64,000 nt of DNA from Thiorhodovibrio winogradskyi (lineage in GTDB: Bacteria > Pseudomonadota > Gammaproteobacteria > Chromatiales > Chromatiaceae). A program made the position numbers and the translations under genes. Below, piece by piece: positions 1 through 64,000 of this stretch. Location: assembly GCF_036208045.1 (NCBI RefSeq), contig NZ_CP121472.1, positions 3,297,531 to 3,361,530 on the forward strand, given 5' to 3'. Position 1 is the stretch's first letter, and every line of letters starts with the position of its first letter. Under the pieces are notes generated by a model. It was not told the DNA's origin and searched no databases. It was given only the letters and a program-made list of their open reading frames with translations.

Positions 1-420
1 CAAAACGACGGAAGCCCCCTGACGGCGCGCATCCGTGGTCAGTTGAATCAGCCCTTCCCGCACCAGTCCCTCGATGGCCGCGCGCAGGGTGCCGATGGTG
101 AACCCGGTCATGTCTTCGAGTTGCTCCAAGGTCGTGTCCCCCTCGACGCCATCGACCAGCGCCAGCAACAGCAACTTCTCGCTCGGCGGGCGCCGGGACA
201 TCCACACCCACTGCCGCCAGCTGTCGTGGTTGAGCCCATCCAGGAGGGAACGCAGGCCCAGACTGCCCATGTCCAGGACCGCCGCCAGTTGTGCCAATAC
301 CGCCGGCTCCGGGACGGCATCGCCGGTCTCAATCCGCGAGACGGTCGATTGCGGCATCCTCATTCGCTCGCCCAGCTCCCGTTGGGTCAGTCCCATGGCC
401 AGGCGGGCACGACGAATCAA
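1..420 (-). CDS. XRE-type helix-turn-helix regulator, cut at window edge and clipped at its 5' end
   Basis: Reading leftward from 420, the frame runs open to the window edge (140 codons). The N-terminus is a Cro/CI-type HTH: RRARLAMGLTQRELGERM, then PQSTVSRIETG, the recognition helix. After it comes a region resembling a winged helix (EKLLLLALVDGVEG, then TIGTLRAAIEGLVREGLI). No ATG stands before helix 1; the only in-frame candidate is TTG at 420, three codons after a TGA stop at 430-432. The reading frame therefore probably lost its native start when the IS21-like end at 428 was inserted. Expression may have ended or may use the weak TTG. The HTH call is firm; the target genes are unknown and the C-terminus lies outside the window. 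Confidence 0.6.
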   Translation of the reverse strand, partial: MIRRARLAMGLTQRELGERMRMPQSTVSRIETGDAVPEPAVLAQLAAVLDMGSLGLRSLLDGLNHDSWRQWVWMSRRPPSEKLLLLALVDGVEGDTTLEQLEDMTGFTIGTLRAAIEGLVREGLIQLTTDARRQGASVVL

Positions 421-427
421 CCGCGAC

Positions 428-480
428 TGTCAGCGCCGACCTGAAAATGTAACCCAGTGGTCGGCTTGAACATGTAGAGA
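428..480 (+). mobile_element. solitary IS21-family-like terminal end
   Basis: The stretch starts TGTCAGCGCCGACCTGAAAA and continues with ATGTAACCCAGTGGTCGGC and TTGAACATGTAGAGA. A TGTCAG terminus followed by spaced repeats of a TGAAxATGTA(A/G) type is what IS21-family ends look like. No istA or istB reading frame follows, so only about 50 bp of one end is left. It abuts the truncated HTH gene on its left. This is recognised from memory of the family pattern, not from a database match. Confidence 0.4.
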
Positions 481-575
481 AGATTTTCTTCTCCGTGTTC
501 TTTTCCCTCCTTTTTTTATTCTTTTCTTCCTCTTCCTCTTTCTCTTCTTCTGCATTCCCTGCTTGTTCTGACTTT
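481..575. repeat. homopyrimidine-rich tract
   Basis: About 95 bases on the plus strand are almost entirely C and T, with runs such as CCTCCTTTTTTT and CTTCCTCTTCCTCTTTCTC. The composition is very unlike the GC-rich surroundings. It lies between the IS21-like end and the zinc-ribbon gene. Such tracts can form triplex structures, but nothing here shows that it does. Open frames across it are low-complexity and unlikely to be coding. Confidence 0.6.
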
Positions 576-647
576 TCTTCGGCGTCGTCTTGGGCGGTGA
601 AGCCCGCTGATATTGGCCATGCTTGGGGTAACGTGGAGGACCCCCAA

Positions 648-1073
648 GTGAAACGACGAAGACGGCGCAAGTGTTTGCACTGCGGTGAATTATTCCATCC
701 TGACGCGCGCAACGTGCACCACCAGCGTTACTGCGGCAAGGGCGAATGTCGCCGTGCCAGCAAAGCGGCCAGTCAGCGGCGCTGGCTGGATAAAGCAGCC
801 AACCGCGACTATTTCCGCGGCCCGTCCAATGTGGAGCGCGTGCGTGACTGGCGGGCGAAGCACCCCGGCTACGCCCGCGCCCGCCCGGCACAAGGGGCGG
901 GGGCGTTACAAGAGGACTGCGCGGCGCAAGTGGCTGAAATAAATAGCGATTCAGAGCACTTAAACAGCAACGCGTTACAAGATCTCTTGGGCGCGCAAGA
1001 GATTGTTCTCATTGGACTTATCGCCAACTTAACCGGCTCGGCGTTACAAGAAGCTATGCCGCATGCGGCATAG
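648..1073 (+). CDS. zinc-ribbon protein of mobile-element type, C-terminus altered
   Basis: The protein has 141 residues. The GTG start at 648 is chosen because GTGGAGGA lies just upstream and the basic zinc-ribbon region begins right there; an upstream open extension is a pyrimidine tract. The N-terminus is KRRRRRKCLHCGELFHPDAR followed by HHQRYCGKGECRRASKAASQ, a Cys4-type zinc finger (CxxC ... CxxxxC). The next motif, RDYFRGPSNVERVRDWRAKHPGY, resembles a family of unnamed proteins that recur beside transposases and recombinases. The last codons run into a perfect 32-bp palindrome, so the native C-terminus (expected to continue after GSALQ) seems to have been replaced by AMPHAA. Probable DNA-binding role; function unknown. 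Confidence 0.55.
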   Translation: MKRRRRRKCLHCGELFHPDARNVHHQRYCGKGECRRASKAASQRRWLDKAANRDYFRGPSNVERVRDWRAKHPGYARARPAQGAGALQEDCAAQVAEINSDSEHLNSNALQDLLGAQEIVLIGLIANLTGSALQEAMPHAA

Positions 1074-1079
1074 CTTCTT
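1048..1079. repeat. perfect 32-bp palindrome
   Basis: Sixteen bases (AAGAAGCTATGCCGCA) are followed at once by their exact reverse complement, centred between 1063 and 1064. It contains the stop codon of the zinc-ribbon gene and a T-run at 1077-1080, so the RNA could also act as a terminator hairpin. It carries two of the five TATGCCG heptamers of the neighbouring cluster. Confidence 0.85.
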
Positions 1080-1162
1080 TTATGCCGTGCGCGACGTTAT
1101 GCCGATCGGGCACCGCCCGTCCGCGCGGTGCCGGCTCGTGCGGGCGGGCGATTCGGCATAAT
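1055..1162. repeat. cluster of five TATGCCG half-sites, possible recombinase attachment region
   Basis: TATGCCG occurs at 1055-1061, 1081-1087 and 1098-1104, and its complement CGGCATA at 1066-1072 and 1154-1160. The outer pair TTATGCCGATCG (1097-1108) and CGATTCGGCATAA (1149-1161) forms an imperfect inverted repeat around a GC-rich core. The cluster sits directly downstream of a tyrosine-recombinase fragment, so it may be the end or core site bound by that recombinase. The site role is inference. Confidence 0.45.
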
Positions 1163-1171
1163 CGCCCTCGC

Positions 1172-1480
1172 CTAGAGACCGTTGAGGAATTGTAGGAGAC
1201 GGTCGTCGGCCTGGAAGCGGCCCGGTTGGCCTGGATGGGGTTGGACCTTTTCCAGGGCAGCCTCCTTGAGGGCCAGATGTGCGTCGAGGTAGATCTGGGT
1301 GGTCTTGATCGACTCATGCCCCAGCCAGAGCGCGATCACGGTCGGCTCCACACCGGCCTGGAGAAGCTCCATGGCGGCGGTGTGGCGAGCGACATGAGGC
1401 GAGACGCGTTTGTTGGCCAGCGACGGGCAGGTGCGGGTGGCCGCCGCCGCATGCTTGGCGAACAGAGGCTCTTTATCTGC
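1172..1480 (-). pseudogene. C-terminal fragment of a tyrosine recombinase (RIT-like)
   Basis: On the minus strand, homology-like sequence begins near SAADKEPLF and runs through RVSPHVARHTAAMELLQ, IALWLGHESIKTTQIYL and the end LLQFLNGL. These carry the catalytic HxxR, the LGH histidine and the nucleophile tyrosine (QIY). About two thirds of a normal recombinase is missing at the N-terminus, including the first catalytic arginine. The C-terminal wording (ALWLGHES, then a GRxxxDDRLLxFL tail) is typical of recombinases found as triplets in RIT elements. The break point near 1465-1475 is also where the divergent acetyltransferase fragment starts, so one deletion or insertion clipped both. Confidence 0.7.
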
Positions 1481-1905
1481 GGCGCTGTGCATCCCAGGAT
1501 GTGCGGCGAGGCATTGCCCGCGTTTTCGTCGCCACACCCCCTGATGAGACGATACGTCCCGCCGGTTTTTTCGCGCTCAGTGCGGGGAGCATTCGTGCCG
1601 AGACCTTGCCACCAGAGATAGCCCGCAAGCTGCCTCGCTATCCGGTGCCGGTTGCGTTACTTGGACGCTTGGCCGTTGATTTGAATTTCCAGGGCCGTGG
1701 GTTAGGGTCGATCTTGCTCTCCGATGCCTGCCGCAAAGTGGCGCGGGCGAGCCAGGTCCTTTCCGTCGCCGCGATTGTGGTGGATGCCAAGGACGCATCA
1801 GCAGCGGCCTTTTATCGACACTTTGGTTTCCTGCCTTTGCCCGGTTGCCCAGAGCGCCTGCTGCTGCCAGCACATGTTTTAAAGGGTCTTCAAGACATCG
1901 CTTAA
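1465..1905 (+). pseudogene. GNAT acetyltransferase lacking its N-terminus
   Basis: The readable product from GTG 1501 has 134 residues: ARVFVATPP, GFFALSAGSIRAETLPPEIA, LLGRLAVDLNFQGRGLGSIL (acetyl-CoA loop Q/RGxGxG/L) and AAFYRHFGFLPLPG. In-frame similarity extends back to about 1465 (YLRRCASQDVRRG), without a start codon. Members of this GNAT group, including TacT-like toxins that acetylate aminoacyl-tRNA, normally have some 30 more residues before this point and are paired with a DUF1778/RHH antitoxin. Neither is present. The first strands of the GNAT fold are missing, so it is probably inactive; translation from GTG 1501 remains possible. Confidence 0.65.
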
Positions 1906-1993
1906 AGTGGATGACAACCATCTGGGATTAACGCTGCCCCGATTGCTTCCAATACAGCGCCATCACCATCTTTGTTGACGGTCCTGCCTCCCG

Positions 1994-2665
1994 ATGCTTA
2001 AACGCCGCAGCCGCGAGATCTCCATCTTCAACCTGTCGATGCTCGATGTCTTCGCGAGCGCGATGGCAGCTTTCTTGATCATCATGATCATCCTGCTGCC
2101 GTATTACGACCGCGACGCCATCGCCGAGCAATCCTGGATCGCGGAATTGGAGCAGGACTTGAACGCCGCCCAGGAGGCCTTGTCCCGATCCGAGGCGGCG
2201 CATGCTGCCACAGAGGCTGAGGCCGGCGCAGCGCGGGCTGAGGCTGAACAGCAGCAACAGCGAGCGGATCGCTTGGCGAGTCGCTTGGCGCGCACATTCT
2301 TGGTGCTGTACATTCGCTGGAACACACTCGATGACATCGACCTTCATGTGATCGACCCCAGCGGCGCTGAATTCTTTTTCGAGCACAAGACCCGATCTGG
2401 CCGCCCTGGCGAACTCAGTGAAGATACTGTCAACGGACCAGGCAATGAGGTCTGGGAGGTGCGCGATGCCCCTTCGGGCGACTATCGCATTGTCGCTCAC
2501 CTGTTCAAAGTCAAAGACCGTCGCAAGCCGGTAGAGGTTCAAGGCCGGGTGTTTCATCGCGACGGCAGTAACGCCTTTCCCAATGTCCAACTCCATCGCT
2601 CGGATGCGTCGGTGCTCATCACCACCATTCAAGTCGATAACGATGGAAACGTAACGCTGCGATAG
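1994..2665 (+). CDS. membrane protein: TolR/ExbD-like TM segment, coiled coil, DUF2135-like domain
   Basis: The protein has 223 residues. A short basic N-terminus is followed by one TM segment at about 15-38 (LSMLDVFASAMAAFLIIMII), with Asp18 at its cytoplasmic edge. The pattern N-x4-D-V followed by hydrophobic residues resembles TolR, whose gene in this window reads NVVPYIDVMMVLLVIFMV. Residues 48-98 are a coiled coil rich in Ala, Glu and Gln. Residues 100-223 form a beta-rich domain starting LYIRWNTLDDIDLHVIDPSG, with a later GDYRIVAHLF, which resembles DUF2135/YfaP-type domains. The C-terminal domain should be periplasmic. The kinase gene begins about 110 bp downstream on the same strand. 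No ExbB/TolQ/MotA-like gene adjoins it. Function unknown. Confidence 0.65.
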   Translation: MLKRRSREISIFNLSMLDVFASAMAAFLIIMIILLPYYDRDAIAEQSWIAELEQDLNAAQEALSRSEAAHAATEAEAGAARAEAEQQQQRADRLASRLARTFLVLYIRWNTLDDIDLHVIDPSGAEFFFEHKTRSGRPGELSEDTVNGPGNEVWEVRDAPSGDYRIVAHLFKVKDRRKPVEVQGRVFHRDGSNAFPNVQLHRSDASVLITTIQVDNDGNVTLR

Positions 2666-2778
2666 TCGATCAGTGCAAAACCGAGCGTCTTGCTGTGTTG
2701 CAGCTTGCTGTCTTCGCAGCGATGACAGCACAGAATGCCACAATCGATCATGAGATCTCTGAAGTGACAGGACAGCCG

Positions 2779-4179
2779 ATGCCAACTGCTACCCAACCTG
2801 CCGAATTGTGTCCCGGATGTTTTCAGCTGAAGGGTGCTGCCAATCCCTGCCCACACTGCGGCTTCGATGAGACGGCCCCGCGACCGCTGCAAGCACTGCC
2901 GCTGCGAACGCAGCTCAACGAACAGTTCGTTGTCGGTCGGGTGCTTGGCAAGCCTGGGGGGTTTGGTATCACTTACCTCGCCTGGGACCGGATACTCGAA
3001 GCCACGGTTGCCATCAAGGAATACCTGCCCCGCGAGCTGGCCATGCGTGCGCAGGACAGCCGCGCCCTGCATCCGCACAGCCAGGAGGAAAGCGACCTGT
3101 TCCGCTACGGTCTGGAGCAATTCCTCGCCGAGGCGCGGACGCTGGCCAAGCTGGACCATCCCAATTTGGTGCGCGTGCGGCAGTTCTTCGAGGCCAACGG
3201 CACCGCCTATCTGGTGACGGATTACTACCAGGGCTGCTCGCTGGCCGAGCATCTGGAGCGCCAGCCCGGCGGAAAGATGAGCGAGCCCGACGCCCTGGCG
3301 CTGATGCAGCCGATCTTGGATGGCCTGCGCGCCGTCCACGCCAAAGGCTTCCTGCACCGCGACATCAAGCCACAGAACATTTACCTGGCTCAGACCGACA
3401 GCGGCAGCGTGCGCCCCATCCTGCTCGACTTCGGCGCTGCCCGGCAGGCGATGGGGGATCGCAGCCGCTCGCTGTCGGTGGTGATCAGTCCGGGCTACGC
3501 GCCCTTTGAGCAATACCACCGCAAAGGCCAGCAAGGGCCGGCGACTGACATCTATGGCGCGGCGGCGGTGCTGTATCGGATGCTCACTGGCGTGGCGCCG
3601 CCGGAAGCGACCGAGCGAATGGCGGGGGATGACTTGCGCCCGGCGGCTGACTTCGGCATCGACGCAGCGATCAGCGGGGCTCTGACGCAGGCGTTGGCGA
3701 TAAAGATGGACGAGCGGCCAGCGTCGATTGGGGTTTTCCAGCAGGCGCTGAATTGGCAAGTAATGGATTTTGATGAGGAGCACGGCATTCAATCTGCGCG
3801 TACCGAGATTAAGCACTCAGCGCTGCGGGTGCCAGAGTTGCAAGAGCATCCTTTGAAAAGACCTGGAGGACGCGTCGGTCGGATGCTGATTGTACTGATT
3901 GGCCTGACATCACTCGCCGGTTTAATCGGTGCGGCGCTATGGAGGGATGCGCAAGAGCGCGCGCGCCAGGAAGCGGCATTCTCTGCGCAGTTAATCGAGC
4001 AGGACAGGACAGCCTATGCCGCCGCTGAAGAAACGGATACAGCTGAAGCCTATCGGGCATACCTGAGCGCCTGCGTGCCCTCAAGCTCCAGTCCCTCCAG
4101 CCAGTCCCCCCAACCATCTACCCCAAAGCATCATGCGCGCGCTCGCCAGAGCGCCGCTCGCCGTTACGTCTCAAGATAG
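2779..4179 (+). CDS. zinc-ribbon Ser/Thr protein kinase with one TM segment
   Basis: Start ATG 2779 follows AGGACA; longer starts (GTG 2695, ATG 2722) have no ribosome site. Residues 11-27 form a zinc ribbon (CPGC ... CPHC). The kinase domain follows: LGKPGGFGITYLA (glycine loop), VAIKEYLP (lysine), HRDIKPQN with catalytic Asp195, LLDFGAARQ with Asp217, and SPGYAPFEQY. This is a complete active-site set of the bacterial Hanks type. A TM segment lies near 370-389 (LIVLIGLTSLAGLIG). Beyond about residue 450 the sequence turns into Ser/Pro/Arg-rich text (SSSSPSSQSPQPSTP), unlike a folded domain; a frameshift near 4075 is possible. It probably works with the upstream TM protein, but substrates are unknown. 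Confidence 0.85.
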   Translation: MPTATQPAELCPGCFQLKGAANPCPHCGFDETAPRPLQALPLRTQLNEQFVVGRVLGKPGGFGITYLAWDRILEATVAIKEYLPRELAMRAQDSRALHPHSQEESDLFRYGLEQFLAEARTLAKLDHPNLVRVRQFFEANGTAYLVTDYYQGCSLAEHLERQPGGKMSEPDALALMQPILDGLRAVHAKGFLHRDIKPQNIYLAQTDSGSVRPILLDFGAARQAMGDRSRSLSVVISPGYAPFEQYHRKGQQGPATDIYGAAAVLYRMLTGVAPPEATERMAGDDLRPAADFGIDAAISGALTQALAIKMDERPASIGVFQQALNWQVMDFDEEHGIQSARTEIKHSALRVPELQEHPLKRPGGRVGRMLIVLIGLTSLAGLIGAALWRDAQERARQEAAFSAQLIEQDRTAYAAAEETDTAEAYRAYLSACVPSSSSPSSQSPQPSTPKHHARARQSAARRYVSR

Positions 4180-4379
4180 ACCAGATGCTGGCGAGCCATG
4201 GAAGTGGCCCCGCAACCGCCCGTTTTTTGGGCAACATCAATCCTGCGTGCAAAAAGCACCATCGCAATGCTGCGAAAAAAGCCGATTGGGTTTAATGTTA
4301 GGGTCTTACGCCCGATCGCTCTTTAGTCTTGCCCGAGCGGCCGGCGCGATCATGCAATCCCAAGCGACAGGAGACCCTG

Positions 4380-5651
4380 ATGGATCGCCAGCAAGCTGCC
4401 AAGTTCATGCTCGACTGCCTACGCATGATGATGGCCCGCAAGGGCTCCGACCTCTTTGTGAGCGCCGATTTCCCCCCTGCCTGCAAGATTGACGGCAAAC
4501 TCACGCCGCTGAGCGAAAAACCACTGAGCGCGGAACAAACCGGCGTGCTGGTACGTTCCATCATGAACGATTACCAGCTCAAGGAATATGACGCCAACAA
4601 GGAATGCAACTTCGCCATCAGCCCTGCCGGCATCGGGCGCTTTCGCGTCAACGCCTTTGTCCAGCAGGGACGTGCCGGCGTGGTCTTGCGCACCATCCCA
4701 ACGGAAATACCTGAGATCGACGACCTCGGACTGCCGCCGGTGCTCAAAGACCTGGTGCTGACCAAACGCGGCATGATTTTGGTCGTCGGCGGCACCGGAT
4801 CGGGTAAATCCACCAGCTTGGCCGCCATGATCGGCTACCGCAACGAGAAAACCCACGGCCATATCATCACCATTGAGGATCCGGTGGAATTTGTGCATCG
4901 CCACCGCAACTGCCTGATCACTCAGCGTGAGGTGGGGGTGGATACCGACTCCTGGGACAATGCCTTGGTCAACACCCTACGTCAGGCGCCCAATGTGATT
5001 CTGATCGGCGAGATACGTCAACGCGAGACCATGGAGCATGCCATCAATTTCTCCGAGACCGGCCACCTGTGCCTGTCCACCTTGCATGCAAACAACGCCA
5101 ACCAGGCGCTGGACCGCATCATCAACATGTTCCCGGAAGAACGCCGAGCGCAGTTGCTGATGGATCTGTCGCTTAATCTCAAGGCGGTGATCTCCCAGCG
5201 TCTACTGCCGCGCATCGGCGGTGGGCGGGTCGCCGCGATTGAGATCATGATCAACAGCCCGCTGATTCAGGATCTGATCTTCAAAGGCAAGGTGCATGAG
5301 ATCAAATCCGTCATGAAGCGCTCGCGCGAGCAGGGCATGCAGACCTTCGACATGGCGTTGTTCGATCTCTATGAGGCAGGACTCATCACGCTCGAGGACG
5401 GCCTGCGCAATGCCGACTCAACCAACGAACTGCGTTTGAAAATCAAGCTTGAAAGCGCCGACGCGACCGAAGGCGATGCCTTTGGCGACACCCAGGGGTT
5501 CGCCCTGGTGGGCGAGGACGAAGAAGACCTTCCGCCGGAGCAGCTTGGCAAAAAGCCCTCTGGAGAGGATGCCTCGGAAACAGCCTTTGACCTCGACAGT
5601 TTTGATCTTGCCGAAGCCTCGCTGGACTTGGAATCAGACTTTAAACGCTGA
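4380..5651 (+). CDS. pilU: PilU-type twitching motility ATPase with acidic C-terminal tail
   Basis: The protein has 423 residues from ATG 4380, preceded by AGGAG. It is a hexameric type IV pilus retraction ATPase of the PilT/PilU class. Visible motifs are KGSDLFVSAD (N-terminal PAS-like domain), GGTGSGKST (Walker A, about residue 137), HIITIEDPVEF (Asp box), LIGEIRQRETM (Walker B) and LSTLHANNANQ (His box). The wording ECNFAIS, GYRNEKTHGHI and LMDLSLNLKAVISQRL is typical of PilU rather than PilT. The C-terminal 60 residues are acidic and Asp/Leu-rich (LDSFDLAEASLDLESDF). A second PilU-like gene follows after 47 bp. No pilT is in the window. Confidence 0.88.
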   Translation: MDRQQAAKFMLDCLRMMMARKGSDLFVSADFPPACKIDGKLTPLSEKPLSAEQTGVLVRSIMNDYQLKEYDANKECNFAISPAGIGRFRVNAFVQQGRAGVVLRTIPTEIPEIDDLGLPPVLKDLVLTKRGMILVVGGTGSGKSTSLAAMIGYRNEKTHGHIITIEDPVEFVHRHRNCLITQREVGVDTDSWDNALVNTLRQAPNVILIGEIRQRETMEHAINFSETGHLCLSTLHANNANQALDRIINMFPEERRAQLLMDLSLNLKAVISQRLLPRIGGGRVAAIEIMINSPLIQDLIFKGKVHEIKSVMKRSREQGMQTFDMALFDLYEAGLITLEDGLRNADSTNELRLKIKLESADATEGDAFGDTQGFALVGEDEEDLPPEQLGKKPSGEDASETAFDLDSFDLAEASLDLESDFKR

Positions 5652-5698
5652 GATTTGTCTCTCCTCGCCCCGCGCATGGCACAACATCGGGATCGTCC

Positions 5699-6754
5699 AT
5701 GGATATCACCCCCTACCTGAAACTCATGGTGCAAAAACGGGCCTCCGACCTGTTTTTCACTGCTGGCACGCAAGTCAAGATCAAGATTGACGGCGTGATC
5801 CAATCGATCGGAGACACTATATTCGATAATACAATGTGCACCAGCGCTATTCATTCGGTTTTGACCAGGGAGCAAATTGAATTTTTTGAAACCCATCGGG
5901 AAATCGACTTCGGCATCGGCCTGACCGGGCAAGGGCGTTTTCGCATCAACGCTTTTCATCAGCGCGGCACCGCAGCCATGGTGATCCGCTACCTAAGCAG
6001 TAAAATTCCAAGTATTGAGGATCTTGGCCTGCCGGACATTCTCAAGCGTTTAATCATGCACAGACGCGGCATCATTCTGATGGTGGGTGCCACAGGCTCT
6101 GGCAAATCAACCACCCTGGCCGCCATGATCGACCACCGCAACAACTCCAAGCCTGGTCATATTCTAACGATTGAAGATCCGATCGAGTATCTGCATTCGC
6201 ACAAGCAATCCATTGTCAATCAACGCGAACTCGGTCTGGACACCCTAGACTATGCCACCGCTCTGAAAAGCGCGCTGCGTGAGGCGCCTGATGTGATTCA
6301 AATCGGCGAAATCCGCACCCGCGAGACCATGGAGGCCGCCATTGAACTGTCCGGCACCGGCCACCTGGCCATTTCCACCCTGCACGCTAATAATGCCTAT
6401 CAAACCATGGAGCGCATCATCAATATGTTCCCCATGGAGATGCACAAAACGCTCTTTATGGATTTGTCCTTGAACCTGCGCGCTATTATTTCTCAACGCC
6501 TGGTGCGCACGTTAGAGGGAAAGCGGGTCGCGGCTATCGAGATTCTGATGAATACTCCGCACATCAGCGACCTGATCCGCGAAGGACGGGTGGATGAAAT
6601 GCGCCAGGCCATGGCGGAGAGCAAAGAAGAAGGCATGATCACCTTCGACAATGCTTTGCTCAAGCTTTACCGTGACGGCCTCATTTCATTGGAAGAGTGC
6701 CTTGGCAATGCCGACTCGGCGGCCAACCTGGAGGCGCGGATCAACTTCGGTTGA
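5699..6754 (+). CDS. second PilT/PilU-family retraction ATPase
   Basis: A 351-residue protein starting MDITPYLKLMVQKRASDLFF. Motifs are GATGSGKSTTLAAMIDHRN (Walker A), HILTIEDPIEYLH, IQIGEIRTRETME (Walker B) and LAISTLHANNAYQ. It shares the PilU hallmark LFMDLSLNLRAIISQRL with its neighbour but lacks the acidic tail, and its N-terminus (MDIT) resembles PilT. It is probably a diverged PilU paralog helping pilus retraction at the inner membrane. The 47-bp gap and common orientation suggest an operon with the preceding gene. Confidence 0.85.
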   Translation: MDITPYLKLMVQKRASDLFFTAGTQVKIKIDGVIQSIGDTIFDNTMCTSAIHSVLTREQIEFFETHREIDFGIGLTGQGRFRINAFHQRGTAAMVIRYLSSKIPSIEDLGLPDILKRLIMHRRGIILMVGATGSGKSTTLAAMIDHRNNSKPGHILTIEDPIEYLHSHKQSIVNQRELGLDTLDYATALKSALREAPDVIQIGEIRTRETMEAAIELSGTGHLAISTLHANNAYQTMERIINMFPMEMHKTLFMDLSLNLRAIISQRLVRTLEGKRVAAIEILMNTPHISDLIREGRVDEMRQAMAESKEEGMITFDNALLKLYRDGLISLEECLGNADSAANLEARINFG

Positions 6755-6805
6755 GGCAATTGCCTATCCTCCAATCCAACACCGCGTTCGGAAACAGCGC
6801 GATCA

Positions 6806-9800
6806 ATGGCTGGTTTTCAGGCCAGTCAGTCTGGTGGCCGCGTGTCACCTGTCAACCACTGGTGCCACTCAATGCCCACAGTCGATTCTCCTGACGCACA
6901 GGAGCCAATAGGTCGCGCCGCGCCGCGCGGGCTCACGATTCCGCTGCTGGCCTGCATCGGGTTAGTCATTGTCTCTGGCATCCTGGCATCCTGGCGCATG
7001 GGCGTACGGGAAACCCAACTACACGAGAAAGTCCTGACCGAAGCCCTGGGGCTGGCCCAAACCCTTGCGCTTTACCCGTTCGATACCACGCTGCTCGCCA
7101 ATCCATCCGCCTCTTCCGACCAAGAACAACAGACATCAACCCAACTGAGCTGTCATCTGCACCGCTTTGCCGCTTTTGCCGGCTACAGTGCTATCTGGAC
7201 CCTGAGTCAGCAGGGTGAGAACTTTCAGTTCGGTCCTGGCAGTAACAACCCTGGACGCGACTGCAGACCGCGGCTAGATGGACAAAGGCCTTCCATTCCG
7301 CCCGAAACAGCACAAGTATTCACCAGCGGGCAGGCCGTTATCAGCGCTCCCCATGGCCGGGACGGCGCACCTGTGATCTCTGTTCTTGTCCCCCTCGACC
7401 CGGTACCGAGAGATCAAAACGCAGACTACGTGCTTGGTATCGATATTGCAGCTAGCCACTGGCGCGCGGCAATCTGGAGTGCTGCCATTCTCCCCTTGGC
7501 GCTTGGCGGAGTCCTGACTCTTGCCTTCATCATCGCCGCTGGCGTTGTTTACCACAGCGGCGCGGCCAGCGAACAAACATCGGCAAGTCTACGTTACCTT
7601 GAGCCCGTGTTGGCGGCCTTGACAGGACTCGCTCTCACCCTGGCCGCCACCGCAATTGCCAATCAGCTTGAACGGGATTCCAAGTCCGATTTGCTCGAGT
7701 GGACGAGTTCCCGGTTTAGCTTGGACATGGCAAGGATCCTGCGCGCCCAGCAGGCAACATCCAATCAAGACAGCGCGGCCCCCCCGCCAAGCTTCGCCAC
7801 AGATCAGCTCATGCCCGCCAGTGGCCTTGCGAGCGCCGAAGTCCCAGCGGTCATTGCTGCCCGCCATCTGCTTGAACAGAGCTTACTCCAGCAGCATCGC
7901 TTCGAGCTCAAGATAGATGCTGACCTGCTTGCCTTGAACGATCAGGGAACCGCGCGTCTGATCAGGCCCGTATCCGATACTCACCAACAGAATCAAACAG
8001 CAAAGGTCCGCTTCATTCCTCCGCTGTCAGCAACAACAAATCTCCAGGAATTGTTGCCCTTGTTCACCGAGGGTGAGACCTTCGCCATTCAACTCAAAAT
8101 CGGCACGACCTCGGCTCTGCAGGCGAGCGCCGCACGCGCAACAGGCGCCATTGGTTTGATCCTAACCGCCGTTGCCACCGCGCTTGTGGTCTGGTTGCGC
8201 GGACGCCTGGCCAGTCTTGAGCGACTCCTGAATCAACGAAATGACGCCTTGCAACAACGCGAGGCCAACTTCAGCGCTATCACCAATTCCGTACGCGACG
8301 CCATTATCATGATGGATAATCGTTCGCGGATCACTTACTGGAATCCCGCCGCGGAGCAATTGTTTGGGCACTCCGAGACCGAAGCCAAGGGACAGGATCT
8401 GCATCGTTTACTGGGCGGCCCGGAACTTGCCAAAACCTATCACAGCGGGAGCTCGGACAAGAGCGCACTCAGCGGGGATCCTCTGGTCGGTCGGCTAGTC
8501 GAGGTGGAGGCAAAGCACAAGAATGGCAAGCGGGTGCCTCTCGAACTATCGCTATCGACGATGCTCCTGGACCGCAAATGGCATGCCATAGGGGTGCTGC
8601 GTGACATTACCGCACGCAAGCGTAGCCAGGAACGACTGGTCAAACTCAACAACTGCCTGGCCAATCTTGGATCGGACTACCGCGAGAACATTGACCGCAT
8701 TACATCGGTGGCGGGGAAGATACTCACGGCCGACACCGCGCTTTACAATCGGCTCGACAATGGCCTGCTGGTCACGCTTGGGAGCTGGCAAGCACCCGAG
8801 GATCTCCCACCGAAGGATGCACCCGAGGGCCATATCTGCTACGACCTGATCAAGGGAAGCGCCAACCGCGACAGCGGTCGCTGCGGCGGCAGCCTGACTG
8901 ATGCCATCAGTAGCCAGGATGCCTTTTTTCTCGATGACCTGACGCTGACAGATTATCCGCGCACGGATCCGGCGGTACGCAACTATGCACTCAAAGCCTA
9001 CTTTGGCCATGTGGTACGTTGTGGTGGGGAGGCAGTTGGGTCGCTCTGCGTGGTCTTCAAGCATCAGCGCACCCCAAGCGACGAGGAGAAACGCCTGCTC
9101 GGCATCCTGGCCGCGGCCCTAACCACGGAGGAAAACCGTCATCTCGCCACTCTGGAACTCGAGCTGAGCGAGAAGCGAATGTCCCTTGCAATGCGTAGCA
9201 CTGGCATCGGTATTTGGGAGTACGAACCAGACACCCGACAACTGCGCGCCGACACCTCTATGCACGGCTTGCTTGGACTGCAAGCCGTGCTGGCAACCCG
9301 CTCCATCGACGATTGGGTTCTGCGCCTGTTGCCGGAGGACATGCCCAAACTCAAGCAAACCCTGCAAACCAGCCTCACTCAAGAAGGCGAACTCGACGAG
9401 GAACTGCGACTGCCCATCACCGAGAGCGAAGTGCGTTACCTGCGCATCATCGGCAGCGTTCACGCAAAGGGTCATGATGATAGGCCTTATGTCATCGGTG
9501 TTTGCTACAACATCACCCGCCGCAAAGAAACCGAATCCCGTCTGCGCCAGGCCAAGGACATAGCCGAGAAAGCCAGCCAGATGAAAACGCGGTTCCTGTC
9601 ACAGGTGAGCCACGAACTGCGCACACCAATGAATGCTGTACTGGGCTTTGCTCAATTGCTCGACAGCGACCCAGACCTGAACGAGGACCAGCAGGACAGC
9701 GTTCAGGAGATTCTGCGTTCCGGACATCACCTGCTAAAACTCATCGACGAGGTGCTCGACCTCGCGCAAATCGAATCCGGCGAGACCGAGATTCATATCC

Positions 9801-10318
9801 AGGAACTGGTCCTGGCTCCTGCACTCGAGGAGTCCCTGACTTTGATCCGTCAACTGGCGCGTGAGCACGAACTGAGCATTCACTTCTCCAGCCCCGAGGA
9901 TCTGGCTGTCGCGGCCGACTCCTTCCGGCTCAAGCAGATCCTGATTAACCTGCTCTCCAATGCCATCAAATACAATCGCCCGGGTGGTTCCATCTGGCTC
10001 GCGGCGGAAGCCTTGCCTGAAGATTTGGTGCGCATCAGTGTGCGCGACACAGGAGCCGGAATTCGGGCCGATCAACTCGGCGATCTGTTTGAGCCATTCC
10101 AACGTTTGCCCGATGCTCAGCTGAGCGGAGTCGAGGGCTCGGGTATTGGTCTCGCCGTGGTCAAGCGTTTGGTGGAGCTGATGGGTGGGAATATTGGCGT
10201 TGAAAGCGTGCCTGGGGAAGGTAGCTGCTTTTGGTTCGATCTGCCGCGCCGTCCGACGGACTTGGCAGTTGTTCCACTGCTTAGACCGGAACCCGCTCAT
10301 CCTCTGGTCATCAAATAG
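6806..10318 (+). CDS. multi-domain sensor histidine kinase (PAS-GAF-PAS-HisKA-HATPase)
   Basis: The protein has 1170 residues if started at ATG 6806; ATG 6872 is an alternative closer to the first TM segment. TM segments lie near residues 44-64 ([15 protein letters not shown]), 218-245, 265-290 and 442-465, leaving two predicted periplasmic sensor regions. Then come a PAS domain from about 488 ([20 protein letters not shown]), a GAF-like region (about 615-775, with RCGGSLTDA), a second PAS region, and HisKA with the phospho-acceptor in [12 protein letters not shown] (His936). The ATPase has [17 protein letters not shown] and [18 protein letters not shown]. There is no receiver domain, so the partner regulator is encoded elsewhere. 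It follows the pilU pair by 51 bp and might sense conditions for motility; that link is inference. Confidence 0.88.
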
Positions 10319-10425
10319 GCGCGACACCCACTTTAAATACAGGTCATCGCATCATGAAGAGCTTCAGTACACACATAATGTTAATGCATTCAAACGCAGA
10401 GCGGACCCTCCAATCTTTTTTCGTG

Positions 10426-10854
10426 ATGAAAACAGCATCCAAGGCCTTGTTCCTGTGCTGCCTGGCAAGTGCCAGTCTGCTGCTCAGTGGCTGCCCCGAG
10501 GATCCCATGGGTCCAGATAATCGCATGGCGCTCATTGCTTTTGGCCGCTGCGATCATCAGCAGGCCCTGGAGTTGACGAACAGGGCTATCGAACGCGGAG
10601 AAGACCCGCATCATATTCAACGCGCGTGGATGCTAAAGGCCGCGATTCTGCGCGATCAGGGCCAGATGGCCGCACTCAAGACCATCTACCCGCAACTGGA
10701 TGCGGCATGGAAAAACGCCCGGAAAAGCGAACTCTCAGACAGTCGTCGCGAGCGCGACATTAATATCCTGATCGATGTTGCTCATAACGAACGCCGCGCC
10801 AATCGATTGGCCGTGGACTGTGACCGCCCATTGCAAGATGCGCCAACTCGCTGA
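10426..10854 (+). CDS. small lipoprotein, hypothetical
   Basis: From ATG 10426 the product has 142 residues. The N-terminus MKTASKALFLCCLASASLLL ends in a lipobox (LLSGC), predicting a lipid-anchored envelope protein; an upstream ATG at 10354 would bury this signal. The mature part (about 115 residues) is helical with repeat-like segments (DHQQALELTNRAIERGED, AWMLKAAILRDQGQMAALK), similar in style to a pair of TPR helices. No ribosome site is obvious. It follows the sensor kinase in the same direction. Function unknown. Confidence 0.6.
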   Translation: MKTASKALFLCCLASASLLLSGCPEDPMGPDNRMALIAFGRCDHQQALELTNRAIERGEDPHHIQRAWMLKAAILRDQGQMAALKTIYPQLDAAWKNARKSELSDSRRERDINILIDVAHNERRANRLAVDCDRPLQDAPTR

Positions 10855-11064
10855 TTGGCGCGGAAGACGAAGAGGCGTTATTTGTTCAGCTGGAAGGAAT
10901 GCCATGGCAAGAGGTATTGGAGGCTGTTCTCAATTTTGCCGGCTTCATCCCATCCTTATCATTCCGCCACCTGAGTCTCACTTTAGCGCACATGTCAGAG
11001 GAAAGTCAGCCAATGCCTAGCCCATATTTGACATTTTCACGCTACTTGCCAGCAATGGCCGGCC

Positions 11065-11560
11065 TTGGCACGGCACATCGAGACCCTGATTGGCGGGCAG
11101 TCGGAGCTGTTCTCGGAACTGGCGGAACTGGATGCACGCTGGAAGCCGATGGCGCAACAGTTGGCGGCGCAAGTGATTCGCGCCCGCGCGGTGACCTGTC
11201 CATCCAACGCGAGTGCGCCTAACTTCCAAAGCGTGGATGTCGAGACGGTGGATGTGGTGCGCCCGCGCAGCGTGGCGGTCGAGCATGTCGCCTTGGCCGC
11301 CTGGCGTCAAATCGGCTTGGAGGACAAGCTCGCGCCGCTGGGATTCAGCGGCCCGCAACGCGCGGCGGCCATTGGCAATGTGATCGGGCGGATGGTGGCG
11401 CCCGGCAGTGAGTTGGCGACGCATCAGTGGTTGCAACAACGCAGTGCTTTGGGGAAGTTGATTGACGTTGATTTCGCCGACCTCGACCTGATGGCCCTCT
11501 ACCTCATCACCGATCGGCTGCTTGCCCACAAACCGGCGTTTTGGTCCACCTCAGGTATGG
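11065..11560 (+). pseudogene. IS1634-family transposase fragment
   Basis: The readable segment contains VETVDVVRPRSVAVEHVAL, LGFSGPQRAAAIGNVIGRMV, APGSELATHQWLQQRSALG and LYLITDRLLAHK. These match the N-terminal part of IS1634-type DDE transposases as I know them. The catalytic core that should follow is missing; after about 11560 the frame becomes unrelated sequence. It is a dead remnant next to the PilZ-like gene. Confidence 0.65.
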
Positions 11561-11624
11561 CTAGGAGGACAGATGGGGCGGTGGAGATTGAACGCGGAAC
11601 CCTAGACGGTACAGTAGTGAAGCC

Positions 11625-11936
11625 TTAAGGGAGCTGTGGAGCCTTGTGCAGTAATTCGGGTAGCGGGTCTTTGAGCCGCAGCCCAATATCACCGCTGCTG
11701 CCGCGAGCAACCTGTGCCGGCAGGCGCCATTGGCGGCCGCTGTGGAGAAATTCCAGTTCGACCGAGGTGCCAGGCGGCAAGGTCAGTGCTTGCACCCGAA
11801 CTTCGATTTCATCCTGTGAAAGTGCGCGCAGGCTGGCCCCCTGAAAACGGCGTTTGCGATAACGGATAAAGACCGGAAGATCGAGCCTTGGTGGATGGTC
11901 CATCTGATTGATGCCGATGCTTGGTTGTGGCTGCAT
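11625..11936 (-). CDS. PilZ-like domain protein
   Basis: A 103-residue protein on the minus strand; ATG 11903 (MDHPPRLDLPVFIRY) is an alternative start. The segment IRYRKRRFQGASLRALS, the beta strands VRVQALTLPPGTSVELEFL and the end DIGLRLKDPLPELL resemble the PilZ barrel, which binds cyclic di-GMP through RxxxR and a D/NxSxxG motif. Here the arginine cluster is present but the second motif is not clear, so ligand binding is doubtful. It may belong with the nearby pilus ATPases, though a transposase remnant separates them. Confidence 0.45.
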   Translation of the reverse strand: MQPQPSIGINQMDHPPRLDLPVFIRYRKRRFQGASLRALSQDEIEVRVQALTLPPGTSVELEFLHSGRQWRLPAQVARGSSGDIGLRLKDPLPELLHKAPQLP

Positions 11937-12287
11937 GGGTGCTTGACCCCTCGCTGGTTAGTCCTTCGGTGGTGCATCTGGGTAGTCTCTGTTGGCAAGC
12001 GGAAAGCTGGTGGTGCCAAGCCTTGCGCGCCGATCCGGCTGACCTGATCGCTGTCTGTCGAGCATCGCCCAGCATAAGATGGCAATTTGACAGCAGGATG
12101 CCGTCTTTGTGACATTGCGATGACGCTTTCATCATGGAAGAAAGGCACAAGATCGCCAACGCTTAATATGGACGCGCGCAGCGTGCGCTGCAAGGGCGGC
12201 ATGAAGGCAAGATCGGTCGGGCTGCCCGCTCAACCAGAGGGGCTGGGAGGTCGGAAACCTGGCGCCCTGGGATCTTAGCAGCCGTCC
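11937..12287. other. intergenic region, no gene recognised
   Basis: About 350 bases between the PilZ-like gene and the end of the GTPase gene. Short open frames occur on both strands but none has recognisable protein features or a ribosome site. I see no strong terminator or repeat. Confidence 0.5.
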
Positions 12288-13730
12288 TCAGAGATCCGCG
12301 CGGCTGTCGATTTCGCTTGCTGACAACCCGCGCAGCAGTTCGGCCAGGATCTGACGACTTTCATCCTCGAACTTGCTGTCCTTGCCCTTGCGGCTGTCGG
12401 CAAAGAACTTTGACAGGGTTTTCAGCTGATCGGAAGTAAGTTCCTCGGTAAAGCCGCGTTTTTTCTTGATTGTCCGATCAGGGACGCGATTGGGCGAGCT
12501 GTCATCGGCGGCCTTGCGCCCGTGCGACCAGTTCATGGCGCGCGCGCAGTAGAGCAGAATGCGGTCGAGCAGGATGAAGGGAAAGCGCTGATTGCTGACC
12601 GGGCCGAGGGAGAAGCGCTCCACGCCCAGGGTGCGTTGAATATCCACCTTGGCCAGGGCCGCGCCACCGAGGGCGCCAAGCACGCTGCCAGCGGTGGCGC
12701 CAATCAGCAGTCCGGCACCCAGGCTGCCGCCGGCGAGGGACAGATCAATGCCAACACCCGTGGTGGCCCCAGCCGCGGCGCCGGCAAGTGCCATTTGCAG
12801 GCGGTTCAAACCCAGTGCCTTGCCGACTTCGTCGGAGAAGAGGTCTTTGTTGAGCAGGGAGTCAGGCGGCAAATTCCAGACATTGTGGCGGAAATGCGCG
12901 CGTACCTCGGCCTGGGTATCGGCCTCGAGCTTGCGCAGCCCGTCCTGAAAAGCCTGTCGGAGCCGCGCCTGAATGTCCTGGCGATCCGTCTCCGACTGGA
13001 GTTCGCTCACCCGTACCACCCGATTGACGCGGTAGGTCAGAGCTTCTTTCAGCAGGCCGATGATGGAGGTGACGCTGGCGTCAATGCGGCGTTCCCAGTC
13101 GTGACTGAAAGCCTCGATGGTTTCCTCCAGTTGCGGCTCCCAGCGTTGGTCGATGCTCTTGAGTGCATTGAGCAGCTTAATCCGCTCGGCATAGGTGGCG
13201 CGGTGGGCGTTGAACTCGCGCACGGAGTTAAAGGACTTGGCGAGCGCGTCCTGCCAGACCGCCATGTATTGTTGGTTGTTGCTGAGGTTGTTCAGAATCG
13301 CCATGCGCGGGCGCGCGGTCAGGCGCAGCAACTCCATTTCTGTGCGGTCTTTTTCCTTGATGCGCTTGGAGCCATCGACCACCAGGATAATGCCGGCGCC
13401 GGCGGCCACGGGTTCGAGCAGAGCGACGTCGTGGCTGTACATGGGATCATGGCGAAAGGCGGCGACAAAGGCGCGCGCCAAATCCCCTTCCTGCTCGTGT
13501 GCCTGGAACCACTCGAGAATATCGCTCGGGTTCTGAAAACCCGGGGTATCGATGAAGGCAATCACCGTCTTGCCGTCGACCACCACCGGGTAGCGATCGG
13601 AGCTGGTAGTGGTGCCGGCGCGCTTGTCGATTTTGATGCGGTCGTTCTCGGTCAGGGTGGCGACCACCGAGGATTTTCCGGCATTGGGATGGCCCATGAT
13701 CGCCAAGGTGGGGATGTCTTCCCGTGCCAT
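12288..13730 (-). CDS. DUF3482-type dynamin-like/Era-like GTPase
   Basis: The protein has 480 residues. G-domain motifs are GHPNAGKSSVVATL (P-loop), a switch region RAGTTTSSDRYPV, FIDTPGF (G3) and ILVVDGSKRIKEKD. The middle is helical. A glycine-rich hydrophobic stretch (LAGAAAGATTGVGIDLSLAG ... LLIGATAGSVLGALGGAAL) probably inserts in or spans the membrane. The C-terminus is charged. This is the GTPase/DUF3482 type that is commonly encoded right after a DUF2868 membrane protein; here the start overlaps the upstream stop (TGATG). A role in membrane remodelling or envelope stress is plausible, but the substrate is not known. Confidence 0.8.
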   Translation of the reverse strand: MAREDIPTLAIMGHPNAGKSSVVATLTENDRIKIDKRAGTTTSSDRYPVVVDGKTVIAFIDTPGFQNPSDILEWFQAHEQEGDLARAFVAAFRHDPMYSHDVALLEPVAAGAGIILVVDGSKRIKEKDRTEMELLRLTARPRMAILNNLSNNQQYMAVWQDALAKSFNSVREFNAHRATYAERIKLLNALKSIDQRWEPQLEETIEAFSHDWERRIDASVTSIIGLLKEALTYRVNRVVRVSELQSETDRQDIQARLRQAFQDGLRKLEADTQAEVRAHFRHNVWNLPPDSLLNKDLFSDEVGKALGLNRLQMALAGAAAGATTGVGIDLSLAGGSLGAGLLIGATAGSVLGALGGAALAKVDIQRTLGVERFSLGPVSNQRFPFILLDRILLYCARAMNWSHGRKAADDSSPNRVPDRTIKKKRGFTEELTSDQLKTLSKFFADSRKGKDSKFEDESRQILAELLRGLSASEIDSRADL

Positions 13731-15712
13731 CAGTGATCCTCCCTGGGTGTTGCCGCGGCATTGTCATCGGTCTCCATGGTGGCAGAAGTGTCTGGCGCGG
13801 GTGTTAGCATGGTCAGGCGCAGATAGGGATCGGCGAGTTGCTCGATCTTGCGTTCCCAGTCGCTGAAGTCGAAGGGGGTGACGGGTGGCAGGGCGTCATC
13901 GCCCTCGGGGTCGCCAATCAGGCTGATGACAATCTGGGCTTGATCGCCAGCGGCCGCTCGCACCCGGCGCAGGAAGCGCAGTCGCTCGGTAATGGGTGGC
14001 TGGGAGCCGTCATCGATCAGGGCGACGCGCGGTGGCGGCGCCTCCCAGGCGCTGTCCTCGATCAGCGCGATTGCCCGGTCCGCCATGGCGGTGCCACCGC
14101 CAAAGGTCGCCGAGGCCCCCACCCGCCAGCCACAGCATTGGCGCAGACGCTGTTGCAGGCGGGCATGATCGGCGTCTTCCAGGACATCGGCGACATCAAC
14201 GTGCAACAGCAGCACGCAGGCATCAGGGGCGATGCGGGTTTGATGCGTTGCTTGCGCTGGCGGGCTGGCCGCCGGTGGTAGGGTCGGCTCCGATAATGCT
14301 TGGGGTGTTGCTGGGGCCGGCGTTGTTTCCAGGTTACCCGGTTTTTTCGCTGGCGCTTGCTGCGTGTTTGACGCCGTCGCGCGGGCGGTCGTCCGTGCTG
14401 GAGTTGGACTCTCGGTGTTTGGTGCGGCCGCGGGTTGTTGCGCGGCTTGATTGTCAGTCAGGCGTGTCGCCTCGCCACGCGGAGCCGCGCGTGCGGTGGT
14501 GACCGGCTTCAATGGCCCTGGGATGGGCATCTCCGGACCATGGCCGGTCTCGCCAAGCCCAGTGTCCAGATCGGGCGTGACCAGGCGGGTATAGAGCGCC
14601 TGGGTGCGCTGATGGGTAAAGGGCAGTCGCTCGAGCGCATGGCGCTGGATGAAAGCCGACAGCCCGAGCAGCAGCACTCTCGGCAGCAGCCCATAGGTGA
14701 ACACGGCGCACACCAGGAACCAACGCCAGGCGCGCAAATGCTCGGCATCGGACAGGGACAGCGGGTCCTTCAGGTGAATGCGGGTGCCAGCCACCTCGGC
14801 CAGGGTCGGATAGCCGACGCCCTCGCCAAACAGCCAGCTCCAGGGCAAGGCGACCAAGCGGGTGAGATGGTAGGTGACCGCCGGATCGACATTGAGTGCC
14901 GAGCCCCAGCCGAATGCCAGATCGGTGAACCACAGCAACAACAGGGTGGTGAAAATGGCGCCGATGTTAAAGGCGATGCCAAAGGCCTGCACCGGCACCA
15001 GCATGGGCAGGTAGGAGGCCGGGCCGTAGAGGGAGAAATGCGCTTGCAGCAGCCCCTGTCGCGCTTGGGCGCGCTCGCGCACCTCGGGCGGCATCTGCCC
15101 CAGGCGATGACGTTGCACCCAATGGGCGACGCGCGCGAACAGCGGCCGAATGAGCTGGGCGAGCAAGGATACATCGCGCAGCGCCTGCTGCATGGACTTG
15201 CTGCGCCGCAGCAGCCAACCACCAAGGGTAAAGCTGGCCAGGCCCAGCTGCAGAATCACCAGCACAAAAACGTACCAGGACACATTGACCGCATGGTCGC
15301 CCTCGTACTGCAGCAGGGCCGAGGCAATGGTGCCGCCGGTGATCAGGCCGAGCACGATCAGCAGCAGGGTGACCAGGCGTTGACCGCGCGCGAAGGAGGC
15401 GCCCGGCAGCAGGGCGCGCAGGCTTGGGTCTTCGCCGCGGCGGCGCTCCGCCAGCCACAGACGCAGCGCCTGGCGGCGGTGCGCCGGGGTATGCTCCGGC
15501 TGCTCGATGCGCGCCTTGATGTGGTCCAGGTAGAGCGCGCGATCCCGCTTGGCGAGTGACTGGCGCCCGGCCAGGGTATCGCTCTTGGCATGCTCGTCGG
15601 CCTCGACGTAGTAGTCGAAGTCGAACAGATCGGGAATGTCCCAGCGTGGTCGGGCGGCCTCGTCACCCGCGGGCGGTTCGACCGCCAGTTCGGCATTGCG
15701 AGAAAAGCTCAT
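13730..15712 (-). CDS. DUF2868 polytopic membrane protein
   Basis: The protein has 660 residues. TM segments include LVTLLLIVLGLITGGTIA, WYVFVLVILQLGLASFTLGG, AFGIAFNIGAIFTTLLLLW and FLVCAVFTYGLLPRVLLL. A long Pro/Ala/Thr-rich linker (roughly residues 400-485) joins them to a C-terminal soluble domain (ACVLLLHVDVADVLEDADH ... VALIDDGSQPPITERLRFL). This matches the DUF2868 proteins that pair with DUF3482 GTPases. It is translated just before the GTPase (one-base overlap), so the two products probably form one membrane complex. The biochemical function is not established. Confidence 0.78.
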   Translation of the reverse strand: MSFSRNAELAVEPPAGDEAARPRWDIPDLFDFDYYVEADEHAKSDTLAGRQSLAKRDRALYLDHIKARIEQPEHTPAHRRQALRLWLAERRRGEDPSLRALLPGASFARGQRLVTLLLIVLGLITGGTIASALLQYEGDHAVNVSWYVFVLVILQLGLASFTLGGWLLRRSKSMQQALRDVSLLAQLIRPLFARVAHWVQRHRLGQMPPEVRERAQARQGLLQAHFSLYGPASYLPMLVPVQAFGIAFNIGAIFTTLLLLWFTDLAFGWGSALNVDPAVTYHLTRLVALPWSWLFGEGVGYPTLAEVAGTRIHLKDPLSLSDAEHLRAWRWFLVCAVFTYGLLPRVLLLGLSAFIQRHALERLPFTHQRTQALYTRLVTPDLDTGLGETGHGPEMPIPGPLKPVTTARAAPRGEATRLTDNQAAQQPAAAPNTESPTPARTTARATASNTQQAPAKKPGNLETTPAPATPQALSEPTLPPAASPPAQATHQTRIAPDACVLLLHVDVADVLEDADHARLQQRLRQCCGWRVGASATFGGGTAMADRAIALIEDSAWEAPPPRVALIDDGSQPPITERLRFLRRVRAAAGDQAQIVISLIGDPEGDDALPPVTPFDFSDWERKIEQLADPYLRLTMLTPAPDTSATMETDDNAAATPREDH

Positions 15713-15822
15713 GGGTTACCAGTATTCAGCACTAGGGGGTTACCGGCTAAGGATAACAATTTCGCGCTGAACAAAGGGCGCCGATTTCACCTCCGGTCGC
15801 GCTGTCGCGAGTGGATGGAGCT

Positions 15823-18549
15823 CTAATGCGTCGGGTCGCGCCCAAGCAGTGGTAATTCGGATGCGCCGTGACTGGCGCGAGTGCGAACCACCCGCTCCTC
15901 CAGTCCCTCGACATCCAGAATGGAGAGCATGGTCGCGCGCTCGTTGCCGCTGTCTGGACGCACCACGGCCTTGGTCAGCACGGATTTACCGGCCAGTTCC
16001 GAGCCGTAGCGGGAAATGCTGCGGTTGGGAATCTCCGGGCTGTCCATGATGCGGTCAATGACGATGCCAAGAATGCCCTCGTCTTCGCTCACCCCGGGGC
16101 GGGGTTTGACCTTCACTAGCAGCAGACCATCGCTCTCGGGATTGTAGCCGTGGTCGCTCAGGCCCAGCAGCTCGCGGATGGAAATTACGCCAACCGTCTG
16201 TCCGCCAAAAGAAAACACCCCGACAAAGCCAGGGTTGGCGCACACCAGCGGGGTGACCTGCTGGTCGTTGATGGAGCAGATAACATCGCAGGACTCAATG
16301 CCGAACAGCCGTCCGCCAATCAGGAAGGTGGAGATGTCCGTGGTGAGTTCGTTGCCCGAGGGCTGGGGGTAGATCGGCCGTTCGCCACGGGCACGATCAC
16401 TAGTCCGATAACTGGTCTGATCACTAGCGCTGCGCCCATCGCTTGATTCGGTGTTGGTATCCGCAACTGAGCCGATTTTCATGAATACCAAGGCGATCAC
16501 ATCGTTACGATAGTGGTCGCCCGGGCTTTTGTATTCGCGATAGCCGCGCGAGGCGCGGGCGCCGACAACGAAATAGGCGCCCTGGTATTCGACGATGTTG
16601 GACACGCCAGCGCCGGGCTTGAGCGCGAAAAATTCCGGGTCTAGCTCCAAGTTGTCGCCTGGGGCAAGTTGGCTGTGGCTGGAGGCGATCACCTGGCGCT
16701 CTGGGTCGGCAAAGACCGCGAAGCAGCCATCGAGGATGTCGCCGCGCTCGCTCTTGGGCAGAGCATCGCGCAGCATGGCGGAAAACTGGGGCTCGGAGTC
16801 AAACACAATTCCTATACCGCCGAGGATTTGCCGCGGATTGTCGATGGCGGTGACCGAAGCGCCATAAATATAGGTATGGCGGTCGTTGTACAGCCAGGTG
16901 CGGGCAAAAGGCGAGACACTGTAGATCTGGGAGTCGCGAATCGCCAGGGTTTCCATCACCCAGGACTCGCCGAGCTTGGTGCCGATGGCTTGGCGCAAAT
17001 CCGGATTGGACACCGCCACAATGGTGCCAAGCCGGTCGTAGAGAAACAGATTGGTGTAGACCGTGTAGAGATTGTTGATGTAACTCAGAATGCTTCCGAG
17101 CGCGCCGCGCTCTTGGTCGCCGATCTGCTCGGCAATCAGATTCTTGCGAAAGTAGGAAGTCAGCGCCCACCAGCGACAGTCGTTGGCGCGCTCGTAGAGG
17201 TTGCGGTCCATGATGTCGATGGCCAACGAGGCGCGAAACTGCACATCGGCGAGAATGGACGAGACCACGGTCTGATTGAGATCTCCAATGGACTCCTCGA
17301 ACACCTCCTTGGTGCGCGCGCCCGTCTTGCTGATCTCCCCAAGCAGGGTTTTCGAGAAGCTGTTCTCGCCCGATTTGGTGTTGGCGATGCGCACATTGCC
17401 ATTCCACACGGTCACATCAAGTTCTTTCTGAATTTTATCCGCCTGGCGCGGAATGTTGCGCAGCGCATCCGAAAACAAATTGGAGCGGCGCATCACGGCA
17501 TCGAGAATGGCCGCGTCGATCTGGTCCGCGCCGCCGTCCAGATTTTTCTCGAAGGCATAGGTCAGTGGCACCATCACATGGCCGAACCAACCAGGGCCGG
17601 CATAGCCCTGGTAGCCCTGGGTGACGCGGGTTGTGGCCAGATACTCGCGCCCGCCGAAGCGCGCTATGCCATAAGGGGTGTCCAGCCGCGCCTGCATGCG
17701 CGCACCCACGGGAATATGGTGCTCGTCATTGCTGGCGATGACGCGCCCGTCGCGGTCGAGCAACAGCAAGACTTCCCAGTCATCGGGGGTGATCAGGTGC
17801 GCGAACACCCCGGCCATTTCGTCCTCGAAGCGAAACATCAGGCAGAGTACTCCGAGCACCCGCGATTTGGGCGAGTTGTTCTCGGTAATCCGGTAGGCGT
17901 AGATCAGGCTGCGCTCACGGCGCGGGTCGAGATCCGAGGCACGATAGACCTCGACATAGTCGCGGCTGGTTTCCATGGCCTCGCGAATCAACGGATCTTG
18001 CGACTGGTTGACGGGATTGGCGTCATCGAGCTGCGCCAACACCTGCCCACCGGGACTGAGCAGAACAATGTTGTCATAGACCGAATACTTGGCCACATAC
18101 TCGCGAAAGCGGGTCTTGATGCTGTGATGACTGGCTGAGCTTTCCGCCTCTGCATCCGTGGAGCCCGTGCCGCCCTCAAGAGAGGCGATAAAATCACGAA
18201 AGTCATCGTCCGTGGCCAGAAAGCCAATATCCGCCGTGCGCTCAAACAGATTGCGGATGACAATATCCACCGCCACCTGCGCCTTGGCTTGCATCTCGGC
18301 GACGGTCTTTTTGAGATTCTCCGTGCCAAGATGGTGCAGCAGCTCTTTGGTCAGGTTCTGAAAGCCCTCGCGGGTTTCGGTCATGTCCATGCCGATGTTG
18401 CTCATCTGCCCGAGCAGGGTGAGCAGGTTCCAGCGCTCGGCGAGGGCGTCCAAACTGGTGCTGTATGCCCTGACCTGGGGCATGTGCGGCATCAGGGAGT
18501 CGAGGCTTGCGGTTTCCGGATGAAGTCGGGGCTGAGCGGAAGCGGCCAT
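15823..18549 (-). CDS. soluble Cache-Cache-CheW chemotaxis-type protein
   Basis: The start is taken as ATG 18549; three codons upstream is only a TTG. The protein has 908 residues. Two sensor regions look like Cache folds: one around residues 130-330 (DNIVLLSPGGQVLAQLDD, LLLDRDGRVIASND) and one around 440-670 (TNLFLYDRLGTIVAVSNPDL, YIYGASVTAIDNP). The C-terminus, about residues 745-885, is a CheW domain (FLIGGRLFGIESCDVICSI, GVFSFGGQTVGVISIRELLG, LGIVIDRIMDSPE). No TM segment or signal peptide is visible, although Cache domains normally face the outside. Two related N-terminal helical segments precede the Cache regions. It may feed a cytoplasmic signal into a CheA kinase encoded elsewhere. 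Confidence 0.75.
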   Translation of the reverse strand: MAASAQPRLHPETASLDSLMPHMPQVRAYSTSLDALAERWNLLTLLGQMSNIGMDMTETREGFQNLTKELLHHLGTENLKKTVAEMQAKAQVAVDIVIRNLFERTADIGFLATDDDFRDFIASLEGGTGSTDAEAESSASHHSIKTRFREYVAKYSVYDNIVLLSPGGQVLAQLDDANPVNQSQDPLIREAMETSRDYVEVYRASDLDPRRERSLIYAYRITENNSPKSRVLGVLCLMFRFEDEMAGVFAHLITPDDWEVLLLLDRDGRVIASNDEHHIPVGARMQARLDTPYGIARFGGREYLATTRVTQGYQGYAGPGWFGHVMVPLTYAFEKNLDGGADQIDAAILDAVMRRSNLFSDALRNIPRQADKIQKELDVTVWNGNVRIANTKSGENSFSKTLLGEISKTGARTKEVFEESIGDLNQTVVSSILADVQFRASLAIDIMDRNLYERANDCRWWALTSYFRKNLIAEQIGDQERGALGSILSYINNLYTVYTNLFLYDRLGTIVAVSNPDLRQAIGTKLGESWVMETLAIRDSQIYSVSPFARTWLYNDRHTYIYGASVTAIDNPRQILGGIGIVFDSEPQFSAMLRDALPKSERGDILDGCFAVFADPERQVIASSHSQLAPGDNLELDPEFFALKPGAGVSNIVEYQGAYFVVGARASRGYREYKSPGDHYRNDVIALVFMKIGSVADTNTESSDGRSASDQTSYRTSDRARGERPIYPQPSGNELTTDISTFLIGGRLFGIESCDVICSINDQQVTPLVCANPGFVGVFSFGGQTVGVISIRELLGLSDHGYNPESDGLLLVKVKPRPGVSEDEGILGIVIDRIMDSPEIPNRSISRYGSELAGKSVLTKAVVRPDSGNERATMLSILDVEGLEERVVRTRASHGASELPLLGRDPTH

Positions 18550-19006
18550 GAAAATCAACTCTCTATAGCGATAACCCAGAGCGTCGACACAGTTTCCAGT
18601 GGGGCGTCGGTCCGAGAAACGTCAGGAGATCATGGGCGTCATGCAAGTCTTATTCCGCCTTTTGGGTTGTGGGCCTCATGCGTGTGGCAGGTACCTGGGA
18701 ATTTTCCTGGGTGTTTGCCTGGAGTGTCTGGTGGTCGGTTGAATCCGCTGGTTGGAGCTGCTAGGGTAAAAAAGATGTTGGAAAGATTGCTCGGACATCA
18801 CGGCATTTTTCCTTCACCGCCACTCATCGCGGACGCCGTCCGCTTCTTTCGCGTTGCGCCACGCGCGTTACAGCCTGACACACAGAGCCCACACCCGAGC
18901 CAATCGCCGCAACCTAAAGCTCGTGAACCCGATTGACCAATTGATCGGGGGATAGGCCGCCACCGGTGCGCATTCCGCGCTCGCCTTTAGAATCGACAAA
19001 GTGCGC
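18550..19006. other. divergent intergenic region between Cache-CheW gene and proV
   Basis: About 455 bases separate the two divergent genes and should hold both promoters. A small inverted repeat, CCCGAT and ATCGGG flanking a ten-base centre, lies near 18928-18950 just upstream of proV and might be an operator. No confident -35/-10 pair is seen. No RNA gene is recognised. Confidence 0.4.
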
Positions 19007-20197
19007 ATGACTGACAAGCTCGTCATCGAGAATCTGTACAAAATTTTTGGCCCCGCGCCCGATGAGGCCATTCGGCTGCTCGATCAGGGTCTGGGCAAGG
19101 ATGAGATTTTCCAGCGCACCGGCACCACCGTTGGCGTGCGGCAGGCGAGCTTCAGCATCCGCGCGGGCGAGGTGTTCGTGGTCATGGGGCTGTCGGGGTC
19201 TGGCAAGTCCACCCTGGTGCGCATGATCAATCGCCTCATCGAGCCCACGCACGGGCGTATTCTGCTTGACGGTATCGACATTACCGCGATGAACAAGCAG
19301 GAACTCATCGATATGCGCCGCCACCAGATGAGCATGGTGTTCCAGTCCTTCGCCCTGCTGCCGCATAAGACGGTGGCCGAGAACGCCGCTTTTGGGCTGG
19401 ATGTAGCGGGCAAGACGCGTCAACAGAGCCGCGATCAGGCGATTCAAGCGTTGTCCACCGTCGGCCTGGAGCCCTATGCCGATAGCTATCCCGATGAGCT
19501 TTCCGGCGGCATGCGCCAGCGTGTCGGGCTGGCGCGGGCGCTGGCTACCGAGGCGCCCATCCTGCTGATGGACGAAGCCTTCTCGGCGCTCGATCCACTG
19601 ATCCGCACCGAGATGCAGGATGAACTGGTCGGCTTGCAAGACAAAAAGCCCCACACCATCGTGTTCATTTCCCACGATCTCGACGAGGCCATTCGCATTG
19701 GCGACCGTATTGCCATCATGGAGGGCGGTCGGGTGGTTCAGATTGGCACGCCGGAGGAGATCGTCACCCAGCCGGCCAATGACTATGTGCGCTCTTTCTT
19801 TTATGGCGTGGATGTCAGCAAGGTATTCACGGCCGGGGATATCGCCTCCAATCGTGCGTTGATTGTCTTTGAACGCACCGGGATGAACGTGCGTGCCGCG
19901 CTCGCGCAATTGCAGGATCACGGACGGGCGCTCGGGGTGGTGACGGATCGAGAAAACCGCTATCGCGGCATGGTCAGTGTCAATACCCTGGCCGCCGCGG
20001 CAAAAACCACTGGCACCCACTGGGATCAGGCCTTTATCGCGGATCTCGAGCCGGCGTCGGCGACGATGGATCTCTCGGAGGTGCTCTCGCGCGTGGCGAG
20101 CAGTGAGCATCCAGTGCCGGTGGTCGATGAACAGGGGCGTTATCGCGGCATTATCGACAAGACCATTTTGTTGCAAACCTTGGATAAAACGACCTAA
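19007..20197 (+). CDS. proV: glycine betaine/proline ABC transporter ATPase
   Basis: Start is ATG 19007 (GTG two codons earlier is possible). The 396-residue protein has GLSGSGKSTLVRMINRL (Walker A), a Q-loop (MVFQSFALLPHKTV), LSGGMRQRVGLARAL (signature), LLMDEAFSALDP (Walker B) and the switch histidine in FISHDLDEA. Two CBS domains follow from about residue 275 (ALGVVTDRENRYRGMV and PVPVVDEQGRYRGII); in this family they sense ionic strength. It energises uptake of osmoprotectants such as glycine betaine with ProW and ProX. The stop overlaps the proW start (TAATG), so the two are translationally coupled. Confidence 0.93.
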   Translation: MTDKLVIENLYKIFGPAPDEAIRLLDQGLGKDEIFQRTGTTVGVRQASFSIRAGEVFVVMGLSGSGKSTLVRMINRLIEPTHGRILLDGIDITAMNKQELIDMRRHQMSMVFQSFALLPHKTVAENAAFGLDVAGKTRQQSRDQAIQALSTVGLEPYADSYPDELSGGMRQRVGLARALATEAPILLMDEAFSALDPLIRTEMQDELVGLQDKKPHTIVFISHDLDEAIRIGDRIAIMEGGRVVQIGTPEEIVTQPANDYVRSFFYGVDVSKVFTAGDIASNRALIVFERTGMNVRAALAQLQDHGRALGVVTDRENRYRGMVSVNTLAAAAKTTGTHWDQAFIADLEPASATMDLSEVLSRVASSEHPVPVVDEQGRYRGIIDKTILLQTLDKTT

Positions 20198-21114
20198 TGG
20201 CTAAGTCTGATCTCGATTTCGATATCCCCATCGGCGACTGGGTCGAGGCCGGCGTTGATTGGATTCAAGACAATCTGACCCCGCTGCTCGATGCCATCGC
20301 CGATGGTCTGGACCTGATCATCGACGCCTTCGAGAATCTGCTGTTGTTCTTTCCGCCGCTGCTGCTGGCAGCCTTGATTGTCCTGCTGGCCACCTGGCGC
20401 GTGGGTTGGCGCTTTGGGCTCTTTGCCATCGCCGCCATGGCGCTGCTGTTTGGCATGGATATTTGGAAGGAAACCGTGGTGACCCTGGCGCTGGTCATTG
20501 CCTCCAGCCTGGTGGCCTTGGCCATTGGGATTCCCATCGGCATCGCCATGGCGCGCAATGACAAGGTCGAGATGATCGCGCGCCCCATTCTGGATTTCAT
20601 GCAGACCATGCCGCCCTTTGTGTATCTGATTCCGGCGGCGATTTTCTTTGGGCTTGGCAAGGTGCCGGGGGCCATTGCCACCTTGATTTTCGCCATGCCG
20701 CCGGCGGTGCGCCTGACCAATCTCGGCATTCGCCAGGTCAGCACCGAGCATGTGGAAGCGGGCAAGGCCTTTGGCTGCACCAGCTCGCAGTTGCTGTTTA
20801 AGGTGCAGTTGCCGCTGGCCATGCCCTCCATCATGGCCGGCATCAACCAGACCATCATGCTGGCGCTGTCCATGGTGGTCATCGCCTCCATGATCGGCGC
20901 CGGCGGACTCGGCAATACGGTGCTGACGGGCATCCAGCGGCTGAATGTCGGCCTGGGCTTCGAGGGCGGGCTTGGCGTGGTGCTGCTGGCGATTTTGCTC
21001 GATCGCATCACTCAAAGCTATGGCCGCGTGCGCACCCGCGCTGGCCCGAGCCTGCTCTCGCGGCTACGCCGCTGGGCCGGACGCCATCCCGATCACGCCG
21101 CTGTGGTCGACTGA
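20197..21114 (+). CDS. proW: glycine betaine/proline ABC transporter permease
   Basis: A 305-residue inner-membrane permease. The N-terminus has an amphipathic DLDFDIPIGDWVEAGVDWIQ segment typical of ProW/OpuAB. TM segments include LLLFFPPLLLAALIVLL, VTLALVIASSLVALAIGIPI and IMLALSMVVIASMIGAGGLG. The EAA loop reads EHVEAGKAFGCTSSQLLFKV, the contact site for ProV. The C-terminus ends in a basic tail. It lies between proV (one-base overlap) and proX. Confidence 0.92.
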   Translation: MAKSDLDFDIPIGDWVEAGVDWIQDNLTPLLDAIADGLDLIIDAFENLLLFFPPLLLAALIVLLATWRVGWRFGLFAIAAMALLFGMDIWKETVVTLALVIASSLVALAIGIPIGIAMARNDKVEMIARPILDFMQTMPPFVYLIPAAIFFGLGKVPGAIATLIFAMPPAVRLTNLGIRQVSTEHVEAGKAFGCTSSQLLFKVQLPLAMPSIMAGINQTIMLALSMVVIASMIGAGGLGNTVLTGIQRLNVGLGFEGGLGVVLLAILLDRITQSYGRVRTRAGPSLLSRLRRWAGRHPDHAAVVD

Positions 21115-21239
21115 TTGCATTTGCATTTTTCCCGCGAGCGTCCCTTTCCCAGGGGGCGCGCTCTTTACCGTCGGCGCGCGGCCGAACCCGCTTCCAGCTG
21201 CCGGCGGTGTTCTTTCAATCCTTATCTTAAGGAGTCTCC

Positions 21240-22103
21240 ATGTTGAAAAACAGTCTCAAATCCCTTCTCGCCCTTGCCCTGACCGTCGGTCTTAGCGCCG
21301 GCGCCATGGCCGCGGACTCGATCAAAATCGGCTGGACCGCTTGGTCGGATGCGGAATTCGTCACCAAACTCGCCGCCAAACTGCTTGAGGATCGGCTCGG
21401 CTATGAGGTCGAGCTGGTGCAGACCGATATCGCGCCTCAGTACCAGGGCGTGGCCAACGGTGATATCGATGTCATGCTGATGTCCTGGCAGCCAGGCACG
21501 CACGGGGACTATCTGGAAAAGGTGTGCAAGGATGTGGTGCCGCTCGGCATCCTCTACACCCATGCCCAGCTCGGTTGGGCGGTGCCGAATGACATCCCCG
21601 AGGATGTGCTCAATTCCATCGAGGATCTGAAAAAAGACGAAGTGAAAGAGAAGCTTGACGGCACCATCACCGGCATTGATCCCGGCGCCGGCCTGACCCG
21701 GCTGTCGCAGCAAGCACTTGAAGACTACGACCTCGACTACGAGTTACAGATTTCATCCGGCGCGGCGATGACGGCGGCTCTGGAACGCGCCGTGCGTCGC
21801 GATGAGTGGATTGTGGTCACCGGCTGGAGCCCGCATTGGATGTTCGGCGCCTATGACCTGCGCTACATCGAGGACCCCAAGGGCGTGCTCGGCAGTTTCG
21901 AGCGCGTCGTGGCCCTGGCACGCAAGGGTTTCTACCAGGATCACATCCAGGCCGCGAGCTTCCTCTCGCGCATGCAAATCCCAATCGACGACCTGCAGGC
22001 GAGCATGTACGACGCCCAGGAAAGCTCCTATGAAGAAGCCGTCGATCAGTACATCGAGAACAACGGCAACCGCATCGATTACTGGGTGACTGGCGAGATT
22101 TAA
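21240..22103 (+). CDS. proX: glycine betaine/proline substrate-binding protein
   Basis: The 287-residue protein starts at ATG 21240 behind a strong AAGGAG. The signal peptide runs to about residue 23 (SLLALALTVGLSAGAMAADS). The mature OpuAC domain shows IKIGWTAWSDAEFVTKLAAK, VMLMSWQPGTHGDYL and WIVVTGWSPHWMFGAYDLRY; Trp residues of this type form the aromatic cage for quaternary amines. It delivers ligand to ProW/ProV. The gene follows proW after 125 bp and is closed by the terminator at 22131. Confidence 0.93.
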   Translation: MLKNSLKSLLALALTVGLSAGAMAADSIKIGWTAWSDAEFVTKLAAKLLEDRLGYEVELVQTDIAPQYQGVANGDIDVMLMSWQPGTHGDYLEKVCKDVVPLGILYTHAQLGWAVPNDIPEDVLNSIEDLKKDEVKEKLDGTITGIDPGAGLTRLSQQALEDYDLDYELQISSGAAMTAALERAVRRDEWIVVTGWSPHWMFGAYDLRYIEDPKGVLGSFERVVALARKGFYQDHIQAASFLSRMQIPIDDLQASMYDAQESSYEEAVDQYIENNGNRIDYWVTGEI

Positions 22104-22130
22104 TCAGCCGAACTCCCGCTACAGAGCAGA

Positions 22131-22166
22131 AAACCGCGCTCGCCCGCAGGGGGCGCGGTTTTTTTG
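22131..22166 (+). terminator. rho-independent terminator of proVWX
   Basis: AAACCGCGC (22131-22139) pairs exactly with GCGCGGTTT (22153-22161), and the T-run continues to 22165. The nine-pair GC-rich stem and T-tail lie 28 bases after the proX stop. The loop contains a further CGCCC/GGGCG pairing possibility. On the minus strand the A-run makes it potentially bidirectional for prpD. Confidence 0.85.
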
Positions 22167-22203
22167 CGTCGGTTGCGCGGACTGTTTCGAGGACTGCCTG
22201 ACT

Positions 22204-23664
22204 TTACGGCAGCAGCAATTCCATGAATCGTGGCACGGGCGTGGCTAAAAGCGCGGTTTCATCCTGGCATAGCGTCTGGATGCGCTCGGCCTGTCGGCGC
22301 GGGAAACGGGTGCGCAGCGCGGCGGCGAACTTCTTCTCCAGCACCGGAATGCCCTCGTCGCGGCGGCGGCGATGGCCGATGGGATAGTCCACCTCCACCT
22401 TCTCGGTCGCGCTGCCGTCGCTGAAGAACACCTGCACCGCATTGGCGATGGAGCGCTTGTCGGCGTCGAGATACTCGGTGCTGTAGCGCGGATCCTCGCG
22501 TACTTGCATTTTCGCGCGCAGTTGATCAATGCGCGGGTCTAGGGCCACGGCGTCTTCGTAGTCCTCGGCGCTCAGGCGACCGAACAGCAGCGGCACGGCT
22601 ACCATGTACTGCAGGCAGTGATCACGGTCGGCCGGATTGTGAAGTGGGCCGTCCTTGCTTATGATGCGAATGGCGCTTTCTTGTGTCGTCAACTCAATGC
22701 GCTCGATCTGATCGATACGATCACGCACCTCGGGGTGGAGCGCCATGGCGCATTCCACCGCCGTCTGGGCATGGAACTCGGCCGGGAAGCTGAGCTTGAA
22801 TAGCACATGCTCCATCACATAGCTGCCATAGTCGCGTGAGCGACGCAGTGGCTCGCCCTTGAAGAGAACATCCTGAAAACCCCAGCCCTTGGCTGTCAGC
22901 GCCGATGGCAGGCCCATCTCGCCCTTGGCCACCATCATGGCCAGGCGCAAGCCACGCGAGCTGGCATCCCCGGCCGCCCAGGATTTGCGCGAGCCGGTGT
23001 TGGGTGCATGGCGATAGGTACGCAGGGACTGACCATCGATCCAGGCATGGCTCAGCACATCGATGACTTGGTCCTTGTCCAGCCCCAGCATGCGCGCGGC
23101 CACGCCAGCGGAGGCCACCTTGACCAGCAGCACATGGTCCAGACCGACGCGGTTGAAGCTGTTCTCCAACGCCAGCACGCCCTGGATCTCATGGGCGCGG
23201 ATCATGGCATCAAGGATGTCGGCAACGGTCAGCGGCGCCTGTTCGCTCGCAGGTCCACGCGCCATGGCCTGGCGCGAAAGAAAATCCCCCAGCGCCAGAA
23301 TGGCGCCGAGATTGTCCGACGGATGGCCCCACTCGGCGGCCAGCCAGGTGTCGTTGAAGTCCAGCCAGCGCACCATGGCGCCGATGTCGAAAGCGGCCTT
23401 GACGGGATCGAGCACATGGGAGGTTCCAGGCACGCGCGCGCCATTCGGCACCAGGGTGCCGGGCACGAAGGGGCCGAGATGCTTGGTGCACTCCGGGTAT
23501 TGCAGCGCCAGCATGGCACAGCCGAGCGAGTCCATCAGGCAATGGCGCGCGGTGGTCAGTGCCTCGGCGGAGTCGATTTTGGTATCACAGAGATAGTCGG
23601 CGATGGCGACAAGCTCGGCATCTGGATCGGGACGCAGGTTGGTGTCGGCGGTATGGGAACTCAT
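22204..23664 (-). CDS. prpD: 2-methylcitrate dehydratase
   Basis: The start is ATG 23664 ([20 protein letters not shown]); the frame extends upstream only through repeat sequence. The 486-residue MmgE/PrpD protein shows [58 protein letters not shown] and [18 protein letters not shown], as expected for PrpD. It converts 2-methylcitrate to 2-methylaconitate in the methylcitrate cycle for propionyl-CoA use. It is the last gene of the leftward GntR-prpB-prpC-prpD run. No acnD or prpF is adjacent, so hydration of the product would rely on an aconitase elsewhere. Confidence 0.92.
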
Positions 23665-23670
23665 GGGGAA

Positions 23671-23712
23671 GTGGTTAGTGGCTAGTGGTTGGTGGCTAGT
23701 GATTTGTGGCTC
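23671..23712. repeat. degenerate 7-bp tandem repeat between prpC and prpD
   Basis: Six heptamers follow each other: GTGGTTA, GTGGCTA, GTGGTTG, GTGGCTA, GTGATTT, GTGGCTC. The array fills nearly the whole gap between the prpC stop and the prpD start. It replaces the expected prpD ribosome-binding region. Confidence 0.8.
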
Positions 23713-24877
23713 AGCGCTGCTCCATCGGCACCCAGGGACGGTTCTCCGGGCCGATGTAATTGGCGCTGGGGCGGATGATTTTGCCATCCTGGCGCTGCTC
23801 GATCACATGGGCAATCCAGCCGGTGGTGCGGGAGATGACGAAAATGGGCGTGAACAGGGCCGTGGGCACGCCCATCTGGTGGTAGGAGACGGCCGAGAAC
23901 CAGTCGAGATTGGGGAACATCTTTTTCGCCTCCCACATGACCGACTCCAGCCGCTCGGCCACCTCGAACATGCGCAAATTGCCCCTGTCCTCGCTCAGGC
24001 GGCGGGCGACGGCCTTGATGATCTGATTGCGCGGGTCGCCCGTGGTGTAGACCGGATGGCCAAAGCCGATGATGATCTCCTTGCGCGCGAGCCGCTCGCG
24101 GATGTCCGCCTCGGCTTCATCGGCATTGGCATAGCGGCTCTGGATCTCGCAGGCCACCTCATTGGCGCCACCATGCTTGGGACCACGCAGCGCGCCTATG
24201 GCACCACTGATGGCCGAGTAGACATCGGCATTGGTGCCGGCGATGACCCGGGCGGCGAAGGTGGAGGCGTTGAATTCGTGCTCGGCGTAGAGAATCAGCG
24301 AGCAGTGCATGGCTTGCACCCAGGTCGCGGACGGGCGCTCGCCATGGAGCAGATGCAGCAGATGACCGCCGATGGAGTCATCGTCGGTCTCCACCTCGAC
24401 GCGCCGGCCGTTGTGCGCGAAGTGATACCAATACAGCAGCATGGAGCCGAAGCTCGCGAGCAGGCGGTCACCGATGTCGCGCGTTGCCGCCGCTGGCATG
24501 CTGTCTTTCTCGGGCTCCAGGGTGCCGAGGATCGAGCAACCGGTGCGCAGCACATCCATCGGATGGGCCGAGGGCGGTAGCTGTTCGAGCGCCGTCTTGA
24601 GTGCCGCCGGCAGTCCGCGCAGCCCGCGTAATTTGACTTTGTACGCCGTGAGTTCAGCGGACGTGGGCAAGCGGCCGTGAATCAGCAAATAAGCGATGTC
24701 CTCGAACTCCGCCTGGTCGGCAAAGTCGAGAATATCAAAGCCGCGATAATGCAGGTCGTTGCCGGTGCGCCCGACGGTGCAAATGGCGCTGTTGCCGGCG
24801 ACGGTGCCGGACAGGGCAACGGATTTTTTCGGCTTGGAGGACATCGGGGCCGTGGTGGTCGTTGGGCTGTCAGTCAT
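23711..24877 (-). CDS. prpC: 2-methylcitrate synthase
   Basis: A 388-residue citrate-synthase-fold protein. Catalytic regions are [20 protein letters not shown] (first His), GPKHGGANE (second His) and [16 protein letters not shown] with the conserved His. The N-terminus has [20 protein letters not shown], typical of PrpC. It condenses propionyl-CoA with oxaloacetate. The start at 24877 follows GGAG. It lies 78 bp downstream of prpB and just before prpD, in the normal pathway order. Confidence 0.93.
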
Positions 24878-24955
24878 GATGGGCTGCTCCGGGTAGACCA
24901 GAAGGAATCTAGAGTGGACGGGAAGGAAGTCCGCGACACCGGCGAGGGCAAGACC

Positions 24956-25909
24956 TCAGTCCGCGGTGTTGTGGCGCTGTTCGGCAAAGAGCCGGTCGAG
25001 ATGTTCTTCAAAGGCGTGGTAGTCGAGAAATTCATAGAGCGCCATGCGTGTTTGCATGATGTCGACAACGCCGGCCTGGGTGCCCTCCTGGCGGATGGCG
25101 TGATAGACCTTGAGCGCGGCCAGATTCATGGCGCGGAAAGCGGACAAGGGATAGAGCGCCAGCGCGACACCGGCCGCGGCGAGTTCATCGGTGGTGAACA
25201 GCGGCGTGCTGCCAAACTCGGTGATATTGGCCAGCACCGGTACCCCGGTCGCCGCGACAAAACGTCGATACTGATCCAGCTCGGTCACGGCCTCGGGAAA
25301 GATCATGTCCGCGCCGGCCTCGGCGCAGGCCTGGGCGCGCTCAATGGCCGGCTCCAGCCCCTCGACCGCCAGGGCATCGGTGCGTGCCATGATGACAAAA
25401 TCCTGGCTGCGCGCGTCCACCGCCGCCTTGATGCGATCGACCATTTCGGCCAGTGGCACAATGGCCTTGTTGGGCCGGTGGCCGCAGCGCTTGGCCGCGA
25501 CCTGATCCTCGATATGACAGCCAGCGGCGCCGGCACGGATCAGCTCGCGCACGGTGCGCTGGATGTTGAGCGCCCCGCCAAAGCCGGTATCGGCATCCAC
25601 CAACAGCGGGCGCTCGCTGGCATAGGTAATGCGGCGCGTGTCTTCAAGCACATTATCCAGGCTGGTGATGCCAAGATCCGGCATGCCGTAAGAGGCCGCC
25701 GCCACACCGCCGCCAGACAGATACAGGGCACGAAAGCCGAGCTGTTCGGCCATGATGGCGTGATAGGCGTTGACGGCACCGACGACCTGCAGGGGCTGTT
25801 CCTCGCCAAGGGCTGCGCGCAGGCGCCCGCCCGGCGTCAAATCGAGATGCTTGGAGGGATTGGAATTGCGATTGGGATTGGGATCGGTGGCCGGGGTGGG
25901 CTGGCTCAT
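24956..25909 (-). CDS. prpB: methylisocitrate lyase
   Basis: The start is ATG 25909, overlapping the regulator's stop (ATGA). The 317-residue protein belongs to the isocitrate lyase/PEP mutase superfamily. It shows [52 protein letters not shown] (catalytic KRCGH) and [17 protein letters not shown]. It splits 2-methylisocitrate into pyruvate and succinate. The N-terminus carries an Asn/Pro-rich addition ([14 protein letters not shown]) coded by a hexamer repeat. Confidence 0.93.
25858..25887. repeat. hexamer repeat inside the prpB 5' end
   Basis: Five consecutive hexamers close to GGATTG (plus strand: GGATTG, GAATTG, CGATTG, GGATTG, GGATCG) lie within the prpB coding sequence. On the coding strand they give the NPNRNSNPS segment. 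Being in frame and near the start, copy changes would alter only a flexible N-terminus. Confidence 0.7.
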
Positions 25910-26613
25910 GCGACGGGCCTCATGGTTGGATGGTGCGGGTGGCTCGCGATGCACTGCTCGGCATGGCGGCGCGACGCGCGGATGTGACGGCGCATCAGCC
26001 AGTCGGCCAGTTCGCCATCGCGTTCGGCAATGGCATCGACGATCAGGCCATGCTCTTTCAGTGCCGCGGTGGCGCGCTCGCTTTTCATGCCGAACTGGCA
26101 GCGGTACATGCGTGCAAGGTAGTAGAGATCATCGCACAGAATCGCGATCAGGCGTCTATTGCCACTGCCATGCACAATACGATAGTGAAAATCCCAGTCA
26201 CCCTCGCTTTGAAAATAGGCTTGCCAGTGGTCACGCGCGACACTGGCGCGATGCGCCTCGAGCAAGCCTTGCAGCTCGGCAATCTCGGCGTCCGTCATGG
26301 CCTCCGCCGCCAGCCGCGCCGCCAGCCCCTCCAATATCTCGCGCACCTGATAAAGCTCCACCAGCTGCTCGGCGCCAAGCGACACCACGCGCGCGCCGAC
26401 ATTGGCTCGGCGCTCCACCAGATGAGTCGCCTCCAACCGCCGCATGGCCTCGCGCAGCGGCCCGCGGCTGATCGCGAAGCGCTCCGCCAGCGAGGGCTCG
26501 CTCAGCTTGCTGCCGGGCGCGATCTCCCCCTCGACAATGGCGCGGCGAATTTGCGCGAAGACCCGGTCGGCCAGGGTGTCGCTATCAGGCGGCTTGGGAA
26601 TGGCGGCCAGCAT
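25906..26613 (-). CDS. GntR/FCD-family regulator of the methylcitrate operon
   Basis: ATG 26613 is chosen; a TTG six codons earlier would start inside a palindromic operator. The product has 235 residues. The winged HTH is [40 protein letters not shown] and [20 protein letters not shown]. The FCD ligand domain shows [36 protein letters not shown] and [13 protein letters not shown], with Asp/His residues that bind a metal in this fold. It heads the operon and overlaps prpB by four bases. It probably senses a methylcitrate-cycle intermediate and autoregulates; some proteobacteria use GntR rather than PrpR of the sigma54 type for prp genes. Confidence 0.88.
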
Positions 26614-26620
26614 CTGCAAT

Positions 26621-26632
26621 ATTGTCGACAAT
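26621..26632. promoter_or_regulatory. palindromic operator candidate O1 (GntR)
   Basis: ATTGTCGACAAT is a perfect 12-bp palindrome eight bases upstream of the regulator's ATG. Its form is typical of FCD-type GntR operators. A near copy lies 62 bp further upstream. Binding at this position would block translation-proximal transcription, consistent with autorepression. Confidence 0.65.
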
Positions 26633-26682
26633 TTATTAGAATCGACGAGGTTAATGCCTGCTAGACCAAGAAGTCAAGAGAT

Positions 26683-26694
26683 TATGTCGACAAT
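26683..26694. promoter_or_regulatory. palindromic operator candidate O2 (GntR)
   Basis: TATGTCGACAAT shares the TGTCGACA core with O1. The centre-to-centre distance is 62 bp, about six helical turns, which would place two bound dimers on the same DNA face. Confidence 0.6.
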
Positions 26695-26699
26695 CTGGG

Positions 26700-27014
26700 A
26701 TGATATCCGGTCGAGACGTTTAATCAGCGCATCGCCTGCTAGCCGCTGTGATTGGTACTTCGCGTTATCATTATGCGCGTCGCCTGAATTGTCCAAATTT
26801 CCTCGGCCTGATTCGCGGCAGCGCTTTGCATGGTGCCAAGCCGCAGTCAATATTCGGTCCCGCCCTTTGGTATCCGAAAATAGTACGGAACACAACGGAA
26901 AAAATATCGTCCAACGTTCGCCATGGAAGGCATGGCGCATCTCGATCCATCTCCCAAGTCACCACATCCGAGCCAGCACGCGGATGGCGGCCAGGGTCTG
27001 CCGTTCGCTCAGCA
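26700..27014. other. intergenic region, no gene recognised
   Basis: The 315 bases between the prp operators and the first remnant of the next mobile zone carry no recognisable gene, repeat or RNA. The region is less GC-rich than its surroundings. The prp promoter may lie at its left end. Confidence 0.45.
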
Positions 27015-27300
27015 ATGGGAAGCGATCAGCAAGTCGCGACCCTGGTGTTTTTCTTCACCGCACTCCAGCAGCGGGTAGAGGCCTTGAATCTTCCCGCTGA
27101 GTTCGAACAGCTGATGCACGAGCAGCTCATCCCGGCGCGTTACCTCGAGCGGGTGGCCGCCCGGCAAACCCGTGCCGAGGAGCGCCATCGGCTCGAGGCT
27201 GTCAGTGAACGCTTGCTCGCTCCCCTGCGCGCACCCGATCACCCCTTTCAGCAGCTCGATGCGGCAACCCAGGCCACCCTCGAGCAGGTTGCCGGTGACC
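27015..27300 (+). pseudogene. fragment of a transposase-like (DUF6399-type) protein
   Basis: The frame from ATG 27015 reads FFFTALQQRVEALNLPAEFE, QLMHEQLIPARYLERVAARQ and RHRLEAVSERLLAPLRAPDH. This resembles the central part of large transposase-like proteins carrying DUF6399. Both ends are missing: the frame degenerates after about 27300, before the conserved region expected next. The assignment is from memory of the family and is uncertain. Confidence 0.4.
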
Positions 27301-27348
27301 CGCCGCCGGCGCGAAGACGATGCGCGAGCCGGTTGACGAAGGTCGTAC

Positions 27349-27795
27349 TCAATCGTCCAGGCTATAGCGGTTGATCAATTCGGACAGGGGAACGGGCGGC
27401 AACGGGTTACGCTGCGAGTCGGCCCATCGCTGTTCGGCGAGCCGCAGATCGTCCATGTCATCGAGCCATTCGAGAACGGCATTGGTCGCCATGTCGGCAG
27501 GCGTCACACCATTCTCGGTGGACAAGCGCTGGAGGCGTGCGATGGCTTCATCCGGCAGTTCGATGGCGACGGCGCTCATGGATTGCACGCGGGATAAGAG
27601 GTAATCTTGGATGAGTGCGCGGCGTCGGCCTGGTTCCAGGATCGACATCCCATAAAGCAGCTCTTGCCAGGTGACGCTTGCCAGAGCCAGTGTTGACGCA
27701 TGAACCTCAAGTTTCCCCAAAACGCCAGGATTTGGCGTTTTTGCCAAGGATTCGGAGAGGACATTGGTGTCGAGCAAATAACTCAGTCGGGCCAT
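27349..27795 (-). CDS. in-frame fusion of a VapC toxin N-terminus to an RHH antitoxin
   Basis: The 148-residue frame joins two unlike parts. Residues 1-67 are the first half of a PIN-domain toxin (LSYLLDTNVLSESL with the first acidic residue, VTWQELLYGMSILEPGRRRA). From residue 73 (ATG 27577-27579) it reads as a complete RHH/RelB-type antitoxin: SAVAIELPDEAIARLQRLS, then EWLDDMDDLRLAEQRW. The PIN half lacks the other acidic residues of the nuclease site, so it should be inactive. A deletion between a vapC gene and a following antitoxin gene is the simplest origin. The antitoxin part may still be made from its own ATG. The first part overlaps the upstream antitoxin gene by 13 bp, as in normal vapBC pairs. 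Confidence 0.65.
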   Translation of the reverse strand: MARLSYLLDTNVLSESLAKTPNPGVLGKLEVHASTLALASVTWQELLYGMSILEPGRRRALIQDYLLSRVQSMSAVAIELPDEAIARLQRLSTENGVTPADMATNAVLEWLDDMDDLRLAEQRWADSQRNPLPPVPLSELINRYSLDD

Positions 27796-28103
27796 TGAAA
27801 GGGCTCCCGAATAGAACGATCACGCCACCCGTAGATCTCCTCGGGCGCCCAGTCAATCGGCTCGAAATCGGGCGCGGCGCGCATGTTCAGGACGGCGTGC
27901 CAAAAGTTCGCCGGTTCGACGGACGTTTCGACGGCGCTCGCTTGAGGAGAGCAATCTGTGAGCGGACGCACAATGACCTCCACGCGTTGATGCTCCCATT
28001 CCGGCGGCAGATCGATGCAGAGTTGTCTGGGGGCGTCGTTAATCTGGCTTTGCAGGATGGTCAAGTTTGCTTTTGCCCCATGTGTGGAATCACAACACCG
28101 CAT
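27783..28103 (-). CDS. VapB-type antitoxin, hypothetical
   Basis: The frame from ATG 28103 has 106 residues, but the TTG at 28064 gives a more natural start (LTILQSQINDAPRQLCIDLP). PPEWEHQRVEVIVRPL is typical of small antitoxins in front of PIN toxins, and the C-terminus has FEPIDWAPEEIYGWRDRSI, a toxin-binding tail. It overlaps the VapC-like frame by 13 bp. Since that toxin is truncated, this antitoxin probably has no partner here. Confidence 0.5.
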   Translation of the reverse strand: MRCCDSTHGAKANLTILQSQINDAPRQLCIDLPPEWEHQRVEVIVRPLTDCSPQASAVETSVEPANFWHAVLNMRAAPDFEPIDWAPEEIYGWRDRSIREPFQWPD

Positions 28104-28145
28104 TGAACGCTGGCACGGTGGGCGATGTTGCAGGCTGGATCCTAT

Positions 28146-28370
28146 TCAAGGCGCATGTTCCGATTTTCCCAAGTTGCCTCCCCTTGCCTTTTCGAGCAGT
28201 TCGAGCCCCCGTGCGTTCCTGCCTTGACCGCGCTGGGCACGGGTGCGGAAGTCCGCCTCGGCGGCGCGCTCATCAGGGCCGATCTTGGCCTCGATGCTCG
28301 CCTGGCAACCAAGCGCCGCGAGTTCGGCCGGCAGGATTTGTTCCATGTCGGCTTCTGCGGGAGAGGTCAT
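28146..28370 (-). CDS. small hypothetical protein
   Basis: ATG 28370 overlaps the stop of the preceding pseudogene (ATGA), suggesting an old operon. The 74-residue product starts MTSPAEADMEQILPAELAAL and continues with charged helices (DERAAEADFRTRAQRGQGRN). No known domain is recognised. It may be a leftover of the same mobile element as its neighbours. Confidence 0.35.
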   Translation of the reverse strand: MTSPAEADMEQILPAELAALGCQASIEAKIGPDERAAEADFRTRAQRGQGRNARGLELLEKARGGNLGKSEHAP

Positions 28371-28831
28371 CGGTCGCATCCTGTGTTGGTATTGCCGTCT
28401 TCATCATCCACCATCCCAACGCTGACGAACTGCGCATCGGCTAGGTGCCAGCGTTGCCCATGGCGCTCTAAGTCGCCGCGCACCAACACCGGCCACTGCT
28501 GATCATGGGCCTGAACGGCCAGGCTGTAACTGGTTTCGTCGAAGGTTGTTTGCACCGATTGAATCCTACCATCGACAACGGCCTTCAGCGTGACCCGACC
28601 TTGCGCCTCGTTCTGATCTCGCTAGAGTTGATCGATGGTTCCGAATAACTCCATGTCGGATCGCGCATGCTGGGCGCGAAAGTTCCGCCCCGCCTCGCCC
28701 AGAATCTCGGCCATGCTGGGTTGAAAACGCACGCGCTGCTGAAGTTGCGCACCTGGTCGAGTACTCGCCCAGGTCACGCCGATTTCCAGATGAACGGCAT
28801 GTTCAATGAGCTTCCTGATTAGTGAGCTTCC
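28367..28831 (-). pseudogene. hypothetical protein with in-frame stop
   Basis: On the minus strand one frame reads EHAVHLEIGVTWASTRPGAQ, FQPSMAEILGEAGRNFRAQH and DMELFGTIDQL, then TAG at 28622-28624. It continues in the same frame with GRVTLKAVVDGRIQSVQTTF, then PVLVRGDLERHGQRWHLADA, to a TGA at 28367. The protein-like character on both sides of the TAG shows one gene of about 150 codons broken by a nonsense change. No start codon precedes it after the TGA at 28832. The family is not identified. Confidence 0.6.
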
Positions 28832-28894
28832 TCAGCACCCCGAAGCCACAGCTCTGATCGCGCTCCGATTGTGGCCGCAGCCCCCCCACCCGGC

Positions 28895-29239
28895 AAAGTG
28901 CGCGCGGATACGCCACACTGAAGCAGTGAAATCACTGCAACAGGAGTGGCCCGCCCGGTTGCCCCCGGGAATGCCCGTCTGGGCAACTGGCAGCGCATCA
29001 TTGCTTGCTTGTTGGGAACCGCCAGCCGGCGTCGAGCATGTCACCATCTGGGCAGATCGGGACCACTCTGGCACAGGAGAACGGGCAGCGCGGCGATTGG
29101 CCAAGCGACTTCAGGATCTTGGCTACCTGTACCTGCCAAAATCGCGCTGCCAAGTAGCCGGCATCGATTTATTCCAAGAGGGAAAGACAGCCTCGACTGG
29201 TGCGATGTGCTGCAGGCGGAAGCATCAAGACGCAGTTGA
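28895..29239 (+). pseudogene. Toprim-domain primase fragment with frameshift
   Basis: The frame contains MPVWATGSASLLACWEPPAG, VEHVTIWADRDHSGTGERAA and RRLAKRLQDLGYLYLPKSR. The strand followed by DRD is the Toprim acidic motif of plasmid- or phage-type primases. After about 29185 the family-like ending continues in another frame (GKDSLDWCDVLQAEASRRS, stop at 29237), so a frameshift separates them. The N-terminal zinc and primase parts are absent. It is a remnant of an integrated element. Confidence 0.6.
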
Positions 29240-29824
29240 TCCAACAGCATGGGCGTCCTCGCGACGCCCCTCCAAGCCATGGATGGTCCATTCCAAGCGC
29301 TTATTCGTCACTCCCAGAGCCTGGTGTGTCAGCTCATCAATCTGAGTCGTGATGCGCTCAAAGGTTGTCCGGTTCATATAGAACGGACGTTGTCCCACAG
29401 GCTGGATCACACCACGCTGCCAACCTAGACGCTCGCGGAGCTTCCCCGCCCGCCGCAACGTCCGATCATACCGGCTCTCGGACTGGCAACGATAAGCCAC
29501 GGGCTTGAAAACCCGACAACCAAAGAACCTGTCATGCCCATAAATCAACGCCGCGGAGCGCTGGAAGTTGGGACACCGCAACGAAGGGTAGCGCCCGCCA
29601 AGCGTCCCTTGACGCCAGATAATCTCGACAGATTCAGAGTACCCCCGTCCCCAGGTAACCAACAGCTGATCGCCTCGGACAAAGATTTCGCACTCGCGTT
29701 GCAGATGCAGCCAAGACAAGCGAAGCGAACTTCCGCTGAACAGAAGCCCCTCCCGGTGAAGCAGGCGGACATCCAACTGCGGAAGATAAAGCTCTTGCGG
29801 CCAAATGCGCGGAGGAGCCATCAC
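29225..29824 (-). CDS. hypothetical protein with degenerate zinc finger
   Basis: The product has 199 residues. LGGRYPSLRCPNFQRSAALI, FFGCRVFKPVAYRCQSES, then YDRTLRRAGKLRERLGW resemble a common mobile-element protein whose zinc finger reads CPxC ... CRxC. Here the second cysteine of each pair is replaced by Phe (CPNF, CRVF), so zinc binding seems lost. The later PFYMNRTTFERITTQIDEL matches the conserved tail of that family as I remember it. The frame is intact; a diverged protein or a decaying gene are both possible. It overlaps the Toprim fragment by 15 bp. Confidence 0.5.
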   Translation of the reverse strand: MMAPPRIWPQELYLPQLDVRLLHREGLLFSGSSLRLSWLHLQRECEIFVRGDQLLVTWGRGYSESVEIIWRQGTLGGRYPSLRCPNFQRSAALIYGHDRFFGCRVFKPVAYRCQSESRYDRTLRRAGKLRERLGWQRGVIQPVGQRPFYMNRTTFERITTQIDELTHQALGVTNKRLEWTIHGLEGRREDAHAVGSTAS

Positions 29825-30083
29825 AATCCCCTATACGAAAATAGTTCGCATTTTCGCAATAGTATAGCGGATTGACCCAGCTACTGGGACAGCCGCAGTC
29901 CCGTTCCCCCTGTCTAGTACCCCTCGCAACCGCCGACCGCACAGTAGGTTCAGCGGCTGCAAAAACCCCCAGTATCCCGAATAAGACCGCACAGGAACCC
30001 CGCCAGAAGTTCCCCCAGGGTTCCCCATAATTTTCGGTTCCCCGAAAGAAACAGCCGTTTCTAGATTTTCCCTTGTAAATCAA

Positions 30084-30168
30084 TGGTGCCCGGGGCGGGA
30101 CTCGAACCCGCACAGCAAAAGCCGAGGGATTTTAAGTCCCTTGCGTCTACCAATTCCGCCACCCGGGC
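30084..30168 (-). tRNA. tRNA-Leu (anticodon TAA)
   Basis: The minus strand starts GCCCGGGTGGCGGAATTGG, with acceptor arm GCCCGGG/CCCGGGC, encoded CCA at 30084-30086 and T-loop GGTTCGAGTCC. The anticodon arm AGGGA-CTTAAAA-TCCCT gives anticodon TAA, and a long variable arm follows, as for class II tRNA-Leu. Length is 85 bases. Confidence 0.95.
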
Positions 30169-30266
30169 AGATAAGGCTAAGGAGGGGAAAGAGCGAGGAT
30201 GGAATTGATTGAGACAAAGCCCCGGAGATGGCTTGGATCGGCGCATTAGCCGACGGGGTTTGTTGT

Positions 30267-30340
30267 TGGAGGCTGAGCCCGGAATCGAACCGAGGTACAC
30301 GGCTTTGCAGGCCGCTGCATAACCACTCTGCCACTCAGCC
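30267..30340 (-). tRNA. tRNA-Cys (anticodon GCA)
   Basis: The acceptor GGCTGAG pairs with CTCAGCC, followed by T73 and an encoded CCA (30267-30269). The anticodon arm CGGC-CTGCAAA-GCCG gives GCA. U73 and anticodon GCA are identity elements of tRNA-Cys. It lies 98 bp upstream of the tRNA-Leu gene in the same direction, probably cotranscribed. Confidence 0.95.
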
Positions 30341-30430
30341 CTAATCAGGCATTGTACTAGACTGCGGGAGGCTTGTCATCGTTGAGTTTCAGTCACACAA
30401 GCGCCGGTTGAAATCGGTTGGAGCCATGCC

Positions 30431-31336
30431 TCAGCGGTTATCGATGGTCTTATTGATGTCCGCCAGTCGCTGGGCGGCCAGGCGCCCCTCGGCGGTATTG
30501 GGAAAGCGACGCATCACGGCCTGCAGCATGGCGCGGGCTTGGTCGAGGTTTCCTAGGTCGGAGTCGAGATAGCCGAGCTTGAGCATGGCGCCTGGCACCT
30601 TGGGACTGGATGGGTATTCTTGCATGAGTTGCTCGAAGGCGGCGCGAGCTTCGGGATAATCCTTGGACTGGTAGCTAATCTCGCCGAGCCAGTAGCGGCT
30701 GTTGTCGGCAAAATCGCCACGCGGATAGGTTTGCAGCAGGTTCTCGAAGGCTACCCGGGCAGCCTCGTAGTCGCGCGCTTTCAGGTGTTCAAAAGCGTCG
30801 CGATAGGCATCGCGCTCACCGCCGCCCTGGGTTTCCGGCGCGGGCAGGGCCGGCAACAGGGTATCCTCGGGCGTGAGCTCAAGATGGGTTCCAGAACTGG
30901 GGCGAGCATCAAGACCTTGCCAATTCGGGTTTGGCTCGGTATTCGGGCCGGGAACACCCAGCCAGGGCGGCGGATTTGTAACGCCGTCGGGTGACAGATG
31001 TTGGACAGGCGGATCCGGGCTCATGCCCTCGGCCATGCCGGTATTTTGGGCATCCCCTCCAGGAGAATCAGGAGACCGTCCTTGCCCCTGGCGCCGCAGT
31101 TGGAATTGCTGCTTCTCGACAATTCCGCGCAGATCCTGCACTTCCTGCTGGAGTTGCTGGATTTGCAGCAGCACGTCGGATAGGCGCTGCTCGCTGAGCA
31201 TGCGCTCAAGCTTGGCGATGCGGGCCTCGAGCATGGGGTCGGCGCTGGCCGCGTCTGACACCAAGGGGCCAAGAACGAACAGGCCGGCGGCGAGCAGACC
31301 GATGTGATATCGAGTCAAAGGATCCACCTTGATCAA
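30431..31336 (-). CDS. cpoB: Tol-Pal system protein CpoB/YbgF
   Basis: The longest frame has 301 residues from TTG 31336; TTG 31318, behind AAGGTGG, is the better-placed start. A signal peptide (GLLAAGLFVLGPLVSDAASA) leads to a coiled coil (LSDVLLQIQQLQQEVQDLRG) that trimerises, a Pro-rich linker and TPR repeats (DAFEHLKARDYEAARVAFEN, YWLGEISYQSKDYPEARAAF). This periplasmic protein links outer-membrane constriction with cell-wall synthesis in family members. It follows pal by five bases as the last gene of the tol-pal operon. Confidence 0.92.
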   Translation of the reverse strand: MIKVDPLTRYHIGLLAAGLFVLGPLVSDAASADPMLEARIAKLERMLSEQRLSDVLLQIQQLQQEVQDLRGIVEKQQFQLRRQGQGRSPDSPGGDAQNTGMAEGMSPDPPVQHLSPDGVTNPPPWLGVPGPNTEPNPNWQGLDARPSSGTHLELTPEDTLLPALPAPETQGGGERDAYRDAFEHLKARDYEAARVAFENLLQTYPRGDFADNSRYWLGEISYQSKDYPEARAAFEQLMQEYPSSPKVPGAMLKLGYLDSDLGNLDQARAMLQAVMRRFPNTAEGRLAAQRLADINKTIDNR

Positions 31337-31341
31337 TAGAT

Positions 31342-31857
31342 TCAGTAAACCAGCTCGACACGACGCGACAGCGAGTAGGCGCGCTCGCTGCTGCCGATCT
31401 CGGCCGGACGTTCCTCGCCATAGCTCAGGGTACGGATCTTCCGCGGCGACACACCCTCGGTCACGAGGAAGCTACGCACAGCGTCGGCGCGACGTTCGCC
31501 TAGCGCAAGGTTGTATTCGCGGGTGCCGCGTTCATCGGTATGACCTTCGAGCACCAGGGCCGCATCGCTGGTGCGAGCCAGGTAGTCGGCATGCGCGCGC
31601 AGCAGGTCGGCATATTTGGGATCGATGGCCGTGGCATCGTAACCAAAGTAGATGACACGTTGATACAGAGGGCTGGACGGATCATCCAACGGCGAGCCGC
31701 GGCGATCATCGATACCCGAGGTTCTGGCGCCACGCCCCATGGCATCAAGCTCGGCGCCAGTCAAGCCATCGTCGGGTTGGGTCGGCGTCGATGGACAGCC
31801 AGTGAGCAGGGGGATCAGGGTCAAGCTGGCCAGCAGACCGATCAGCGGATTTTTCAC
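31342..31857 (-). CDS. pal: peptidoglycan-associated lipoprotein Pal
   Basis: GTG 31857 is chosen because CCGGAGAAT stands just upstream and the lipoprotein signal begins there (KNPLIGLLASLTLIPLLTGC, lipobox LLTGC); a longer frame begins at 31896. The 171-residue product has an OmpA-like peptidoglycan-binding domain: YFGYDATAIDPKYADLLRAH, LEGHTDERGTREYNLALGER and RKIRTLSYGEERP. It anchors the outer membrane to the cell wall and binds TolB. Confidence 0.95.
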   Translation of the reverse strand: MKNPLIGLLASLTLIPLLTGCPSTPTQPDDGLTGAELDAMGRGARTSGIDDRRGSPLDDPSSPLYQRVIYFGYDATAIDPKYADLLRAHADYLARTSDAALVLEGHTDERGTREYNLALGERRADAVRSFLVTEGVSPRKIRTLSYGEERPAEIGSSERAYSLSRRVELVY

Positions 31858-31902
31858 GCGATTCTCCGGATTAGAGGATGTTTCAGGGTCAAACACGATC
31901 CA

Positions 31903-33189
31903 TCAGCGCAGAAAAGGCGACCAGGCGGGCTCGCGCACCTCGCCGGCATCCTGGGTCAGGCGTTGGCCCGAGCCACCGGCGATGGGCGTGACGGCCAGAA
32001 CCCCGCGGCCATTGTTTTGCGAGGCATAAATTACCATGCTGCCATTGGGCGCGAAACTGGGCGATTCATCCAGGGGCCCGCTGCTCAGCAGGCGGCGACC
32101 GCCGGCGAGTTGGTCGAAGGCGATGCGAAAGCGCCCGCCGGTGCGCGTGACCAGAGCTAGCGCGCGGCCGTTGGGGGCGACCTGGGCGGCGGCGTTGTAG
32201 TCGCCCTCGAAGCTCATCCGCTCAGCCGCGCCACCGCTGGCCGGGACACGGTAAATCTGCGGCTGGCCACCACGGTCGCTGGTGAAGAAGAGAGTGCCGC
32301 CGTCGGGTGACCAGGCCGGTTCGGTGTCGATGGCGTAGTGGTCGGTCAGACGCGTGAGTTGGCGGCTGCCGAGGTTCATCACATAGACATCTGGGTTGCC
32401 GTCTTTCGACAAGGTCATGGCCATGCGGGCGCCATCGGGGGAGAACGCCGGGGAGCCATTAAGGCCTGGAAAACTGGCGATTTTATCGCGCCTGCCGGTG
32501 GCCAGTTCCTGGACATAGATCGAGGACTGGCGATTCTCGAAGGACACATAGGCGAGCTTGCGCCCGTCCGGCGACCAGGCCGGGGACATGATGGGATCGG
32601 GTGAGTCGACAATGGTTTGAGGGTTGTAGCCATCGGCATCGGCCACCCGCAGGCTGACGCGCTCGTCCGAGGTGCCGCGCCCGGTGGAGGTGACATAGGC
32701 GATGCGGGTGGAGAAGACGCCGGGGTCGCCGGTGAGTTTCTCATAGATGGCGTCGGCGATACGGTGTGCGCTCAGGCGCAGGCTTTTTTCGCTGCCGCGC
32801 AGGCTGCTGCCGAGCAATTTTTTACCGCCATAGACATCGAACAGGCTGTAGTCGATGCGGTAACCGCCGCCCTCGGCCGGACTGATCTCGCCGATGACCA
32901 GGTTATTGGTCGCCAGCAACTCCCATTCGCGAAAATCGACTTCCTCGGCGCGGTGGGGGGTCTTGAGCATTTCCCGCGTCGGCATGGGCTTGAAGCGGCC
33001 AGTGCGGGCAAGATCGGCGGCGATGACGCTGGCGATATCGACACCGGGCTGGGCGCCCCCGACCAGGCCGAAGGGCACCACGGCGATGGGTTGGGCGCCC
33101 TCGACACCGCCGGTGATTTCAATCGTCAGGCGGGCCTGGATTGGGAGGCTGAGCAGGCACAGCAGCAGAAGGGAGAACAGACGCGGCAT
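31903..33189 (-). CDS. tolB: Tol-Pal translocation protein TolB
   Basis: A 428-residue periplasmic protein with signal peptide MPRLFSLLLLCLLSLPIQAR. The N-terminal domain (IAVVPFGLVGGAQPGVDIAS) precedes a six-bladed beta propeller with repeated SPDG motifs (SPAWSPDGRKLAYVSFENRQ, GSPAFSPDGARMAMTLSKDG, TEPAWSPDGGTLFFTSDRGG). It binds Pal and TolA during envelope constriction. It lies between tolA and pal with short gaps. Confidence 0.96.
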   Translation of the reverse strand: MPRLFSLLLLCLLSLPIQARLTIEITGGVEGAQPIAVVPFGLVGGAQPGVDIASVIAADLARTGRFKPMPTREMLKTPHRAEEVDFREWELLATNNLVIGEISPAEGGGYRIDYSLFDVYGGKKLLGSSLRGSEKSLRLSAHRIADAIYEKLTGDPGVFSTRIAYVTSTGRGTSDERVSLRVADADGYNPQTIVDSPDPIMSPAWSPDGRKLAYVSFENRQSSIYVQELATGRRDKIASFPGLNGSPAFSPDGARMAMTLSKDGNPDVYVMNLGSRQLTRLTDHYAIDTEPAWSPDGGTLFFTSDRGGQPQIYRVPASGGAAERMSFEGDYNAAAQVAPNGRALALVTRTGGRFRIAFDQLAGGRRLLSSGPLDESPSFAPNGSMVIYASQNNGRGVLAVTPIAGGSGQRLTQDAGEVREPAWSPFLR

Positions 33190-33201
33190 GATCGCGAATT
33201 C

Positions 33202-34206
33202 CTAAGGTTTGAAGCGAAAATCGAAGTCCTTGAAGACCTTGAAGTCATCACCATCGGGTACTGGCAGCGGCGAGGCATCCATGATGGCGCGCACCACCGA
33301 GGTATCGAAAGCCGGGTAACCGCTGCTCTCAATCACTTTGACACTGCCAGGCACCACCTCGCCACCCGGATTGAGCTGCAGGCGCACGAGCGTCGAGACC
33401 TGGACCTGAAGACCTTGCGGCCGAATCCAAAATTGTGCCACTCGGCCGCTGATTCTGGGTACCCATTCGCTGGCGAGTTGCTGCACCCGCGCGGCCGCGG
33501 CGGCCTCGCGACGGGCAGCTTCATCGGACTCGCGTTGGGCCTGTTCCTCGGCTTCGCGTCTGGCCTGTTCTTCCGCCTCGCGCTGGGCCTGTTCCTCGGC
33601 TTCGCGTCTGGCCCGGGCTTCCGCCTCGCGCTGGGCCTGTTTCTCGGCTTCGCGTCTAGCACGTGCTTCCGCCTCGCGCTGGGCCTGTTTCTCGGCCTGG
33701 CGTCGCGCGTCTTCCTCAGCTTGGCGGCGCGCGTCCAGCTCGGCCTGGCGTTGCGCCTCGCGCTCGGCTTGCAGACGGGCCTCGCGTTCGGCTTCGCGCC
33801 GGGCTTGCAACTCGGCCTGGCGTTGGGCTTCGCGTTCGGCCTCCCGTTCAGCCTGGCGCCGCGCTTGCTGTTCTGCCTGCCGCTGGCGTTCGGCCTCGGC
33901 CTCGGCGGCCACGCGCTGGGCTTTTTCCTCGGCCAGCCGTTGCGCGGCGGCCTGGCGCTCAGCCTCTTGGCGCTGACGCTCGGCTTCCTGCTCCGCGCGA
34001 AAGGCGGCCGGATCGCGCAATTCGGCGACGCGCTCCCGCAGCTCGGGCGACAGAATCAGGCTGGACTCGATGAGTGTCTCCTCCGAGCCCAGTTGCTGAT
34101 CGCCAAGCGTCCAGTCGATACTGCCGAAGAGCAGAATCGCCAGCACCAGATGCAGGAGCAGCGCCCACAGAAGGGCGCGCGGATTGCGTTCCAGAATGTG
34201 CCACAT
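33202..34206 (-). CDS. tolA: cell envelope integrity protein TolA
   Basis: The start is ATG 34206 (MWHILERNPRALLWALLLHL), eleven bases after the tolR stop; the frame extends further upstream but without sense. The 334-residue protein has one N-terminal TM segment (LLHLVLAILLFGSIDW), a long Ala/Glu/Arg/Gln helix (domain II) and a C-terminal TonB-like domain (LVRLQLNPGGEVVPGSVKVI, FDTSVVRAIMDASPLPVPDG). It transmits proton-motive energy from TolQR to TolB-Pal. Part of domain II is a 48-bp DNA repeat. Confidence 0.93.
   Translation of the reverse strand: MWHILERNPRALLWALLLHLVLAILLFGSIDWTLGDQQLGSEETLIESSLILSPELRERVAELRDPAAFRAEQEAERQRQEAERQAAAQRLAEEKAQRVAAEAEAERQRQAEQQARRQAEREAEREAQRQAELQARREAEREARLQAEREAQRQAELDARRQAEEDARRQAEKQAQREAEARARREAEKQAQREAEARARREAEEQAQREAEEQARREAEEQAQRESDEAARREAAAAARVQQLASEWVPRISGRVAQFWIRPQGLQVQVSTLVRLQLNPGGEVVPGSVKVIESSGYPAFDTSVVRAIMDASPLPVPDGDDFKVFKDFDFRFKP
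33541..33700. repeat. 48-bp tandem repeat in tolA domain II
   Basis: The sequence CTGTTCCTCGG or CTGTTTCTCGG recurs at 33541, 33589, 33637 and 33685, an exact 48-bp period. On the coding strand each copy gives 16 residues of the type AEEQAQREAEEQARRE. Whole copies can be gained or lost without changing frame, altering the length of the periplasm-spanning helix. Confidence 0.85.
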
Positions 34207-34216
34207 GGCGGCCTGT

Positions 34217-34657
34217 CTAGGGTGTCTCCTCAAGCGGCGGCTGAGTGACCAAGCCCACGCTGGGCGCCCCGGCAGCCTGGGCGGCGACCATGGCATCGAC
34301 AATGCGCCCGTAGGAGACAGACTCATCCGCGCGCAGCATGACTTGCACGTCAGCCGCGCCCGCAAGCGCCGATTCCAGCCGTTCGAACAGCTGCCGCTGG
34401 TCCACCGGCTCGGGGCTGGCATCGCCAAGATCCAGGTAGATATCGCCAAATTGATCGATATGGATGACCACGGGCGGCCGCTCCTCGGACGGCTGGGGTT
34501 TGGCCTGTGCCTGGGGCAAGTCGAGTTTGACACCCTGATTGATCAGAGGTGCCGTGACCATGAAAATGACCAAAAGCACCATCATCACGTCGATGTAAGG
34601 CACCACGTTGATCTCGGCCATGGGCCGGCGGCGGTTGCGGCGGTCTTTGCGCTTCAT
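34217..34657 (-). CDS. tolR: Tol-Pal system protein TolR
   Basis: A 146-residue ExbD/TolR protein. The basic N-terminus is followed by INVVPYIDVMMVLLVIFMVT with the proton-channel Asp23 in the TM segment. The periplasmic domain carries VVIHIDQFGDIYLDLG and DVQVMLRADESVSYGRIVD. With TolQ it forms the proton-driven stator that energises TolA. It lies between tolQ and tolA. Confidence 0.95.
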   Translation of the reverse strand: MKRKDRRNRRRPMAEINVVPYIDVMMVLLVIFMVTAPLINQGVKLDLPQAQAKPQPSEERPPVVIHIDQFGDIYLDLGDASPEPVDQRQLFERLESALAGAADVQVMLRADESVSYGRIVDAMVAAQAAGAPSVGLVTQPPLEETP

Positions 34658-34700
34658 CGGAGTCTCGGTCCCGGGTCAACCAATCGGATGTTCACTGCCA

Positions 34701-34752
34701 GTCATCGCTGATGGTGATCGCTGATGGTGATCGCTGATAGTCATCGCTGATG
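34701..34752. repeat. 13-bp tandem repeat between tolQ and tolR
   Basis: Four units follow each other: GTCATCGCTGATG, GTGATCGCTGATG, GTGATCGCTGATA and GTCATCGCTGATG, with a partial fifth. The array occupies half of the 114-bp gap between the tolQ stop and the tolR start, an unusually long gap for this operon. Confidence 0.9.
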
Positions 34753-34771
34753 GCGATCCTGAAGATGACGA

Positions 34772-35446
34772 CTATTGATGGCCCTGGCGCTGCAGCAGGG
34801 TGGAGAATTCTTCCATGAACTCTTCATAGCGGTTGTGCATGCGCTCGACCTGATCGACATAGCGGTTGAAGGCGACCACCGCCGGAATGGCGGCAAAAAG
34901 CCCGACGGCGGTGGAAATCAGCGCCTCGGAGATACCCGGCGCGACCACCGCCAGGGTCGCCTGCTGCAGATTCCCAAGGGCATAGAAGGCGTTCATGGTG
35001 CCCCACACGGTGCCAAACAGGCCGATATAGGGGCCGATGGAGCCGATGGTGGCAAGGGCTGAGAGATTGGCATCGAGCCGGTCCATCTCGCGACTTAGGG
35101 CGACGCGCATCGAGCGCTCGGCGCCGGCGATGACCGCCATGGTGTCGTCGGGTTCAATCTTGCGCAGCCGCACATATTCCTTGAAGCCAGCACGGAAAAT
35201 GGATGCCAGCCCCGAGCCGCTGGCCTCGTTCTGGCCAAGATCGCGGTACAGGGCGCTCAGATCACCTCCCGACCAAAAGCGATGCTCAAAGATTTCCGCC
35301 GCCTGGCGGGCTTGTTTCAGCACCCGCGAGCGATCAAAGATGATCACCCAGGACAGCACCGAGGCCAGCACCAAGACCAGCAGGATGAGTTTCACCGTCA
35401 AACCGGCATTGACGAACAAAGTCAAGAGCGAAAGCTCAGAGCCCAT
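34772..35446 (-). CDS. tolQ: Tol-Pal system protein TolQ
   Basis: The start is ATG 35446 (MGSELSLLTLFVNAGLTVKL), within the last codons of ybgC and behind GGAGAG. The 224-residue protein has three TM segments: VKLILLVLVLASVLSWVIIF, LSALATIGSIGPYIGLFGTV and ISEALISTAVGLFAAIPAVV. The TIGSIGPYIGLFGTVWG motif is the MotA/TolQ/ExbB proton-channel signature. It pairs with TolR as inner-membrane motor. Confidence 0.95.
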   Translation of the reverse strand: MGSELSLLTLFVNAGLTVKLILLVLVLASVLSWVIIFDRSRVLKQARQAAEIFEHRFWSGGDLSALYRDLGQNEASGSGLASIFRAGFKEYVRLRKIEPDDTMAVIAGAERSMRVALSREMDRLDANLSALATIGSIGPYIGLFGTVWGTMNAFYALGNLQQATLAVVAPGISEALISTAVGLFAAIPAVVAFNRYVDQVERMHNRYEEFMEEFSTLLQRQGHQ

Positions 35447-35981
35447 GGGAGGTCTCTCCAGAATGATCGCCAGCATGGCGGGCGGAAGGATGAGCGGACA
35501 GCCGGGCCAGCAAGGACGGCGGAATGCGCTTGGGTCGCTGACGCGCGGCGCTGATCGAGGCGATGTTGAAGGTCGCGCTACAGCAGAGTTGACCGTCGCC
35601 CTGGCGGCGGATGTCCTGGGTGAAATCGATACTGGCGCCACCATGCCCGGCAATGGCCGCGCTCACCAGCAGGGCATCGTTGAAACGCGCCGGCCGCTGA
35701 AAACGGATCTCGGCACGACGCGCGACGAACAGCAGGTCTTCTTGCTCGCGCAGTTGGTCCTGTTCATAGCCGATAGCGCGCAGCCATTCGGTGCGCGCGC
35801 GTTCGAAAAATCGCAAATAGTTGGCGTGATAGACCAAGCCACCGGCGTCGGTATCTTCGTAATAAACGCGCACTGGCCAGATGAAGGGCTCAGCATGACC
35901 GATTGGCCGATCACCCATTGGCCGGTCGTCCGTCGCAAGAGCAATGTCCTGGTGCACGCCTTGATTGAGAGCGGTCCGCAT
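35436..35981 (-). CDS. ybgC: acyl-CoA thioesterase YbgC
   Basis: A 181-residue hot-dog-fold thioesterase. The active-site motif VYYEDTDAGGLVYHANYLRF and FFERARTEWLRAIGYEQDQL identify the YbgC group, associated with phospholipid metabolism. The N-terminus has about 30 extra residues with a duplicated DRPMG/DRPIG element; ATG 35918 would shorten it. The C-terminal 30 residues are also longer than usual. The gene overlaps tolQ by 11 bp, as first gene of the tol-pal operon. Confidence 0.9.
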   Translation of the reverse strand: MRTALNQGVHQDIALATDDRPMGDRPIGHAEPFIWPVRVYYEDTDAGGLVYHANYLRFFERARTEWLRAIGYEQDQLREQEDLLFVARRAEIRFQRPARFNDALLVSAAIAGHGGASIDFTQDIRRQGDGQLCCSATFNIASISAARQRPKRIPPSLLARLSAHPSARHAGDHSGETSHGL

Positions 35982-36035
35982 CAGAATTTGGCATCAAAAT
36001 TTGGCATCAGAGGTTGGCGTTAGAGATTGGCATGA
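35979..36035. repeat. 13-bp tandem repeat upstream of ybgC
   Basis: The units CATCAGAATTTGG, CATCAAAATTTGG, CATCAGAGGTTGG and CGTTAGAGATTGG are followed by a partial copy. The first copy contains the ybgC start codon (35979-35981), so the array forms the 5' untranslated region of the tol-pal operon. Confidence 0.85.
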
Positions 36036-36133
36036 GAGAGTTCGACTGCGCGAAAAAGCAAAATTCAAGCGGGTTATCATAGCGGAAAGCACCCGTCGGC
36101 ACAGCATGGCGGGTGGCTGATCCGTGATAGACA

Positions 36134-37435
36134 TCATGCGGCAAGCACCGCATGCATAGCGGCGCAGAGGCAGTCGAGTTCCGCATCTTGGATCACAAAA
36201 GGCGGCATCAAATAGACCAAGCGTCCGAAAGGCCGCACCCAAACGCCTTGGTCGACAAAGCGGCGCTGGATGGCGCGCATGGCGACCGGCTCGCGCATCT
36301 CCACCACACCGATGGCGCCTAGCACCCGCACCTCGGCCACGCCTGGCAGGTCGCGACAGGGCGTGAGGCCGGTGCGCAGCCGGGACTCAATCCGCCCGAT
36401 ATTGGCCTGCCAACCACCCTCCCCTTTACTCTCCCGGCCATCCTCAAGCAGCAGGTCGATACTAGCATTGGCAATGGCACAGGCAAGCGGGTTCCCCATG
36501 AAGGTTGGGCCATGCATGAAAACACCTGGGTCGCCGGCGGAAATGGTCTCGGCGACGGCCTCCGTGGTCAGAGTGGCGGCGGAGGTGAGATAACCACCGG
36601 TCAGCGCCTTGCCTAAGGTCATGATGTCCGGGCTGATGCCAGCATGCTCGCAGGCAAACAGCCGCCCGGTGCGCCCAAAGCCGGTGGCGATTTCATCGGC
36701 GATGAGCAACACCCGATGCTGATCGCAGAGGGCACGCACCCGGGTCAGATACTCAGCTGCGTAGAATCGCATGCCGCCTGCGCCCTGGACAATGGGTTCC
36801 AGAATGACGGCGGCCAGCTCATGGGCATGGGTTTCGAGCAGCTGGGCAAACTCGGCGATATCCGCATCCGTGCAGGGCTGGCCAAAAGCCGGGGCAGGCG
36901 CTGGCGCGAACAGCTGTCGCGGCAGCGAGCCGCTGAACAAGCGGTGCATGCCAGTGACCGGATCGCACACCGACATGGCGTGATAGGTATCGCCATGATA
37001 GCCGCGACGCAGCGCCAGAAAGCGGGTTTTGCCCGTCTCACCACGCGCCTGCCAGTATTGCATGGCCATTTTGAGCGCGATTTCGACCGCGACCGAGCCG
37101 GAATCGCACAGAAACACCCGCTCAAGCGGCGCCGGTGTCAGGCGCACCAGCCGCTCGACCAACCCCATGGCCGGCGCATGGGTCAGGCCACCGAACATCA
37201 CATGGGCCATGTCCTCGAGCTGCGCCTTGGCCGCCGCGTTCAGGCGCGGATGGTTGTAGCCATGAATCACGCACCACCAGGAGGCCATGCCGTCGATCAG
37301 CCGGCGACCATCGGTTAGTTCCAGCTCGCAGCCCTGGGCGCGACGCACTGGATAGACAGGGTCCGGATTTTGGGTGGCGCTGTAGGGATGCCAGGCGTGA
37401 CGGGCATCGAGTTCGAGCAGTTGGTCCTCTTGCAT
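36134..37435 (-). CDS. bioA: adenosylmethionine-8-amino-7-oxononanoate aminotransferase
   Basis: The start is ATG 37435 ([20 protein letters not shown]); upstream codons lack protein character. The 433-residue class III aminotransferase shows [60 protein letters not shown] and [20 protein letters not shown] with the PLP lysine. It makes 7,8-diaminopelargonate in biotin synthesis, using S-adenosylmethionine. No other bio gene is adjacent. Confidence 0.94.
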
Positions 37436-37462
37436 CCTGGTTTTTTCCTGTCGCACTGTGGG

Positions 37463-37500
37463 GCAATGACGGGGGGTCAATGACGGGGGGTCAATGACGG
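37463..37500. repeat. 14-bp tandem repeat upstream of bioA
   Basis: GCAATGACGGGGGG and TCAATGACGGGGGG are followed by a partial copy TCAATGACGG. It lies 28 bp upstream of the bioA start. Confidence 0.85.
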
Positions 37501-37675
37501 AATGGATCTGGATCAAGCGGGTTCTGGAGCAAGCCGGTCTGGCGCGCGCGGCAGATTCAGGCGGCAAGGCGGGCGATATCCGTACTAAACTATGCGCCCA
37601 ACGCTGGATCAGGTATGCGACTGCCCGCGCGCTGCAAAACCCGCATGCCGTTACTTTATGGCTGGAGTGCAACTG

Positions 37676-38146
37676 ATGAAAACCCTGTCGATCAACCCTG
37701 CCGCGGGCGCGATATCGATCTCAACCTGGCCCGCTAATCCCTTGCGCACATTGGTCAAGGCGCCAATGGTGGCAGCTGTGATGACACCTGTGCAGGCATT
37801 GGCAAGAGCCCTGATGATGGCCTTGGCACTGCTCGGATTCGCCACCAACGCGCCGGCTCAGGCGCCAATGGACAATCCGATTTATCTGCCGACACCGGAC
37901 CTTCCGGCCGCGCCCGGCACCTATCCAGGAGATGGCATTGAGCCCGAAGTGACCATTACCGAGACCGAGTCGGAAGTCATCACCGAGTATCGTATCAGGG
38001 GCAAGCTCTACATGGTCAAAATCGACCCTCTTGCCGGCCCGCCTTACTATTTGTTCGACACCGATGGCGACGGCCAGCTTGACTCGGAGGAAAACCGCAA
38101 CGGGCCGAATCTATCCGTTCCGCAGTGGTTGCTCTTTAGCTGGTAG
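37676..38146 (+). CDS. DUF2782 family protein
   Basis: ATG 37676 has GGAG seven bases before it. The 156-residue product has a hydrophobic signal-like segment ([20 protein letters not shown], about residues 40-63). The DUF2782 core is [36 protein letters not shown] and VPQWLLFSW. The YRxxGxLYMVKxxP ... GPPYYL pattern is the family hallmark. It is a predicted periplasmic protein of unknown function, here in front of the TRAP genes. Confidence 0.8.
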
Positions 38147-38196
38147 CCCCATCCCCACCCTGCCATCGAGATCCGGCACCGACCATTGCACCAACC

Positions 38197-38799
38197 ATGA
38201 CCGACTCTCCCCCTTCCCAAACCCAGTCTGCGTTCTTGCTGCGGTTTGCGCGCGGGCTTGAGGCAGTGAACCTCTGGCTCGGCCAGGGCGTCGCCTGGCT
38301 GGCGCTGTTCATGGTGCTGGTGACCTTTCTGGTGGTGGTGCTGCGCTATGCCTTCGACCTTGGCTGGATCGCCATGCAAGAGTCGGTCACCTACATGCAC
38401 GCGACCCTCTTCATGCTGGCCTCGGCCTATACCTTGGGGCGCGGCGGCCATGTACGAGTGGATATTTTCTACGCCCAGCGGTTCTCCCCGCGCCAACGCG
38501 CCTGGGTGGATTTGCTCGGTACCTTGATGCTACTCATCCCGGTGTGTGTGTTGATTCTGCTTGCCAGCTTCGATTATGTTGCTGAGTCTTGGAAACTCCG
38601 CGAAGGCTCGCGCGAGGCCGGTGGCCTGCCCGGGGTCTGGCTGCTGAAAAGCCTGATGTTGCTGATGCCGGCGCTCATGCTGATTCAAGCCGCTGCCTGG
38701 GTGCTGCGCAATGGACTTTTTCTGGTCGGTTGCGAGCAAGCGCTGCCCACCATGACGCAAACAGCCGCTCAAAGCGGATCGGGACAGGCGCATGGCTGA
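38197..38799 (+). CDS. dctQ: TRAP transporter small membrane subunit (DctQ type)
   Basis: A 200-residue protein with four TM segments (AWLALFMVLVTFLVVVLRYA, MHATLFMLASAYTLGRGG, LLGTLMLLIPVCVLILLASF, LMLLMPALMLIQAAAWVL). LGRGGHVRVDIFY is typical of DctQ. It partners DctM in substrate uptake driven by the sodium or proton gradient. It overlaps dctM by eight bases. No gene for the periplasmic receptor (DctP) is adjacent, so the substrate is open. Confidence 0.88.
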   Translation: MTDSPPSQTQSAFLLRFARGLEAVNLWLGQGVAWLALFMVLVTFLVVVLRYAFDLGWIAMQESVTYMHATLFMLASAYTLGRGGHVRVDIFYAQRFSPRQRAWVDLLGTLMLLIPVCVLILLASFDYVAESWKLREGSREAGGLPGVWLLKSLMLLMPALMLIQAAAWVLRNGLFLVGCEQALPTMTQTAAQSGSGQAHG

Positions 38800-40177
38800 G
38801 TGGATGCCGCTGGTTCTGTTCGTGACCGTCGGCCTGGTGCTACTGCTTGGCTATCCAGTGGCGCTATCACTGGGTGGCACCGCCTTGCTGATGGCGCTGA
38901 TCGGCGAGTGGTTCGGGCTGTTCGATCATGCCTTCCTGGAAGCCTTGCCGAATCGTCTCTATGGCATCATGACCAACGAGACGCTCATTGCCGTGCCGCT
39001 GTTCGTCTTCATGGGTGTAATGCTGGAGCGCTCGCGGGTGGCGGAGAAGCTGCTCGACACCATGGCCATGCTGTTCGGTCCATTGCGCGGCGGCCTGGGC
39101 ATCTCTGTGACCCTGGTCGGCATGCTGCTCGCGGCCAGCACTGGCATTGTCGGCGCGACCGTGGTGACCATGGGGCTCTTATCGCTGCCGACCATGCTCA
39201 AGCGGAATTATTCGCCCAGCCTGGCCGCTGGCACCATTTGCGCATCCGGCACTCTGGGCCAGATTATTCCGCCCTCCATTGTGCTGGTTCTCTTGGGCGA
39301 CGTGCTCTCGAGTGCCTATCAGCAGGCGCAGCTCGACATGGGTATCTGGTCGCCCAAGACGGTCTCTGTGGGTGATCTCTTTATCGGCGCACTCATCCCT
39401 GGGCTGCTGCTGGTGGCCGCTTACATCGCCTATCTCATTGCAATCGCCATCATCCGGCCAAACTGGGTACCGGCCATTCCTGCCGCCGAGCGCCTGCATG
39501 GCGGCTCCGGGCTGTGGTTACAGGTCGTGCAGGTCCTGCTGCCACCGCTGCTGCTGATCGTCGCCGTGCTGGGGTCTATTCTTTACGGCCTGGCCACCCC
39601 GACCGAGGCCGCCGGTGTCGGTGCCGTTGGCGCCATGCTGCTCGCCGCCTTCCAGCGCCAGCTCAACCCAGGCACGCTGCGCGAGGTGGTGCGGCAGACC
39701 GCCATGGTGACCAGCATGGTGTTTCTAATCTTCATCGGCGCGGCCATTTTCTCCCTGGTGTTTCGCGGTTTTCATGGCGACGATCTGGTCACGGGTTTTC
39801 TCACTGGCCTGCCCGGCGGAACTGTCAGCGCGGTGGCGCTGGTGATGCTGGTGATGTTTCTGCTGGGCTTCATTCTGGACTTTATCGAGATCACCTTTGT
39901 GGTGGTACCCATCGTCGGCCCGGTGCTGTTAACCATGGGCCTCGACCCTGTATGGCTGGGAGTGATGATCGCGATCAACCTGCAGACCTCTTTCCTCACC
40001 CCACCCTTCGGCTTTTCGCTCTTTTACCTGCGCGGGGTGGCGCCGCCACAGCTCGACACAGTGCAGATTTACCAGGGCGTGGCGCCCTTTATCGCCATCC
40101 AGTTGCTGATGCTGGGTGCACTCGCCTTGTTCCCTGAACTCGCCACTTGGTTACCGCATGCTGTTTATCAGGACTGA
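38792..40177 (+). CDS. dctM: TRAP transporter large permease subunit (DctM type)
   Basis: A 461-residue protein of the DctM family with many TM segments. Motifs are FVFMGVMLERSRVAEKLLDT, LAASTGIVGATVVTMGLLSL and LAAGTICASGTLGQIIPPSI (substrate/ion site). The later LGFILDFIEITFVVVPIVGP and FLTPPFGFSLFYLRGVAPP are hallmark sequences. Together with DctQ it forms the membrane translocator. The orphan QM pair must share a receptor encoded elsewhere. Confidence 0.92.
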   Translation: MAEWMPLVLFVTVGLVLLLGYPVALSLGGTALLMALIGEWFGLFDHAFLEALPNRLYGIMTNETLIAVPLFVFMGVMLERSRVAEKLLDTMAMLFGPLRGGLGISVTLVGMLLAASTGIVGATVVTMGLLSLPTMLKRNYSPSLAAGTICASGTLGQIIPPSIVLVLLGDVLSSAYQQAQLDMGIWSPKTVSVGDLFIGALIPGLLLVAAYIAYLIAIAIIRPNWVPAIPAAERLHGGSGLWLQVVQVLLPPLLLIVAVLGSILYGLATPTEAAGVGAVGAMLLAAFQRQLNPGTLREVVRQTAMVTSMVFLIFIGAAIFSLVFRGFHGDDLVTGFLTGLPGGTVSAVALVMLVMFLLGFILDFIEITFVVVPIVGPVLLTMGLDPVWLGVMIAINLQTSFLTPPFGFSLFYLRGVAPPQLDTVQIYQGVAPFIAIQLLMLGALALFPELATWLPHAVYQD

Positions 40178-40259
40178 GGCAAACTCCTGGCAAGCAGCAA
40201 CGTCGGTTCCAGGCTAGAGCCAACCAAAACTTCCCGCCAAAGGGGTGTAAACTTGGCCA

Positions 40260-40742
40260 ATGGCAAAAGCAAGCAAAAAGAAAGCGTCCGGCGGCAACAC
40301 CATTGCGCTCAACAAAAAAGCCGGGCATGACTACCACATCGAGCAACGCATTGAGGCGGGCCTGTGCCTGCTTGGCTGGGAGGTCAAGAGCCTGCGGGCC
40401 GGGCGCGCGCAGCTCAAGGAGAGCTACGTCAAGATCCTGCATGCCGAGGCCTTTTTAATCGGCGCCCATGTCTCGCCGCTAACTTCGGCCTCGACCCATG
40501 TCACCACCGATCCGACGCGCTCACGCAAGCTGCTGCTTAAGCGCGCGGAACTCGACCGGCTGATTGGCCAAACCGAGCGCGCCGGTTACACCCTGGTGCC
40601 GACCGCCATGTACTGGAAACGCGGGCGCGCCAAACTCGAAATCGGCCTAGCCAAGGGCAAGAAACTGCACGACAAGCGCGCGACCGAGAAAGACCGCGAC
40701 TGGCAGCGTGAGAAGGCACGTCTGGTGCGCGCACATGACTGA
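40260..40742 (+). CDS. smpB: SsrA-binding protein SmpB
   Basis: A 160-residue protein with [40 protein letters not shown] and a C-terminal [20 protein letters not shown], the canonical SmpB signatures. It binds tmRNA and brings it to stalled ribosomes for trans-translation. The start follows a poor ribosome site. I see no tmRNA gene nearby. Confidence 0.95.
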
Positions 40743-40841
40743 CGCGCAAGAAACCTCGGCAACCCGGACAATCAAGCTGCCACTGCGCGCAAAGGGCCGC
40801 GGAACCGATACCGAGCGAGCCGGGTCACCACAAGCCGCGAC

Positions 40842-42194
40842 ATGATCGACTTTAAGCTCGTTCCCAACCGATTCGAGCAATTGCTGTGGCAGACTCCATT
40901 GGAGCAGCTGCCACTGGCACAGCGCTCCGCGGTACTGATCGGGCGCGTGATCTTCGCCATCGGCCGGGATTTCCACCAGGGGCTGCTGTCCCTGCAGGCC
41001 ATGAGTCTGGTCTACACCACCTTGCTATCGCTGGTGCCACTGCTGGCGGTGAGCTTCTCGGTGCTCAAAGGATTTGGCGTCCATAATCAGATTGAGCCCT
41101 GGCTGCTGCATGCGCTTGCACCCCTGGGCGACCAGGGCGGAGAGGTCGCGACCAATCTGATCGCCTTCGTCGACAAGACCAATGTCGGCGTGCTGGGCTC
41201 AGTCGGGCTTGGGCTACTGCTCTATTCGGTACTGTCGCTGATTCAGAAAATCGAGCAAATCTTCAATGCCACCTGGCGCGTCAAACAGCTGCGTCCCTTT
41301 GGGGAACGCGTCAGTCATTATCTCAGCGTCTTGCTGATCGGCCCGGTACTCTTTTTCTCGGCGGTCGGAGCGACAGCCTCCCTGCGCAGCTACACCCTGG
41401 TGCAATGGCTGCTTGAGCAAAAGGCCATGGGTTTTCTGCTCGGCTCGGTGTGGCCCTGGTTGCTGCCCTATCTGCTGATCACGTTGGCCTTTACCTTTAC
41501 CTACGCCTATGTGCCCAACACCCGAGTGCGACTGCGCGCGGCCCTGATCGGCGCCTTGGTGGCCGGGCTGCTGTGGCAAACGGTGGGCTCGATCTTTGCC
41601 AACTTTATTACCGGCTCGACTCGCTACGCGGCCATTTATTCCTCCCTGGCGATTTTGATTCTGTTCATGATGTGGGTCTATATCGCCTGGCTGATTGTGT
41701 TGATCGGCGCCAATATCGCCTTCTATGTGCAAAATCCCGCCTATCTGAACACGAAAACGCGCGAACCGCGTCTGAGCAACCGTCTGCGCGAACGCCTTGC
41801 GTTATCTGTCATCGGCCGCATCGCCAGCGACTACGCGCAAGGACTGGCTCCACCCAATGCCGAGGCGCTCGCCAAAGCCTGCGGCGTGCCCGGCACCAAC
41901 ATCGCCACCCTGATCGACATGCTCGAGACGGCGGAGCTGATCCGGCGCACCGCGGACAGCACCGCTGCCAATCACCCGGCTCATACCGAGGGGTTTATTC
42001 CCAGCCGTCCACCAGAGCGCATTAGCATCCAATCCGTGCTCGATGCTGTGCGCGACTATGAGCAAACAGGCGCACCCCCATCCCTGGCAGGCCCGGTGGC
42101 TGATATTGAGGCACGCATCATGAAAGCGACAAGCGAGGCAGTTTCTGGCCTGACGCTGAAGAATCTCATCGACAATCCCTCGGGCACGGATTAA
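40842..42194 (+). CDS. YihY/BrkB family inner-membrane protein
   Basis: The 450-residue protein has six TM segments in the first 300 residues. [40 protein letters not shown] and [20 protein letters not shown] are family hallmarks. The cytoplasmic C-terminus (about 140 residues) contains a winged-helix-like part ([20 protein letters not shown]). The function of the family is unsettled. The 3' end overlaps the convergent rnhB by four bases. Confidence 0.88.
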
Positions 42195-42790
42195 AAACAC
42201 TCAAGGGGATCAAGTAGCTTGCGCACGGGAGCAAAGCTCAAGCGATGCTCGGGACATGGCCCCAGGCGCTGCAGGGTCTCGAGATGCACTCTGGTCGGAT
42301 AACCTTTGTGACGCGCGAAGCCATAGCCTGGGTATTGGGCATCGAGCTCCACCATCAGAGCGTCGCGCGCCACCTTGGCAAGGATTGACGCGGCGCTGAT
42401 GGCCGGCTCACGCGCGTCGCCGCGCACAATGGCCTCGGCCGGGCAGCACAGATCGAGCGGGCAGCGGTTGCCATCGATCAGGGCGCGGTGCGCTGGTGGC
42501 CGCAGGGCATGCACAGCCTCACGCATGGCCCTCAGACTGGCGTTGAGAATGTTCTCCCGATCAATATCCGCCGCGCTGACCAGAGCAATGGCATAGCCAA
42601 GCGCATTGGCGCGAATCTCCCGGTCCAGCTGCTCACGCTGGGTCGCGCTTAATGTTTTCGAGTCCGCCAGGCCCGTCAGTGGCTGATTGGGATTCAGGAT
42701 CACCGCGGCCGCCACCACCGGGCCAGCAAGCGGGCCGCGCCCAGCTTCGTCGACGCCGGCGATGCGCGAGACGCCCGACAGCGCCGGCAT
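42191..42790 (-). CDS. rnhB: ribonuclease HII
   Basis: A 199-residue protein. [20 protein letters not shown] contains the first two active-site residues, [20 protein letters not shown] the third, and [20 protein letters not shown] the last region. It removes ribonucleotides from RNA/DNA hybrids. It starts next to the lpxB stop. In many relatives dnaE follows; here the neighbour is the convergent yihY-type gene. Confidence 0.95.
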
Positions 42791-43966
42791 TCAAACCGAC
42801 CCTGGCGCTTTGATCAGCGCAAGCAGCGCGTCTGCTGCCCGTGCCGCCGCGTCCTGCCTTAGCCGCCGATGCACCCGCTGATAGGCGGCCTGAATTTCCT
42901 CGCGCAGCGCAGCGTCGTCGAGCAGCCGGAGCAGCATGGGCGCCATTGCACTAGCGTTGCAGCGCTCTTGCAGAAATTCCGCCGCCAGCTCGCGACCCAC
43001 GAGCAAATTGGCCATGGCGGCATAGGGCACCTTGATCAGACGCAGCCCTTTGAGCAGCGCCCAGGTCAGAGGATTGAGGCGATAAGCAACCAGCATCGGG
43101 CGCTTAAGCAGCAGAGTTTCAAGCGTGGCGGTGCCCGATGCTGTCAGGACAATGTCCGCCGCGGCGATGGCCTCGCGCGAGCGCCCGTCCAGCAGCAGCG
43201 GTCGCAAGCGACCTTGGCCGAGCTGCCGCAGCCGGGATTCAAAGACGGCGCGAATACGCTGTGAAACCAGAGGTACTACAAAACGTAGATCGGGGCGCTC
43301 ACTCTGACATTGCAAGGCTGTTTCGATAAAGGGATCGGCGAGCCGCTCGACTTCGCTCAGACGACTGCCTGGTAAGAGCGCGACCACGGATGCTATTGCG
43401 GGCAACTCGGTCGCGGGCAGCCCGATTGCCGCGCGTGCTTGCGCCTGATCGACATCAAAGGGGATGTCGTCGGCCAGCGGATGCCCGATATAGCGCACTG
43501 GCACCCGATGCCGGCGCAGAAATTCCTCCTCAAAGGGGAAAATGCTGAGCATCAGATCCACCGCGCGGCGGATTGCCTTAACCCGACCAGGGCGCCACGC
43601 CCAGACCGTCGGACAGACTAGATGCGCGGTTGGAATGCCCGCCGCGCGCAGATCACGCTCCAGCCCCAGATTGAAGTCCGGCGCATCAATACCGACAAAC
43701 AGGTCGGGTTGCAACGCGAGCACTCGCGCACGCAGTTCGCGGCGCAAGCGCAGCAGCCGCGGCAGTTCCTTGAGAACCTCGACAAAGCCCATCACCGACA
43801 ATTGCTCCAGTGGCAGCCAAGTCTCGCAGCCCTCGGCAATCATCTTGGGGCCTGCCACACCGACGAAACGCGCATCTGGACAGCGCGCGCGCAGTGCGCG
43901 CAGCACCAGGGCACCGAGTTGGTCGCCGGAGGGCTCGTTGGCAACCAGGGCAATGGTGACTGGCAT
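42791..43966 (-). CDS. lpxB: lipid-A-disaccharide synthase
   Basis: A 391-residue GT19 glycosyltransferase. ALVANEPSGDQLGALVLRAL, CPTVWAWRPGRVKAIRRAVD, FPFEEEFLRRHRVPVRYIGH and VALLPGSRLSEVERLADPFI identify LpxB. The first motif has ANEPSGD where many members have AGEASGD. It joins lipid X and UDP-diacylglucosamine at the inner membrane. The start overlaps the lpxA stop (TGATG). Confidence 0.95.
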   Translation of the reverse strand: MPVTIALVANEPSGDQLGALVLRALRARCPDARFVGVAGPKMIAEGCETWLPLEQLSVMGFVEVLKELPRLLRLRRELRARVLALQPDLFVGIDAPDFNLGLERDLRAAGIPTAHLVCPTVWAWRPGRVKAIRRAVDLMLSIFPFEEEFLRRHRVPVRYIGHPLADDIPFDVDQAQARAAIGLPATELPAIASVVALLPGSRLSEVERLADPFIETALQCQSERPDLRFVVPLVSQRIRAVFESRLRQLGQGRLRPLLLDGRSREAIAAADIVLTASGTATLETLLLKRPMLVAYRLNPLTWALLKGLRLIKVPYAAMANLLVGRELAAEFLQERCNASAMAPMLLRLLDDAALREEIQAAYQRVHRRLRQDAAARAADALLALIKAPGSV

Positions 43967-44736
43967 CAGCGCAGCAGACCGCGCGCGCGCGTAGCGACAA
44001 AATCCGCCATCAACCCCAGGTCCGGCGCCGTGGCCGCCAACTCACGCAGGCGTCGGATGGCTTCATCGATCAACAGCCCAGAGCGGTATAGCAGCCGATA
44101 GCCCTGGCGAATCTGACGAATACGTTCGGCATCGAAGTGCCTGCGGCGCAGGCCTTCGACATTCACGCCGCGCGCGCGTGCAGGATGCCCGCTCACCGTG
44201 ACGAAAGGTGGAATATCCTTGGCCACCACCGAGCCCATGGAGGTAAAGCAGTGGGCGCCCAGACGACAGAACTGATGCACAATGGTAAAACCACCCAGAA
44301 TAGCCCAGTCGTCAACTTGAATATGCCCCCCGAGCGAGGCGGCATTGGCCATGATGACATGATTGCCGATATGACAGTCATGGGCCACATGCGTGTATGC
44401 CATCAGCAGATTGTCGTTGCCAATACGGGTAACGCCCAGATCCTGGGCAGTACCGCGATGCAAAGTGGCAAACTCTCGGATCACATTGCGCTCACCGATG
44501 TGCAGTTCGGAGTGCTCGCCGGCAAATTTCTTGTCCTGCGGCGCCTCGCCCACCACCGCGAACTGGTAAATCTGATTGTCTTCTCCGATGTGGGTCGGGC
44601 CTTTGATCACAACATGGGATCCAATGCGGCAGCCACGGGCAATGCTCACCTCGGCGCCGATTACCGCAAAGGGACCCACCTCCACATCCGGGTGAAGATC
44701 AGCGTCGGGGTCGATAACCGCGCTCGGGTGAATCAA
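43966..44736 (-). CDS. lpxA: UDP-N-acetylglucosamine acyltransferase
   Basis: A 256-residue left-handed beta-helix protein. The frame appears to start with TTG 44736 (then IHPSAVIDPDADLHPDVEVG), just three bases after the fabZ stop; the N-terminus aligns with the normal LpxA start. Hexapeptide repeats and GDNQIYQFAVVGEAPQDKKF, IREFATLHRGTAQDLGVTRI (active His region) and LMAYTHVAHDCHIGNHVIMA follow. It performs the first acylation of lipid A synthesis. Confidence 0.95.
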   Translation of the reverse strand: MIHPSAVIDPDADLHPDVEVGPFAVIGAEVSIARGCRIGSHVVIKGPTHIGEDNQIYQFAVVGEAPQDKKFAGEHSELHIGERNVIREFATLHRGTAQDLGVTRIGNDNLLMAYTHVAHDCHIGNHVIMANAASLGGHIQVDDWAILGGFTIVHQFCRLGAHCFTSMGSVVAKDIPPFVTVSGHPARARGVNVEGLRRRHFDAERIRQIRQGYRLLYRSGLLIDEAIRRLRELAATAPDLGLMADFVATRARGLLR

Positions 44737-44739
44737 GAA

Positions 44740-45174
44740 TTAGAAATCCCGCGCCGTGCACATAATTTCGGCTGTCGCGACCAGGTTGTCATCGACCCGC
44801 GCGACACCATCGAACTTCCAGATACCGCGACGCACCTGCTTCAGAGCGACTTCCAAAAACAACTGATCACCGGGTTCAACTGGTCGTTTGAAGCGCGCCT
44901 TATCGATTCCGACAAAGTAATACAATGACTTTTCACTGACCTCGTCCGGCCGCGACGCCATGGCCAATAGCCCCGTGGCCTGCGCCATGGCTTCCACGAT
45001 CAGCACCCCCGGCATGACCGGGCGCACAGGAAAATGCCCGGTAAAGAAAGGCTCGTTGAAGGTGACATTCTTGAGCGCGAGCAGCCGCTGATCCGGCTCG
45101 AACTCCACCACCCGGTCCACCAACAGAAAGGGATAGCGGTGTGGCAAGAAGCTCATCACCTTGTGAATATCCAT
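44740..45174 (-). CDS. fabZ: 3-hydroxyacyl-ACP dehydratase FabZ
   Basis: ATG 45174 gives 144 residues. [20 protein letters not shown] carries the catalytic His, and [20 protein letters not shown] the second active-site region and the Glu helix. It dehydrates beta-hydroxyacyl-ACP for fatty-acid synthesis and competes with LpxA/LpxD for the same precursor, which explains the clustering. Confidence 0.95.
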
Positions 45175-45229
45175 GATTACCAAAATTGCCTCCAGGAACC
45201 CACTAGCAAGACGTCACCCATCACAGAAA

Positions 45230-46321
45230 TCATTTGCGAACGCCAGACGGCGCATCATCGGCGCCAGCGTCAACCTCGCTGCCCTCGGGTGTCAGTGTGG
45301 CGAGACGCTCCTCGAGCTGCTTCAGGCGCCGTGCCATCTCATCGAGCTGCCGAAAACGCACCACCTGACGCCGCCACTCCGCGGCCGGCATCGCCGGAAT
45401 ACCGCTACTGTAAACACCGGCCTGACGAAAGGAACGAGTCACCATCGCCATGCCTGAAAAATGCACGTTATCGGCAATGGTCAGATGCCCCGCCATTCCG
45501 ACCGCTCCCGCCAGGGTGCAGTTACGCCCAATGCGGGTCGACCCGGAAATGCCGCCGCAGGCCGCCATGGCGGTATTCTCACCTATCTGCACATTGTGCC
45601 CAATCTGCACCAGGCTATCGATCTTGACGCCATCGGCAATACGTGTGTCCTCTATTGCACCGCGGTCCACGGCGGAATTCACGCCGATTTCGACATCGTC
45701 CCCCAGGATCGCGCGCCCAATCTGCCTCATCCGCATCCAGCGCTCGCCATCCTTGGCGAATCCAAAGCCTTCCCGACCGATCACGGCGCCGGGATGCAAG
45801 AGCGCGCGCCTGCCGATCACGCTGTTCTCGCACACCACAACACGAGCGACCAAACGACTGTGCGCGCCGATGCTCGCGCCCGCCAGAACGATACAGCCGG
45901 GACCCATCTGAACACCAGGGCCAATCTCAGCATCCTGCTCAATCACACACAAAGGGCCAACAGATGCGCTTGGATCGATGCGCGCCATCTCATTGACCAC
46001 CGCGCTGGGATGGCAGCCTGGTTCCGGGCGCACCCGCGGATGAAGAATTTCGATGGCACGCGCGAATGTGAGATAGGGATTCTCCGACAGCAGAGCAGCC
46101 GAAGGACAATCCGCCAGATCATCAGATCTCAGAATAACGGCGCCGGCTGAGGTTTGCGATAGACGATCACGCAGCTTTCGATCGCCAAGGAAGGCCAGAC
46201 AATCATTAGCGGCACGCTCAAGCGTCGCGACACGCGACACGCGAATGCTGCCTTCACCGGCTAACTCAGCGCCGATGCGCACCGCCAAGTCCGCGAGAAG
46301 TATCCCGTTATTGCTTTGCAT
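45230..46321 (-). CDS. lpxD: UDP-3-O-acylglucosamine N-acyltransferase
   Basis: A 363-residue protein. The N-terminal uridine-binding domain (VATLERAANDCLAFLGDRKL) is followed by hexapeptide repeats (IDPSASVGPLCVIEQDAEIG, NSAVDRGAIEDTRIADGVKI) and QIGHNVQIGENTAMAACGGI with the catalytic His. The C-terminus is a helix (FRQLDEMARRLKQLEERLAT). It adds the N-linked acyl chain in lipid A synthesis. Confidence 0.95.
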   Translation of the reverse strand: MQSNNGILLADLAVRIGAELAGEGSIRVSRVATLERAANDCLAFLGDRKLRDRLSQTSAGAVILRSDDLADCPSAALLSENPYLTFARAIEILHPRVRPEPGCHPSAVVNEMARIDPSASVGPLCVIEQDAEIGPGVQMGPGCIVLAGASIGAHSRLVARVVVCENSVIGRRALLHPGAVIGREGFGFAKDGERWMRMRQIGRAILGDDVEIGVNSAVDRGAIEDTRIADGVKIDSLVQIGHNVQIGENTAMAACGGISGSTRIGRNCTLAGAVGMAGHLTIADNVHFSGMAMVTRSFRQAGVYSSGIPAMPAAEWRRQVVRFRQLDEMARRLKQLEERLATLTPEGSEVDAGADDAPSGVRK

Positions 46322-46348
46322 GACCGCACGGATCGCATAACCGCGCTA

Positions 46349-46897
46349 TCAGCGGTCGGCAAACTCCCGTTTCAGACGTTCAATGATATCCGCGGAAACG
46401 TCCATGCGTTCGCTAAAGTAGACCACGCCATCGGTCAAAATCAGATCAATGCCCTTTTCACGCGCAATTTGCGCCACCACCTCCTCGACCTGTTTTACCA
46501 GACGCGTACGCAATTCATTCTTGCGCAGCGCGAAGTCTGCTTGCAATTCTTCCTTCTCATAACGCAAACGTCGCGTGCGTGAGCGAATGTCATTTTGCAA
46601 ACGCTGTAGTTCATCCTCGCTCATCAGCGCGGCATCACGCTCGAGTCGCTGTTGCAACCGATCAATGCCTTCCTGTTGATCAAGCAGGGTCGTTTCGCGT
46701 TCGCTCAACTCCTCGGTCAACACTTGGCGAGCCGACTCGTACTGCGGTGACTCCTCGACGATGCGGTTTGGGTCCACGATAGCAATCCGCAGGCTGGCAC
46801 TGTTGCCGGGGTAAGGAGATTCCGCCCAGGCAACACCATGGATCAAAGTTACCAAAAAAAGGACAGAACCGAAGCGTCGCACCGTCAAATGCTCCAT
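46349..46897 (-). CDS. skp: periplasmic chaperone Skp/OmpH
   Basis: ATG 46897 gives 182 residues; an upstream TTG extension is unlikely. A signal peptide (RFGSVLFLVTLIHGVAWAES) leads to a beta core strand (LRIAIVDPNRIVEESPQYES) and two long charged helices (TTLLDQQEGIDRLQQRLERD, RTRRLRYEKEELQADFALRK) that form the chaperone tentacles. It escorts outer-membrane proteins to BamA, encoded just upstream. Confidence 0.92.
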   Translation of the reverse strand: MEHLTVRRFGSVLFLVTLIHGVAWAESPYPGNSASLRIAIVDPNRIVEESPQYESARQVLTEELSERETTLLDQQEGIDRLQQRLERDAALMSEDELQRLQNDIRSRTRRLRYEKEELQADFALRKNELRTRLVKQVEEVVAQIAREKGIDLILTDGVVYFSERMDVSADIIERLKREFADR

Positions 46898-46930
46898 GAA
46901 ACTCTCAGATCTCAAGTGGATCTCTTGTCA

Positions 46931-49264
46931 TTAGAAATTTTGCCCAAAGGAGAACTGGAATACCTGCTCGTCGTCGTCATCCTTGGCGTTAATCGGATAG
47001 GCAACACTGACTGACAGAGCCCCCACGGGGGACAGCCATGCCAACGACAGACCCGCTGAATATCGGAGATCTCCTAGGTCAAAGCCAGTCGGTGCAACCA
47101 AATCAGATGGCTCTGTCCACCAGACGTTACCAAAATCCAAAAAGGCCCCAAGACGCAAGGTGTCCTCGAACTTTCCGCCAACCGGGGGCGGCGCGAACAA
47201 TTCGACGCTGCCAGTCAGCATCATATTGCCGCCAACTGGATCATTTTCTTCCGTGGTTTCCCTCGGGCCCAGGGAATAGGCCTTCCAACCACGCACGGAC
47301 CCTGGCCCACCAGCATAAAAATTACTAAAAAACGGCATTTCGGTGGTATCGCCATAGCCAGCGCCGTAACCAAAATTCGCTCTCAAGGCGAAGGTAAACC
47401 GCTGTGTCAGTGGAATGTACTGCCGCCCGCGGTAAGTAATGCGATAGAATTGCAAATCGCTTCCTGGCACCGCAATCTCACCATAGAGCGACTGCAAGGT
47501 TCCTTTGGTGGGGAAAATGGCCGAGTCACGCGAATCTTTCGTATAGCTTGCAGTCAAGAAAAAGTCGTTGAATTTATTTCCGTTTTGGGCTATGAAATCC
47601 TTAGCCAACTCGGAATACTCGCCGGCGAAAAAGTGCGTGTATTGGTAACGGGCCCCAAGACCGGCGCGACTCGTATCGGAAATCGGCAGGCCAAAATTCA
47701 CTTCCGCCAAGCCCACGTCGGTTGAGTAGTCGGCGCCGATGGATTCGTCGTAATCAGTGGTCTGATAAGCTAGATCAAATCCGCGGCTAATGCCATCGAC
47801 CGTATAGTAGGGGTTGGTGTAAGCCAGCCGGTAGAGCTGATCACTGCCGCTGGTATTGAAAGCAAAGGAGACCTGTTTACCGGTCCCAAGAAAATTGTTC
47901 TGCGATACGCTGGTACTAAACAAAATACCATCCGACTGCGAATAGCCCACACCTGCAAGCAGATTACCGGATGGCTTCTCCTTGACGGTCACATCGACGT
48001 CGACTAGATCCGGCGAGCCCGGAACTGCCGGCGTTTCAATGTTGACATCCTCAAAAAAGCCTAGTCTTTTCAATCGCTCGCGCGACTTGGTGACCCGATC
48101 CGCCGAGAACCAAGCGGTTTCGAGTTGTCGCATCTCACGACGCAATACCTCGTCGCGAGTGCGGGTATTGCCCTTCATGTTGACGCGACGAACATAAACG
48201 CGTTTACCTGGGTCGACAAAAAAGGTCACGGCGACAGTCTTATTCTCGGCATCGACCTCGGGTACGGTGTTTACGTTGGCAAAAGCATAACCCTCGTTGC
48301 CGAGCAGTTCCGAAATGCGCTCGGCGCTTTCGCTCGCGGCCTTGCGCGAAAACACGGCGCCGCGTTGCATCTCAATCAGCGGAAAGAGTTGCTCGACCGG
48401 GATGGACGGATCACCGGCCAAGCGAATATCGCTGACCTGATACACCTCACCCTCGTCAATGCCGATGGTCACGTAGATATCGTTTTTATCCGGACTAATA
48501 GTGACCTGGGTCGATGTAACCTGGAAATTAATGTAACCGCGGTCAAGATAGAAGGAACGTAGCGCCTCAATATCGCCGGCCAGTTTCTCCTTGGCATAAC
48601 GGTCGTTCTTGCTGTAGAAGGAATTCCACTTGGTGGGCCCCAATTTGAACAGCTTAAGTAGCCGTTTTTCATTGAAATCTTCATTACCAATGATGTTAAT
48701 CTGCTTGAGCCGGGCCGTCAGTCCCTCGGTGACCTCGATGCGCACGGCCACCCGGTTGCGATCCAGCGGCGAGACGGTCGATTCGACATCCATGCCGTAC
48801 TTGCCAGCGGCAAAGTACTGGCGGCGCAGTTCCTGCTCGATGCGATCCAGGACTGAGCGATTGAAGACCCGCCCTTCGGCCAGGCCGATTTCCTTGAGTC
48901 CCTCCTTGAGATCATCAGTCTTGATGGATTTGTTGCCGACAATATCGATTCGGGCCACGGCCGGGCGCTCGCGCACCCAAATCACCAGCACATTGCCATC
49001 GCGCTCGACCTTGACATCATCAAAGAAGCCAGTGGTGTAGAGTGAGCGGATGATATCGGAGGTGACATCGTCGACCACCAGATCATTGATCTGCACCGGG
49101 AGATAGCTGAATACAGTACCAGCCGCGATGCGCTGCAATCCCTCGACGCGAATATCGGCAACGCGAAATGCCGCTGCGGCAGTTCCCATCCAGAACAACA
49201 CGGCCAGCAGCAGGCTAAGCGCGCCCGCGCGGCGCTGCATCGTGCGTGTTATCGGCTTTGGCAC
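46931..49264 (-). CDS. bamA: outer membrane protein assembly factor BamA
   Basis: The frame starts at GTG 49264; ATG 49240 is an alternative nearer the signal peptide (LSLLLAVLFWMGTAAAAF). The protein has about 777 residues. Five POTRA domains begin with FRVADIRVEGLQRIAAGTVF; later ones include KQINIIGNEDFNEKRLLKLF. The Omp85 barrel has FYAGGPGSVRGWKAYSLGPR (lid-loop VRGW motif) and ends ...QVFQFSFGQNF with a C-terminal Phe. It inserts beta-barrel proteins into the outer membrane. Confidence 0.96.
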   Translation of the reverse strand: MPKPITRTMQRRAGALSLLLAVLFWMGTAAAAFRVADIRVEGLQRIAAGTVFSYLPVQINDLVVDDVTSDIIRSLYTTGFFDDVKVERDGNVLVIWVRERPAVARIDIVGNKSIKTDDLKEGLKEIGLAEGRVFNRSVLDRIEQELRRQYFAAGKYGMDVESTVSPLDRNRVAVRIEVTEGLTARLKQINIIGNEDFNEKRLLKLFKLGPTKWNSFYSKNDRYAKEKLAGDIEALRSFYLDRGYINFQVTSTQVTISPDKNDIYVTIGIDEGEVYQVSDIRLAGDPSIPVEQLFPLIEMQRGAVFSRKAASESAERISELLGNEGYAFANVNTVPEVDAENKTVAVTFFVDPGKRVYVRRVNMKGNTRTRDEVLRREMRQLETAWFSADRVTKSRERLKRLGFFEDVNIETPAVPGSPDLVDVDVTVKEKPSGNLLAGVGYSQSDGILFSTSVSQNNFLGTGKQVSFAFNTSGSDQLYRLAYTNPYYTVDGISRGFDLAYQTTDYDESIGADYSTDVGLAEVNFGLPISDTSRAGLGARYQYTHFFAGEYSELAKDFIAQNGNKFNDFFLTASYTKDSRDSAIFPTKGTLQSLYGEIAVPGSDLQFYRITYRGRQYIPLTQRFTFALRANFGYGAGYGDTTEMPFFSNFYAGGPGSVRGWKAYSLGPRETTEENDPVGGNMMLTGSVELFAPPPVGGKFEDTLRLGAFLDFGNVWWTEPSDLVAPTGFDLGDLRYSAGLSLAWLSPVGALSVSVAYPINAKDDDDEQVFQFSFGQNF

Positions 49265-49350
49265 ACCTTTGCCCTCAGTGGATACATGTTTGGATTCATC
49301 GGCAGCGAAGAGCGGTTAGTATAAGGGAAACCCCTTAACCAGCCCAAGCC

Positions 49351-50718
49351 TCACAATCCGAGGAAGCGCGCGATGTCGACATAGAAAGCCAGCGTCATCA
49401 GTCCAACCAGCAGCGCGATTCCTAGGCGCTGGCTCAGTTCCATGACACTGTCTGGAAGCGGACGGCGAATGACGGCTTCCACCGCGAAGAAGAGCAGATG
49501 TCCGCCATCGAGCACCGGAACCGGCAGCAGATTCAGAAGCCCAAGGCTGACACTGAGCAGCGCGAGAAATTTCACGAAAGGCTCAAAACCAACCTGAGCC
49601 GTTCGCCCGGCCGCATCGGCAATGCCAATCGGGCTGCTCAGATTCTCGACCGAGACGCGACCGACCAGCATCCGCCCGATGAGACGCAAGGTCAACACGG
49701 AGACATCAGTGATCCGGGTCACGGCCGCGCCGGCAGCCGCCAGGGGCCCGAGTCGCACCACCACCTGTTGATCCACGAGCAAATCATCCGGTACCCGTGG
49801 CCCGGCACCGATGCGCCCGAAACGCTCATCCCCTTCCGTCATCACCGCCGGCACCAAGGAAATCAGCAGGGTATCCGCGCCGCGCTCGACTTGAACAGTC
49901 AGCGGCTGCCCCGGATGGGCACGCACAGCCTCGACCACATCCGCCCACACCCGCACGGCCTGGCCATTGATCGCGGTGATACGGTCGCCGGCTTGCATGC
50001 CAGCCTCGAGCGCCGGCTGCCCTGGCACAAGCTCGCCGATCACTGGCGGCAGCACGGGTCGCGGTCCGACCAGACCAACAGAGGTCAAAAAACCGCGTGC
50101 CGGGTCCAGTTGATCAAGATCGTTGCTGGGCAGCCAGCGATCCTGCGCCCTGCCCGCCTCGTCGCGCACCCGCACCAGCACATCCTCACCGCCAAAGGCC
50201 CCCTGCAGCAGCGCGAACCAGACCGCACTCCAAGTCGGGGTGTCGCGCTGATCAACACGCTCGATCAGGTCACCCGGGGTAAAGCCGGCACTGGCGGCAA
50301 TCGACTCGGGCAGTACCTCGCCCACCTCGGGCCGCACACCGGACTCGCCGGCCATTAGCACCAGCCAGTACACCAGGAAAGCGAACAGAAAATTGGCCAA
50401 TGGCCCGGCCGCCACAATGGCCGAGCGTTTCCATAGTGGCTGGCGATTGAATGCGCGCGGAAGATCGGCAGGATCAACAACCTCTTCCTCGCGTTCATCG
50501 ACCATTTTTACATAGCCGCCGATGGGCCAGGCGGCGAGGACATATTCGGTTTCGTCGCCCCGGCGATGCCAGGTTAACAGCGGACTTCCAAAACCGAGGG
50601 AGAAGCGCAGCACCTTGACACCAAGCCGACGCGCCACCCAAAAGTGACCAAACTCATGCACAGTAATCAAAATGGCGATGGCAACCAGAAAGGCGCCCAG
50701 CTTAAGCAGCAAATCCAT
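49351..50718 (-). CDS. rseP: RIP metalloprotease RseP
   Basis: A 455-residue site-2 protease. The zinc site HEFGH (residues 21-25, TVHEFGHFWVARRLGVKVLR) and the second motif LNLLPVPVLDGGHLLFFAVE (third zinc ligand Asp) are complete. Two PDZ domains lie between, with GDRITAINGQAVRVWADVVE in the second. It cleaves the anti-sigma factor RseA in the membrane and clears signal peptides. It lies between dxr and bamA as in relatives. Confidence 0.95.
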   Translation of the reverse strand: MDLLLKLGAFLVAIAILITVHEFGHFWVARRLGVKVLRFSLGFGSPLLTWHRRGDETEYVLAAWPIGGYVKMVDEREEEVVDPADLPRAFNRQPLWKRSAIVAAGPLANFLFAFLVYWLVLMAGESGVRPEVGEVLPESIAASAGFTPGDLIERVDQRDTPTWSAVWFALLQGAFGGEDVLVRVRDEAGRAQDRWLPSNDLDQLDPARGFLTSVGLVGPRPVLPPVIGELVPGQPALEAGMQAGDRITAINGQAVRVWADVVEAVRAHPGQPLTVQVERGADTLLISLVPAVMTEGDERFGRIGAGPRVPDDLLVDQQVVVRLGPLAAAGAAVTRITDVSVLTLRLIGRMLVGRVSVENLSSPIGIADAAGRTAQVGFEPFVKFLALLSVSLGLLNLLPVPVLDGGHLLFFAVEAVIRRPLPDSVMELSQRLGIALLVGLMTLAFYVDIARFLGL

Positions 50719-50721
50719 GCT

Positions 50722-51939
50722 TTAACCCTGCCCCACGCGGGTCGGCGCAAGGCCGGCGATACTCTGCTCGGCAAGCTCCCGCGCCTGACGATCAACTTCC
50801 AGAACCTGTGTCAGTCCCTGTCGCGGACCGCTTGCATCCACCGCCACCGTCGGTAGCTGATCCATCGTCATTTCGACAATCCGGCCGATGTCGGTAAAGC
50901 CGATGCGTTCGTCGAGAAAGGCCTCCACCGCGATCTCGTTAGCGGCATTCAGCACCACGGGCGCGGTGCCGCCCTCGCGCGCCGCGCGATAAGCAAGCCT
51001 GAGACAGGGAAAACGCTCGGGTGCCGGCGGTTCAAAATCCAACCTGGCCACCGAGAAGATATCCAGCATGTCCACGCCCGAGGCGATACGCTCTGGCCAG
51101 GCCAAGGCATGGGCGATGGGGGTGCGCATATCGGGATTGCCGAGCTGCGCCAGCACCGAACCGTCGTTGTACTGCACCATGGAATGAATGACGCTTTGCG
51201 GATGCACCACCACCTGAATGCGCTCTGGTGGGGTATCGAACAGCCAGCAGGCCTCGATGATCTCGAGGCCTTTGTTCATCATGGTGGCGGAGTCAACGGA
51301 AATTTTGCGTCCCATGCTCCAGTTAGGATGCGCGCACGCCTGCTCCGGAGTGACTCGCGCCAAGTCCGCCGCCGGCGTATTGCGAAAGGGACCACCGGAC
51401 GCCGTCAGTAGAATCCGCTCGACACCAGCGCGCTCCAAACCTTCTGGACGTTGCGCCGGCAGACATTGAAAAATGGCATTGTGTTCGCTGTCGATCGGCA
51501 GAAGCTCAGCCCCGGAGTCCGCCACGGCACGCATCAAAATCGCGCCCGCCACCACCAAAGCCTCTTTATTCGCCAGCAGCAACCGCTTGCCAGCCTTGGC
51601 GGCGGCCAGAGTAGACATGAGTCCGGCGGCGCCGACAATGGCCGCCATCACGGCATCCACCTCCGGCAGGGTCGCGATCCGCTCAAGGGCATCCGCGCCC
51701 GCGAGCACCTCCGGCGGGTCAGACATCTCCGCCAGGGCGTCGCGGAGCTGCCCGGCCGCCTCGGCATCGACCATCACGGCAAAGCGCGGTCTGACAGCCA
51801 GGCACTGCTCGGCCATGCGCTCGACATTGCGATGCGCGCTCAGCGCCAGGACGCGGAAGCGTTGCGGATGACGCTGCACCACATCCAGGGTACTGACCCC
51901 TATGGAGCCGGTTGAACCAAGCACGGCAATGCCAATCAT
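50722..51939 (-). CDS. dxr: 1-deoxy-D-xylulose 5-phosphate reductoisomerase
   Basis: A 405-residue protein with NADPH-binding [60 protein letters not shown] (metal ligand region) and [20 protein letters not shown]. It makes 2-C-methylerythritol 4-phosphate in the non-mevalonate isoprenoid pathway, which also feeds UppS encoded two genes upstream. The start overlaps the cdsA stop (ATGA). Confidence 0.96.
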
Positions 51940-52787
51940 CCTGTCGCCTCCCAGAGCAGAAAACCAAGCGCGAACACAGGCACGGCGGCGAGCAGACTGT
52001 CCACCCGATCCAGCATGCCTCCGTGACCGGGGAGCAGGGAACCGGCGTCCTTGAGGTTGCGACGGCGCTTCAGCCAGCTCTCAAGCAAATCTCCCACCAC
52101 CGACACCCCGGCCGTCAGCATGCACAGCAGTACCAGCCATAGCCAGGACAGCGGATTCCCGGCCATGGGTAACAACACCAGACTCCAAAGACCAGCGGCA
52201 ATCAGGCCGCCCATCACGCCCTCGACAGTTTTACCTGGACTGACACTGGGCGCGAGCTTGCGCCGCCCGAAGCGACGCCCAGCAAAATAGGCACCGGTAT
52301 CCGTCAGCCAGACCAGCATCAGCAAGAAAAGCACCATCCAGGCGCCGCCACTGGATCGCGCGTGAAGCGCCAGTACGCCGATCCAACAGGCTGAGATGAC
52401 GGGCAAGGATACCAGCAGCATCGGCCAATCCGCCGCCTTGGCCGGCTGCACGTCACCAACACGGAAAATGACGGGGAGCATCAGGAGCCAAAACACCGCC
52501 ACGGGGAGCAGGATTGGCAATGGCTCTCGCACTAAGCCGACCAAGCCAGATAGACCCAGAACCGCAAGCACAGTTAGGAGATAAGCCCAGCGCAAGATGG
52601 CGCGGGATAATCCCAGTAGTATCGCCAGCTCCCAAGCAGCAAGCCCGATTGCCGGCGCCAGCGCCACAGCCAAGCCGAGGGTAGGCAGCCAAAGCACGGC
52701 GCCCGCTGTCGCGAGCGCGAGCATCAACGCGGTCCAGAAACGCTCGCGTAGCGCCCCGGACGCTGCTGTCGCATTGGAGTCAGTCAT
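51936..52787 (-). CDS. cdsA: phosphatidate cytidylyltransferase
   Basis: The ATG 52787 start gives 283 residues; an in-frame TTG 18 bases earlier is weaker. The polytopic protein has [20 protein letters not shown] and the family signature [20 protein letters not shown] followed by [14 protein letters not shown], containing the metal-binding aspartates. It makes CDP-diacylglycerol at the inner membrane. Confidence 0.95.
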
Positions 52788-52823
52788 GGCGGACGGATGA
52801 TTCAATGGGCAGGAATTGACCTG

Positions 52824-53807
52824 TCAGGCCAAATCACGTGCGGATTGCACGGGCATCATCGGGGTATCGAGCCTGTGCGAAGCGTCTGCGTCGGAAGCGC
52901 CTTCATTGGGGAAATTAGGCGGCACTTGATCATTTTGCAGCGCGTTATGTTGCAGCCCACCCCCCGGCTCGCCGAGCTGCTCACCAATGAGACCAAAGCG
53001 ACGCTGACGGCGGGCAAAATCCGCAAGCGCCAGTGCAAGGGCATCGGCGTCAAACTCCGGCCACATCAGCTCGGAAAAATACAGTTCGGCGTAAGCCGAC
53101 TGCCAGAGTAGAAAGTTGCTGAGCCGCTTCTCGCCGCCAGTACGAATAAACAGATCGGGATCTGGCAACCCGGAGGTTGCCAAGCGTGCACCAATGGCAG
53201 CCTCGTCGATGGCATCAAGATCCATTCGCCCGGCAACCAACTCACTGGCCAAGGCGCGGGCCGCCTGAGCGATGTCCCAACGCCCGCCATAGTTAGCCGC
53301 CACCTGCAGGGACAAGCCGCGATTGTCGCGCGTGGCCTGCTCGGCCTCGCGGACTTGACGCTGAAACTTTTCCGAGAAGGCACTCAGGTCGCCTATCACC
53401 CGAAAGCACACATCATGCTCTACCAGGCGGCGGATCTCGATCCGCAAGGTGCTCATGAATAACTCGATCAGCACTCTGACCTCGGATTTAGGCCGCCGCC
53501 AGTTTTCGCTGCTGAAGGCGAAGATGGTTAATGCCGAAACCCCCCTGCGCAGGCATTCTTCGACAACCGCCCGCACGGCCTTTGCGCCAGCCCTGTGCCC
53601 AGCGGTACGCGGCAAACCACGCTGGCGAGCCCAGCGGCCATTGCCATCCATGATAATCGCCACGTGCGTGGGCAGCCCAGAAACCGGCGTCACCTTACCA
53701 AGGCCCGAATCAGATCCCTGACGCTGCCCGGTATCTGGCTGCGTCGTCCGCGCGGGTGGCGATTTTGACGAGGATTCAGGCAAGAATTCCTGCGGAACTG
53801 AACCCAT
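52824..53807 (-). CDS. uppS: di-trans,poly-cis-undecaprenyl-diphosphate synthase with both ends extended
   Basis: The frame has 327 residues against about 250 for the family. The catalytic start HVAIIMDGNGRWARQRGLPR (Asp, then RWAR) begins at about residue 48, behind a Ser/Gln-rich leader. IFAFSSENWRRPKSEVRVLI, SGLPDPDLFIRTGGEKRLSN and the SELMWPEF region confirm UppS. The C-terminus adds about 45 polar residues (GGLQHNALQNDQVPPNFPNE). It makes the lipid carrier for peptidoglycan. The start overlaps the frr stop (TGATG), which argues that the leader is translated. Confidence 0.93.
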   Translation of the reverse strand: MGSVPQEFLPESSSKSPPARTTQPDTGQRQGSDSGLGKVTPVSGLPTHVAIIMDGNGRWARQRGLPRTAGHRAGAKAVRAVVEECLRRGVSALTIFAFSSENWRRPKSEVRVLIELFMSTLRIEIRRLVEHDVCFRVIGDLSAFSEKFQRQVREAEQATRDNRGLSLQVAANYGGRWDIAQAARALASELVAGRMDLDAIDEAAIGARLATSGLPDPDLFIRTGGEKRLSNFLLWQSAYAELYFSELMWPEFDADALALALADFARRQRRFGLIGEQLGEPGGGLQHNALQNDQVPPNFPNEGASDADASHRLDTPMMPVQSARDLA

Positions 53808-54364
53808 CAGATCGCCATCAGATCGGTTTCTTTACGCTCCAGTACCTGGTCGACTTCCTTGACATACTGATCGGTGAGTTTCTGCACGATTTCCTGCCCG
53901 CGATGCTCATCATCCTCGGAAATCAACTTTTCCTTGACCAGTTCTTTCAGGTCATTGTTGGCGTCGCGACGAATGTTGCGCACCGCTACCTTCGCCTGCT
54001 CGGCCTCATGACGGGCAATGCGCTGCAGATCACGCCGACGCTCTTCGGTCAACTGCGGCATGGGTACGCGAATGACGGTCCCGGCGGTGTTGGGGTTGAC
54101 CCCCAGATCGGATTGAATGATGGCCTTCTCGACCACGGACACCATATTACGTTCCCATGGTGTCACCGTTAGGGTGCGAGCATCCTCGGCGGCGACATTA
54201 GCGACCTGTGAGATGGGTACCTCGGAGCCGTAGTAGGACACCTTGACATGATCGAGCAGCGACGGATGGGCGCGGCCCGTGCGGATTTTCGCCAACTCAT
54301 GGCCGAGCGCCTCGACACTCTTGGCCATGCGTTCGGCGGCGTTTTGCTTAATGTCGTCGATCAT
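53807..54364 (-). CDS. frr: ribosome recycling factor
   Basis: A 185-residue protein of normal length. [40 protein letters not shown] and [20 protein letters not shown] are family signatures. It splits post-termination ribosomes with EF-G. It overlaps pyrH by four bases (ATGA) and uppS by one. Confidence 0.96.
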
Positions 54365-55095
54365 TGCTTGGGTTCACTCTCTACTAGTTCACTCTCTACT
54401 AGGGAGCCAATATCCTCGCCAGCCGCGGCCCGAACCAGCGCTCCCGGTTCGTAAATGTTCATCACCCGCAGCGGAACCTGGTTATCGCGGCACAGCACGA
54501 TGGCGGTGGCGTCCATCACCTTGAGGTTTTCGCGCAAGGCTCTATCATAGGTGAGTCGAGGATACAGCACCGCATCGGGATGCGTCACAGGGTCGGCCGA
54601 ATAAATCCCATCGACCTTGGTGGCTTTAATGAGTAAATCCGCGCCGATTTCAATCGCACGCAGGCTGGCGGCGGAGTCCGTGGTGAAGAACGGACTGCCA
54701 ATGCCAGCGGCAAAAAGAGCCACCCGCCCTGCATCCAAATGCGCCACTGCGCGGCGGCGAATGTAGTCTTCGCACACCTGGTTGATTTTGAGCGCCGACA
54801 TCACCCGGGTCGGCACGCCGATGCGCTCGAGCGCGTCCTGCATGGCCAGGGCATTCATCACGGTGGCAAGCATACCCATCTGATCGGCGGTGACGCGGTC
54901 CATGCCCGCACCGGCCAGGCCAACGCCGCGAAAAATATTGCCGCCGCCAATCACCAGGGCGATCTGGGTCCCGGCGGCAACCACCTCGGCAACCTCGGCG
55001 GCAATGCGGTTCAGGACCGTTGGATCGATCCCGCAGGGCGAGTCACCGAGCAGAGCTTCCCCGCTGAGCTTTAGCAGAATCCGACGGTGCGGCAT
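54361..55095 (-). CDS. pyrH: UMP kinase
   Basis: A 244-residue amino-acid-kinase-fold enzyme with [60 protein letters not shown] and [24 protein letters not shown] precedes the start. It phosphorylates UMP to UDP. The C-terminus carries a duplicated LVESE element coded by a 15-bp repeat, beyond the usual family end. Confidence 0.96.
54373..54402. repeat. 15-bp exact duplication at the pyrH 3' end
   Basis: TTCACTCTCTACTAG occurs twice in direct succession. It is in frame and codes LVESE twice in the last residues of PyrH, directly before the overlap with frr. Confidence 0.9.
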
Positions 55096-55155
55096 GGATG
55101 CTCCGTTATTGATGCCGATGAAGGCTGCAGGTCGCTGGCGCCAAATTGGCCTGAC

Positions 55156-56037
55156 TCAGACGCCGCGCGCCTGAGCCTGGACCTCCTCGGCGAAGTTCTC
55201 GGTTTTCTTCTCGATGCCTTCACCGACCTCGAAGCGCGCGAAACGCTTCACCCTGGCGCCGGCCTTTTTCAACAAGTCGCCAACCGTCTGTTCCGCATCC
55301 TTAACGAAGGCCTGACCATGCAGGGTGACCTCTTCGAAGAACTTGCGCACCCGCCCCTCGGTGATTTTATCGATGATGTTTTCCGGCTTGCCGCTGTCGA
55401 GTGCTTGGGCACGAAAGATCTCTCGCTCCTTGGCGACGGCCTCGGCCGGAACCTGATCCTCGCTCACCCAGCCCGGATTGGTGGCGGCAATGTGCATGGC
55501 GATGTCTCGGCCAAGCACCTCGTCACCATCAATGAGCTCGACGATCACGCCAATGCGAGTGCCGTGGCGGTAGTGATGCAGACGACCCTCGACATTATTG
55601 AAGCGCAGCAGTCGACGCAGCTGGATGTTTTCGCCCACCTTGGTGATCAGCGCCTCGCGCGCAGCATCGACTGTCTCGCCCGAGGCCATTGTCAGGGCGG
55701 CCAGGGCGGCAGCATCCTCGACTTCAGCTGCCAGCGCGGTATCGGCTGCGGCAGCGGCAAAGGCGGCAAAGTTCTCATCCTTGGCGACAAAATCGGTCTC
55801 GCTGTTGATCTCCAACACCACGCCCTGCTTACCATCCTCGGAGATGCGAATTTCCACCACGCCGTCAGCGGCGGTGCGGCCGGCCTTTTTGGCGGCCTTG
55901 GCCTGACCAGACTTGCGCATGGCCTCAATGGCCGCCTCAATGTCGCCGGCGGTTTCAACCAGCGCCTTTTTGCATTCCATCATTCCAGCCCCGGTGCGCT
56001 CCCGAAGCTCTTTGACCAGACTGGCCGTGATTGCCAT
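55156..56037 (-). CDS. tsf: translation elongation factor Ts
   Basis: ATG 56037 lies behind TTGGGGGAT and gives 293 residues. ASLVKELRERTGAGMMECKK is the family signature (contact with EF-Tu), followed by the UBA-like domain and LEINSETDFVAKDENFAAFA. It regenerates EF-Tu-GTP. It lies between rpsB and pyrH. Confidence 0.96.
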   Translation of the reverse strand: MAITASLVKELRERTGAGMMECKKALVETAGDIEAAIEAMRKSGQAKAAKKAGRTAADGVVEIRISEDGKQGVVLEINSETDFVAKDENFAAFAAAAADTALAAEVEDAAALAALTMASGETVDAAREALITKVGENIQLRRLLRFNNVEGRLHHYRHGTRIGVIVELIDGDEVLGRDIAMHIAATNPGWVSEDQVPAEAVAKEREIFRAQALDSGKPENIIDKITEGRVRKFFEEVTLHGQAFVKDAEQTVGDLLKKAGARVKRFARFEVGEGIEKKTENFAEEVQAQARGV

Positions 56038-56164
56038 GAAATCCCCCAATCAATAAAAAAAACTGTCAGCCGTCGGCTCAAGGGCCGGGCTGGTGCGGGT
56101 TGGTCCGCGGAAACACTCGCGCGCCCGGCAGCAATGGCCGAGACTGAAGGCCTGACAACTGGCC

Positions 56165-56941
56165 TCAGGCAGCGACGTCATCGACTGCAGCCGCGGTCGG
56201 TTCTTCCTCGGGCACGAACTCTGCGCCATCGGCATTGCGCCCACCGGCCATCGCGGCAGCCGTTTGGCGACCATCGAGAATGGCCGAGGCGGCAGCTTCA
56301 ATGTAAAGGCGCACAGCGCGAATGGCATCATCGTTACCCGGAATAACGTAATCCACCGAGCCCGGATCATTGTTTGTGTCAACCACGCCAACAATGGGAA
56401 TCCCGAGTTTGTTCGCCTCGGTGATCGCGATGCGCTCATGGCCCACGTCAATGACAAAAAGCGCATCCGGCAGGTTACCCATGTTTTTGATGCCACCCAA
56501 GCTCAGGTCGAGCTTGTCGCGTTCACGGCTCAGTGTCAGCGCCTCTTTCTTGCCAAAGCGCTCAATGCTGCCGTCTTCGAACATGGCCTCGAGTTCTTTC
56601 AACCGCTGGATAGATTTGCGCACCGTCTGGAAATTGGTGAGCATGCCGCCGAGCCAGCGGTGATTGACATAAGGCATACCACAACGCTGCGCCTCCTCGC
56701 GAATGGGGTCATGTGCGGCGCGCTTGGTGCCGACAAAGAGAACGCGCCCGCCATTGGAGGCAAGCTTGCCGAGATAGTTCATCGCATCCTGAAACAGCGG
56801 CAGGGTCCGCTCCAAGTTGATGATGTGAATTTTGTTGCGCTGGCCAAAGATATAGGCCCCCATCTTGGGGTTCCAGTAGCGGGTCTGGTGCCCGAAGTGA
56901 ACGCCAGCCTGCAGCATCTGGCGCATGGATACATCTGTCAT
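56165..56941 (-). CDS. rpsB: 30S ribosomal protein S2
   Basis: ATG 56941, with GGAG nine bases upstream, gives 258 residues. [20 protein letters not shown] and [20 protein letters not shown], then [20 protein letters not shown], are S2 signatures. The C-terminus ends in an acidic tail ([18 protein letters not shown]). It heads the long leftward operon. Confidence 0.96.
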
Positions 56942-57135
56942 TGGTGTACTCCGTTTGGGTTGAACCTCCGCGAACCCCATCACACAACCTCACCTGATCC
57001 GTGAGGCACCCAGTGTCATGTGTCGGAACGCGTGTGGCGTTGGATATTGAATGCAATGGCGAAACTTGATACGGATTTCGCCCGGTGCGAACGCGAGGCC
57101 TGCCTGAATGGGGCGCACCCATGTTGTTTAAGGAT

Positions 57136-57159
57136 CCGAAACGGATCGATCTGTTTCGG
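57136..57159. repeat. 24-bp near-perfect palindrome
   Basis: CCGAAACGGATC is followed by GATCTGTTTCGG; the arms pair with one mismatch. It lies about 195 bp upstream of the rpsB start and is not followed by a T-run, so an operator or leader hairpin is more likely than a terminator. Confidence 0.7.
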
Positions 57160-57194
57160 TTGGGCCTATTCAGCGCAGCTGGTTTCAGCTTTCT

Positions 57195-57242
57195 AGATCT
57201 CAGCTTGGCCAGATCTCAGCTTGGCCGAATCTCTGCTTACCG
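57195..57242. repeat. 16-bp tandem repeat upstream of rpsB
   Basis: AGATCTCAGCTTGGCC occurs twice exactly (57195-57210, 57211-57226), followed by a diverged third copy GAATCTCTGCTTACCG. Confidence 0.85.
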
Positions 57243-57406
57243 GATTTTAGCTCGACTGGACGCAACTGGAGAGCACGGCTCCGTCGGAATGCAAGATGCG
57301 GGAGACTCCCAACAACGGATTCCGCTCCCGTCCCGCCGAACAAACCCCTAAATCCACCCAAGATAAATTCCCGACAGGTACCTCGGGGCAACTCGCCATT
57401 TCCAAG

Positions 57407-57445
57407 TTCACTGGTGAAGTTCACTGGTGAAGTTCACTGGCGAAG
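57407..57445. repeat. 13-bp tandem repeat in the rpsB-map gap
   Basis: TTCACTGGTGAAG is present twice exactly and once as TTCACTGGCGAAG. Each unit is itself nearly palindromic (TTCACTGGTGAA), so the array gives three small stem-forming sites in a row. Confidence 0.9.
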
Positions 57446-57720
57446 TGCCCTCACATCTGGCGCAGTTTGCGGCTTCGCGGCGCATCTTATACCATGATGG
57501 GCTGTTCATGGGCAACGATGTACTCGCTTCCCCCGCTTGCAAGGCCGGGTTCCAGAATGGGACTTTGCTCCCCATCTAGCCAGTTTGGGTCTCGCTGGCC
57601 CTTGCTTACCGCAACTGTCCAGCGCAACCGTCCAGTGTAAGCCGAGCGTCTGCCGTCTCGCGCCCCTTTACTAGGTACCCATTGCTTTAGCGCCTTGCCC
57701 AGAATCATCGACCCGAATCC

Positions 57721-58503
57721 ATGAGCGTTACCATCAAAACCCCCGCGGAAATCGACAAAATGCGCATCGCCGGCCGCCTCGCGGCGGAGGTGCTCGACAT
57801 GATAGGTGAACACATAGAACCCGGCATTACGACAGATGAACTCGATCGCATCTGCCATGACTTTATTGTCAACACACAAAACGCCATTCCCGCGCCGCTT
57901 AACTATCGCGGCTTTCCCAAATCGATCTGCACCTCGGTCAACAACCAAGTGTGCCACGGCATCCCCTCGCACAAACGCCTGAAAAAAGGGGATGTACTCA
58001 ATATCGACGTCACCGTGATCAAAGACGGCTTCCACGGCGATACCAGCAAGATGTTTACCATCGGCCAGCCCTCGGTGCTGGCCAGCCGGCTGATCGACGT
58101 TACCCAGCAGGCAATGCGCGCGGGAATCGAGGTCGTGCGTCCCGGCGCAACCCTTGGCGACATCGGCCATGCTGTTCAGGCCCTGGTCGAGCGCAATAAG
58201 TTCTCCGTTGTACGCGAATATTGCGGACACGGAATTGGTCGACAGTTTCACGAAGAGCCCCAGGTGTTGCATTATGGAAAACCTGGGGACGGTCTGGTGT
58301 TGCAACCCGGCATGTGTTTCACCATCGAGCCCATGGTCAATGCCGGAAAACGCTTCATTAAGCAATTGCCAGATGGCTGGACTGTGGTCACCAAGGATCG
58401 CAGCCTCTCCGCGCAATGGGAGCACACCATCCTGGTGACTGCCAGCGGCTACGAAATCCTCACCCTGCGCGACGAAGAGCGCGCCCAGATGGAGGCTGCC
58501 TGA
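57721..58503 (+). CDS. map: methionine aminopeptidase type I
   Basis: A 260-residue protein. INTQNAIPAPLNYRGFPKSI, CTSVNNQVCHGIPSHKRLKK (His of the active site), LNIDVTVIKDGFHGDTSKMF (metal Asp pair), REYCGHGIGRQFHEEPQVLH and FTIEPMVNAGKRFIKQLPDG (metal ligands) are complete. It removes the initiator methionine. It diverges from rpsB and is followed by glnD after nine bases. Confidence 0.96.
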   Translation: MSVTIKTPAEIDKMRIAGRLAAEVLDMIGEHIEPGITTDELDRICHDFIVNTQNAIPAPLNYRGFPKSICTSVNNQVCHGIPSHKRLKKGDVLNIDVTVIKDGFHGDTSKMFTIGQPSVLASRLIDVTQQAMRAGIEVVRPGATLGDIGHAVQALVERNKFSVVREYCGHGIGRQFHEEPQVLHYGKPGDGLVLQPGMCFTIEPMVNAGKRFIKQLPDGWTVVTKDRSLSAQWEHTILVTASGYEILTLRDEERAQMEAA

Positions 58504-58511
58504 GCAGGAAC

Positions 58512-61205
58512 ATGACTCCGGATGCCATCATTCATCAGCCGCTCACATCGGCTGAGCGCGAACGTCTCATCAGCACCCCGCCCGAGAACTGTGTGCGCGT
58601 GTTCAAGGAGATACTCGCGCAAGCGACCAGTCGCCTGTCCGAGGCTTTTGACGCCGCGGTTCCCGTGGGCGCACTGGCCATTGCTCGCAGCCGCCTGATC
58701 GACGAGTTGCTGATCCATGCCTGGCGTCAGTTCGGCCCATCCGACACCCAGGCCGCGCTGGTCGCCGTCGGCGGCTATGGCCGGGAAGAACTGATGCCGG
58801 CCTCGGACATTGACTTGCTAATGCTGGTAGCGCCCGAAGCGGTAGAGGCAACGACTGAACACCTAAGCGCCTTTCTGACCTTTCTGTGGGACATCCGCCT
58901 TGAGGTCGGGCATGCCGTGCGCACGCCGGCCGAATGCCAGACCGAGGCGCGCGACGACGTGACAGTGATCACTAACCTGATTGAAGCGCGGCTGATCGCT
59001 GGCAAGGAGGACTTGTTTGTCGACATGCAGCAGGCCATCGCGCCGGAGTGCGTTTGGCCGAGCGAGGCCTTCTTCGACGCCAAGTGCCGAGAACAACGCG
59101 CACGCTGGCAGAAATACGGCGAAACCGCTTATAACCTGGAGCCCAACATCAAGGAAAATCCGGGCGGTCTTCGCGATATTCAGATGATTGTTTGGGTGAC
59201 CAAACGTCATTTTGGCACCACGGCGCTGGAAGAACTGGTCCGCCACGGGTTCCTGACCCAAACCGAGTATTTCACCCTCATCGACAGCCAGGCGTTGCTG
59301 TGGCGGATTCGCTTTGCGCTGCATCGGCTCGCCGGGCGGCGCGAGGACCGGCTGCTATTCGATTACCAACGCACCCTGGCGGCTGAATTCGGCTTCTCGG
59401 ACACCGAGACCGACCTCGCCGTCGAACAGTTCATGCAGCAGTACTATCGGGCCGTGATGGAGCTGAATCGGCTGAATGAAATGTTGTTGCAGTTGTTTCG
59501 CGAGGCCATCGTTCTGCGCGACCACGTCGGCCCGCCGCAACCAATCAATAAGCGCTTTCAGTCTCGCAGCGGCTATCTGGAAGTCACCCACGATCAGGTC
59601 TTCAATCGCTCGCCCTTCGCGCTGCTTGAACTCTTCCACATTCTGCAACTGCAACCGGAACTCAAGGGGGTGCGCGCCAGCACCATCCGCCTGGTGCGCG
59701 AGAACCGCCATCGCATCGATGACGATTTTCGCGAGGATCTGCGCGCGCGCAGTCTGTTCATGGAGATTTTCCGCCACCCCACCGGGCTTAGCCGAGTGCT
59801 GACGCGCATGAATCGCTACGGCGTGCTGGCGCGCTACATCCCGGCCTTCGCCAACATTGTCGGGCGGATGCAGTATGACCTCTTCCATGTCTACACGGTG
59901 GATGAGCACACCCTCATGTTGGTGCGCAATCTGCGCCGCTTCAGCGTCCGTGATTTTGACCACGAGTTTCCACTGTGCAGCGCCATTGCCCGCCGAATCC
60001 CCAAGCGCGAGTTGCTCTATCTGGGTGGGCTGTTTCACGATATCGCCAAGGGCCGTGGTGGCGATCACTCGCAACTCGGTGCCCGCGACGCCTGGGACTT
60101 CTGCCAGCTGCACCATTTAAGCGAGTACGACAGCCGCCTGGTCGTCTGGCTGGTCGAGACCCATCTGCTGATGTCCCTGACAGCGCAGCGCAAGGATATC
60201 CGCGACCCGGATGTGATTCAGGAATTCGCCGCCCTGGTCGGGGATGTCAACCGGCTGAATTATCTCTACCTGCTCACCGTGGCCGATTCGCGCGCCACCA
60301 ACCCAAAGCGCTGGAATTCCTGGAAGGATGCCCTGCTGCGCGAGCTTTATCTGAGCACCCGCGACAGCCTCGAGCGCGGCCTCGATAACCCCCAGGCGCA
60401 GGACGATCTGATTGAACAAAAACAAACCGAGGCCATGCGCATTCTCGCCCGCGCCGGCATTGAGGCCGAGCAGTGCCGCGACCTGTGGCACAAACTGAGC
60501 GCTGATTTCTTTGCCCCTGCCTCGCCCGAGGAGATTGCCTGGCAGAGCCAGCAGATCCTCGCCAGCAACCGCCTTGGCCAACCTCTGGTGGCCATCCGCT
60601 CGCTGGCGCCGCGCGGCTGCAGCGAGATTTTCATCCATGCGCGCGACGGCAAGAATCTGTTCGTGCGCACCACGGCGCTGCTCGATCAACTCGGGCTCAA
60701 CATCGTCGATGCCCGCATCACCACCACGGACGATGGCAGTGCCATGAACAGCTTTCAGGTGCTCGGCGCCGATGGTCTACCCGTTCCCCAGGGCGAGGAG
60801 ACCGACGAACTCTGCGCCCTGCTGCACCGCGAACTCGAACAACTCGACAATGACAAGGTCGAGGTCGCCCGGCGCCTGCCGCGCCAGCATCATCACTTCC
60901 CGATCGAGACCCGGGTCAGCTTCAACGACGATCCCAAGCGCCAGCGTACCATGATGCGCCTGGTCACCCTGGACCGCCCCGGCCTGCTGGCGGAAGTTGG
61001 CAGCGTGTTCGAGAGCTGCGACATCCGCCTGCAAAGCGCCAAGATCGCCACCATTGGTGCCGAGGTGGACGACGTCTTTTTTATCACCACCCTGGCCGAC
61101 GGTCCCATCCGCTGCGAGACCGTCCTGGCCTGTCTGCGCCAGGAAATCCATCGGCGCCTGGAAAAATCATCGGAACGGGGCGCATCCCGCCCGGCCGGTG
61201 GCTAG
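58512..61205 (+). CDS. glnD: bifunctional uridylyltransferase/uridylyl-removing enzyme
   Basis: ATG 58512 stands behind AGGA and gives 897 residues. The nucleotidyltransferase site is VGGYGREELMPASDIDLLML. The HD hydrolase domain has FHVYTVDEHTLMLVRNLRRF and YLGGLFHDIAKGRGGDHSQL. Two ACT domains close the protein (about 705-780, and RTMMRLVTLDRPGLLAEVGS). It modifies PII proteins in response to glutamine, controlling nitrogen metabolism. The end overlaps the convergent gene by four bases. Confidence 0.96.
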   Translation: MTPDAIIHQPLTSAERERLISTPPENCVRVFKEILAQATSRLSEAFDAAVPVGALAIARSRLIDELLIHAWRQFGPSDTQAALVAVGGYGREELMPASDIDLLMLVAPEAVEATTEHLSAFLTFLWDIRLEVGHAVRTPAECQTEARDDVTVITNLIEARLIAGKEDLFVDMQQAIAPECVWPSEAFFDAKCREQRARWQKYGETAYNLEPNIKENPGGLRDIQMIVWVTKRHFGTTALEELVRHGFLTQTEYFTLIDSQALLWRIRFALHRLAGRREDRLLFDYQRTLAAEFGFSDTETDLAVEQFMQQYYRAVMELNRLNEMLLQLFREAIVLRDHVGPPQPINKRFQSRSGYLEVTHDQVFNRSPFALLELFHILQLQPELKGVRASTIRLVRENRHRIDDDFREDLRARSLFMEIFRHPTGLSRVLTRMNRYGVLARYIPAFANIVGRMQYDLFHVYTVDEHTLMLVRNLRRFSVRDFDHEFPLCSAIARRIPKRELLYLGGLFHDIAKGRGGDHSQLGARDAWDFCQLHHLSEYDSRLVVWLVETHLLMSLTAQRKDIRDPDVIQEFAALVGDVNRLNYLYLLTVADSRATNPKRWNSWKDALLRELYLSTRDSLERGLDNPQAQDDLIEQKQTEAMRILARAGIEAEQCRDLWHKLSADFFAPASPEEIAWQSQQILASNRLGQPLVAIRSLAPRGCSEIFIHARDGKNLFVRTTALLDQLGLNIVDARITTTDDGSAMNSFQVLGADGLPVPQGEETDELCALLHRELEQLDNDKVEVARRLPRQHHHFPIETRVSFNDDPKRQRTMMRLVTLDRPGLLAEVGSVFESCDIRLQSAKIATIGAEVDDVFFITTLADGPIRCETVLACLRQEIHRRLEKSSERGASRPAGG

Positions 61206-62488
61206 GCCGCCGCCAGCGCCTGGTCCAGATCGGCGATAATGTCATCGACATGCTCGATGCCAATTGACAGACGCACCAGATCCTCCGATACGCCCGCGGC
61301 CTTAAGCTCCTCGGGCGAGAGCTGGCGATGGGTGGTGGTCGCCGGATGACAGGCCAGCGTCTTGGCATCACCAATATTCACCAGGCGCACCGCGAGCTTC
61401 AGCGCATCGATAAAGCGCGCGCCGGCTGCTCGGCCATCGCCGCCGCTTCCGCGAATCCCGAACGAGAGGATGGAACTGGCGCGCGCATCGCGCATATACC
61501 TTTGCACCAGTGGATAATCCGGACTATCCGGCAGGCCCGCATAGCGCACCCAGGCCACCTTGGGGTGCTCGCGCAGATACTTGGCCACCGCCAGCGCATT
61601 CTCGCAGTGGCGGTCCATGCGCACTGGCAGAGTCTCGATGCCCTGCAAGATCAAAAAGCTGTTAAAGGGCGAAATGGCCGCGCCCATGTTGCGCAGTGGC
61701 ACCACGCGCGCGCGGGTGATGTAGGCCGCGGCTCCCAGGGCCTCGGTATAGACCACGCCATGATAGGACACATCGGGCTCATTGAGCATCGGAAAGCGCG
61801 CGGCATGCTTCGCCCAGGGAAACTGGCCGCTGTCCACCAATACCCCACCAATGGTGGTGCCATGTCCGCCCATGTATTTGGTCAACGCATGCACCACGAT
61901 GTCCGCGCCATGCTCGAACGGACGACACAGATAGGGCGATGGCACTGTGTTATCGGCAATCACCGGAACACCCTGCTCATGCGCCATGTCGGCAATTGGG
62001 CGCAGATCCGCCACATTGCCAGCCGGATTGCCAATGGTTTCGCAAAACACCGCGCGCGTGTGACCGTCGATACGCGCGGCCATGGCGTCGACGTCATTGG
62101 GCGCCACCAGTCGCACCTCTATCCCCAGGCGCGGCAGGGTATGGGCGAAGAGATTGTAGGTGCCACCATAGAGTGTCGAGGTGGCGATGATATTGTCGCC
62201 GGCCTGCGCGATGGTCAGAATGGCGTTGGTCACCGCCGACATGCCAGAGGCCAACGCCAGCGCGCCGACACCGCCCTCCATGGCCGCGACCCGCTTTTCC
62301 AGCACATCGCTGGTTGGGTTCATGATGCGCGTGTAAATGTTGCCGGGCACCTTGAGGTCAAACAAGTCCGCCCCGTGCTGGGTATCATCGAAGGCATAGC
62401 TGGTGGTCTGGTAAATGGGCGTGGCCACCGATTTAGTGGTCGGGTCCGGCTCAAAGCCCGCGTGAATGGCCAGTGTTTCGATTCGCAT
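61202..62488 (-). CDS. O-acetylhomoserine aminocarboxypropyltransferase/cysteine synthase type PLP enzyme
   Basis: The 428-residue protein belongs to the Cys/Met metabolism PLP family. ETLAIHAGFEPDPTTKSVAT, NIYTRIMNPTSDVLEKRVAA, LASGMSAVTNAILTIAQAGD and VVHALTKYMGGHGTTIGGVL (PLP lysine in SxTKYxxGH-like context) fit the MetY group by length and wording. It would make homocysteine or methionine precursors from O-acetylhomoserine and sulfide. AGGA precedes the start. Confidence 0.9.
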   Translation of the reverse strand: MRIETLAIHAGFEPDPTTKSVATPIYQTTSYAFDDTQHGADLFDLKVPGNIYTRIMNPTSDVLEKRVAAMEGGVGALALASGMSAVTNAILTIAQAGDNIIATSTLYGGTYNLFAHTLPRLGIEVRLVAPNDVDAMAARIDGHTRAVFCETIGNPAGNVADLRPIADMAHEQGVPVIADNTVPSPYLCRPFEHGADIVVHALTKYMGGHGTTIGGVLVDSGQFPWAKHAARFPMLNEPDVSYHGVVYTEALGAAAYITRARVVPLRNMGAAISPFNSFLILQGIETLPVRMDRHCENALAVAKYLREHPKVAWVRYAGLPDSPDYPLVQRYMRDARASSILSFGIRGSGGDGRAAGARFIDALKLAVRLVNIGDAKTLACHPATTTHRQLSPEELKAAGVSEDLVRLSIGIEHVDDIIADLDQALAAA

Positions 62489-62851
62489 GATTCCTGTCTC
62501 CCCCTCTAAAGTTTAAGATTTTGATTTTAAGTGGTTATTTGAAAAGGCGCGGGCGGATTCTTAACAATCCATGGCAGCCGAATCGGCGATGGATCATAGT
62601 CGAAAAGCCGTGCCCGGCAAAAACCCTTGCCCATCACCGGCTGGCACGGACAACCAGCAGTCAGGGTAGCATCGCCAGCGAAGCTGCTCCGGGGTATCCT
62701 TGCAATTCCCAATCGGTTCTGCGACAAAACAGCGTGAATTTCAGCCACCGCTAGGCATGCTCCCACTGGTCTATGCGCAGGGACCGAGCGGGTCCCTTTG
62801 CCGCGCTATCGCAAGCGCAGTCTTTTTGCTTCAGTATAGGGAACGGTCACC
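62489..62851. other. divergent intergenic region with two hairpins
   Basis: About 360 bases lie between the metY-type gene and the small hypothetical gene. Near its right end AGGGACC (62779-62785) pairs with GGTCCCT (62791-62797). A second stem, GCGCT (62803-62807) with AGCGC (62814-62818), is followed by TCTTTTT, terminator-like, 30 bp before the next start. I recognise no S-adenosylmethionine or S-adenosylhomocysteine riboswitch on the metY side. Confidence 0.45.
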
Positions 62852-63070
62852 ATGCCCTACTTCGTCTACCAGGTCTCAACCAACCGCCAATTGACCTATA
62901 TCGACACCAAAGAGCGCTATCAGGACGCCCGCACCCTGGTGCGCGAGTTACGCGCCAAGAACTCCGCCGATGACAAGGGCGAGTATCGCCTGATCTTCGC
63001 CCATCAACAGGGAGAGGCCGAGAAGCTACTTTCCACCCCGCGCGACGAGCGCGTGATTGGCGAGGATTGA
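62852..63070 (+). CDS. small conserved-looking hypothetical protein
   Basis: A 72-residue protein starting MPYFVYQVSTNRQLTYIDTK, then YQDARTLVRELRAKNSADD and YRLIFAHQQGEAEKLLSTPR. It is well composed, with beta and alpha segments and no TM part; an AGGGAAC element lies upstream. I do not know a named domain. It precedes the DUF1631 gene by 12 bp, so the two are probably cotranscribed. Confidence 0.65.
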   Translation: MPYFVYQVSTNRQLTYIDTKERYQDARTLVRELRAKNSADDKGEYRLIFAHQQGEAEKLLSTPRDERVIGED

Positions 63071-63082
63071 CCTCCCGGCACC

Positions 63083-64000
63083 ATGCTTCGTCAAAAACCC
63101 AAAGCCAGCCTTGATCCGGCCCGCGTGCGCGAGGCCATCGACGCCTATCGCGCGCAGGTGCTGGTCTTCAGCGAGCGGCGCCTGAGCGCATTGTTCGGAT
63201 CGGCGGGTCCATCGCTGCTCGGCTTTGCCGAGGTGGTTGGCAGCGATCTGGCGCAAAGTCTATTTTTCGATGCCGCCACCCAGTTCGAAGAAAACCAACC
63301 GGCCATCAGTCAGCGTTTTCAGGACGTTATCGACCAGGGCCTGACGCACTTTTTTACCCATGGACGCGCGCAGCCCCGTCCCTGGCTGCCACAAGCGGAG
63401 ATCCTCGGCGCGGATGACCGGGAAATCCAGACCTTTGCCCGTGACAGCGAGGCGCTGGCGATCAAAAACCTGATCATTCGCACTAATGCGCGCTGCTTTC
63501 CAGAGCTCTACGCCCTAAGCCAGCGGCTTGCCGTCATGTCCGGTGGCGGCAAATTGCGCGATGACGAAATCCCTGCTGGTCCGCATCATCTGGCTCATGG
63601 CTTTCGCGCCGCCATTGCCGAGGAAGACTTCGATATCCGCGTGAAAGCCGTGCTCTACGCGCTCTTTCATCACCGCGTCACCTGGTCGGCCGCCGCACTC
63701 TACCGCGTGCTCAACGATATCCTGCGCGATGCCGGCATCCTGCCCAAGACCCGCCCGGTCAACCTGCGTCGCTCACGCCAACAGAACGCGCAGCTCGGCG
63801 CAAATCTGCGTCACCTGCCGGACCCAGAGGATCATGAGGCCGTCCATCAGGCGCTTGTGGGCGATTTGCTCGAGCTTGCGGCAGTCAGCCAGCTTGGCAT
63901 CAACGCTGGCAAGCATGATCCCGCTGCCGATGCACCACATTTCAATCGGGATATCGGCCTTCAGGCGCGCGAACTCTCACCTCTGCACAGCTTCCTGATT
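63083..64000 (+). CDS. DUF1631 family protein, cut at window edge
   Basis: The frame is open for 306 codons from ATG 63083 to the window end. ALFGSAGPSLLGFAEVVGSD, FTHGRAQPRPWLPQAEILGA, GPHHLAHGFRAAIAEEDFDI and VLYALFHHRVTWSAAALYRV resemble DUF1631 proteins (about 700 residues, sometimes mislabelled thymidine phosphorylase). The family is linked by context to stress or signalling, without a proven activity. The missing C-terminal half prevents a stronger call. Confidence 0.7.
   Translation, partial: MLRQKPKASLDPARVREAIDAYRAQVLVFSERRLSALFGSAGPSLLGFAEVVGSDLAQSLFFDAATQFEENQPAISQRFQDVIDQGLTHFFTHGRAQPRPWLPQAEILGADDREIQTFARDSEALAIKNLIIRTNARCFPELYALSQRLAVMSGGGKLRDDEIPAGPHHLAHGFRAAIAEEDFDIRVKAVLYALFHHRVTWSAAALYRVLNDILRDAGILPKTRPVNLRRSRQQNAQLGANLRHLPDPEDHEAVHQALVGDLLELAAVSQLGINAGKHDPAADAPHFNRDIGLQARELSPLHSFLI

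Follow-up and report, generated by a model that had tools for sequence, protein, structure and literature searches.

Gene content of the window locus

Two neighboring forward-strand genes are the subject of this analysis (Table 1), in which the window denotes the whole 64,000-nucleotide stretch of DNA that was analyzed. The first encodes a single-pass membrane protein, here called P, and the second a zinc-ribbon Ser/Thr kinase, K. P begins with MLKRRSREISIFNLSMLDVFASAMAAFLIIMIILLPYY and carries the motif N13-x4-D18-V19, in which Asp-18 is the sole charge between Asn-13 and Tyr-38. The initial annotation had placed this aspartate at the edge of the only transmembrane (TM) segment, in a context like that of the TolR encoded in the same window (L059; N-x5-D-V), and this description holds. 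Conservation of the residue among homologues, proposed there as a check, proved complete and beyond what chance would give: all 23 aligned homologous matches, from 17 distinct genes, have an aspartate (five genomes are counted twice, and an aspartate in the subject was no precondition), as do four more distant homologues (loci L117–L120).

An AlphaFold2 model of P (mean pLDDT 78.5) shows a single helix at residues 8–99 followed by β strands at residues 102–222. The coiled coil read from the sequence agrees with the modeled helix; the DUF2135-like nature of the outer domain stands only through an intermediate. This domain aligns with approximately residues 938–1064 of a VIT protein (28%, E 4e-9), whose residues 1016–1063 are Pfam DUF2135 (E 4.8e-15); in a direct Pfam search with window P (P0001), DUF2135 (PF09906) was not reported. 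For the fold of this domain, Foldseek produced no match of confidence, the best being 2qng (E 1.5e-3, TM 0.39/0.50), and in a profile search against PDB sequences nothing scored better than E 0.29. A plasmid search with window P returned zero matches.

The kinase was described earlier as membrane-anchored with an N-terminal zinc ribbon, and the Pkinase match, the CxxC pairs, and the TM helix bear this out. Its visible motifs are CxxC...CxxC, VAIKE, HRDIKPQN, and DFG, so that K has the catalytic Lys, HRD, and DFG of a Hanks-type kinase within its Pkinase domain. We revised its start: ATG 2779 (466 residues) is more likely than GTG 2695, because the alignment with the kinase of the second locus described below (L003) begins there. 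Beyond the TM helix, the tail of K (3940–4179) is short, with a Ser/Pro-rich end; a paralogue in L003 carries an Lcl_C domain at this place, and an Lcl_C outer domain was found in both of the two zinc-ribbon kinases scanned besides window K. The source genome holds three close kinase copies (at least 83%), all within its two P loci, and six others at 32–42%.

To the left of the pair lies the mobile-DNA scar that the initial annotation had recognized, made up of an integrase fragment and a GNAT-like fragment. The counterpart of the latter in L003 falls marginally below the Pfam GNAT cut-offs. Further left, within the ORF at 495–1073, GCGTTACAAGA occurs three times at 69-base spacing, and an inverted repeat whose arms are 19 bases long comes next (window 903–1051 and 1045–1082; the third copy was found by reading). 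A tblastn scan of the window with reference proteins found none of the genes for M (the MotA_ExbB-family protein described below), T, PP2C, or FHA proteins. The reported absence of a TolQ/MotA-type partner next to the pair is correct for the window.

Table 1. Features of the P-K locus in window coordinates
Feature	Position	Strand	Basis
Tyrosine-recombinase fragment, part of the scar bordering the pair	1172..1537	-	Pfam Phage_integrase, 1.4e-11
GNAT-like fragment, at the place of the PP2C gene in relatives	1484..1903	+	66% to fragment in L003
P, 223 aa, ExbD/MotB-type subunit slot	1994..2665	+	Reading frame, comparison with relatives
P TM segment, about residues 15-37, best-conserved stretch, retained when the outer domain is swapped	2036..2104	+	Alignments, hydropathy
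Asp18 codon of P	2045..2047	+	D in 23/23 aligned matches (17 distinct genes)
P coiled-coil helix, about residues 40-99	2111..2290	+	AlphaFold2 model
P β-rich DUF2135-type outer domain, about residues 100-223	2291..2662	+	Model; VIT-protein link; no direct Pfam match
K, zinc-ribbon Ser/Thr kinase, one TM helix, 466 aa from the likelier start	2779..4179	+	Pfam, motifs, L003 match, hydropathy
Zinc ribbon of K, CPGC...CPHC	2809..2859	+	Sequence reading
Kinase domain match of K	2938..3609	+	Pfam Pkinase 1.9e-31, residues 82-305 of the 494-aa reading
TM helix of K, residues 369-387 of the 466-aa form	3883..3939	+	Hydropathy

A second locus in the same genome

The one-contig source genome encodes a single other P, at 79% identity and 117 kb from window P. 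At this locus (L003), one strand carries, in order, K, a trypsin-TM-FHA protein (T), a PP2C enzyme (C1), P, an ORF that we take to be Rpn-like, and a GNAT-like fragment. These are followed by the gene for Z, an FHA protein that contains a Cys cluster, that for F, which is a second and small FHA protein, and finally that for M, which matches Pfam MotA_ExbB (E 5.1e-13). The overlap is four bases between the genes for T and C1 and one base between those for C1 and P. With the A2 profile at E ≤ 1e-5, M is found once in the genome, beside the P paralogue and 113 kb from the window pair; seven further MotA_ExbB-domain matches are of other types.

The TM segments of window P and of the M-linked paralogue differ at one residue, and pairwise dN/dS between window P and three relatives is low (0.08, 0.09, and 0.10). 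For these reasons, window P could work in trans with the M of the second locus. Related GNAT-like fragments are present at both loci, immediately upstream of P in the window (1484–1903) and, with the Rpn-like ORF, between the P and FHA genes in L003 (9847–11719), a hint of rearrangement between the two.

Related loci in the order and class

A scan of genome contigs gave seven loci, and the others came from searching 210 genomes that belong to the order and 369 that belong to the class. Our comparison set comprises 20 loci of 18 genomes encoding P or V, the latter being homologues in which a vWA domain replaces the DUF2135-type domain. Gene content was determined by tblastn with reference proteins, and counts were tallied by hand. 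Locus L121 of G422, where a C-terminal piece of P lies at a contig end, is outside this set.

Of the 20 loci, 14 encode M on the fetched stretch (L096 has it in pieces), 15 encode K, 16 encode T, and 15 encode C1, of which L097 has a fragment; no kinase is found on the fetched stretch of five loci. The six loci lacking M on the stretch are the window, L098, L099, L101, L117, and L119, the last on a 6.5-kb contig. Outside the window, the genomes concerned encode M on other contigs, so that all 18 genomes have it. Two of the checks suggested at the outset, whether homologues stand beside a kinase and whether a MotA/ExbB-type gene is their conserved neighbor, are answered by these counts. The conjecture that a TolQ/MotA-type partner had been lost from the pair is largely upheld, with M near the pair in those 14 loci, including the second copy of the same genome.

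The fullest clusters (L010, from the cultured purple sulfur bacterium Thiocapsa imhoffii, and L092) read K-K-T-C1-P-Z-W-C2-F-M, where W combines vWA, a signal-like segment, a TM helix, and an FHA domain, and C2 is a PP2C enzyme with a C-terminal TM helix. T and W are both membrane-crossing FHA proteins. Genes overlap in T-C1-P of L003 and in T-C1-P and Z-W-C2-F-M of L010. Two genomes from other families of the class have the orders M-Z-C2-V-T-F (G299) and F-M-Z-C2-x-T-V-x-K (G244). In V, the TM segment is kept while the outer domain is exchanged (L008 V against L007 P, 78% over 46 residues), as would be expected of a segment tied to one fixed partner and an outer domain that serves as an exchangeable head.

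The fate of the genes varies among close relatives. In two genomes of one genus, the P matches are split over two frames, and the M gene is in pieces in G009 but not in G007 (L098:8918–9561 in G007; L096:18406–19052 and 3527–4125 in G009), so that the module decays in places. A genome of the same genus as the source, G182, has two clusters (L094 and L095) with near-identical P genes, whose dN of 0.004 indicates a recent duplication; another, G183, has neither P nor M.

Co-occurrence of P/V with M

Within the order, M is present in all 14 genomes with a strong P or V and in 5 of the 196 others (Fisher 4.9e-18, uncorrected for kinship, with thresholds chosen after the match lists had been viewed). 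M was counted at E ≤ 1e-60, which drops G027, G028, G040, and G204. An A1 match at E ≤ 1e-5 occurs in 24 of the 210 genomes; 14 were kept, and ten with the profile only partly covered (best E 2.8e-12) were excluded, namely G018, G023, G027, G028, G029, G046, G053, G081, G160, and G196. The genomes having M without a strong P are four outside the P set plus G196.

Across the class, 8 of 369 genomes have an A1 match at E ≤ 1e-8, and six of the eight are exactly those with a strong M (E < 1e-90); G422 belongs to the six through its truncated P piece. The remaining two matches cover the outer domain only, in long proteins.

M belongs to the MotA_ExbB family

Pfam MotA_ExbB (PF01618) was found in all three M proteins scanned (5.1e-13, 3.8e-11, and 2.7e-14), with scores of 49.3, 43.3, and 53.5 bits where the cut-off is 22.9. 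Hydropathy gives M a MotA-like layout, the second TM being placed by eye, and in 7/7 M sequences the pore threonines (GTV; TT or ST) align with those of the TolQ encoded in the window. The AlphaFold2 model of M is weak (pLDDT 56.7). Searched with Foldseek, it gave 50 listed matches, all of them chains from motor complexes of the Tol, Exb, Mot, or Pom kind, the best being TolQ chains (8odt_A, E 1.8e-3, probability 1.00); none of the matches listed is below E 0.001. A profile search with M ranked antichymotrypsin first (E 0.015), which we took as a chance match, followed by MotA (0.24) and PomA (near 0.7).

In a tree of 36 MotA_ExbB domains, a branch with support 100/99 separates six M and three sister-type sequences from six MotA and 21 TolQ/ExbB, the last two groups being labeled by motif and the program warning that long branches meet. 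In the same tree, M is set apart from the sister type only weakly (56/36).

P occupies the place of an ExbD/MotB-type subunit

Like ExbD/TolR or MotB, P carries a conserved aspartate close to the cytoplasmic end of its one N-terminal TM helix, and at the 14 loci counted above it has a linked M gene. In a Pfam search of window P up to E 10, with filters that drop most matches above 0.1, neither ExbD (PF02472) nor MotB (PF13677) appeared, and Pfam reported no OmpA-like peptidoglycan-binding domain in this protein. The proposed profile relation to ExbD/TolR is not supported: profiles with shuffled columns scored equal or better in 7, 14, 22, 34, 38, and 56 of 100 cases for six sequence sets; for a seventh, made up of four sister proteins, the figure is 1 of 100. 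The HHalign value of 77% against ExbD from a four-sequence sister set was given no weight because the reworked set fell to 55% (1/100 shuffles) and a set of 32 sequences to 2% (34/100). As a positive control, the ExbD and MotB profiles matched each other at 83–88%. Membership of P in the ExbD family is not supported.

Against MotB the profiles are suggestive at best, shuffles being as good in 0, 1, 3, 4, 5, 6, and 25 of 100 cases. The 32-sequence sister set matched the MotB TM/plug region at 46% (0/100 shuffles), or at 28% (1/100) with P added; five smaller sets gave 2–17% (3–25 of 100). Because the TM profile of P behaves much like shuffles against ExbD and is only suggestive against MotB, it is architecture, conservation, and linkage, not demonstrated descent, that put P in the ExbD/MotB slot.

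A sister module

Sister-type M genes have neighbors of a similar kind. At all 20 sister loci examined, chosen mostly from the top among 48 genomes with weaker M matches, one or two single-TM proteins with an Asp motif are encoded close by. Their TM motif resembles F-x-LSFLD-xxx-CGFGA, and the aspartate, read by eye, is present in 36/36 such proteins listed. Profiles built from the N-terminal parts of P/V match those of these proteins at 94–97%, which indicates that this Asp-TM type accompanies the M clade well beyond the kinase clusters.

The sister module is widespread (L106, L107, L108, L122, and L166–L185), with vWA domains where scanned. In G027, the Asp-TM pair comprises one clear and one weak vWA protein; G028 and G204 share this set, all three genomes with a PEGA/FGE protein upstream, and G046 has the Asp-TM pair without M on the stretch.

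Comparison with known systems

The MotAB/PomAB stator shares with the module the MotA_ExbB domain and layout of M, the N-terminal TM helix of P with an aspartate at the cytoplasmic end of that helix, and a suggestive MotB resemblance of the 32-sequence sister set. It differs in that P/V have a DUF2135-type or vWA domain in place of a Pfam OmpA-type domain and in that M stands apart from MotA in the tree. ExbBD/TolQR is alike in the domain, pore threonines, and best Foldseek matches of M; P, however, lacks an ExbD domain, and the tree separates M from TolQ/ExbB.

In the threonine phosphorylation pathway of type VI secretion (PpkA, PppA, Fha), an envelope machine is controlled by a kinase, a PP2C enzyme, and an FHA reader. 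The module has the same kinds of protein and would control a MotAB-like machine instead. With ArnA (FHA) and ArnB (vWA), a similar set of parts, including kinases and a phosphatase, is described around motility; these proteins, however, control archaellum expression in an archaeon and are not a motor subunit. Identity with a known defense system was rejected, as the kinase matches PD-T4-6 and MAD6 models, and T matches RT-Protease models, through their kinase or protease domains, and no full system was seen.

In Myxococcus gliding, the TolQR-like motor AglRQS works with the bitopic FHA protein GltG (PMC3169522), and T and W of the module are likewise membrane proteins with FHA domains. AglQ and AglS, however, belong to the ExbD/TolR family, and the gene table of that paper includes no kinase, PP2C, or vWA protein (PMC3169522). 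Zorya ZorAB is a MotAB-like unit with accessory proteins in which the ZorB aspartate is described as critical (PMC11890865), and the module likewise combines a MotAB-like unit, with an aspartate on the partner, and accessory proteins. Identity with Zorya was nevertheless rejected: M matches ZorA models weakly and partially (1e-6 to 7e-3), and ZorB–E models found no match among the ten proteins scanned. Our full-text searches of open-licence papers found no description of the module or of its sister.

Discussion

What the window contains is one piece of a branch of the MotA/ExbB motor superfamily that is linked to kinases. We judge it probable that the pair is an orphaned remnant of a conserved module in which a MotAB-like, ion-driven unit of M and P/V is under phospho-control. 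The ion-driven character is argued by analogy with the 5:2 motors Mot, Tol, Ton, Gld, and Zor, each described as serving a particular machine, in which the aspartate, present also on ExbD, TolR, and PomB, is stated to be absolutely required (PMC12905483). Several observations weigh against this explanation: the M model is poor, the ExbD profile mostly scores like shuffles, Pfam finds neither ExbD nor MotB in P, and P and Z of L003 are kept apart by the Rpn-like ORF and the GNAT-like fragment. The missing M, T, PP2C, and FHA genes of the window, the P and M genes in pieces, the five loci with no kinase on the stretch, and the genomes that have M but no strong P also count against it.

The core of such a machine would be a membrane unit of M with P, or of M with the vWA-bearing V, presumably in a 5:2 assembly, the partner contributing one TM helix and the invariant aspartate. 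Ions passing between the pore threonines of M and this aspartate would move M around P, and the DUF2135-type or vWA domain may grip or sense something periplasmic. The zinc-ribbon kinases, with their kinase domain in the cytoplasm, would phosphorylate threonines, and the PP2C enzymes would dephosphorylate them. FHA proteins docking on the phosphothreonines could then switch the unit or recruit the trypsin-FHA and vWA-FHA membrane proteins. For the window pair, which has lost its neighbors, the sole possible partner would be the single M 113 kb away.

It is a tentative possibility, compatible with every other reading considered here, that the window P-K pair taken alone is a decaying, non-working relic of a lost cluster, since the neighbors M, T, PP2C, and FHA are missing, a mobile-DNA scar lies on the left, and the kinase tail is unusual and unlike that of the paralogue. 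Both frames are open, however, and the low dN/dS of P and a TM segment that differs by one residue from that of the M-linked paralogue speak for continued function, with M possibly acting in trans.

Signal flow could also run the other way. The initial annotation had proposed an energy-coupled or force-sensing input to the kinase, and both this and phospho-control of the unit fit the data. The cytoplasmic FHA domains and phosphatases of the clusters make phospho-control at least as likely, and we judge it the likelier of the two. In the reverse arrangement, which appears unlikely to us, the M-P unit would sense the envelope state or proton-motive force and pass this through the zinc-ribbon kinase to the FHA proteins. 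The kinases are membrane-anchored, K directly follows P in 4/20 loci (the window, L095, L101, and L117), and swappable P/V outer domains would suit a sensor. Nevertheless, in most fetched loci the gene after P encodes the FHA protein Z and not a kinase, and the kinases own an outer domain (Lcl_C), making another input unnecessary.

That M and P merely keep the fold as a membrane scaffold on which phospho-signaling proteins assemble, with no ion-driven work, agrees with outer domains unlike those of known motors and with the missing demonstration of descent from ExbD/MotB, yet it is improbable given the retained aspartate and pore threonines, which a mere scaffold would not need.

We return to the phospho-controlled, ion-driven unit. 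On balance, the chances are about even that it represents a new class of envelope machine, related to the widespread sister machine and combining a MotAB-like unit, exchangeable DUF2135-type or vWA heads, a full kinase/PP2C/FHA circuit, and a trypsin-type protease with a cytoplasmic FHA domain. The module seems to join a proton-channel motor of the type that drives flagella to kinase/phosphatase signaling better known from eukaryotes. If this is true, a further motor branch that has a partner not recognizably ExbD, outer domains open to exchange, and a kinase circuit of its own would broaden the known uses of these motors, and phospho-control or energized sensing at the bacterial inner membrane would become directly testable, with the P aspartate and the M gene as handles.
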